Part shown: positions 1 to 34,279 of the stretch, piece by piece
Position numbering within the stretch: the stretch's first letter is position 1
Layout of the letters: every line of letters starts with the position of its first letter
NCBI RefSeq assembly: GCF_014697195.1
Contig: NZ_JACJRJ010000058.1
Coordinates: 1-34,279 of the forward strand
Length of the DNA stretch: 34,279 bases
Source: Cylindrospermum sp. FACHB-282
Lineage (GTDB): Bacteria; Cyanobacteriota; Cyanobacteriia; Cyanobacteriales; Nostocaceae
Direction of reading: 5' to 3'
The notes under the pieces: generated by a model
What the model saw: the letters and a program-made list of their open reading frames with translations, nothing else
Databases searched by the model: none
What the model was told of the DNA's origin: nothing
Position numbers and translations under genes: made by a program

Positions 1-62
1 TCCGCACTGTTTGAACTACGTTCAAAAACATTTGAGAGGTTTTCGCAATTTCCCGCTATTCA

Positions 63-95
63 TCCCCACATAAGAGCGTACTCGCAAGGTGGGGA
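63..95. terminator. Possible hairpin downstream of chlG
   Basis: The arms TCCCCAC (63-69) and GTGGGGA (89-95) are perfectly complementary, with a 19-nt loop. It lies just past the chlG stop on the minus strand. There is no clear T-run after it in that direction, so a terminator role is only a guess. Confidence 0.25.
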
Positions 96-113
96 CTTTC
101 GCGTTACGTTAAA

Positions 114-1160
114 TTAAACACCAGCATGACCCAGTGCTAAACCAGTTATCAGCATTCCCAGAACCAGGAAAGGTTGGGCGCTGGCTTGGTATTTAACGTC
201 ATTGGCCACAGGGTCACGAAGGAAATACATATCCTGCAAGGTGATTTGCGGGATGATTAACAAGACGAGAATTGCTGCGTACAAATTCTCATGGATACTG
301 ACCAGATAAGCAGCCACCAAGCCTTGAAATAAATCAATCATCACTACACAAATCCAGGAAGCAGTAGTGATGCCAAACATAACTGGTAATGACTGTAAGC
401 CTAATTGGCGATCGCCTTCTACACTCTTGAAATCATTGACAATGGCAATACCTAATCCTGCCAAGCTGTAAAACAAGGTAAGAACCACAATCTTCCAATT
501 GAGGTCACCAAACAAAGCATGACCCGCCCACCAAGGTAAAGCAATGTAACTGGCTCCCAAGGCATAGTTTCCCAACCAGCCGTTTTGCTTAAGTTTTAGG
601 GGGGGTGCAGAATAAATATAGGCGATAAAACAACCAAACACAGCCAGGGCTGTGACATTGGGGAACTCATGACCAGCCCACACATCTAAAATAAATGCCA
701 AGCCAATCCCCGACAAGAATAATAATACTATCTGCGTAATTACCTGGCGTTCAGAAATTACCCCAGAGGGGATGGGGCGGTATGGTTCATTGATCGCATC
801 AATTTCGCGATCGTAGTAATCATTCAGGGTTTGGGTGTAACCCGCAAGCAGCGGCCCAGACAACAACATACAGGTTGCTGCCTTCAACACATTTTCCAGC
901 GACCATATATAGTTACCAGAAGAAGCCGCACCACAGACTACACCCCAAATTAGGGGAATCCAAGTGATCGGTTTCATCAGTTGCAACCGGATTTTCCAGA
1001 TGGAAGTTTCCCCTGGTGCTGCACCTTTCATCCCCAGCATCTGCCTGGTTTTAGCACTGCGAGTAGCAGTGGCTATTGCCTGGTCACTGGGATTAATTAC
1101 TACTGAGTCTAGTGCCTCAGATGGATTGGGATTTGGGGTAATAGGAGTTGATTCGGACAT
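114..1160 (-). CDS. chlG: Chlorophyll synthase ChlG
   Basis: This enzyme esterifies chlorophyllide a with a geranylgeranyl or phytyl diphosphate tail, the last step of chlorophyll a synthesis, in the thylakoid membrane. The 348-residue protein is a polytopic UbiA-type prenyltransferase. Its first Asp-rich motif NDYYDREID is at about residues 113-121 and the second, NDFKSVEGD, at about 242-250. The sequence YRPIPSG after the first motif is typical of ChlG. The N-terminal 50 residues are hydrophilic, as in cyanobacterial ChlG. The start is the ATG at 1160. A Get3d-like ATPase gene ends 104 nt upstream on the same strand with an STRR array between them, so co-transcription is possible but unproven. 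Family assignment is firm. Confidence 0.96.
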   Translation of the reverse strand: MSESTPITPNPNPSEALDSVVINPSDQAIATATRSAKTRQMLGMKGAAPGETSIWKIRLQLMKPITWIPLIWGVVCGAASSGNYIWSLENVLKAATCMLLSGPLLAGYTQTLNDYYDREIDAINEPYRPIPSGVISERQVITQIVLLFLSGIGLAFILDVWAGHEFPNVTALAVFGCFIAYIYSAPPLKLKQNGWLGNYALGASYIALPWWAGHALFGDLNWKIVVLTLFYSLAGLGIAIVNDFKSVEGDRQLGLQSLPVMFGITTASWICVVMIDLFQGLVAAYLVSIHENLYAAILVLLIIPQITLQDMYFLRDPVANDVKYQASAQPFLVLGMLITGLALGHAGV

Positions 1161-1170
1161 AAGCTGGTTA

Positions 1171-1262
1171 GGTAATTGGTAATTGGTAATTGGTAATTAG
1201 TAATTGGGAAAAAGGAAAAAACTATTTACCCATTCCCTATCACCCATTACCCATTACCTATT
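1171..1262. repeat. STRR heptanucleotide repeat between get3d and chlG
   Basis: Five heptamer units (four GGTAATT, the last AGTAATT) lie at 1171-1205. They are followed at about 1229-1262 by units of the CCCATTA type, roughly the reverse complement, so the two blocks could pair. This matches the short tandemly repeated repetitive sequences of Nostocales intergenic regions. Confidence 0.8.
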
Positions 1263-1264
1263 AG

Positions 1265-2365
1265 CTAAAAAGAAATTATCAAATAATTATTCTGAAACTT
1301 AGCTCCCGTGACGGGCTTGCCACTCAGGGCAGGGGGTAGGAAGATATTGCGCCGTTGATCTCCTGCTTCCACAGTGACCTCTGGGCCATATTGGGTGAGC
1401 TTGACTTGTGTTTTGTCAAATCCTGGCAAAAACAAGCGTACTTGACGATTATGGATGTCAATTTCCATTGGTTTGGGAGCTTGTCTTGCTTGCTCCACAA
1501 AGTTGGGTAGGGCATCTATCAGCGGTTGCCAATCACCAGTTGGCGAGTTGGGAACCACGCTTACAGATAAAGGAGTAAAATCTGCTGACAGATTGACCTT
1601 TGGCTCAGAGGACACCAGAATGACACCACCAACAATTAAACCAACTTGTTGAGCGCTACCCCAAAGATAACGGGCATTTGCCACCTCAATCGGGTCTTCG
1701 CTAGTCACCAAGAAGGCGGCGAGGCGTTGGGGGTCAGCCAGAGCAGCTTTACCCTTTTCTAAGAAATTATTAGCTTGATTGGTAGGCTGGGCGAAGTTAT
1801 CTGCTGTCCAGTTAACATTGAAAAAGCTGCTAATTAGTGGTTGAATCAATGGCGATTCTGCGATCGCCTTCCCCAAGTCTGAGTTGACAAACAATTGCCG
1901 AAATCGCCGCACATACCAACTCAAAGACTCTGGTAGTCCCAACATCCGCAGGGTGAAAGAGTCACCTGTGCCATCGTAGACGATCGCATCATATTTACCA
2001 CTGGCATCATATTCGCGGATCGCATTCAGAGCTAGGGCGCTATCCATTCCTGGTAATACTACCAGTTCTTGACCGTAAACTTCTTTGAAGATAGGCGTGC
2101 GGAGATATTGGGCCTCAAGTTTTTTCACTTCCTCCCAGTTGCGTTCAAGCAGTACAGATGATTGAAACTGTACGAATTGTAAATTGGGAGCGATTTCCTG
2201 GGGGTCGGCAGCAATGTTCGTACCTAGGAGGATGGGCAATGTTGGCTCTGCAAGTCCTGCTAGGAGTACGCGCTTGCCTTGACTTGCCAATAGCTTGGCC
2301 GCGGCGATCGCAATTTTGGTACGAGTGATGCCGCTTTTACCCAAAAATGTCAGTATTAGGGCCAT
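1265..2365 (-). CDS. Get3d-like ATPase (ArsA/TRC40 family) with C-terminal alpha-crystallin-like domain
   Basis: The protein is a soluble ArsA/Get3-type P-loop ATPase of 366 residues from the ATG at 2365. A TTG 54 nt upstream is also open but less likely. The deviant Walker A is near residues 9-17 (GKSGITRTK, where Get3 has GKGGVGKT). The last 70 or so residues (from MEIDIHNRQVRLFLPGF) look like a small heat-shock/alpha-crystallin beta-sandwich. This architecture is that of Get3d, a Get3 branch reported in photosynthetic organisms, whose client is unsettled. A tail-anchored-protein or cofactor chaperone role is inference. It sits between petP and chlG on one strand, which fits a thylakoid role. 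No signal peptide or membrane segment is visible. Confidence 0.85.
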   Translation of the reverse strand: MALILTFLGKSGITRTKIAIAAAKLLASQGKRVLLAGLAEPTLPILLGTNIAADPQEIAPNLQFVQFQSSVLLERNWEEVKKLEAQYLRTPIFKEVYGQELVVLPGMDSALALNAIREYDASGKYDAIVYDGTGDSFTLRMLGLPESLSWYVRRFRQLFVNSDLGKAIAESPLIQPLISSFFNVNWTADNFAQPTNQANNFLEKGKAALADPQRLAAFLVTSEDPIEVANARYLWGSAQQVGLIVGGVILVSSEPKVNLSADFTPLSVSVVPNSPTGDWQPLIDALPNFVEQARQAPKPMEIDIHNRQVRLFLPGFDKTQVKLTQYGPEVTVEAGDQRRNIFLPPALSGKPVTGAKFQNNYLIISF

Positions 2366-2478
2366 TACTTGATTCTCAATTACCGCCGATCTTTTCAACT
2401 CCAACTTAACACTCAACAAATCTTCTCGGCTGATGCTAAAAAATTCAGATCAGCAAAAAAGCCTACGCTGAGTTCTCT

Positions 2479-2673
2479 CTATTGCACAGCTTTGATTTCA
2501 TCTTCAAAAAACCAGGTGGACGAATTGTCGTCAAACAGCACCACCACACCAATACCACAACCATCAGTAACTTTGTAGTCTTGGATGATGCCCACTTGTC
2601 CTAGTTTTTTAACGATAGGGGAAGATACGCGATCGCGTAACCGAAAGACCTTAACCTTTTGTCCGATTTCCAT
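2479..2673 (-). CDS. petP: PetP, small cytochrome b6f-associated subunit (DUF2862)
   Basis: This 64-residue protein begins MEIGQKVKVFRLRDRVS. It has a small SH3-like beta-barrel pattern and the GxVGIIQDYKVTDG and GVVVLFDDNSSTWFFEDE segments typical of PetP. In cyanobacteria and red algae PetP binds the stromal side of cytochrome b6f and affects electron flow and complex stability. The ATG at 2673 is chosen because known PetP proteins start there; an upstream TTG would add four residues. It precedes the Get3d-like gene on the same strand by 113 nt. Confidence 0.85.
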   Translation of the reverse strand: MEIGQKVKVFRLRDRVSSPIVKKLGQVGIIQDYKVTDGCGIGVVVLFDDNSSTWFFEDEIKAVQ

Positions 2674-2978
2674 ATCACAACGCAATAAACCAAATCTCAG
2701 TGTAGCTGAATCCGTGCCTCAAGAGTCACACATTCAGATTGATCTAGGCTGATAGGTTAATAACTGACAACTGACCAAATCGCTTAAAATTAAACTGGCA
2801 ACCAAGCAGATACACACCCTTGGAAAAAACCTGTCCAAAATTGGCGGTTCCTTCGGTTTTTGGCGGCTTATATAATCTCCTTTTCACAGAAAATCTTGGG
2901 TGACGCCCCAAAAAGCACCGATTTGACCCATCTAACGAGTAGATTTTGGATAAGGCTGACCAATTTTGGATAACTTTA
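2674..2978. promoter_or_regulatory. Divergent intergenic region between petP and the Uma2 gene
   Basis: About 300 nt without a gene separate petP (minus) from the Uma2 gene (plus), so promoters for both should lie here. A perfect TATAAT occurs at 2871-2876 on the plus strand, about 100 nt before the Uma2 start, without a good -35 box at 17 nt. No other structure was seen. Confidence 0.35.
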
Positions 2979-3716
2979 ATGAAACCCATGTTTGTCACAG
3001 CGCAACAGCTAGAACAGCAGATGCCCGATGCCACTCATTTGTTAAGTGATGAGCCAGAAATGGAAACTTCGTTACATTATATGCAGCTACTGCTGCTAGT
3101 GACCTGCCTAGAATGGCTGTGGCGCGACCGCGAAGATTTTTTTATTGGTGCGAATCTGACGATTTATTTTAGCCGCCAGCAGTTGCGAAATCGCGATTTC
3201 CGGGGGCCAGACTTTTTTTTAGTCAAGGACACTGAAAAACGACCCCGTAGTTCTTGGGTTGTCTGGGAAGAAGATGGTCGTTATCCAGATTTGATTATTG
3301 AATTACTTTCTGAGAGTACGGCTAATATTGACCGTAACTTGAAGAAAAGCCTCTATGAAAACCGATTTCACACACCAGAGTATTTTTGGTTTTCGCCGGA
3401 AAATGGCGAATTTGCCGGTTTTGAATTGGTAGGTAACAAGTACCAGGAAATTTTACCAAATGGGCGGGGATACCGTTGGAGCGATGTGCTGGGGCTGTAT
3501 TTGGGGGTAGAAGAGGGTAAACTGCGCTACTTTACATCTGATGGTGATTTAGTGCCGACACCAGAGGAAGCTGCTATGGCGGCACAGCAGCAAGCATCTG
3601 CGGCACAGCAGCAAGCATCTGCGGCGGAATTAAGGTTAGAACAAGAGCAGATGCGATCGCAAAAATTAGCGGCACATTTGCGATCGCTCGGAGTTGACCC
3701 AGATAATTTGAGTTAA
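2979..3716 (+). CDS. Uma2 family putative endonuclease with coiled-coil tail
   Basis: Uma2 (DUF820) proteins are PD-(D/E)xK-fold proteins greatly expanded in cyanobacteria; their biological role is unknown. The 245-residue protein shows RGPDFFLV at about 76-82 and YPDLIIELLSEST at about 102-113, the characteristic acidic pair of the fold. The C-terminal 40 residues are Ala/Gln/Glu-rich and predicted to be coiled coil, and include the perfect repeat AAQQQAS AAQQQAS. The ATG at 2979 is chosen; a TTG at 2946 is in frame, and a Met at 2988 is another option. Gmd follows after 27 nt, but a functional link to the sugar cluster is not implied. Confidence 0.85.
   Translation: MKPMFVTAQQLEQQMPDATHLLSDEPEMETSLHYMQLLLLVTCLEWLWRDREDFFIGANLTIYFSRQQLRNRDFRGPDFFLVKDTEKRPRSSWVVWEEDGRYPDLIIELLSESTANIDRNLKKSLYENRFHTPEYFWFSPENGEFAGFELVGNKYQEILPNGRGYRWSDVLGLYLGVEEGKLRYFTSDGDLVPTPEEAAMAAQQQASAAQQQASAAELRLEQEQMRSQKLAAHLRSLGVDPDNLS
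3579..3620 (+). repeat. Perfect 21-bp tandem duplication in the Uma2 tail
   Basis: Two adjacent identical 21-bp units (3579-3599 and 3600-3620) encode two AAQQQAS heptads. The unit length keeps frame and heptad register, so copy number could vary without harm. Confidence 0.9.
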
Positions 3717-3743
3717 GTAAAATAAACAGTTAAAAATATTTTT

Positions 3744-4712
3744 GTGAAAAAAGCTCTGATTACGGGACTAACTGGACAAGATGGTTCTTATCTGGCAGAA
3801 TTACTCTTAGGCAAAGGATACCAAGTTTCTGGTCTAGTCCGTCGCTCCAGCTCCAGCAACCTTGATCGCATCAACCACCTCTCAGGCAACATCCAAATCC
3901 TCTCTGGCGACCTCCTAGATCAATCTTCCTTGATGGATGCGATCGCAGAATCACAACCTGACGAAATCTATAACCTAGCCTCTCAAAGCTACGTTCCCCT
4001 ATCGTGGACACAACCAGCCCTCACCGCCGAATACACAGCCCTCGGCGTCTCCCGGCTCCTAGAATCCATTCGTCGCTGCAAACCAGATGCCAAATTCTAC
4101 CAAGCCTCCAGTAGTGAAGTCTTCGGTCAACCCGACGAATCACCCCAAACCGAACTCACCGCCTTCCGTCCCCGCAACCCCTATGGTACTGCCAAAGCTT
4201 ACGCCCACTGGATAACTGACAACTATCGGCAAAAATATAACCTCTACACCTGCTGCGGCATCACCTACACTCACGAATCCCCTAGACGGGGTACAGAATT
4301 TGTATTTCGCAAAATCACACACACAGTTGCCCAAATCAAACTTGGTCTGGCAAATGAACTCAAATTAGGCAACCTAGATGCCAAACGTGACTGGTGCTAC
4401 GCCAAAGATGCCGTTTATGCCATGTGGCTAATGTTGCAGCAAGAAAAACCCGACGACTACATCATCGCCAGTGGTGAAACCCACTCTGTTAGAGAACTTG
4501 TTGAGTGTGCATTCAATTACGTCAATCTAAACTGGCAAAATTATGTCTCAGTTGATCCTGCTTTTTATCGCCCTGACGAACCAGTACAGCTGATTGGTTG
4601 CATCGATAAAATTAAAACCAAGATCAGCTGGCAGCCTGAGTACACCTTTAATCAATTAGTCGAGTTAATGGTTGATTACGACCTGAAAAAATTGAGCAGT
4701 CAAATCGGCTAA
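3744..4712 (+). CDS. gmd: GDP-mannose 4,6-dehydratase
   Basis: The enzyme converts GDP-D-mannose to GDP-4-keto-6-deoxy-D-mannose, the branch point to GDP-L-fucose, GDP-D-rhamnose and related deoxysugars. It is an extended short-chain dehydrogenase of 322 residues. The NADP-binding motif GLTGQDG is at 8-14, SSSEVFG at about 122-128, and the catalytic Tyr147-x-x-x-Lys151 lies in PYGTAKAYAH. The start is GTG at 3744; no in-frame ATG precedes it. The gene opens a surface-sugar cluster: an ABC exporter follows 144 nt downstream, then glycosyltransferases. No GDP-fucose synthase or GDP-rhamnose reductase is in the window, so the final sugar is unknown. Confidence 0.94.
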   Translation: MKKALITGLTGQDGSYLAELLLGKGYQVSGLVRRSSSSNLDRINHLSGNIQILSGDLLDQSSLMDAIAESQPDEIYNLASQSYVPLSWTQPALTAEYTALGVSRLLESIRRCKPDAKFYQASSSEVFGQPDESPQTELTAFRPRNPYGTAKAYAHWITDNYRQKYNLYTCCGITYTHESPRRGTEFVFRKITHTVAQIKLGLANELKLGNLDAKRDWCYAKDAVYAMWLMLQQEKPDDYIIASGETHSVRELVECAFNYVNLNWQNYVSVDPAFYRPDEPVQLIGCIDKIKTKISWQPEYTFNQLVELMVDYDLKKLSSQIG

Positions 4713-4856
4713 CTTCCTCATGAAAGTGGTAGTTCATCATTTTTTCATTTAACAGTGCTTTTTAAAATAAAGTATGGTAGGCTAATGCGGCAAAGTGTAC
4801 TCCAATAGTATAAGATGCGCGAATAACTTCCCTGTGGTGTGTGGTGGTGTTTTAGA

Positions 4857-5663
4857 ATGACGGTTTCGCTTAAAGGTAATTCAACTTGGTTGCAAGTGCG
4901 GCGCTATTGGGAATTGCTGCACGTTTTAGTAGCGCGGAATCTGAAAGTCCGCTACCGGGGTTCGTTTTTAGGCGTGTATTGGTCACTGTTGAACCCGTTG
5001 ATTATGACAGGGTTGTACACTGCGATTTTTGGGGCAACCTTTGCGTCGTACTATGGCAACTCGATACTAAACTATGTATTGGCAGCCTTTACGGGTCTAG
5101 TGGTAATCAACTTTTTTTCAGCTTCTACCTCTCAAGCATTGAGTAGTGTCGTCGGTAATGGCTCACTTTTAAATAAAATTCGGCTGCCAGTGAGCGTCTT
5201 TCCTCTAGCGATGATCGCAGCTAATGTGTTTCAGTTTTCAGTTGGGGTGTTGCCATTACTGGCAGTCATGACTTTTGTTAATTCTAAAAGTCTAGTCAAT
5301 GTGTTGGCGCTGCTATTTCCTTCTCTGGCACTAGTTTTGGTTTCTACAGGGATGGGGTTTTTAGTAAGCGCTTTATACGTGTTTTTTAGAGATTTACCTT
5401 ATTTTTATGAATTAGTTGTATTTGTAATTTGGCTCAGTAGTCCTATATTCTATCCAGCAGCTATTGTTCCACCGCAAGTGAAGCAGTTTTTAGCATTAAA
5501 TCCATTATCACCAATAATTGAAAGCCTGCGTCAAATTACATTAACAGCAGCACCACCAAATTTAGGTTTAATTTGGGGAGCCTTACTCAGTGGGATAATT
5601 ATTTTGTCCTTGGGATGGTCTTGTTTTCACTTGTGGCGACATCAATTTATGGATTTGCTGTAA
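4857..5663 (+). CDS. ABC-2 type polysaccharide export permease (Wzm/TagG/KpsM family)
   Basis: This is an inner-membrane component of a polysaccharide or polyol-phosphate exporter. The 268-residue protein has about six hydrophobic segments. The N-terminal amphipathic stretch LVARNLKVRYRGSFLGVYWSLLNPL is a family hallmark, and the C-terminal half contains FRDLPYF and NPLSPIIESLR. The ATG at 4857 (MTVSLKG) is preferred over an in-frame start six codons upstream. Its TAA is followed directly by the ATG of the ATPase gene, so the two are translationally coupled. Substrate is probably the glycan built by the neighbouring glycosyltransferases (inference). Confidence 0.92.
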   Translation: MTVSLKGNSTWLQVRRYWELLHVLVARNLKVRYRGSFLGVYWSLLNPLIMTGLYTAIFGATFASYYGNSILNYVLAAFTGLVVINFFSASTSQALSSVVGNGSLLNKIRLPVSVFPLAMIAANVFQFSVGVLPLLAVMTFVNSKSLVNVLALLFPSLALVLVSTGMGFLVSALYVFFRDLPYFYELVVFVIWLSSPIFYPAAIVPPQVKQFLALNPLSPIIESLRQITLTAAPPNLGLIWGALLSGIIILSLGWSCFHLWRHQFMDLL

Positions 5664-6413
5664 ATGGAAGTAATTCGCCTAGATCAAGTTTCGCTCTTAC
5701 GACGGACACAAGAAGAGTTTTCTTATGACCTCAAGAAGACTTTGCTATCAGTTTTAGAGGGTAAATACCGCCAGCCTGCAAAAAAATTAGTACTAGATCA
5801 GATTAATTTGGTTGTAAATGCGGGTGAGAAATTAGGTATTATTGGAGCCAATGGATCGGGCAAATCAACAATACTGAAAATAATTTCTGGAATTCTTCAA
5901 CCGACCAGTGGCTCAGTTAGAGTACGCGGGCAAATTGCGCCCTTAATTGAACTGGGGGCAGGGTTTGATCCAGAAATTTCAGTGATGGACAATATTGTAC
6001 TTTATGGTGTACTTTTAGGATTTTCCAGGGCAGAGATGCGAGGAAGAGCGCAGTCTATTTTGGATTTTGCAGAATTGCAGGATTATTCTCTAGTCCCAGT
6101 GAAGGGTTTATCTTCGGGCATGGTAGCGCGTTTAGGGTTTGCTATCGCTACTGATATACAACCAGATATTTTGATCCTAGATGAAGTATTATCCGTGGGA
6201 GATGAGAGTTTTAAAAATAAGTGCAAACAACGAATTGATAGCTTTTGGCATGGGGAGTCTACGGTTTTGGTAGTGTCTCATTCTATGGAATTTATCCGTG
6301 AGTCATGTCAGCGGGTAGTTTGGCTAGACAAAGGAAAAATAAGATTTTGCGGTCTTGCTAGTGAAGCTGTTGATTATTACCTTACCACTGTAAATCCACA
6401 ATATACAGATTAA
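5664..6413 (+). CDS. ABC transporter ATPase for polysaccharide export (Wzt/TagH/KpsT family)
   Basis: This is the cytoplasmic ATPase that pairs with the preceding permease. It has 249 residues, with Walker A GANGSGKST at 61-69, signature LSSGM at about 149-153, Walker B ILILDE near 169-174 and the switch His in VVSHSMEF. It has the long N-terminal lead typical of the Wzt/TagH subgroup but ends about 30 residues after the H-loop. It therefore lacks the C-terminal carbohydrate-binding domain of Wzt proteins that recognise a terminally modified O-antigen. Recognition of the cargo must then lie elsewhere. The start abuts the permease stop with no gap. Confidence 0.94.
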   Translation: MEVIRLDQVSLLRRTQEEFSYDLKKTLLSVLEGKYRQPAKKLVLDQINLVVNAGEKLGIIGANGSGKSTILKIISGILQPTSGSVRVRGQIAPLIELGAGFDPEISVMDNIVLYGVLLGFSRAEMRGRAQSILDFAELQDYSLVPVKGLSSGMVARLGFAIATDIQPDILILDEVLSVGDESFKNKCKQRIDSFWHGESTVLVVSHSMEFIRESCQRVVWLDKGKIRFCGLASEAVDYYLTTVNPQYTD

Positions 6414-6516
6414 AGAATTCAAAATTCTCTCATTCAAAATTGAAAACAGTTTTCGACCGGATTAAACCCCGACGCAAATACAAATTACCTGTAGACGTAC
6501 ACGCAGCGTTCCGCAG

Positions 6517-6538
6517 GAAAGGGATATTAAACCCTTTC
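6517..6538. terminator. Hairpin between the exporter and glycosyltransferase genes
   Basis: Seven-bp arms GAAAGGG (6517-6523) and CCCTTTC (6532-6538) flank an 8-nt AT-rich loop. There is no strong T-run, so it could be a weak terminator, a processing site or part of a small dispersed repeat. Confidence 0.3.
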
Positions 6539-6591
6539 GTTACTGATAAATTTAGTTAGTATAGCATCTAAAAAATTGAGGTAAAAACTTG

Positions 6592-7884
6592 ATGCAATTA
6601 CAGGACATTAACGTATTAGTAGATGGATATAATTTAGAAATGACAGAAGGAACAGGTATAAAAACCTATGGTGTTACTTTAATTAAAGCCTTAACGTCTT
6701 TGGGAGTAAATGTAGATATATTATGTAGTCGTAATAGTAATAGTAATAGTAATAGTTTAATTTTAAATGAAGCTTTATTTTTTGATAGACAAAATAATCA
6801 TAGCACTATCCTAAAAGCTAAGATGATTTTTTTCGCAGCTATTCAAAAATTTTATCAGGCACAAGAAATACCAGTCACTGACTTTGTTATTAAACAAGAT
6901 GCCGACTATATTTTTGATTATTTAGCCAATTCAGGTAAGATTTTTAATCTTGATGACTGTTACAGAATAGCTAATAATATATACAAATTATTTCAAATAA
7001 AAACCAAGATAAATATTAAAAAGAAATTAGATATTTGGCATGCAACGTATCCAGTTCCTATCAAAGTAAACAATGCGAAAAAGATCACAACAATTCATGA
7101 TTTAATTCCCCTCAAGCTTCCTCATACAACTTTAGACGATAAAAAATTCTTTTTCAATCTTGTAAAAAATTCTATTAAAGACTCTGCACTAATCTTAACA
7201 ATTTCGGAAAATACAAAAAAAGACATATTACATTGCTTCGACATCGACCCAGATAAGATTCACTTAACATATCAACCAATAATTGATAACAATTTGTTAA
7301 TTAAAGATGATTTAGTACCCATATTTTTGAGAAAATATAAACTTAAGTTAAAAAAATACATTCTTTTTGTAGGTTCGATAGAACCCAAAAAAAATGTGGG
7401 AAGATTAATAGACGCCTATAGTAGACTAGATACTGAAATGCAGCTAGTGCTTGTTGGTAAGAAAGGATGGTTATGGGAAGGCGAAATTGGCAAATTAGAA
7501 GCAATTTTTGGTAAGGGATTTACTAGAAGAGTAAAGTTACTTGAATATGTAACAAGGCAAGATTTAAGCTACTTGTATAAAGGTGCTTTTTGCTTTGTTT
7601 TTCCATCTTTATATGAAGGATTTGGTTTACCACCTTTGGAGGCAATGTCCATGGGATGTCCGGTAATCACATCTAATATTGCCTCTTTACCAGAAGTTTG
7701 TGGAGATGCTGCTATTTATATAGATCCTTATAATTCTGAAGAGATTAGACAGGCAATTGAAAAGTTGATAAACAATCCTCAGATGCAAACACAACTAATA
7801 GAAGCAGGCAAAAAAAGAGTGGAGTTTTTTAGTATGGAAAATTATACTAAGAAACTGTATGAAGCTTACACTCAAATTATTTAG
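6592..7884 (+). CDS. Glycosyltransferase, GT-B fold (GT4-like)
   Basis: This retaining glycosyltransferase probably adds a sugar to a surface glycan. In the 430-residue protein the C-terminal domain has [18 protein letters not shown] (donor-site loop) and [23 protein letters not shown], the E-x7-E signature of GT4. The N-terminal half carries an insertion with a Ser-Asn repeat at about residues 47-54. The ATG at 6592 is preceded by GAGG at 6578-6581. The coding region is very AT-rich (about 30% GC in sampled stretches) compared with the flanks, and HIP1-free, which suggests horizontal acquisition. Donor and acceptor cannot be deduced. The C-terminal half resembles the glycosyltransferase at 9371-10444. 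Confidence 0.9.
6731..6755 (+). repeat. Hexanucleotide microsatellite in the glycosyltransferase gene
   Basis: A run of AGTAAT-type hexamers (about four copies) encodes Ser-Asn pairs. Gain or loss of a unit would stay in frame, so this would vary length rather than switch the gene off. Confidence 0.75.
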
Positions 7885-7924
7885 TTAACTAAATGTGATT
7901 CATTGCTGAATTAAGGAGAAAATT

Positions 7925-9214
7925 ATGCCATTTCCAATCAATGATAACTACTGGATAAATACAGCACAGTTTTTACAAGACCATATTAAAAATGAAGATA
8001 AAATAATAGCTAATAGTGAATTTATAGAAAAATTTTCAAATACGATACCTTATCCTTCAAACTGGAACACAGAATTGACTAACTATCAATGGGTGGTTAT
8101 TCATAAGGGGATGATGGATGAACTAGACTACCTTTTTCTAAAACGGATAACAGAAGAATTTATCCCTGTATTTGCTAATGAAGTATTTGTTGTTTTTTCT
8201 AGAGAACATAAGCTATCTACAGTAGATAAAACCTTAGGTCATTGGCAATCATTTATAGATAATATGAAAGTTCAAGAAGGATCTGATCAAATTTTACCTC
8301 TAATCTTTAAGAAAGTTGAGCGAATTATAACACCTTTAATCAAAAGGCTAGATATCATAGAACAGGTTATAGCTAAATCAACAAGGAAAGAAACAAATCA
8401 AATACCTGAAGTAGCAGTTCAATTAGTTAAACAAGATTGTGTAGCCGCTAATCCAGATTATTCGACTCTTTCAGTAGCAAAAATTAAAGAATTAATGGAT
8501 AGCAGATACAGCTCTCACGACGCTTATAATATTGTGTGTTTGTGGGATGATATTAGAGCTAAAGAACTCACCAGACATATAATGGCAGCTATTTTTCCAA
8601 CGAATGAGAGTACAATACTCGAAATTGGTTGTGGAAGTGGAGGTAGTGCCTCTTATATAAATGAATGTCAAGAATATATTGGGACGGATCTTTCAGAAAT
8701 AGCAGTATCTCAGGCAAATATTGCCTATAGCAAAAAACCAAATTTCAAATTCATAGCAATGGATGCCCTAAAGCTACAATTTGAACAAGACAGGTTTGAT
8801 GTTGTCATTGCGAGAGAAGTAATAGAGCATTTACCAAACCCTATAGATTGTATTAAGGAAGTGTTTAGGGTATTAAAAAGCGGTGGAATTTTTGTTGTTA
8901 CTTCACCTAACCGCGATAGTCTTCATTTGCGTGTTAATAGAATGCTTGGATATGAAGATTTTAAGTGTTCATTTGATCACATAAAAGAGTTTACCTTTCA
9001 AGAAGCAGCAGAAATGCTAACCCAGGTAGGATTCAAAATTAAAGATACAAAAGGTGCTTTTTTAATGCCGTATTGGGGCATAAACAATGTAGATTTACCT
9101 GTCCGTCATTTAACTGATAATGACACAACAATGGTTGAAATGCTGAGAGAATTGGGTGATCGCGTTGGTGCTGAGTACGCATTTTGTTTTATTATTATAT
9201 GTGTTAAACCGTAA
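7925..9214 (+). CDS. SAM-dependent methyltransferase with uncharacterised N-terminal region
   Basis: The class I methyltransferase domain occupies about residues 190-429. Motif I ILEIGCGSGG is at 231-240, GTD of motif II near 253-255, FDVVIAREVIEHL at about 291-303 and VLKSGGIFVVTSPN after it (Methyltransf_11 type). The first 190 residues do not match a family I recognise and may be an acceptor-binding or scaffolding domain. The start is well supported by AAGGAGA about 6 nt before the ATG. It lies between two glycosyltransferases, so it probably methylates a sugar or caps a glycan chain (inference). It shares the low GC of its upstream neighbour. Confidence 0.85.
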   Translation: MPFPINDNYWINTAQFLQDHIKNEDKIIANSEFIEKFSNTIPYPSNWNTELTNYQWVVIHKGMMDELDYLFLKRITEEFIPVFANEVFVVFSREHKLSTVDKTLGHWQSFIDNMKVQEGSDQILPLIFKKVERIITPLIKRLDIIEQVIAKSTRKETNQIPEVAVQLVKQDCVAANPDYSTLSVAKIKELMDSRYSSHDAYNIVCLWDDIRAKELTRHIMAAIFPTNESTILEIGCGSGGSASYINECQEYIGTDLSEIAVSQANIAYSKKPNFKFIAMDALKLQFEQDRFDVVIAREVIEHLPNPIDCIKEVFRVLKSGGIFVVTSPNRDSLHLRVNRMLGYEDFKCSFDHIKEFTFQEAAEMLTQVGFKIKDTKGAFLMPYWGINNVDLPVRHLTDNDTTMVEMLRELGDRVGAEYAFCFIIICVKP

Positions 9215-9370
9215 ACAAGATCAAATGTGCTTGATTACACATAATTATTGTTAAGCTTAGAGCAATATTGTACCCTTAACGATAATTATGTTGATTGGGG
9301 CAGACAGATTTTATATAAAAGTTAAAATAAGTTAATTCTTCCCAAAACGATTGAATAAGTTGGCATAAAC

Positions 9371-10444
9371 TTGTTAAATACATTATTAATTAATCTATCT
9401 ATTTTATTCTCTCAACCAACAGGGATTAGCAATTATGCTAGGAATGTTTTTCCTTATTTAAAAACTCTTAACCCTACTCTATTAACTGCCGAAAGCTACC
9501 GTGAATTTAACTGTTATTCAATCCCAGATAATTTGACTCCTAGTCAAGGTACAAAAGGCCATTTTCGCCGCTTGTTTTGGACGCAATTTAAATTACCGCA
9601 AATCTATAAAAATCTAAAATCTAACCTTTTATTTTCTCCACTTCCAGAAGCACCCCTGTATAGCAACTGCCGTTTTGTGGTGATGGTTCACGATTTTATT
9701 CCGTTGCGCTTTCCCAAACGGTTTTCACCGTTGACACCATACCATCGCTACTACATTCCCCAAGTTATCACCCAAGCGGAACACGTTATCTGCAACTCCC
9801 AGTCCACTGCTAAGGACATTACTGATTTTTTCCAGATTCCGGCTAGCAAAATTACCCCAATACCCCTAGCACACGATCGCACACATTTCCGTTTTCTCAA
9901 TCTACCCACCAGCAACTACTTTCTCTACATTGGACGCCAAGACTCCTATAAAAACCTACAGCGACTAATTACTGCCTTTGCTGCATTACCTAACAGGGGT
10001 GACTATGAACTATGGCTAGCAGGCCCGACTGATCGCCGTTACACCCCGATTTTACAGACGCAAGCTGAGCAACTGGGGATAACTCATCAGGTAAAGTTTC
10101 TCAACTATGTTGCTTATAGCGAATTGCCAAAAATCATCAATGGGGCGATCGCACTCGTTTTCCCCAGTCTCTGGGAAGGCTTTGGTTTCCCCGTCTTAGA
10201 AGCGATGGCTTGCGGTACTCCTGTGATCACTTCCAACCTTTCCTCCCTACCAGAAGTCGCTGGTGACGCGGCTATTCTCATCAATCCCTACAACACAGGA
10301 GAAATCACCGCAGCTATGGAGGCGATCGCTAATGATTCAAAATTGCGATCGCATCTTTCCCACCAAAGTATCGCTAGAGCCAATCAATTCAGTTGGGAAC
10401 AAACAGGACAAGCCACCGTTGAAGTTTTATCCCGTTATTTATAA
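9371..10444 (+). CDS. Glycosyltransferase, GT4 family
   Basis: This GT-B glycosyltransferase has 357 residues. The N-terminal acceptor domain has [16 protein letters not shown]. The C-terminal donor domain has [18 protein letters not shown] and [23 protein letters not shown], followed by [19 protein letters not shown], typical of mannosyl- or rhamnosyltransferase-like GT4 enzymes. The frame has a stop at 9356-9358, and the TTG at 9371 is the first usable start; no clear Shine-Dalgarno precedes it. Base composition moves back toward the genome norm and HIP1 octamers reappear from about 10145. It probably ends the sugar cluster. Confidence 0.9.
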
Positions 10445-10490
10445 TGTTAGGCTAAAGCTATCTTGCTAAACCCATACCAAATAAATCATG

Positions 10491-11087
10491 ATGGTTGTGC
10501 AAAGTCCCACCCGCCAATATTCTATAGAAGAATACCTTGCTCATGAAGAGGCTGCTGAAGACCGCAGCGAATATCGAAATGGAGAAATAGTATCAATGGC
10601 TGGAGGCTCGATAAATCATAACCGAATTATCCGCAACCTGAGTAGACTACTAGAATTAGGCTTACAAAAACAGCCTTATGAAGTGTTCCTTAGCGACTTA
10701 CGGCTATGGATTCCTCGTTACCGAGAATACACATATCCAGATATTCTCATCATCAAAGATCAAGCAATCTTTCAAGAAGGACGAACCGATACAATAATCA
10801 ATCCTAGTATTATCTTTGAAGTCCTTTCTAAATCTACAAGCAGTCGAGATAGAGGCGACAAATTTACCTATTACCGTTCCCTTCCCGAATTTCAAGAATA
10901 TATTTTAATTGACCAATATCAAATTCATATTGAGCATTTTAGCAAAACACCAGAAGGTAACTGGCTATTTAGTGAATCCGACGATGAAGATGGAGTTTTA
11001 ACATTAGATTCAGCAAACTGCCAAATTCCCCACCGCCAGATTTATGATCGGGTTACATTTGACAACAAACCGGAACTAGAGATTTAG
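10491..11087 (+). CDS. Uma2 family putative endonuclease
   Basis: This is the common cyanobacterial form of Uma2/DUF820, 198 residues from the second of two adjacent ATGs (10488 and 10491). It shows the N-terminal YSIEEYLAHEE, then RSEYRNGEIVSMAGGS, YPDILIIKD near residue 80, and PSIIFEVLSKST near 105, the PD-(D/E)xK-like acidic residues. The molecular role is unknown. It is unrelated in detail to the longer Uma2 at 2979. The two bracket the sugar cluster, which may be coincidence because Uma2 genes are abundant in these genomes. Confidence 0.88.
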   Translation: MVVQSPTRQYSIEEYLAHEEAAEDRSEYRNGEIVSMAGGSINHNRIIRNLSRLLELGLQKQPYEVFLSDLRLWIPRYREYTYPDILIIKDQAIFQEGRTDTIINPSIIFEVLSKSTSSRDRGDKFTYYRSLPEFQEYILIDQYQIHIEHFSKTPEGNWLFSESDDEDGVLTLDSANCQIPHRQIYDRVTFDNKPELEI

Positions 11088-11125
11088 GTCAACTACCTCA
11101 TGAGTACATTGAGGGTAGGGACTGC

Positions 11126-11183
11126 CGCGAACCGTTCAAAATTCAAAAATAATTTTTTGTTTGAATTTTGAATTTTGTTCGCG
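11126..11183. terminator. Bipartite inverted repeat, probable bidirectional terminator
   Basis: The outer arms CGCGAAC (11126-11132) and GTTCGCG (11177-11183) enclose perfect 13-bp inner arms TTCAAAATTCAAA (11135-11147) and TTTGAATTTTGAA (11160-11172). It sits between the convergent Uma2 (plus) and pyk (minus) genes, where a shared terminator is expected. Confidence 0.55.
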
Positions 11184-11212
11184 CCGGTGCGGTCGGCTCT
11201 ATTTTGAATTGC

Positions 11213-12982
11213 TTAAGGCGTTCCCACAGCTCCAGAGTAAACCAAACCCCGTTGCATATCTAGGGTCAAAATCGCCCCATCTCGAATTACTTGAGTTGCC
11301 TTCTTCACACCAACAATTACTGGCACACCGAGACGCAAACCAATCACCGCTGCGTGACTGGTGAGACTTTCATCTTCCGTAATTATCCCGCCAGCTTTAC
11401 GAATTGCCTCAATAAAATCGGCGCTGGTGCGGGAGACTACCAAAATATCTCCAGCATTAAAGTTACTCACATCCATACTAGTATGAGCCACCCTGGCGCG
11501 ACCACTCACTGAACCTTGTCCTAAACCAATTCCTTGACCTAGTACAGCAGTCACCACCTCAACCTTAATCAAATCTGTTGACCCAGAAACTCCTTGGAGT
11601 GTGCCAGCGGTCATTACCACCAAATCGCCCTCAGACAGTAGCTGATTTTCCTGAGCAACATTGATAGCAGCTTGAAACGTCTGGCCAGTAGAAGGTAGTC
11701 CTAGCACCAACAAAGGTTTCACACCCCACACCATCTGCAACTGTCGTGCCACATTGACGTGGGGTGTGATTGCCAAAATGGGTGTATGGGGACGGAACTT
11801 AGAGACATTGCGAGCTGTTGCTCCGGTTTGCGTTAGGGTCATAATTGCCGCTGCACCTAGTTGTTCGGCAATTTGACCTACAGCTTGACTAATCGCATTG
11901 GGAATAGAACGCTTATTATCTCCTCTCTGGCGTGCTGCACAGGTAAGTGAATCTTCCTGTTCAATTCGCTCGGCAATGCGTGCCATTGTTGCCACAGCCT
12001 CTACTGGGAAACTACCAACGGCAGTTTCATTGGAGAGCATGACTGCATCTGTGCCATCTAAAATCGCGTTTGCCACATCCGATACTTCAGCACGAGTGGG
12101 GCGGGGGTTGCTCACCATACTGTCTAACATCTGGGTGGCGGTGATGATAGGAATCCCTAAGCGATTTGCTGTGGCAATCAGCCGCTTTTGGAGAACAGGC
12201 ACATCCTCCGCAGGTAATTCCACCCCTAAGTCACCTCTGGCAACCATGACGCCGTCACACAAAGAGAGCACTTCCTCCATTTGTTCAATCGCTTCGTGCT
12301 TTTCAATTTTGGCAACCACTGGCACATATTTGCCTGTGCTAGAAATTAGTTCTTTAATTTCTATCATATCCTGGGGGTTGCGGACAAAGGAAAGCGCTAC
12401 CCAGTCTACTCCCTGATCGAGACCAAACATCAGATCCTCTCGGTCTTTGTCGGTCATTGCCTTAATCGACAGGTAGACTCCAGGAAAGTTCACACCTTTA
12501 TTGTTAGAAAGCTTACCGGGTACAGTGATGCGACAATGCAAGTCACCTTTGTCACGGTTAATATCCTCCACCAGCATTTCTACTCTTCCGTCATCGAGGA
12601 GGATTTTTGCGCCAACGGGGACTTCTTCTGCTAAATAATCGTAGGTGACGCAGCTAATTTCTTGTGAGCCTATAACTGGGCGATTTGTCAAGGTGAAGCG
12701 ATCGCCTTTAGCCACAACTATAGACCCATCTTCAAATCGCCCCAAGCGAATTTTTGGCCCTTGCAAGTCTTGGAGAATTGCCACTGGCTGATTTAATTCA
12801 AAAGCGGTTTGCCGAATTAAGCGAATACTGCGCTGATGGTCGGCATGAGTCCCGTGGGAGAAGTTTAACCGCAGTGTAGTTGCACCCGCTTCAATGATCG
12901 CCTTGAGCATTTCTGGGCTGCTGGTGGCAGGACCAATAGTTGCGACAATTTTCGTCCGGCGTAGAGAATCTCTTAATTGCAT
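11213..12982 (-). CDS. pyk: Pyruvate kinase with C-terminal PEP-utiliser mobile domain
   Basis: The enzyme transfers phosphate from phosphoenolpyruvate to ADP, the last step of glycolysis. The 589-residue protein starts RRTKIVATIGPATSS, has the active-site stretches VAKIEKHEAIEQ and MVARGDLGVE, and ITATQMLDSM with the substrate-binding Thr. About 100 extra C-terminal residues form a PEP-utilising mobile domain (GIITEDESLTSHAAVIG with the swivelling His), as in Bacillus and many cyanobacterial isozymes. It faces away from crtR, with 367 nt between the two starts. Confidence 0.97.
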   Translation of the reverse strand: MQLRDSLRRTKIVATIGPATSSPEMLKAIIEAGATTLRLNFSHGTHADHQRSIRLIRQTAFELNQPVAILQDLQGPKIRLGRFEDGSIVVAKGDRFTLTNRPVIGSQEISCVTYDYLAEEVPVGAKILLDDGRVEMLVEDINRDKGDLHCRITVPGKLSNNKGVNFPGVYLSIKAMTDKDREDLMFGLDQGVDWVALSFVRNPQDMIEIKELISSTGKYVPVVAKIEKHEAIEQMEEVLSLCDGVMVARGDLGVELPAEDVPVLQKRLIATANRLGIPIITATQMLDSMVSNPRPTRAEVSDVANAILDGTDAVMLSNETAVGSFPVEAVATMARIAERIEQEDSLTCAARQRGDNKRSIPNAISQAVGQIAEQLGAAAIMTLTQTGATARNVSKFRPHTPILAITPHVNVARQLQMVWGVKPLLVLGLPSTGQTFQAAINVAQENQLLSEGDLVVMTAGTLQGVSGSTDLIKVEVVTAVLGQGIGLGQGSVSGRARVAHTSMDVSNFNAGDILVVSRTSADFIEAIRKAGGIITEDESLTSHAAVIGLRLGVPVIVGVKKATQVIRDGAILTLDMQRGLVYSGAVGTP

Positions 12983-13349
12983 AGGGGCTGAATTTAGGGA
13001 GCTATCTGGGAAGTCATCATAAATTAAACGGCATCTCCTTTTCAGTCACTGCGATATCAATAAGATGTGAGCAGTTAGAAATTGGGGCAGTAGGGGGAGT
13101 GGCATAGGCTAGATATCTTACACCAATCTTGTCTGCATCTTCCCCAAGAGATATTTTTCCGTTAAAGCAATGCTAATCGCCGCACCCTACCCATCAGCAA
13201 GGATATAAGTATCGTCTGGAATCATAGCGTTATTTATCTGCCCAAAAGCAAAGTTATGGATAAATCTTCCACCATAAAAGTTTACAGAACTTTATTCTTC
13301 ACTAAGATTTATCGTATATTCGTAATATTCGCTCAACAAGGAGTTGGTA
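12983..13349. promoter_or_regulatory. Divergent promoter region between pyk and crtR
   Basis: This stretch has no gene. On the plus strand TTTACA (13281-13286) and TAAGAT (13303-13308) are 16 nt apart and resemble a sigma-70 promoter for crtR. AAGGAG at 13338-13343 is the crtR ribosome site. No operator could be identified with confidence. Confidence 0.4.
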
Positions 13350-14240
13350 ATGCTCACGTCGGAGGCACAAAAACCACTGACAATCCCGCCCAAGGAATTT
13401 TTAGCGCCTCCTGGTGACTTTAATCCCACACTGCTGCTGTTTCTAGTAGCTGTGACGATGCTGGTGTTATCTAACTTTGGTTACTGGCTGTGGGAATGGC
13501 CCCATTGGCTATGTTTTAGTATTAATACTCTAGCCTTGCATTGTTCTGGGACGGTGATTCATGATGCCTGTCACCAATCTGCCCATCGGCATCGGTTAAT
13601 CAATGCTGCATTAGGCCATGGTAGCGCTTTGATGCTGGCTTTTGCTTTCCCGGTGTTTACACGGGTACATTTGCAGCATCATAGTCATGTCAATCATCCC
13701 CAAGATGACCCTGATCATTATGTTTCTACTGGTGGGCCCCTGTGGCTGATTGCGGTGCGGTTTTTGTACCATGAGGTATTTTTCTTTCAACGGCGACTGT
13801 GGCGTAAAAATGAGCTATGGGAATGGTTTGTCAGTCGCTTAGTTGTAATTTCAATTGTGTATGTTTCTGTGCAGTACCACTTTTTGGGCTATATTCTCAA
13901 TTTTTGGTTCATTCCGGCGTTTTTGGTAGGTGTAGCATTGGGGTTATTTTTTGATTATTTACCCCATCGTCCTTTTGTGGAGCGCGATCGCTGGAAAAAT
14001 GCCCGCGTCTATCCTGGACAATTTCTGAATATCCTGATTATGGGGCAGAATTATCACTTAATTCATCATTTGTGGCCTTCTATTCCCTGGTACAATTACC
14101 AGCCTGCATACTACACTATGAAGCCGCTTTTAGATGAAAAAGGCTGTTATCAAACTTCAGGGTTATTGCAGAAAAAAGACTTCTTTGAGTTCTTGTATGA
14201 TATTTTCGTGGGCATCCGCTTTCATCACCATAAAGAATAG
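13350..14240 (+). CDS. crtR: Beta-carotene hydroxylase CrtR
   Basis: CrtR hydroxylates the beta-ionone rings of carotenoids to give zeaxanthin and, in some strains, myxoxanthophyll. It is a membrane di-iron enzyme of 296 residues with several hydrophobic segments. The His clusters are HDACHQSAH at about 71-79, HLQHHSH at about 107-113 and NYHLIHH near the C-terminus. The fatty-acid-desaturase-like layout and GTVIHDA context favour CrtR over the CrtZ or ketolase types. The ATG at 13350 is chosen because AAGGAG lies six nt upstream; a TTG at 13344 overlaps that site's spacing. Confidence 0.92.
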   Translation: MLTSEAQKPLTIPPKEFLAPPGDFNPTLLLFLVAVTMLVLSNFGYWLWEWPHWLCFSINTLALHCSGTVIHDACHQSAHRHRLINAALGHGSALMLAFAFPVFTRVHLQHHSHVNHPQDDPDHYVSTGGPLWLIAVRFLYHEVFFFQRRLWRKNELWEWFVSRLVVISIVYVSVQYHFLGYILNFWFIPAFLVGVALGLFFDYLPHRPFVERDRWKNARVYPGQFLNILIMGQNYHLIHHLWPSIPWYNYQPAYYTMKPLLDEKGCYQTSGLLQKKDFFEFLYDIFVGIRFHHHKE

Positions 14241-14293
14241 ATAATTGTCACAATATATGCCAGGGCAAGCATCTTAATAAAGATAGGAGTTCT

Positions 14294-14656
14294 TTGTTGA
14301 AGCTAGTTGAGTGGGTTGGCAGTTCTCTTGAGGATTTGAGAGAGTTTCCAGGTGAAGTTCAGCAGGTTATGGGTTATGCCCTATACGTAGCTCAATGCGG
14401 TGAAAAGCATCCTTCAGCAAAACCGCTCAAAGGATTTAAAGGTGCTGGGGTGCTGGAAGTTGTAGAGGATTTTGATGGAAATACTTACAGATCTGTCTAC
14501 ACTGTGAAGCTGGCAGGTGTGGTTTATGTGCTACACGCTTTTCAAAAGAAGTCAAAACGGGGTATTGCCACACCAAAGCAAGATATTGAACTGATTGAAG
14601 CCAGACTTAAGCGAGCTAGAGAACATTATGCGGCAACCTATGAGAAGCAGCAATAA
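14294..14656 (+). CDS. HigB-like toxin, Gp49/RelE superfamily
   Basis: This is a probable translation-blocking mRNA interferase of the phage-derived Gp49-like (HigB) family, about 120 residues. Typical segments are LREFPGEVQQVMGYALYVAQCGEKHPSAKPLKGF, then VLEVVEDFDGNTYRSVYTV and VVYVLHAFQKKSKRGIATP. There is no ATG: TTG codons at 14294 and 14297 are both possible, and AGGAG at 14285-14289 fits the second slightly better. Its stop overlaps the ribosome site of the antitoxin gene, so the pair is coupled. Confidence 0.9.
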   Translation: MLKLVEWVGSSLEDLREFPGEVQQVMGYALYVAQCGEKHPSAKPLKGFKGAGVLEVVEDFDGNTYRSVYTVKLAGVVYVLHAFQKKSKRGIATPKQDIELIEARLKRAREHYAATYEKQQ

Positions 14657-14666
14657 GGAGGAAACA

Positions 14667-14996
14667 ATGGCTCAAGAAATTAGTGTTCAACCAAGTAGCG
14701 GCAATGTATTTGCAGATTTAGGTCTGGTTAACGCTGATGAGCTAATTGTAAAAGCCGAACTCGCACGTAAAATCAGCGAGATTATTACCCAACAGCAGAT
14801 GACACAATTTGAAGCAGCAGAACTTCTAGAAATTGATGAACCCACGGTTTCTGCATTGATCAAGGGAAAGCTATCAGATTTCTCAACCGTGCATTTGTTC
14901 CGATTTTTGAATGCTTTAGGTCGTGATGTGGAAATTATCGTCAAAGCAAAACCTAAATCCCATCCCCAAGCTCAAACACGGGTTTTCAGCACATAG
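14667..14996 (+). CDS. HigA-like antitoxin, XRE helix-turn-helix
   Basis: This is the antitoxin and likely autorepressor of the preceding HigB-like toxin. The 109-residue protein has an XRE-type helix-turn-helix (MTQFEAAELLEIDEPTVSALIKGKLSDFS) at about residues 50-80, followed by LFRFLNALGRDVEIIVKAKP, usual in HigA-2 proteins. A very strong AAGGAGG (14655-14661), overlapping the toxin TAA, places the start at the ATG 14667 and would favour antitoxin over toxin synthesis. Confidence 0.9.
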   Translation: MAQEISVQPSSGNVFADLGLVNADELIVKAELARKISEIITQQQMTQFEAAELLEIDEPTVSALIKGKLSDFSTVHLFRFLNALGRDVEIIVKAKPKSHPQAQTRVFST

Positions 14997-15071
14997 TTTT
15001 GCAGATACTAGAGTTAATAACCTTCAAACCAAGTAGGCTAATGATGAACAGTTTCTAATTCCTTGAAAATA

Positions 15072-15131
15072 TTAATACAGAGAATATCTGAAACAAACTT
15101 TCAGTTGTACTGCATCTACCCAGATTGTCAC
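15072..15131 (-). pseudogene. Stub of a DUF5615 (PIN-like) toxin gene
   Basis: A GTG at 15131 overlaps the TGA of the DUF433 gene and opens MTIWVDAVQLKVCFRYSLY, then stops. MTIWVDAQLSP-type starts are typical of DUF5615 PIN-like toxins, the usual partner of DUF433 antitoxins. Only the first seven residues look conserved; the rest of the expected roughly 110 residues is missing. The match is short and made from memory of the family, so it is tentative. Confidence 0.5.
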
Positions 15132-15352
15132 GCTACTAGAACCGGATAATTTAGTTTACGTGAAGCGTACAGAAGCGCTGCTTTAATATCATCCGTCTCT
15201 AAATCGGGTAACTCTTCAAGAATTTGTTCAGCAGTCAGTTCAGCTACAAACAAGTCCAGCACATCTGATACACGAATTCTCATACCCCGGATACAGGGAC
15301 GACCGCCACATTGTTTTGGGTTAACTGTAATTCTTTCAAGTAAATTTGACAT
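15128..15352 (-). CDS. DUF433 antitoxin-like protein
   Basis: This 74-residue protein carries the DUF433 hallmark ITVNPKQCGGRPCIRGMRIRVSDVLDLF and ILEELPDLETDDIKAALLYA, a winged helix-turn-helix-like fold. DUF433 proteins usually pair with a DUF5615 PIN-like toxin encoded immediately downstream. Here only a stub of that partner remains, so this looks like an orphan antitoxin. The ATG is at 15352. The upstream minus-strand nuclease-like gene ends 30 nt away. Confidence 0.88.
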   Translation of the reverse strand: MSNLLERITVNPKQCGGRPCIRGMRIRVSDVLDLFVAELTAEQILEELPDLETDDIKAALLYASRKLNYPVLVA

Positions 15353-15382
15353 GGGAATTTACTCTCTTCATAAATAGTTCTC

Positions 15383-16231
15383 TCACAATTCAGAAGACAC
15401 CTTCTTTGCTGTTGATTTTTTAACTCTCGCTCTCTCATCTAATGATGAAAAGTTAAGAGAACTGACGTCACCAAACAGGTTTAGTAATTCCGAGGTTAAT
15501 TTCTTGGCTGCTGTTATGAAATGGGGCAGGTAGCCTAAAGTGAGAACATGAATAGTTGTTCCGGTTAAGCCACTTATTTGTTGAGGAAAATGTAAAAACC
15601 CTTTTTCAATCGCATCAACGACTAATTCACCATCAGTATTCAAGTAGCTTTCAAATAGAGATCCATCTATTACGATAACTGGAAAAATAAACGTTAGATG
15701 TTTCGGCCGATTTTCCTCCTGTGATATCTTGACAGCTATTGCAGCTTTCAAAGCACTCATGGCTGCTTTGTATGTATTGTCAGCACCAGTTGTGAAAGCC
15801 TGAGTAACGGCATAAGCATTTCGACCTTCTTTATGAAACCAGGGAAATTTCCCTTCTAATTTTTCTCCTAATCGGGAGATTTCCAGCGTTTTATCAATAA
15901 ACTGGGCTTTGCCAAATTCAGAATACAAGCAGTATGCAAAAAATCTATTGTAACCTGTGAGGGTATTTTCAGATGTGAATAGAATCCAAGGCTTTGAGTT
16001 TGACTTACACTCAATCATGAAATATACGTCAAAAATACCTATGATGTCCCCACAACGACTGATAATATCAATCTCCCTAGATTCATTGCTTTCAGGATCA
16101 ATATAGTAAGAACCCTGCCTTACGTCAAAACCTTCATCAATAAGCGCCGTTGCAACTTTCATTTCAAGAGGATAACCTTGTTCTTTGATCCAATTTTGAA
16201 CCTTTTTCTGAAGTTCATCACTTGTATCCAT
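15383..16231 (-). CDS. Unrecognised protein with a restriction-endonuclease-like PD-(D/E)xK signature
   Basis: I do not recognise this 282-residue protein by name. The N-terminal 85 residues look like a restriction-type nuclease fold: Glu23 in a helix (PLEMKVATALIDEGFDVRQG), then REIDII with Asp55, then the strand YFMIECKSNSKPW with Glu74-x-Lys76. The remaining 200 residues have no obvious motif; the tail is Lys/Ser-rich. Mrr-like or defence nucleases share this layout, but a methylase or toxin partner is absent. It starts 24 nt after the 95-residue gene, so the two probably form an operon. Confidence 0.7.
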   Translation of the reverse strand: MDTSDELQKKVQNWIKEQGYPLEMKVATALIDEGFDVRQGSYYIDPESNESREIDIISRCGDIIGIFDVYFMIECKSNSKPWILFTSENTLTGYNRFFAYCLYSEFGKAQFIDKTLEISRLGEKLEGKFPWFHKEGRNAYAVTQAFTTGADNTYKAAMSALKAAIAVKISQEENRPKHLTFIFPVIVIDGSLFESYLNTDGELVVDAIEKGFLHFPQQISGLTGTTIHVLTLGYLPHFITAAKKLTSELLNLFGDVSSLNFSSLDERARVKKSTAKKVSSEL

Positions 16232-16255
16232 AAAATACCTACTTAACTTGTCACC

Positions 16256-16543
16256 TCAAATATCCGTCCCTAAACTTTGAGCGTAGATAACCTCAATATT
16301 GTTACCAAATTCCAACTTATCTAAAGATTCGGTGAAAAAGACAAAACCTTTGTATGCAGTCACATATTTATAGATTTTTGTAAAAAAACCTTCACTTGTG
16401 ACAATCACAAGTGGCGCTTCCATTTTAGAGAGAATATTTAAGAAATCCTCTAGCTTGACACACACACCAGTTCCTCGATGAGTGAAGATTCTCCCACCAA
16501 TAGCAGTAGGTTGAGCGATCGCATCACCACTGTAATAGCTCAT
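16256..16543 (-). CDS. Unrecognised 95-residue protein upstream of the nuclease-like gene
   Basis: The protein has no family I can name. It has an alpha/beta pattern (LVIVTSEGFF, FVFFTESL, IEVIYAQSL) without membrane segments or a signal peptide. The ATG at 16543 gives MSYYSGDAIAQPTAIGGRIF. It precedes the PD-(D/E)xK-like gene by 24 nt on the same strand, so it may be its regulator, inhibitor or partner (inference). Confidence 0.6.
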   Translation of the reverse strand: MSYYSGDAIAQPTAIGGRIFTHRGTGVCVKLEDFLNILSKMEAPLVIVTSEGFFTKIYKYVTAYKGFVFFTESLDKLEFGNNIEVIYAQSLGTDI

Positions 16544-16579
16544 TTTGTGTTTATTCTTACATATATTTACATAAGTATT

Positions 16580-16993
16580 TTAAACTTTTGTCTCAACCGC
16601 TTGCTGTGATGCTTGTAACGGCTGGGGAAAATTCCAGTCTGGGCGCAATTTTGCAGCGTGGCGTAAATAGGTGTGGTAAATTGGGGCAGAAGCTGGCAAG
16701 TTAGCGTGAATTAACAACCGAATGCAACGCTGTAAGCTGCCCTCAACGTGCATTTGCTGGACATCTAACATAGCTACATTATCCCAGCAAGGACGCGATC
16801 GCGCGATCGCCGCTGGAAAAATCGCATCTAGATCCCGTGTCACCGAAAAAGTCACACTTATCATGTCATTCGGCTGGATTTGATTCCGTTCTTCCAATTC
16901 ATCAAGCAGTTCTGTCACCGCTTCTCCAATTGCCTCCACAGTATTTTCGGCAACAGTTGTTGCTCCGCGAATAGCCCGCATTTGCCACTCCAC
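16580..16993 (-). CDS. aroH: Chorismate mutase AroH
   Basis: The enzyme rearranges chorismate to prephenate for Phe and Tyr synthesis. It is the monofunctional Bacillus-type AroH fold: MRAIRGATTVAENT, then AVTELLDELEERN, FSVTRDLDAIFPA (with the active-site Arg), RPCWDNVAMLDVQQM and LRHAAKLRPDW. The GTG at 16993 (MEWQMRAIRG) is preferred because GGAGGA at 17001-17006 is 7 nt upstream; a TTG at 16999 would sit against that site. About 138 residues, normal for the family. Confidence 0.93.
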   Translation of the reverse strand: MEWQMRAIRGATTVAENTVEAIGEAVTELLDELEERNQIQPNDMISVTFSVTRDLDAIFPAAIARSRPCWDNVAMLDVQQMHVEGSLQRCIRLLIHANLPASAPIYHTYLRHAAKLRPDWNFPQPLQASQQAVETKV

Positions 16994-17020
16994 TCCCAAG
17001 TCCTCCTTTATTGATCAGTA

Positions 17021-17064
17021 GTCAATAGTCATTAGCAAAAAACTATTGACTAATGACTATTGAC
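17021..17064. repeat. Perfect 15-bp inverted repeat of STRR units between aroH and sppA
   Basis: GTCAATAGTCATTAG (17021-17035) and its exact reverse complement CTAATGACTATTGAC (17050-17064) flank a 14-nt loop. Both arms are facing copies of the TAGTCAT-type heptamer. It fills most of the 82-nt gap between two minus-strand genes and would form a strong RNA hairpin. Confidence 0.85.
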
Positions 17065-17075
17065 AAGTAATTAAT

Positions 17076-17897
17076 TTATGGTCGATATAACCACAAGGGT
17101 AGCCCACTGGTGGACATTTCAAATTCCAGCCAATTTATACCAGCCCCAATGCCTGATGAAACCTGACGACTCCCAGGTAAAACACGACTCAAGAAGGGTT
17201 TACGTTCTTCTAGGGTATAGCAAGGAGTTTTCTCTGGATCAAGACCTACCAATTCCGCAGTCCAGCGACGGGCATCTTCCTCTGTTCCCAACCGGTCTAC
17301 AACACCCAACTCCAAAGCTTGCTGTCCTGTAAAAATCCGACCATCGGCGAAACTTTTCACAGTTTCCACTGCCAAAGAACGCCCCTCAGCTATGGTTTGC
17401 ACAAATTGCTGATAACTTATATCAATCAACTCTTGCAAGATAGTTGCTTCTGGTGCAGTCAGTTCCCGGTCAAATGCCAAAATATCTTTGTACGGGCCAG
17501 ACTTAATTACCTGGAAAGAAACACCGACTTTTTCCAGTAAGCGTTCCAAGTTATTACCGCGCAAAATCACACCAATACTACCTGTAATCGTGCCAGGGTT
17601 AGCTATGATGTGCTCGGCTCCCATACCGATGTAAACACCGCCAGAAGCCGAAATATTGCCAAAGCTGGCAACGATTTTGATTTTTTCGCGCAAACGCTTC
17701 AAAGCGCTGTAAATTTCTTGGGAATCTCCGACTGTACCGCCAGGACTATCTATGCGTAGCAGTAATGCCGGAAACTTTTTTTCTTCTACAGTTTTCAGGG
17801 CTTCTAACACACGTTTGCGAGTAGCACTGGCGATCGCACCAGTAATTTCAATCCGCGCAATTTGTTTACGAAACTTAGACTTAAATGGCCAAACCAT
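17076..17897 (-). CDS. sppA: Signal peptide peptidase SppA-type serine protease
   Basis: This is a Ser/Lys-dyad protease (family S49) that degrades cleaved signal peptides and, in cyanobacteria, helps acclimation. Ser lies in NISASGGVYIGMGA and Lys in KSGPYKDI. The 273 residues match the short SppA form. LRIDSPGGTVGDSQEIYSAL and NPGTITGSIGVI are characteristic. No N-terminal membrane anchor is evident, unlike E. coli SppA. The ATG at 17897 begins MVWPFKSKF. It lies upstream of aroH on the same strand with a hairpin between them. Confidence 0.94.
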   Translation of the reverse strand: MVWPFKSKFRKQIARIEITGAIASATRKRVLEALKTVEEKKFPALLLRIDSPGGTVGDSQEIYSALKRLREKIKIVASFGNISASGGVYIGMGAEHIIANPGTITGSIGVILRGNNLERLLEKVGVSFQVIKSGPYKDILAFDRELTAPEATILQELIDISYQQFVQTIAEGRSLAVETVKSFADGRIFTGQQALELGVVDRLGTEEDARRWTAELVGLDPEKTPCYTLEERKPFLSRVLPGSRQVSSGIGAGINWLEFEMSTSGLPLWLYRP

Positions 17898-18333
17898 GAG
17901 CAGTACAATAACCTCTTATTAAACTCAATATAAAGTGCCTAGCGGTTAGACGACCTGCTTTAATCTGTTAAGAAAGATGAGCAAGCATGATTATTTTCCA
18001 AATCTTAAGGAAATTTTTATATTTTGTAGATAGTTCTATTTGCTATTCTCATCTCTATAAGGGGAGAGTGTTTCATCCAAAATATTCAACTCCAACTTGG
18101 CATCTAACCCTATAGCGTCAGACACTCTATCTATCTATATTAATCCACAGCACAGCCCCTAGTTATTAGTGACTCATAACTAACAACTACTCAATTTAAT
18201 TAATACAAATTTATTCATTAACGCCAATATCCATCTAGATCAGGACTAGCAGCATATAGATATTTCTGATGAAAATATCACTTTTTCATGGCTCGTGCTG
18301 CTTATAAGGGTCTGACGAAGAGGTTTTAACTAC
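17898..18333. other. Intergenic region, no gene seen
   Basis: These 436 AT-rich nt hold no convincing ORF or RNA gene. The sppA promoter should lie near its left end. A weak AGTTAT...ATAACT palindrome occurs near 18161-18181; nothing else was seen. Confidence 0.4.
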
Positions 18334-18630
18334 TTAAGAATCAATTCGTAAAATTTGACACCGATAATAAGCATAGATATCAAATAGTGCCCCGACGAAA
18401 CCACAAGTCAAACTAATCACAAATAGTCCTTGTAGAGAACTCCCGCTGCCAAAGGTGGCAAGAAAATGCATAATCTGAGTCAAGGGTTCCTCAGTCGCAC
18501 CTTGTAAACCAGGAATATGACCAGTGAGGGATAAAAGGAGCAACAAACCCCCGACCAAGAACATGGGAGCGACAAAACTGAAAACTATTGTGAGCAGTAG
18601 GGAACGGAGAAAGTTAGTAAAAAGGGTCAT
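18334..18630 (-). CDS. Small membrane protein, unrecognised
   Basis: This 98-residue protein has two clear hydrophobic helices (about residues 8-36, LLLTIVFSFVAPMFLVGGLLL, and about 67-88, GLFVISLTCGFVGALFDIYAYY) and a possible amphipathic link between them. No catalytic motif is visible. The ATG at 18630 is the natural start. I cannot name the family. It stands alone on the minus strand, over 400 nt from both neighbours. Confidence 0.7.
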   Translation of the reverse strand: MTLFTNFLRSLLLTIVFSFVAPMFLVGGLLLLLSLTGHIPGLQGATEEPLTQIMHFLATFGSGSSLQGLFVISLTCGFVGALFDIYAYYRCQILRIDS

Positions 18631-19044
18631 AGAGGGCCAGCTCCGTGAGTAAAGAGAAGATTACCTGAAAAACTGTAGGTCAATTTCTACAATACGTGCG
18701 ATCGCTCCTGAGCAGACATTCTGTCAAAAATCTTAAGTTTTGATTAAAACCAAGAGCTTCCAGTTGCAATAAATGCAGTGGCTAATTAAAAGACCTAAAT
18801 TCGCCAAAAACCTTGGAAAATAAAGCTTATATTCCCAATTAGCCTGGCTTGATTCGCGACAACGGGCTGAAAATTAGCTTAATTTTCTGAGAGGAGCTTT
18901 AAACTAAGTTAATGATTCACCTGACAAAGAAGACTAAGGGAAGATGGAGGACAAGAGGGAATTATTGAAGAATTATCTTCCCTCTCCCTTTTCCCAATGG
19001 ACTGTTTAACCTGTTTGACCAATGACAAATGACCTGTTTGACCA
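18631..19044. promoter_or_regulatory. Intergenic region with inverted repeats upstream of the MlaE-like gene
   Basis: No gene was seen. Two inverted repeats occur: GAAAATTA (18869-18876) with TAATTTTC (18880-18887), and GGGAAGAT (18938-18945) with ATCTTCCC (18975-18982). STRR copies run from about 19004 to 19051 and contain the downstream start codon. Confidence 0.45.
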
Positions 19045-19051
19045 ATGACTA
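19004..19051. repeat. STRR-like repeat overlapping the MlaE-like gene start
   Basis: Units of the type CCTGTTTGACCAATGAC occur twice in a row. The ATG of the following gene lies inside the last unit (AATGACTA). A 24-bp stretch (19028-19051) is identical to 30472-30495 upstream of proC. Confidence 0.8.
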
Positions 19052-19830
19052 AATCCAGTTTAGGCGCATGGAGTCAGCGACTGCTGGCAGCGATTTTGCT
19101 GGGTGGGCAAGTACTAGTTCACATATTTAAGGGCAAAATCCATCGGCGCAACACTTTAGAGCAATTGGCAGCAGTTGGCCCAGACTCCCTATTAATTGCC
19201 CTATTGACAGCTGTTTTTGTCGGCGCGGTGTTTACCATTCAGGTAGCGCGAGAGTTTATCAACTTTGGCGCCGGAAACCTCGTCGGTGGAGTGCTGTCAG
19301 TAGCATTAACAAGGGAACTTGCCCCCGTATTGACGGCAGTCATTTTGGCGGGGCGAGTTGGTTCCGCCTTTGCAGCTGAAATCGGTACCATGCGAGTCAC
19401 AGAGCAAATTGATGCCATGTTGATGTTAAAAACCGATCCAATTGATTACTTAGTTATCCCCCGTGTCCTTGCTTGCTTGTTAATGCTGCCAATTTTAACC
19501 CTTCTGTCTTTGGTAACAGGGATGTTCGGGGGATTATTAATTGCCACAAATATTTACAACCTCTCCGACACAGTTTTTTTAGACTCAGCCCGAAACTTTC
19601 TCGGCGTCTGGGATATTTGTAGTGCCTTGATTAAAGCCTGTTGCTTTGGCGTTTTAATTGCCGTCATTGGTTGCAGTTGGGGCTTGACGACAACAGGAGG
19701 AGCCAAAGGAGTGGGACAATCAACCACCACTGCTGTTGTCACCGCCTTAATGATTATCTTTATTAGCAACTTCTTTCTTTCATGGTTAATGTTTCAGGGG
19801 ACTGGTGGGCCATTTATTCCAGAGATTTGA
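19045..19830 (+). CDS. MlaE/Ycf63-family ABC lipid transporter permease
   Basis: This inner-membrane permease belongs to the MlaE/TGD1 family, which moves phospholipids between membranes. The 261 residues contain about five membrane segments and the family signature LTRELAPVLTAVILAGRVGSAFAAEIGTMRVTEQIDAM. The C-terminal NFFLSWLMF is typical. The ATG at 19045 sits inside an STRR unit; no Shine-Dalgarno is evident. No MlaF ATPase or MCE protein is encoded next to it, although they usually cooperate, so partners must be elsewhere. A DUF3119 gene follows 99 nt later. Confidence 0.92.
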   Translation: MTKSSLGAWSQRLLAAILLGGQVLVHIFKGKIHRRNTLEQLAAVGPDSLLIALLTAVFVGAVFTIQVAREFINFGAGNLVGGVLSVALTRELAPVLTAVILAGRVGSAFAAEIGTMRVTEQIDAMLMLKTDPIDYLVIPRVLACLLMLPILTLLSLVTGMFGGLLIATNIYNLSDTVFLDSARNFLGVWDICSALIKACCFGVLIAVIGCSWGLTTTGGAKGVGQSTTTAVVTALMIIFISNFFLSWLMFQGTGGPFIPEI

Positions 19831-19929
19831 GGACTTGACCATCTGTTCTACCACTAATTCGGAGTAGCGAATGTATTAACGACTATCGCGGGGGACTGAC
19901 GTCGGGAAAGTTAAAATAGAAATGAAACA

Positions 19930-20346
19930 ATGTCCATTAATAAAGTAGGTTTTGAGACTGTGACCAGTTCATATGCACCTAACTCCATATCAACCGTAGA
20001 ACTCAAGCCTAGTTACAATATCCCTGTCGTGTTGGTGATTGTGGCTATTCCCCTGTTATTGGTACAACCTTGGGTAGGAGGAGCAGGAGCACTGTTGGGC
20101 TTGTTTCTCATGTTTCAGGCTGTAACACTGCGGGTGCAATTTTCCGCCACCGACTTCGATCTTTACCGAGGGGAAAAATTAATTCGCCGCTTTCCCTACC
20201 AAGAGTGGCAAAACTGGCGTATCTTCTGGAATGGAGTGCCCATACTGTTTTACTTTAAAGAAATCAACAGCATTCACTTTTTACCAATTTTATTTGACCC
20301 CAATACCCTGAAAACTTGTCTAGAAGAACGTTGTCCACGTATTTAG
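19930..20346 (+). CDS. DUF3119 family protein
   Basis: This 138-residue protein is found in cyanobacteria and plastids. It has two adjacent hydrophobic helices (about residues 31-65) and a soluble PH-like C-terminal part with VQFSATDFDLYRGEKLIRRFPYQEW and FYFKEINSIHFLPILFDP. Function is unknown. The ATG at 19930 is taken. Its place between an MlaE-like permease and DUF3086, all on the plus strand, suggests a membrane-associated role. Confidence 0.85.
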   Translation: MSINKVGFETVTSSYAPNSISTVELKPSYNIPVVLVIVAIPLLLVQPWVGGAGALLGLFLMFQAVTLRVQFSATDFDLYRGEKLIRRFPYQEWQNWRIFWNGVPILFYFKEINSIHFLPILFDPNTLKTCLEERCPRI

Positions 20347-20504
20347 CAGTGGTGAGTCTAAATAAATGCAACTAGTTCCAGTAACTATAAAAATAGGAGA
20401 GAAAGCTCAAAAGCCTTACTCACAAATGATCAATACTTTTTGGTAAGTCGATTGTATATTTCAGAAAGCTATTTATTCGCGTCATAGGAATTGCACTATT
20501 GTTT

Positions 20505-21791
20505 ATGAACCCAGAGGAATCTCAAACCCCAGAATCAATTGATAACTGGTTGGAACAAATACAAGAACAAACCCCTACAGTTGAACAACAAGAAAACCCA
20601 CCTGCTGAGTCAGTGCTGGAAATCGAAGTCCCAAATCCATCAGTTGACTCACAACCAGACTACGCAAATTTTGAGATGCCTATGGACAGTCCAGAAGCAG
20701 AAAACTCTATAGTAGAACCAATAGAAGAGTTAGTGACGCCATTAAAAACAGAAACTACGGCGCTGAAGTCAGAAATAGAATCGGAATCAGAAAATAATTC
20801 ACTAGCCGCACAAGCACAGCAACGACTAGCAGAGTTGCAGCGCACCGAAAAAGCCTTAAAACTAGAAATAGCAAATCTGCAAGTTTCCTACAACACTCTT
20901 CAGACACAAGTGAGTGAAACTCAAACTGCTCTCGGACGACTCGTGCAAGAGTCACTGGTGCAGTTAGAACAACGGAAACAAGCGTTGCAAATTTCTGTAG
21001 AACAACTAGAACGCCGACAAGAACGCATTCGCAACGAGATGCGAACCACTTTTGCCGGAACATCTCAAGATTTGGCAATTCGGGTACAGGGTTTTAAAGA
21101 CTATCTCACAGGCAGCTTACAGGACTTAGCAGCAGCAGCAGAGCAGTTGCAACTAGCGCCAATAGTCACAGAACGAAAAGAAAAGCTAGCGGTGAAAGAG
21201 GCTAAACCTGCCGAAACCCAGCTAAATATACCCCAATTTGCCCAACAGCAGTTTCAAGACACGACAAAGCAAATTCGCCGCCTCATTGACCAATACCGCA
21301 GCAAACCAGATTACTATGGCCCCGCGTGGCAATTGCGCCGCACCTTTGAACCAGTCCACGCAGAACGAGTTTCTAACTGGTTTTTTAACCAAGGAGGACG
21401 GGGTGCTTTGCGGACGATGGGTAGCAGGTTGCAGAATATCCTGATTGCTTCAACAGTGGTTTCGATACTACATAAGCTGTATGGAGAACGGGTTCGTACT
21501 CTGGTTTTAGCTAATAGCCCGGAACGTTTAGGTGAATGGCGGCGTGGTTTACAAGACTGCTTGGGAATTGGTCGTCCAGATTTCGGACCTGACAGGGGCG
21601 TGGTATTGTTTGAAACTTCGGAAGCCTTAGCCCAGAAAGCAGACCGATTGGTGAAAGCGAATCAACTACCCTTGATTATTATTGATGATTCTGAAGAACA
21701 AATCAGTCTAGCGCTGTTGCAATTTCCCCTGTGGTTAGCTTTTGCTCCTGACCCCAAAACAGTGAAAAATAATTATGATGATGATTTTTAA
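20505..21791 (+). CDS. DUF3086 family coiled-coil protein
   Basis: This 428-residue cyanobacterial protein has an acidic, low-complexity N-terminus (about 1-95) and a long coiled coil (about 98-190, LAAQAQQRLAELQRTEKALKL onward). A conserved C-terminal domain (about 250-425) has RSKPDYYGPAWQLRRTFEPVHAERVSNWFFNQGGRGAL and ends in Asp-rich NNYDDDF. Function is unknown; no enzyme motif is seen. The ATG at 20505 is preferred over a TTG two codons upstream. Confidence 0.85.
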   Translation: MNPEESQTPESIDNWLEQIQEQTPTVEQQENPPAESVLEIEVPNPSVDSQPDYANFEMPMDSPEAENSIVEPIEELVTPLKTETTALKSEIESESENNSLAAQAQQRLAELQRTEKALKLEIANLQVSYNTLQTQVSETQTALGRLVQESLVQLEQRKQALQISVEQLERRQERIRNEMRTTFAGTSQDLAIRVQGFKDYLTGSLQDLAAAAEQLQLAPIVTERKEKLAVKEAKPAETQLNIPQFAQQQFQDTTKQIRRLIDQYRSKPDYYGPAWQLRRTFEPVHAERVSNWFFNQGGRGALRTMGSRLQNILIASTVVSILHKLYGERVRTLVLANSPERLGEWRRGLQDCLGIGRPDFGPDRGVVLFETSEALAQKADRLVKANQLPLIIIDDSEEQISLALLQFPLWLAFAPDPKTVKNNYDDDF

Positions 21792-21792
21792 G

Positions 21793-21827
21793 TTAGTCAT
21801 TAGTCATTAGTCATTAGTCATTAGTCA
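21793..21827. repeat. STRR array, five perfect TTAGTCA heptamers
   Basis: Five exact copies of TTAGTCA begin within two bases of the DUF3086 stop codon. Confidence 0.9.
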
Positions 21828-21907
21828 AGAACTATTATTCTGGACTGGTGACTTTTTTTGAATTTTGTTCCTGTAACTTGCCGTAGGCATATTTTGAATC
21901 ATTGATT

Positions 21908-22588
21908 ATGGCTATTTGGTTAACTTTGTCTGGCTCCATTGTGGCGATCGCTTACTTGGTGGGTTCCTTTCCCACTGGGTACATCGCGGTGAAGCAGTTA
22001 AAAGGTATTGATATTCGAGAAGTTGGTTCAGGCTCAACTGGTGCCACAAATGTGTTAAGAACTTTGGGGAAAGGGCCAGGGGCTTTGGTGCTATTAATTG
22101 ATTGCTTGAAGGGAGTGTTGGCGATCGCCCTCGTTTATGCTTTATTTAACTTTGCCAAGAGTCAAAATTTTATCCCCCCAACGGTAGATGTAGCAATGTG
22201 GCAACCTTGGTTGATAATTTTAGCTGGGTTAGCCGCCATTCTCGGACACAGTAAATCGATTTTTTTGGGCTTTAGCGGTGGTAAATCCGTCGCTACTGGT
22301 ATAGGAATTTTGTTGGCCATGAGTTGGCAGGTGGGTTTGGCAACAGTGGGAGTGTTTGCTGTTGTGGTGGCAATATCGCGAATTGTCTCTTTGAGTTCCA
22401 TTGTTGGTGCGATCGCCGTGCCGATTTTTATGGTAATTTTCCATCAACCCTTACCCTACATTCTCTTTGGCACTGTCGGTGGCTTGTATGTGATTTTACG
22501 CCACCGCGCTAATATTGAGCGCCTGCTAGCCGGTACTGAACCAAAAATTGGCCAGAAGGTGACGACGGAACCCGAACAAATTGCATGA
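21908..22588 (+). CDS. plsY: Glycerol-3-phosphate acyltransferase PlsY
   Basis: This enzyme transfers an acyl group from acyl-phosphate to glycerol-3-phosphate, the first step of phospholipid synthesis. The 226-residue polytopic membrane protein has the three family motifs: GSFPTGYI near 19-26, GSGSTGATNVLRTLGKGPG near 40-58, and GHSKSIFLGFSGGKSVATGIG near 115. The ATG at 21908 is chosen; a TTG two codons earlier is the alternative. It follows DUF3086 after an STRR array. Confidence 0.96.
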   Translation: MAIWLTLSGSIVAIAYLVGSFPTGYIAVKQLKGIDIREVGSGSTGATNVLRTLGKGPGALVLLIDCLKGVLAIALVYALFNFAKSQNFIPPTVDVAMWQPWLIILAGLAAILGHSKSIFLGFSGGKSVATGIGILLAMSWQVGLATVGVFAVVVAISRIVSLSSIVGAIAVPIFMVIFHQPLPYILFGTVGGLYVILRHRANIERLLAGTEPKIGQKVTTEPEQIA

Positions 22589-22744
22589 TTCGCCAACTGC
22601 TAACATATACACCACTAATTACCTACTAGAGGTTAATGAAAAACTATGTTGACAAATGCGCTTCAAGCCGACTAAAAGATTGGATTCATTATTGTAAATA
22701 ATACTGACCCAAATATCGGCAAACGCACCCTAATAAAATACAAT

Positions 22745-23590
22745 TTAACGCGGTGCAACCAAAGTAAACACCGTAATCTCCGGACGTGCACCAAAGCGTA
22801 AATGCTTCGCAGTCATTCCCAGCCCTCGGTTAGTGTATTGAATCATCTTCCCCACCTGATAGCGCCCCACATAATACTTTTCACCCAAAGGCGGTAAAAT
22901 CAGCGGTTTCAAAAAAGGCAAACGCACCTGTCCACCGTGGGAATGTCCTGATAACTGCAAATCAAAACGCCCAGTAACAGCACTAGTATCAGCAAAATCT
23001 GGCTCATGTACTAATAAAATTGCTGCCCCTTCATCGGGTAACTGCTGCATTACCAAATCGAAGCGGGGTGTACCCTTCCAGAGATCATCTAACCCAGCAA
23101 TATGCAACATCGCCCCGCCTCGATGTAGGGTGAAAACACCATTACCGATGTGAACTATACCGCTTTCTGCCAAGGTTTGGATAATTGCCTTTGAATCGTT
23201 CTCGTGGTCATGATTACCCAATATGGCGACAGTCTGATCTTTAGCAGCAATTTGACTTAAGGGAACCTTGAGAGTTGGGATGAATTGTGGCGAATTACGG
23301 GTAATTAAATCACCTGTAATTGTGACTAAGTCTGGTTTTTGTTGGTTGACTAAACGGACAACACGCTGTAAACGCCGTTGATTCATCCATTTATCTCGAT
23401 GAAGATCGCTAATTTGAACAATGCGATAGCCGTTAAATTCTGGAGAGAGATGGGGTAAGGTCAGTTGTAAAGAATTTATCTCAATCCAATTTGGTTCAAT
23501 CAATCTGGCGTATAGTAGAATACAACAGCCTAGCAAAAAGCTCCATCTTAAACATCGAACGGCTAACCTGCTAGCTTTTTTGAGCCACAT
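22745..23590 (-). CDS. Membrane-anchored calcineurin-like metallophosphoesterase
   Basis: The 281-residue protein has an N-terminal membrane anchor (about residues 12-32) and then a metallophosphoesterase fold with all metal motifs: QISDLHRDK, TITGDLI, ILGNHDHEND, LLVHEPD and LSGHSHGGQVRLP. The layout matches the YkuE/YaeI-like subgroup. Substrate is unknown; a phosphodiester or lipid-linked pyrophosphate is possible. The ATG at 23590 (MWLKKASRLA) is preferred; a TTG four codons upstream also opens the frame. It runs opposite to plsY and der. Confidence 0.88.
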   Translation of the reverse strand: MWLKKASRLAVRCLRWSFLLGCCILLYARLIEPNWIEINSLQLTLPHLSPEFNGYRIVQISDLHRDKWMNQRRLQRVVRLVNQQKPDLVTITGDLITRNSPQFIPTLKVPLSQIAAKDQTVAILGNHDHENDSKAIIQTLAESGIVHIGNGVFTLHRGGAMLHIAGLDDLWKGTPRFDLVMQQLPDEGAAILLVHEPDFADTSAVTGRFDLQLSGHSHGGQVRLPFLKPLILPPLGEKYYVGRYQVGKMIQYTNRGLGMTAKHLRFGARPEITVFTLVAPR

Positions 23591-23902
23591 ACGACTTCTC
23601 AAGGTATCATCTCCTGCGACGTGACTACCAAATTTTTTGCTGACATATTTCTTTAAATTTGGCGGTTAATCACCTTCGAGGTGAGAAAATTAAAGAAAGA
23701 ATTAAAGTAGCTACAATGGAGAGAGATGATATACTACGTCTCTCAAGAAAACAGTGCTGAGTTCCGAGTAACGAGTGTTGAGTAAAAAAAGTAACTCTTA
23801 TACTCAGCACAAAAAGTTTGAAAAGCTAGCTTTTTCAATACTCAAAGTTTATTTTTAAAGTGACACTCAGCACTCAGTACTCAGCACTACGGAACTTTTT
23901 TA
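23591..23902. repeat. Intergenic STRR-like block upstream of der
   Basis: It holds a small hairpin TCACCT-TCG-AGGTGA (23670-23684). Facing repeats follow: AGTGCTGAGT at 23753-23762 and its exact complement ACTCAGCACT at 23865-23874 and 23879-23888. The block could fold over the der leader. No gene was seen. Confidence 0.6.
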
Positions 23903-25267
23903 ATGGGACTGCCAATCGTTGCAATTATCGGACGCCCAAATGTGGGCAAATCCACCTTGGTTAATCGTCTCGCCGGGGAACAGACGGCGATAGTTCATGA
24001 CGAACCGGGTGTGACACGCGATCGCACTTATATGCCATCTTTCTGGAACGATCGCGAATTTATGGTTGTAGACACAGGTGGCTTAGTCTTTAACGATGAC
24101 ACCGAATTCCTCCCCCTAATTCGCCAACAGGCCCTAATAGCCCTTGCAGAAGCTTGTAGCGCGATTTTTGTCGTAGATGGACAAACAGGCCCCACACCAG
24201 CAGATGAAGAAATTGCTGGGTGGTTGCGCCAACAACCCGTACCTGTTTTACTCGCTGTCAATAAATGTGAATCCCCCGAACAAGGCGCCATGCAAGCTGC
24301 CGATTTTTGGGGATTGGGATTAGGTGAACCTTACCCCATCTCGGCGATTCATGGTAGCGGTACTGGAGAATTACTCGACGATTTAATTCAGCATATCCCC
24401 GCCGTTGAGGATGAGCCAGAAACTAACGTCATCAAAGTCGCCATTATCGGACGCCCAAATGTCGGCAAATCCAGCTTATTGAATGTTTTTGTCGGCGAAG
24501 AAAGAGCGATTGTCAGCCCCATTTCCGGCACAACCCGCGACGCCATCGATACCGTCGTCGAACGAAATGGGCAAACCTACCGCTTAATTGACACCGCCGG
24601 GATTCGGAAAAAGAAACACATCGAATACGGCACAGAATTCTTTAGTATTAACCGCGCATTCAAAGCGATTCGCCGCGCCGATGTGGTTTTATTAGTACTA
24701 GACGCCCAAGATGGAGCCACCGAGCAAGACCAAAAATTAGCTGGGCGGATTCTCGAAGAAGGACGAGCTTGCATTATCGTCGTCAATAAGTGGGATACAG
24801 TCGAAAAAGACTCCTATACCATCTACGACTATGAAAAAGCTCTGCAAGAGCGACTACATTTTACTGAATGGGCAGATACTATTTTCGTCAGTGCCTTAAC
24901 AGGACAAAGGGTAGAAAAGGTTTTAGAATTAGTGAATCAGGCAGCTGAAGCACACAAACGCCGTGTGAGCACATCAGTAATTAACGAAGTCCTCACAGAT
25001 GCAGTTAGTTGGCATTCTCCACCAGCTTCACGGGGTGGACGCCAGGGCAAGATTTATTATGGTACGCAAGTGACTTCGCAACCACCAACAATTGCCCTAT
25101 TTGTCAACGAAGCTAAACGCTTTAACGAAAATTATCGCCGCTACATTGAAAGACAATTCCGGCAACAATTAGGGTTTAAAGGTACCCCGATTCGTTTACT
25201 TTGGCGGAGTAAAAAAGTCCGGGATATGGAAGGTGGAAATGTCAATCGTGCAACCCGTGTGAAATAG
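23903..25267 (+). CDS. der: Ribosome-assembly GTPase Der (EngA)
   Basis: This essential GTPase acts in 50S subunit maturation. The 454-residue protein has two tandem Era-like GTPase domains: first P-loop GRPNVGKST at about 10-18, with DTGG and NKCE; second GRPNVGKSS at about 183-191, with DTAG and NKWD. The C-terminal KH-like domain includes [21 protein letters not shown]. The ATG at 23903 is the conserved start. A repeat-rich leader precedes it. Confidence 0.97.
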
Positions 25268-25427
25268 CAAAAATGCCGAAGGACTAGAAGTTCCACGCCA
25301 GTTGCTGCCTTTTGTCTCCTGCAAAGACGCTCCGCGAACATATTAGCTCTCCCCAACAACAGTGGTAACCCTGGCGACACAGAGGCTAGGAGAACAAAGT
25401 CGGCCCAGGCGGACTTAAAGAATTTGG

Positions 25428-25452
25428 AACCCGCCTAAGCGGGTTTTGTTTG
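25428..25452 (+). terminator. Rho-independent terminator after der
   Basis: The stem AACCCGC (25428-25434) pairs with GCGGGTT (25439-25445) across the loop CTAA and is followed by TTGTTTG. This is a classic intrinsic terminator, about 160 nt past the der stop. Confidence 0.75.
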
Positions 25453-25456
25453 TGTA

Positions 25457-25521
25457 GGAAACTAATAACCAATAACCAATAACCAATGACTAATGACTAA
25501 TGACCAATGACTAATGACTAA
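25457..25521. repeat. STRR array upstream of the EcfT-like gene
   Basis: Three AATAACC-type units are followed by several AATGACT/AATGACC units. The array ends two bases before the start codon at 25524. Confidence 0.85.
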
Positions 25522-25523
25522 AA

Positions 25524-26453
25524 ATGGATTTACTGCGATCGCTACCACTTGGGCTTTACTTAGAACAACCCCTAACTTGGCTACATAAACTCGATCCGCG
25601 AGTTAAGTTTATTTGGTTGATGAGCTTCCTTACCAGCTATAGCTTTGCTAACAACTATTGGCGGGTGTTGCTGGTATTGCTATTAATTATTGCTACATTA
25701 ACGGCAAGAATTCCCTGGAGAGTATGGCAACAGCAAATGGGCTGGCTGTTGATATTATGCTTGATGGTTTTAGCGATCGCCACTATCAGCCCTGATGGAC
25801 TGGGTGTAAGTTATCAGCCACGTCTACCAGCTAGGGAACAAGTCTTAAACCCGCCAGCAACCGCTAAAAGTTCCGATGTTGTTGAAAAATCAGCAAGTGT
25901 CCACAAAAAATACAGCTACGTGCTATTTCATCAAGGCCCAGTTAAAGTAACTCGCCGTTCTTTAGATTTAGCTATCAGCCTGAGTTCAATAGTTTTTACC
26001 TTGATTTACAGCACTAACTTGTATTTGCTGACAACTGCACCAGAAGAAATTACATCTGGCATGGAAAGCTTAATGCAACCCCTGCGACGCTTCAATGTGC
26101 CTGTGACAGAACTGACTCTGACTTTAACTTTATCCTTGCGGTTTATACCTCTAGTTTTAGAAGAAGTGCAAAACTTAGTGCGCTCTGTAATGACAAGGGC
26201 AATTAATTGGAAAAAGCTGGGATTGAAAGGAACAGTCAAGGTTGGGATGATTGTAGCAGAGAGATTGTTAGAAAACCTGCTCTTACGGGCAGATCAAATG
26301 GCTAACGCCATGATGGTGCGAGGTTTTACCAGTCCCAATCAACATCGAGTGCAATGGCAAGATTTAAGACTAAAAGCTCCAGACTGGGTAGCTATTGCCA
26401 CTTTAATTTTATTTTGGGGAGTACGAATTGCGATCGGTACTGAAATCCGATGA
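25524..26453 (+). CDS. Energy-coupling factor transporter transmembrane protein (EcfT/CbiQ family)
   Basis: This is the T component of an ECF vitamin or metal importer. In 309 residues there are about six hydrophobic segments, the N-terminal LHKLDPRVKFIW, and a cytoplasmic helix pair with VRSVMTRAINW and ADQMANAMMVRGF, which correspond to the Arg-containing coupling motifs. An unusual hydrophilic loop of about 40 residues (about 98-138) interrupts the membrane part. No EcfA ATPase or S component is adjacent, so the substrate cannot be told. The ATG directly abuts an STRR array, leaving little room for a Shine-Dalgarno. Confidence 0.88.
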   Translation: MDLLRSLPLGLYLEQPLTWLHKLDPRVKFIWLMSFLTSYSFANNYWRVLLVLLLIIATLTARIPWRVWQQQMGWLLILCLMVLAIATISPDGLGVSYQPRLPAREQVLNPPATAKSSDVVEKSASVHKKYSYVLFHQGPVKVTRRSLDLAISLSSIVFTLIYSTNLYLLTTAPEEITSGMESLMQPLRRFNVPVTELTLTLTLSLRFIPLVLEEVQNLVRSVMTRAINWKKLGLKGTVKVGMIVAERLLENLLLRADQMANAMMVRGFTSPNQHRVQWQDLRLKAPDWVAIATLILFWGVRIAIGTEIR

Positions 26454-26470
26454 TTGACTCTCAGACCCTT

Positions 26471-26487
26471 GACTTCTTAGAGAAGTC
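26471..26487. other. Short hairpin near the right end of the tnpB element
   Basis: GACTTCT and AGAAGTC (7 bp, 3-nt loop) lie 13 nt beyond the tnpB stop. It may be part of the omega RNA or the outermost part of the element. Confidence 0.35.
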
Positions 26488-26499
26488 GGGAATCGTGAA

Positions 26500-27732
26500 C
26501 TACCCACACTGACTTGGAGTACCAAGTACAGTGTCGGCTTCTGTACTCACGGGGGAGTGCCGCAACTTAGACCTTCGCCCAAGTTTTGGTCTTATCTCCC
26601 CTCCTACAGCAGAGACGGCTGAACCTTCCGCCTTGATCATTCTCATACCTTCTGCTCTAATATTTATCGCTGCATTTCCATCACGATCATGATGAGTGCC
26701 ACAATGAGGACAAGTCCATTCACGGACATCCAATGGCATCTCACTCACTTGATAGAAACAATTAGAACAGAGCTTGGAACTGGGAAACCATCTATCAATC
26801 TCAACCAACTTTCCGCCAAAGCGTTCTAGCTTATAGGCTAGAAAATTGGTGAATGTTCCCCATCCTGCATCAGATATTGATTTTGCCAAATTGTGATTAC
26901 AAACCATGCCCTTGACATTAAGACTCTCTACTATAACAGCTTGACTATCGCTGACCAACTTATAGCTAAGTTTATGCAGAAAATCTTGCCTAGAATTACT
27001 AATTCGTTCGTACAATGCGGCAACAACTTGGCGATATTTATTTCTTGATTTACTACCTTTTTGTTTACGTGCTAATTTTTTCTGCTTGCGCTTGAGATTT
27101 TTTTCGTACTTGGCAAGGTGTTTAGGATTATCATATAAGACAACTTTTTCGCCATCAGTGACAACAGCAAAGTGCTTCAACCCTAAATCAATACCGTAAA
27201 TCTTCCCGAATGTAATAGTTGGATTTTCCCCTTCTACTTCCGTCAGGATAGATACAAAATATTTACCTGATGGTGTTTTACATACAGTTACAGTCTTAAT
27301 TTTCCCCTCAACTGGTCTATGTATTTTGGCTTTGACTATTCCGATATTGCCAGGAATTTTGATATTACCATCTACAATTTTGACGTTTTGAGGATATTGA
27401 ATAGACTGTTTTCCATGCTTGGATTTGAACTTAGGAAAAAGGGCACGTTTCTCAAAAAAGTTTTTGTATGCTGTGGTTAGATTTAGTGTTGTAGCTTGTA
27501 AAACTTGGCTGTAACAATCACCTAGCCAAATAGTATCTTCTGCTTTTTTGAGTATAGGAAGAAATGCGTTGAGTGCAGCACGGCTAAGTCCTTTACCCGT
27601 CTCTTTGTAAGTTTCAATTGACTTATTTAGAGCATAATTCCACCACCATCTAGCACATCCAAAAGCTTGCGCTAGTTGTGTTTCTTGTTCTTTTGATGGG
27701 TATATACGAACCTGAACAGCCTTGTGTAGCAA
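26500..27732 (-). CDS. tnpB: TnpB, RNA-guided nuclease of the IS200/IS605 superfamily
   Basis: TnpB proteins are omega-RNA-guided DNA nucleases, ancestral to Cas12. The 410-residue protein looks intact. The N-terminal OrfB HTH region starts LHKAVQVRIYPSKEQE. RuvC residues are Asp182 (YGIDLGL), Glu269 (VIVESLNVKGM) and Asp351 (HDRDGNAAINI). Zinc-finger cysteines are 322/325 (CSNC) and 341/344 (CPHC). The start is TTG at 27732, four nt after an 11-nt perfect match to the anti-Shine-Dalgarno (27737-27747). A hairpin of ATATATC/GATATAT lies upstream. The C-terminal 40 residues are variable. No TnpA is encoded nearby. Confidence 0.93.
   Translation of the reverse strand: MLHKAVQVRIYPSKEQETQLAQAFGCARWWWNYALNKSIETYKETGKGLSRAALNAFLPILKKAEDTIWLGDCYSQVLQATTLNLTTAYKNFFEKRALFPKFKSKHGKQSIQYPQNVKIVDGNIKIPGNIGIVKAKIHRPVEGKIKTVTVCKTPSGKYFVSILTEVEGENPTITFGKIYGIDLGLKHFAVVTDGEKVVLYDNPKHLAKYEKNLKRKQKKLARKQKGSKSRNKYRQVVAALYERISNSRQDFLHKLSYKLVSDSQAVIVESLNVKGMVCNHNLAKSISDAGWGTFTNFLAYKLERFGGKLVEIDRWFPSSKLCSNCFYQVSEMPLDVREWTCPHCGTHHDRDGNAAINIRAEGMRMIKAEGSAVSAVGGEIRPKLGRRSKLRHSPVSTEADTVLGTPSQCG
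26506..26534. repeat. Right-end hairpin of the tnpB element
   Basis: ACACTG-ACTTGG / CCAAGT-A-CAGTGT with loop AGTA. It overlaps the last codons of tnpB, as expected for the right end and omega RNA region of these elements. Confidence 0.75.
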
Positions 27733-27748
27733 TCAAATCACCTCCTTG

Positions 27749-27773
27749 ATATATCTATTTTACCATGATATAT
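27749..27773. promoter_or_regulatory. Inverted repeat in the tnpB leader
   Basis: ATATATC (27749-27755) and GATATAT (27767-27773) can pair directly upstream of the strong tnpB ribosome site. On the minus strand, TTCAAC and TATCAT 17 nt apart form a possible promoter that overlaps this hairpin. Confidence 0.4.
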
Positions 27774-27891
27774 TATTTTTGGTAAGGGTTGAATACATAA
27801 TTTTGCAAAAACCTCAAATGTTCTTTGCTCTTACTCGGCTATGCCTCGTATTGATTGAGAACGATTTCGCTTTTTCCCGCCTTATATCCCG

Positions 27892-27920
27892 CCACTGATT
27901 TGGAGTACCAAATTCAGTGG
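27892..27920. repeat. Left-end hairpin of the tnpB element
   Basis: CCACTGATTTGG pairs with CCAAATTCAGTGG (one bulged T) across loop AGTA. It shares the core TTGGAGTACCAA with the right-end hairpin. Confidence 0.75.
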
Positions 27921-27940
27921 GGGACTTACGGCGTAATAGT

Positions 27941-28504
27941 TAAATTTAAATTTGGGAAAGTGCGATAGCGCAAGCGCTGACTTGTCAGTTCGCCTAGAGT
28001 CTTCTAACAGCTCGGCTTTTGGGAATTTGCAGAGAATGCCATGCCTAAGGCAAGCTACGCCAACGCAGTCACAGACTCATCCTACTCCCCCTGCCCCCAG
28101 TAAAATTACTTATTTTGTGCCATAAAGCCAGAATTATGGCAGGATAGAGACAAGCCCGTGCAAAGCGAAATCTGAGGATTACTTTTTACCTTTAGAAATT
28201 TCCAAGGGTGCTTTCTCAGTGGGGAACCGTCAACAAAAGAGTAAGGATGTTTCTGTGCCCAGTCCCAAACGGCTTTTGAGTCTGATTCAACTAGGACAAA
28301 ACACAGTTGCCCCTATTTCCCCTTCCTACCGCCAACTTCATCTACCAACGACAAACTAGATCAAGGTCTCCACAAAAGCCATTCAACGGCAAGCCGTCGT
28401 GAGTCGCCCATTTTCAGAAAATATTCTGGCGAATATTGGTATTATCGTCTGAATGTTGGTCTTTGACTGCGAAGAGATATATATAATCCCACCTTGACTA
28501 TTAA
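27941..28504. promoter_or_regulatory. Intergenic region upstream of pipX, with a possible small ORF
   Basis: It contains a TATAAT at 28482-28487, 17 nt before the pipX ATG, without a good -35 box. A 34-codon frame starting at GTG 28255, with AAGGA 7 nt upstream, ends at 28359 (MPSPKRLLSLIQLGQ...). It reads like protein but is too short to judge. Nothing else was seen. Confidence 0.35.
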
Positions 28505-28783
28505 ATGAATCCAGAAAGCTCAGAAACTTACATCAATCATCCAACTTGGGGTTTACTCTACAAAATCTGCATGGTTGATGATAACCAGGATCTTTTTACT
28601 ACACTTTATGCTCAACGTTTATTTTTTTTGGTAGCCAGTGACGTTAAAGGGATTAAATTTCAGCCTATAGGACGTACCGAAGCGAGAATGATGCTAGAAA
28701 ATCGCTTACGTACAATGCGTCGCGGTGGACAATCTCCGGAGTACGATCAACTTCAGACTATTTTCCAACGCACCTTCCAATGA
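28505..28783 (+). CDS. pipX: PipX, NtcA coactivator and PII-interacting protein
   Basis: PipX binds NtcA under nitrogen limitation and PII under nitrogen excess, tying 2-oxoglutarate levels to transcription. The 92-residue protein has the Tudor-like N-terminal domain (YINHPTWGLLYKICMVDDNQDLFTTLYAQRLFFLV) and C-terminal helices (TEARMMLENRLRTMRRGGQSPEYDQL), as in cyanobacterial PipX. Its stop overlaps the pipY start by ATGA, giving tight coupling. No NtcA box (GTA-N8-TAC) was found by eye upstream. Confidence 0.95.
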   Translation: MNPESSETYINHPTWGLLYKICMVDDNQDLFTTLYAQRLFFLVASDVKGIKFQPIGRTEARMMLENRLRTMRRGGQSPEYDQLQTIFQRTFQ

Positions 28784-29448
28784 GTAGTTCGCTAATCGAA
28801 CATATTGCCACCATTTGTGCCTCTCTCCCCAGTTCAGTGAGGGTAATTGCTGTCACAAAGACAGTTCCCACTGAACTGATGCGGTATGCCTACACCGCAG
28901 GAATTCGCGATTTTGGAGAGAGTCGCATCCAAGAAGCAGCCAGCAAACAAGCCGAGTTGCAAGACTTATCGGATGTTACCTGGCACATGATCGGACATTT
29001 GCAAAGCAACAAAGCCAAAAAAGCTTTAGAACAATTTCAGTGGATTCACTCTGTAGATAATTTGCATTTAGCCCAACGATTAAATCAATTAGCGTCACAG
29101 ATGGGAGTCAGTCCTCAGGTTTGCCTGCAAGTGAAAATTCTCCCTGATGCTAACAAATCTGGTTGGAGTGTGCCAGAATTATTAGCTGACTTAAGTGCGC
29201 TTAATCAATGCAAAAATTTACAAATTCAGGGTTTAATGACAATTCCCCCTGCTGGCTTAGAAAATGGGGAAATACTAAATGTTTTTAATAGTACTAACGA
29301 ACTAGCAAAAAAAATTAAATCACAAAATTTATCTCATATTAAAATGCAGCACCTGTCAATGGGAATGTCAGGCGATTACCAATTAGCAGTCTCAGCTGGT
29401 GCGACGATGGTACGATTAGGAACAATCTTATTTGGCCAGCGGTTCTAG
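28780..29448 (+). CDS. pipY: PipY, PLP-binding homeostasis protein (YggS/COG0325)
   Basis: This protein binds pyridoxal phosphate and helps balance vitamin B6 and amino/keto acid pools; in cyanobacteria it is functionally tied to PipX. The 222-residue TIM-barrel protein has the PLP Lys in VIAVTKTVP, then GESRIQEA, WHMIGHLQSNKAK, and the phosphate-binding SMGMSGDYQLAVSAGATMVRLGTILFG. It overlaps pipX by 4 nt. SepF and proC lie downstream, the conserved order in this phylum. Confidence 0.96.
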   Translation: MSSSLIEHIATICASLPSSVRVIAVTKTVPTELMRYAYTAGIRDFGESRIQEAASKQAELQDLSDVTWHMIGHLQSNKAKKALEQFQWIHSVDNLHLAQRLNQLASQMGVSPQVCLQVKILPDANKSGWSVPELLADLSALNQCKNLQIQGLMTIPPAGLENGEILNVFNSTNELAKKIKSQNLSHIKMQHLSMGMSGDYQLAVSAGATMVRLGTILFGQRF

Positions 29449-29820
29449 CATTTTGCTCATCAGCTGGGGAATAAGTATAATAAAAGCCGAGCGTTAATTA
29501 CATAATAATTCGATACATCTTAGTTAAATAGGTGTCAAAAGATAATAGTATTGACTAGTCTTGACAAAAGTAATTACTAAGACAAAATGAGTTATAACAA
29601 CTTTCCTTGGGACAATTCTTAGGATATAATCTTGACTCATTGTTCTATCCAGGTAGTGTACAGTTCTTTTTAAAAGTGCCCGTTCACCACCAAGACTTGT
29701 ACTAGAGTTTACTCTCCAGCAATAAACTTGCTGAGTTATCCAGCCACCGTAGGGTTAAGAACTGGCTATAAAAGTTTACAGCCAGATCAATTAAGGTCGT
29801 TTGCACTAGGAGCTGACAAA
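29449..29820. promoter_or_regulatory. Intergenic region upstream of sepF
   Basis: About 370 nt, AT-rich, with no gene. A consensus -35 TTGACA is at 29561-29566 with no good -10 at 17 nt. A TATAAT occurs at 29625-29630. AGGAG at 29808-29812 sets the sepF start. These suggest sepF has its own promoter. Confidence 0.4.
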
Positions 29821-30414
29821 ATGAATAATATATTTTCCAAACTCAGGGACTTTGTGGGCTTGAATGAGCAAGTAGAATACGAATACTACGAAGAAGATGC
29901 AGATACAGAAGGCTACCAAAATCTGTATCAGCAAGAGAATACCCCACCAGCACCACAAGAAGCCACGCCACAAAATCGACGTTGGAGAGAACCCATGCCT
30001 ACAATGGGAGAAGATGTAGCCACAGGACAAAAGCCTATGAGTAATGTTATTGGTATGCCCGGAGCAATTAATGGAATTTCTGAAGTTTTAGTGCTTGAAC
30101 CACGAACTTTTGAAGAAATGCCTCAGGCAATTCAAGCATTGCGCGAGCGCAAGTCTGTGGTATTAAATTTAACTATTATGGATCCGGATCAAGCCCAACG
30201 GGCAGTAGATTTTGTGGCGGGTGGTACTTATGCCCTAGATGGACATCAAGAGCGCATTGGTGAAAGCATCTTTTTGTTTACACCAAGCTGCGTACAAGTA
30301 AGTACTCAAGGCGGGTTTTTACATGAAGTACCACAACCTCCAGCACGTCCCTCTCGCCCCACAGTACCAAATCAAGCTTGGGGTAACGAAGCAAATCGGA
30401 TGGCACAACAATAA
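29821..30414 (+). CDS. sepF: Cell-division protein SepF
   Basis: SepF helps align FtsZ filaments and anchor the ring. The 197-residue protein begins [16 protein letters not shown], the amphipathic membrane-targeting helix. It has an acidic, Gln/Pro-rich linker (about 19-90) and the conserved core [54 protein letters not shown]. The ATG at 29821, 8 nt after AGGAG, is clearly right; upstream in-frame codons are leader. A Pro-rich C-terminal tail follows the core. Confidence 0.95.
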
Positions 30415-30420
30415 AGTTAA

Positions 30421-30495
30421 AAGTTAAATTAGTCTTTAGTCCTTAGTCTTTAGTCCTTTGTCCTAATGACTAATGACCTGTTTGACCAATGACTA
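30421..30495. repeat. STRR array upstream of proC
   Basis: Units of the TTAGTCC/TTAGTCT type are followed by AATGACT units. The last 24 bp (30472-30495) are identical to 19028-19051. An ATG within the unit (30489) opens a six-codon frame that overlaps the proC start. Confidence 0.85.
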
Positions 30496-30502
30496 CGAAC
30501 GA

Positions 30503-31318
30503 ATGACTATTAAATTTGGCTTAATTGGCGGCGGGGTAATGGGAGAAGCGCTCTTATCCCGCCTTATTGTCCAGGGAATTTATCAAGCATCAGAAGTTAT
30601 AGTTAGTGAACCGCAATCCTCGCGTCAGAATTTTTTACAGCAGCAATACGAGGTCGCTGTCACTAGAGATAATCACTTGGTTTTCGCTCAATCCACAGAA
30701 GTGATACTTTTGGCAGTGAAGCCCCAGGTATTTAGTGCGATCGCACAAGAATTAGCAGATATTACGGCTACAGAACACTCTCCTCTAGTGATTTCCATCT
30801 TAGCGGGTGTGCCTTTAAATCAGCTAGAAGCAGCCTTTCCCCAAATGCCAGTTATTAGAGCCATGCCTAATACCCCGGCCACTGTGGGAGCGGGAGTGAC
30901 GGCGATTTGTTTAGGCGCTTACACCAACGCCAAGCACCAGCAAATAGCACAACAGATTTTTTCGGCGGTGGGGGAAGTGGTGGAAGTTGCCGAAATGCTG
31001 ATGGATGCAGTGACAGGACTATCCGGTAGTGGCCCGGCTTATGTGGCACTGATGGTAGAAGCACTCGCTGATGGGGGAGTAGCAGCAGGTTTACCTAGAG
31101 CAGTTGCCAATCAACTAGCCCTGCAAACTGTACTAGGAACAGCAAGACTCTTACAAGAGAGCAAACTGCACCCGGCAGAACTCAAAGACCGTGTTACCAG
31201 TCCTGGGGGGACGACAATAACCGGTGTTGCTCAACTAGAAAAGGCAGGATTTCGTTCAGCTTTAATTGAAGCTGTCAAAGCTGCCGCAACACGGGCGCAA
31301 GAACTGGGGAAAGGGTGA
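30503..31318 (+). CDS. proC: Pyrroline-5-carboxylate reductase ProC
   Basis: It reduces pyrroline-5-carboxylate to proline with NAD(P)H. The 271-residue protein has the Rossmann motif GLIGGGVMGEAL near residue 6, MPNTPATVGAG near 115 and DAVTGLSGSGPAYVALMVEALADGGVAAGL near 170, and ends with the DRVTSPGGTTITG signature. The ATG at 30503 (MTIKFGLIGGG) is chosen; an in-frame start ten codons upstream lies in the STRR array. It closes the pipX-pipY-sepF-proC cluster. Confidence 0.96.
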   Translation: MTIKFGLIGGGVMGEALLSRLIVQGIYQASEVIVSEPQSSRQNFLQQQYEVAVTRDNHLVFAQSTEVILLAVKPQVFSAIAQELADITATEHSPLVISILAGVPLNQLEAAFPQMPVIRAMPNTPATVGAGVTAICLGAYTNAKHQQIAQQIFSAVGEVVEVAEMLMDAVTGLSGSGPAYVALMVEALADGGVAAGLPRAVANQLALQTVLGTARLLQESKLHPAELKDRVTSPGGTTITGVAQLEKAGFRSALIEAVKAAATRAQELGKG

Positions 31319-31338
31319 TAGATTAGGCTTTGTCAGCA

Positions 31339-31385
31339 TTGACATAGCAATAACAGCTTCGTGATTGCGATCGCTCTGGTAATAA
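31339..31385 (-). pseudogene. Fragment of a second vapC-like gene
   Basis: About 45 bp match the inside of the intact vapC gene (about 31780-31815). An 18-bp core is identical, and the frame gives SDRNHEAVIAM against SDRNHERVLAV in VapC. The rest of the gene is missing on both sides. The shared part includes a HIP1-like octamer, which raises chance similarity a little. Confidence 0.5.
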
Positions 31386-31436
31386 TTACTAGAGTAAGCC
31401 ATTGCCTGCTTCCCCATTTCAAGGTTTAGTATCTTT

Positions 31437-31850
31437 TCAAGGAAGTATTTTAAAGTAATCACAATGCTTTGGACGCACAAGAGAAAAATCGCGGCGATCT
31501 AGAGTTAGAACACAGGTAATGCCTAATCTTTCTGCAATCGTAACTATTACAGCATCTACGAAATCGAGTTGACTATCAGCGTATTGCTCTAAAATCTCAT
31601 TAACTCTTTCTAAATCTATAGTCGTAATTTGCTCTAGCTGTGTACCGCTAATAGCCAGATTAGCGAGAAAACGACGCATTGCTTGATGCCCTAATCTTGA
31701 TGAAATCAAATAGCAGACTTCAGGAAGAACAACACTGGGAAGTAGCAGCGGCTCACTTATGGTTTGTGCCACAGCAAGAACACGTTCGTGATTGCGATCG
31801 CTTTGATCTGCCAGTGCAAACAGAAAGCTAGTGTCAAGGATGACAGTCAT
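31437..31850 (-). CDS. VapC-like PIN-domain toxin
   Basis: This is a PIN-fold ribonuclease. The 137 residues contain the acidic catalytic set: Asp6 (MTVILDTSF), Glu44 (LPEVCY), Asp96/Asp99 (LDFVDAVIV) and Asp118 (LTLDRRDF). The ATG at 31850 starts two nt after the antitoxin stop. The gene appears complete. Just downstream is a small fragment resembling part of its own coding sequence. Confidence 0.9.
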   Translation of the reverse strand: MTVILDTSFLFALADQSDRNHERVLAVAQTISEPLLLPSVVLPEVCYLISSRLGHQAMRRFLANLAISGTQLEQITTIDLERVNEILEQYADSQLDFVDAVIVTIAERLGITCVLTLDRRDFSLVRPKHCDYFKILP

Positions 31851-31852
31851 AC

Positions 31853-32119
31853 TTACTTATCTGAATTTCTACTCCAACCGCGAATAGGATCAACTTCATT
31901 TGCCAGAATCTCTTCATCCCTTTCTGAAACATCCTTTTCTGCTGAATTTCCCAAGCCTGCAACTGAAAGCAAAAAGTTTGCACTAGTTTTTTGGGATTCT
32001 TTTTCAGTTGCTTTATAGCGAAGGTAATCAACAAAATTGATGAGTTCAGCGAGGGAATCCTCTGGCAATGTTTTAATTGACTCAATAATCTGCGCTCGGT
32101 TTTTGGTTAAAGTATCCAT
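31853..32119 (-). CDS. VapB-like antitoxin (partner of the PIN toxin)
   Basis: This 88-residue protein begins MDTLTKNRAQIIESIKTLPEDSLAELINFVDYLRYKA, resembling the DUF2281-type N-terminal segment of cyanobacterial antitoxins. The C-terminal tail (EEILANEVDPIRGWS) is typical of a toxin-binding peptide. Its position immediately before a PIN toxin gives the role. The ATG at 32119 is preferred; an upstream in-frame start would add 12 residues. Confidence 0.8.
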   Translation of the reverse strand: MDTLTKNRAQIIESIKTLPEDSLAELINFVDYLRYKATEKESQKTSANFLLSVAGLGNSAEKDVSERDEEILANEVDPIRGWSRNSDK

Positions 32120-32196
32120 ATCTTTATTTAAATGAATGCTGCTTACTTCAAACACACTATTCTATTCTGACTGAAATTGCTGTCTAATGGTTAAAC

Positions 32197-32302
32197 TCAC
32201 CCGTCACTAATAATCTTAGGCTTACACTCTGATGCTAACTGCATCAATCGAGTAGAAAAGTTTTTGAGTCGCGTTAGTTCGGCAGGTGTATACTTCCATA
32301 TA
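32197..32302 (-). pseudogene. Protein-like fragment below the AIPR remnant
   Basis: In another frame the DNA reads WKYTPAELTRLKNFST and RLMQLASECKPKIISDG before a stop. It overlaps the end of the AIPR remnant. It looks protein-like but has no start codon, and I cannot name the source. It may be a decayed gene joined to the AIPR fragment by a deletion. Confidence 0.25.
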
Positions 32303-32723
32303 TATAATCTGTTAAATCTTTTAACGCTTTTACACTTTCGTTGATATGCTTAGGCAATCCATGCTTGAAAAAACTTTCTACTCCAAATATAAAATTGCCA
32401 ATTTCGGCTGAATCAAATTTGTTTGACGTCTTGGATTGTATAAAAACAAACTTTACATCTAGTCGATGAAATCTATTCTTTAAATCATCAACTTCATCTT
32501 TTGAAAACACCAAATTATTATTAACTTTAATTGCTGCACCGTCAAAAGCCATATCTCCACCACCACCTACACTTACATCTTCAACTTCAAATCTTTCAGA
32601 GTGAAGTCGAGACACAATACAGTGGTTGACAAAATATTCAAATAATTTCGGTTTCTCAACATTTTTAGGGTAACTATATTCTTTTTGAAAGTCATTTAGA
32701 TAAGCTTCTGTAATTCTGTCCAT
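32274..32723 (-). pseudogene. Truncated AIPR-type abortive-infection phage-resistance gene
   Basis: The 149 residues match the N-terminal part of AIPR-family proteins, usually over 500 residues and found in defence islands. The signature features are FEYFVNHCIV, SVGGGGDMAFDGAAI (about 51-65) and FVFIQSKTSNKFDSAEIGNFIFGVESFF (about 92-119), whose Asp61 and Gln96-x-Lys98 fit a nuclease-like core. The frame stops after IHLPN, with no continuation recognised in the next 100 nt. The ATG at 32723 is natural. It is probably a non-functional remnant, although a short standalone protein cannot be excluded. Confidence 0.6.
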
Positions 32724-32806
32724 ACTACTTCTATGTAATTTAGTATTTTTCGTATTTGCTACATAATAACCAAAGACTTGAGGTTATTTGAGGTAAGCAC
32801 CCTATA

Positions 32807-32846
32807 CATAGTTAGACAAAAAAGTTCTGTCTAAATTTTTACTATG
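32807..32846. repeat. Interrupted palindrome near the hicA remnant
   Basis: The arms CATAG-TTAGACA and TGTCTAA-(7 nt)-CTATG are complementary around a 9-nt core. It lies just before the point where hicA loses its start, so it may be a terminator or the residue of a small mobile element. Confidence 0.35.
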
Positions 32847-32893
32847 AACACCATAACACAGTACTGTAGTAATTTTTATGTTTCTATACAGAG

Positions 32894-33025
32894 CTTTTAC
32901 TTAGAGGCAGTCATCGTATCCTCAAACATCAAAGCAAATCAGGTATCGTAGTTGTACCTGGAAAACCAAGTGATGATATTCCAGTAGGTACACTCTCATC
33001 GATTTGGAAGCAAGCAAAATTATGA
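32894..33025 (+). pseudogene. HicA toxin remnant, N-terminus missing
   Basis: About 40 residues match the C-terminal half of HicA: LLLRGSHRILKHQSKSG with the conserved catalytic-type His in GSH, then IVVVPGKPSDDIPVGTL and SSIWKQAKL. The frame hits a stop at 32870-32872 and has no start codon, so the first 20 or so residues are lost. Its stop overlaps the HicB start by ATGA, showing the original operon. Confidence 0.75.
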
Positions 33026-33275
33026 AAGAAAAAATGATTGAGTACACAGTCATCTACGAACGTGGCGAGACAAACTGGGGCGCATATATTCCTGATCTAC
33101 CTGGTTGTGTCAGCATTGGTGACACTCTGATAGAAGTACAGGAAAATATTAAAGAAGCGATGGCGCAAAGCGCCCGCCGGAGGCGATCGCACTGTATCTA
33201 GAAGTATTAAAAGAAGATGGACAACTCATACCGGAACCTTCCACAGAAGTTGGTAAAGTAGCAGTGACAATATGA
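33022..33275 (+). pseudogene. HicB antitoxin gene disrupted by a 26-bp insertion
   Basis: The 5' part reads MKEKMIEYTVIYERGETNW, then GAYIPDLPGCVSIGDT, a HicB domain. At 33162 the sequence enters a GC-rich 26-bp block, which shifts the frame and stops translation early. Removing the block restores EAIALYLEVLKEDGQLIPEP and STEVGKVAVTI, then a stop at 33273. The block lies within a restored GCGATCGC site. The antitoxin is therefore broken, next to a toxin that is also broken. Confidence 0.8.
33162..33187. mobile_element. 26-bp insertion inside hicB (small dispersed repeat-like)
   Basis: This block contains GCGCAAAGCGCCCGCC and ends GGAGGCGAT, repeating the GCGAT found just before it, so the junction has a 5-bp direct repeat. 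It is GC-rich and partly palindromic in an AT-rich context. Small dispersed repeats of 21-27 bp of this kind are described from Nostoc genomes. Confidence 0.65.
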
Positions 33276-33302
33276 ATACAACTACTGCAACATAAATTTA
33301 CC

Positions 33303-33413
33303 ATGCAAGGAATAGCCGTTACTGAAACTATCACCACTATCGCTGAAGCGGAAAGACGATTTGGCTTGAGCCGCAGTGAATCTAAGGATTTTTTTCCAGA
33401 ATGGTATTGGTAA
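33303..33413 (+). pseudogene. Truncated N-terminus of a cyanobacterial hypothetical gene
   Basis: A 36-codon frame reads MQGIAVTETITTIAEAERRF, then GLSRSESKDFFPEWYW, and stops. It resembles the start of a common cyanobacterial hypothetical (xxFGLSRSE...FFxEWY...), which continues for over 150 residues in its full form. It stops close to the left limit of the IS607-type element, so insertion of that element may have truncated it (inference). Confidence 0.5.
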
Positions 33414-33493
33414 ACTTCACTGATTTTATAGACAGACTTTGCCAAATATAGATAAATGTATTAAGATATTTGTCAAGGTTGAGAACAACAAAT

Positions 33494-33550
33494 ATGAAAC
33501 TATCAGATTATGCTAAATTAATAGGAGTGAGCTATAAAACAACGTGGTGA
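33494..33550 (+). pseudogene. tnpA: IS607 TnpA (serine resolvase) stub
   Basis: The frame gives MKLSDYAKLIGVSYKTTW and then a stop. This is the first helix-turn-helix of the MerR-like N-terminus of IS607 TnpA (MKLSxYAKxxGVSYxTAW). The remaining 170 or so residues, including the serine recombinase domain, are absent, and only 33 nt separate the stop from tnpB. The element cannot move by itself. Confidence 0.75.
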
Positions 33551-33583
33551 GTTTAATACTATAAAATGTCTTCAGGAGGATGA

Positions 33584-34279
33584 ATGCAACTAGCTGAAAG
33601 ACACATCATCAAAAAAACTCATAAAAGCTATCAAGAAATTGATAAGCTTTGCTTTCTTTCTAAAAATCTCTATAATATTGCCAACTACTTAATTAGGCAA
33701 TCCTTCTTTAAAACTGGTGAAATTCTCAGTTATAATCAGACCCAAAAACTATTACAAAGTCAGTTTGATTATAAAAATCTGCCAGCGAAAGTAAGTCAGC
33801 AAATATTAATGATTTTAGATAAGAACTGGAAAGCATTTTTTCAAGCACAAAAGGCTTATCAAGAAAACCCATCTAAGTTTTTAGGCAAACCAAAATTACC
33901 TAAATACAAACATAAAGAAAATGGGAGAAACCTTTTAGTTTATACTATACAGGCTTTATCTAAACCATTTCTATCAAAAGGACTTATTAAACTTAGCCAG
34001 ACTGAGATAGTTTTCCCTACTCAGACTAAAAAAATAGCACAAGTGAGGATTATTCCCAAACTTAATCATTATGTTATTGAGGTGATTTATCATCAAGAAG
34101 AAAAACCAAAACAGGTAGATAATAAGAGAATTGCCAGTATTGATTTAGGATTAAATAATTTGGCTACTGTAACTTTCAATCAAGCAGGTTTAATACCTTT
34201 CTTGATAAATGGCAGACCTTTAAAATCCATTAATCATTTTTTTAATAAAAAGAAAGCTAAATTACAGGTGATTCTCAAA
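33584..34279 (+). CDS. tnpB: TnpB-like nuclease, partial at the window end
   Basis: The first 232 residues of a TnpB/OrfB protein are present and the frame is open to the window end. AGGAGG at 33574-33579 precedes the ATG at 33584; an ATG at 33581 is out of frame and closes at once. The N-terminus begins MQLAERHIIKKTHKSYQEI. The first RuvC acid is Asp187 in IASIDLGLNNLATV. The following NGRPLKSINHFFNKKKAKLQ is typical of this TnpB branch, which differs clearly from the TnpB at 26500-27732. The rest of the RuvC motifs and the zinc finger lie outside the window, so activity cannot be judged. Confidence 0.88.
   Translation, partial: MQLAERHIIKKTHKSYQEIDKLCFLSKNLYNIANYLIRQSFFKTGEILSYNQTQKLLQSQFDYKNLPAKVSQQILMILDKNWKAFFQAQKAYQENPSKFLGKPKLPKYKHKENGRNLLVYTIQALSKPFLSKGLIKLSQTEIVFPTQTKKIAQVRIIPKLNHYVIEVIYHQEEKPKQVDNKRIASIDLGLNNLATVTFNQAGLIPFLINGRPLKSINHFFNKKKAKLQVILK

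Follow-up and report, generated by a model that had tools for sequence, protein, structure and literature searches.

In 2008, Elhai et al. reportedly distinguished eight families of small dispersed repeats (SDRs) of 21–27 nt in Nostoc punctiforme and its relatives, and SDR4, SDR5 and SDR6 are said to share a structure with compensatory changes. SDR5 is likewise said to occur only in HIP1 and to be confined to Nostoc relatives, with an RNA intermediate held possible. Its insertion has been described as precise and within HIP1, between nucleotides 3 and 4 (PMC4390886). Further parallels come from other short repeats: Rickettsia palindromic elements (RPEs) are dispersed repeats that occur in frame within protein-coding genes (PMC10969869 and PMC3733652), the REPIN authors name SDRs beside REP/REPIN (PMC3116915), and MITEs measure 70–300 bp with 15–30 bp terminal inverted repeats (PMC3733652). 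No description of in-frame SDR5 insertions was found in the literature searched, outside of which the original SDR publication lay.

Here we describe a 26-nt block in a hicB antitoxin gene which, judging from sequence comparison, is very probably an SDR5-like small dispersed repeat that has inserted in a HIP1 octamer. The window, that is, the whole stretch of 34,279 nt that was analysed, contains the following features at this locus:

32903..33021, + strand: probable hicA remnant, the 5′ part of hicA seemingly absent (suggested by the homology start)
33022..33275, + strand: interrupted hicB antitoxin gene (Pfam HicB_lk_antitox; uninterrupted in 24/27 rows of relatives)
33157..33190, + strand: complete element including the two HIP1 halves, GCGAT - hairpin 1 - hairpin 2 - ATCGC
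33162..33174, + strand: hairpin 1, 5-bp stem, AAA loop (DNA fold; family stem covariation)
33175..33185, + strand: hairpin 2, 4-bp stem, GGA loop (DNA fold; family stem covariation)
33183-33190, + strand: HIP1 octamer GCGATCGC, restored at the right-hand junction
33186..33187, + strand: second AT, which may be a 2-nt duplication of the HIP1 centre (placement ambiguous within the shared GCGAT)

The hicB gene starts with the ATG at 33022, its HicB stop lies at 33273-33275, and the 26-nt block GGCGCAAAGCGCCCGCCGGAGGCGAT (33162-33187) sits inside it. With the block present hicB is frameshifted and the frame from 33022 closes at 33201 after 59 aa, whereas without it the octamer GCGATCGC and an unbroken HicB frame are left. 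The sequence-only reading had claimed this restoration, and it is borne out by the sequence and by the match to HicB_lk_antitox, which rises from 34.3 bits for the interrupted frame to 51.5 bits for the protein read across the insert (a query with one wrong residue at the junction). The block coordinates and the repetition of GCGAT at the junction were also given correctly: GCGAT flanks the block at 33157-33161 and recurs at 33183-33187 as the block's own last letters. Because GCGAT stands on both sides, a 26-nt insertion has six placements that give one product, and 33162-33187 is one of the six. The inverted ends of the element are the HIP1 halves of its target, and a duplicated AT at the HIP1 centre would be the simplest account of them, in a sequence that fits the other placements equally. 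In the window, GCGATCGC is strongly over-represented (27 against 0.10 expected), the 26-mer occurred with up to three mismatches in none of 100 shuffles, and Rfam gave no match at E up to 1 over positions 32800-33500.

Homologues of hicB were taken from a search of 149 relatives and a search of named genomes. The alignment comprises the 27 rows matched on both arms, to the exclusion of 29 more loci for which just one arm could be matched; not all rows are separate genes, as L033 and L046 overlap and the named and unnamed sets may share more. Nothing lies between the arms in 24/27 rows, and seven of these 24 retain an intact GCGATCGC at the site: L022, L049 (Dolichospermum sp. LEGE 00240), L056 (Dolichospermum sp. 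ST_sed8), L060, L063, L064 and L067, of which L022 and L056 are alike in every comparison and may be one sequence. Two rows that are very likely one gene (L025 and L084) have a 5-nt insert, and one (L021, from genome G074) has a 21-nt insert, all at the site of the 26-nt block. The exact 26 nt were found in none of the 27 rows. Comparison with orthologous hicB, as proposed in the sequence-only reading, hence supports an insertion, and the outcome named there as fatal, related hicB genes carrying the block in frame, did not appear: one relative has an in-frame insert, of 21 nt and different.

The same reading had called the insertion datable. The empty HIP1 sites do provide the clear pre-insertion state that it claimed, whereas the dating is only loose, because toxin-antitoxin genes move between genomes and two same-genus genomes matched the repeat only, with no hicB match at E ≤ 1e-8. 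Compared with L049, the empty copy closest to it, the window shows 8 synonymous and 3 nonsynonymous codon differences out of 46 to the left of the insert, and 8 synonymous and 1 nonsynonymous out of 29 (stop included) to the right. This right-hand ratio suggests that the arm after the insert was under selection until recently, and the insertion would therefore be young relative to the split between the window and L049. The right-arm comparison relied on L049 alone because the 3′ end of hicB differs in L056, L021 and L022 (8 or 9 nonsynonymous codons out of 29 against the window); over the left arm, L021 and L022 share 38 codons and differ in 8 synonymous and 0 nonsynonymous ones.

One hicB site thus has two outcomes, the frame-breaking 26-nt copy in the window and the in-frame 21-nt copy with different letters in G074, which belongs to another genus. 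By eye, the 21-nt insert follows the same layout, its stems being 3 bp long, but the RNA fold predicted for it differs from this double hairpin and is no better than shuffles (z -0.15). The G074 genome holds five copies of it at up to three mismatches, two of them exact, and variants were present in all seven genomes searched, some with paired stem changes. In G029, from the genus of G074, the hicB site is empty. Two independent insertions at one site would be the simplest reading of these sequences.

The 6.1-Mb genome to which the window belongs (G000) contains the exact 26-mer three times, in the window and at C59:148436 and C59:149458, and a copy with three mismatches at C74:8767. The genome search with mismatches suggested at the outset accordingly returned further copies, and the block is not unique; uniqueness would have spoken against mobility. 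The proposal of a very small mobile repeat of the Nostoc type in hicB is supported by the empty HIP1 sites and the further copies; the exact 26-mer itself is rare. Contig C59 carries tandem ADP-ribosylglycohydrolase genes (L009 1496-2549), both with an identical frame-breaking insert. The three exact copies amount to two independent loci, since the two on C59 sit in tandem paralogues, and the near-identity of the paralogues after the insert (98% over 200 nt) indicates that one insertion was probably spread there by conversion or duplication. The part before the insert was identified as ADP-ribosylglycohydrolase for one C59 copy. The same 26 letters consequently stand at HIP1 in two unrelated genes, hicB and that for ADP-ribosylglycohydrolase.

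Clean empty sites were found in other genes as well. The ADP-ribosylglycohydrolase gene was matched in 56 genomes, and 29 loci besides our own were compared. An 8-nt site is present in each of these 29, among them the two paralogues of the same-genus genome G001, none outside the own genome has the 26-nt block, and the 20 loci that were resolved gave 23 rows, all without an insert and 22 with GCGATCGC. For a gene of the biotin/lipoate-ligase family (Pfam; 67 genomes matched), 23 of 24 relatives compared have an 8-nt site, 14 of the 24 as GCGATCGC, and one has 14 nt. For an SLH-domain gene, 16 other loci were matched and the 11 strongest compared; all 11 have the 8-nt site, eight as GCGATCGC. 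The latter two genes are conserved and their in-frame copy is absent from relatives, the 14-nt exception apart, which brings the genes with empty GCGATCGC sites to four, hicB included. These counts bear on the converse history, in which the block is ancestral and was precisely lost in the relatives. Slippage between the flanking GCGAT repeats could indeed excise it exactly, but its absence from the 27 hicB rows and the 29 ADP-ribosylglycohydrolase loci would demand many independent losses of a block that breaks both frames, and we regard this history as scarcely credible.

The body of the element consists of two adjacent GC-rich hairpins with 3-nt loops between the HIP1 halves, GCGAT[hp1][hp2]ATCGC. 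Folded as DNA, both strands of 33157..33190 are predicted to adopt a three-way junction (-12.6 and -12.7 kcal/mol, z -2.14 and -2.47), and as RNA the single copy did not fold significantly better than shuffles (z -1.35 and -1.29). A strict family pattern, in which the outer stem letters are fixed and whose counts are lower bounds, matched 62 of 198 genomes of the same order (the own genome included); the reversed pattern, used as a control, gave 0 matches throughout the 198. The own genome has at least 22 copies, that in hicB included, and two same-genus genomes at least 54 and 39. Most positive genomes (59/62) belong to the own family, f1, and the other three are G114, G129 and G190. Genomes assembled into 2 to 5 contigs (G074, G001 and G002) carry the same kind of element, which makes an assembly error or contamination highly improbable, even though the own genome is a draft of 113 contigs.

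The matches listed yielded 102 distinct strings, of which 60 and 30, representing two length classes, were tested for covariation and 12 of other lengths were left out. The free stem positions of the first class pair in 57, 53 and 51 of 60 strings against shuffle means of 31.7, 40.5 and 35.1, the first of these being columns 7-13; across the loops, pairing was counted in 0 and 1 of the 60. For the 26-nt class, the stems pair in 28, 29, 29 and 27 of 30 strings (shuffles 23.0, 14.3, 29.0 and 19.6), the second value being that of columns 8-14 and the third that of a column which hardly varies and is uninformative; across the loops, the figure is 1 of 30 in both cases. The stems covary and the loops are unpaired, in related copies whose changes are not independent events. 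A search blind to the flanks, which required two GC-rich hairpins side by side, each with a 3-nt loop and a stem of 4 or more, was run on 400 kb each of G000 and G001 and returned 10 double hairpins (a raw count that includes the two C59 paralogues). Seven lie exactly in GCGAT..ATCGC, three in flanks with one or two letters changed and none elsewhere, which identifies the two hairpins as the body of the element; 400 kb of G074 contained none. Family unity is a matter of double-hairpin structure and HIP1 context more than of letters.

Copies within a single genome are quite diverse, so that most of them are not recent duplicates of a common source. This diversity would also suit a block that never moved and arose in place at HIP1, itself a palindrome, through slippage or quasipalindrome templating, and hairpin-templated correction would lead to stem covariation too. 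Such an origin nevertheless fails to explain why two unrelated genes share 26 identical letters, why the 21-nt insert has a second exact copy in the G074 genome, and why the stems contain letters with no source in HIP1; we consider it unlikely. Two further observations concern the arrangement of copies: at L147 4641-4700 (G001) two elements are nested or abutting, one seemingly inside the ATCGC end of the other, and a 25-nt sub-type with the GGCGTACCCGCC hairpin occurs several times in G002 among the matches listed.

The fate of the copies in genes was examined for 117 copies with flanks, of 24 nt (73 copies), 25 nt (13), 26 nt (28), 27 nt (2) and 28 nt (1), by asking for a frame of at least 50 codons open on both sides, the flanks not being joined. 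Such a frame exists for 42 of the 75 copies with a length divisible by three (38 with the empty-site frame) and for 3 of the 42 others (2 with the empty-site frame; p 5e-8). Split into an initial set of 77 copies and a later set of 40, the proportions are 32/49 versus 3/28 and 10/26 versus 0/14. With the minimum frame set to 40, 60 or 80 codons instead, the whole sample of 117 still yields p below 1e-5, and the second set by itself 0.017, 0.016 and 0.075. Length goes with sub-type, which could contribute to the split: 25-nt copies, none of which passes (0/13), are largely the one sub-type of G002. Plain HIP1 sites pass in 202/257 cases in G000, 191/268 in G001 and 75/125 in G074. Taken together with the length split, these rates indicate that the targets lie mostly in genes and that copies which break the frame have apparently been eliminated. 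An open frame is somewhat less common even for in-frame copies than for plain HIP1 of G000 and G001, and in-frame copies are read in all six frames. To judge from these sequences, in-frame insertions seem to be tolerated and frame-breaking ones purged, suggesting that what determines the retention of copies in genes is selection more than insertion preference.

The copies in hicB and on C59 are among the few frame-breaking exceptions; that in hicB was not scored as coding, its arms being below the threshold. Downstream of the insert, the frame is still open both in hicB and in the C59 gene, and an in-frame GCG at 33157 is followed by another 26 nt on, either side of the predicted fold. Ribosomes could in principle skip the fold from GCG to GCG, so that hicB would still be read. 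General skipping, however, would not leave lengths indivisible by three so rare in open frames (3/42), and the open frames may reflect young insertions alone. We consider such a bypass very improbable.

Upstream of hicB, homology to six relatives begins at 32903 in four, at 32901 in one and at 33013 in one, and the hicA of the window seems to be without its 5′ part. In a crude frame test, 6 of 11 named relatives likewise lacked a long hicA frame. With a broken toxin gene, loss of the antitoxin would be harmless, and this may be why the insert has persisted in hicB: hicA would have lost its 5′ part before or after the insertion, and inactivation of its partner would have carried no cost. Nearby, an OrfB_IS605 (TnpB-type) gene (33584-34279, + strand) close to the broken hicB runs off the window end, and a PIN-domain gene (31437-32155, - strand) beside a DUF2281 gene is perhaps part of a VapBC-like pair next to the hicAB remnant.

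The block has inserted precisely into GCGATCGC, has a double-hairpin body and further copies, and shifts the hicB frame; it is best read as a target-specific mobile repeat that serves no function of its own at this site. We propose that the element moves as a folded single strand of DNA or RNA, which would be joined at the cut HIP1 palindrome, most simply with duplication of the central AT, by an enzyme from the host or another element that acts at HIP1 or on the hairpins. In genes under selection, mostly copies with a length divisible by three would survive, usually as 8-codon insertions. More tentatively, and with some doubt on our part, what is copied may be shape more than sequence: a double-hairpin strand of ~19-24 nt repeatedly joined into the AT centre of HIP1 would, through its many 24-nt copies, act as a standing generator of in-frame 8-residue insertions, readable in six frames, in Nostocaceae proteins. 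The elements are too small to encode an enzyme, and tests of how they spread need cases like this one, in which target and empty state are known and the genome holds identical copies at other places. The data suggest that cyanobacterial proteins gain short peptide insertions by this repeat route, and the hicB case gives an unusually clear before-and-after picture of a kind of repeat known in Nostoc relatives.

The block fits SDR5 and is filed as SDR5-like, a likeness that concerns target, size, structure and distribution. At 26 nt it falls within the 21-27 nt reported for SDRs (one 28-nt family copy exceeds this range), the family stem covariation corresponds to the compensatory changes, and 59 of the 62 positive genomes, among those of the same order searched, belong to the own family, f1, in line with the reported confinement to Nostoc relatives. 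The copies here span 24-28 nt, and their division by length and reading frame was measured in this study. Like SDR5 (PMC4390886), the element lies within HIP1, and the placement between nucleotides 3 and 4 is one of the six equivalent ones. Small mobile repeats without coding capacity also include MITEs such as the cyanobacterial Nezha. REP/REPIN sequences are likewise short palindromic repeats dispersed in the genome, but REPs are described as extragenic (PMC3733652), unlike the copies inside genes here. RPEs are larger, at ~150 bp against 26 nt (PMC10969869), and their descriptions in the sections available mention no HIP1 target; what they share with the hicB element is a dispersed repeat family with in-frame copies inside protein genes.
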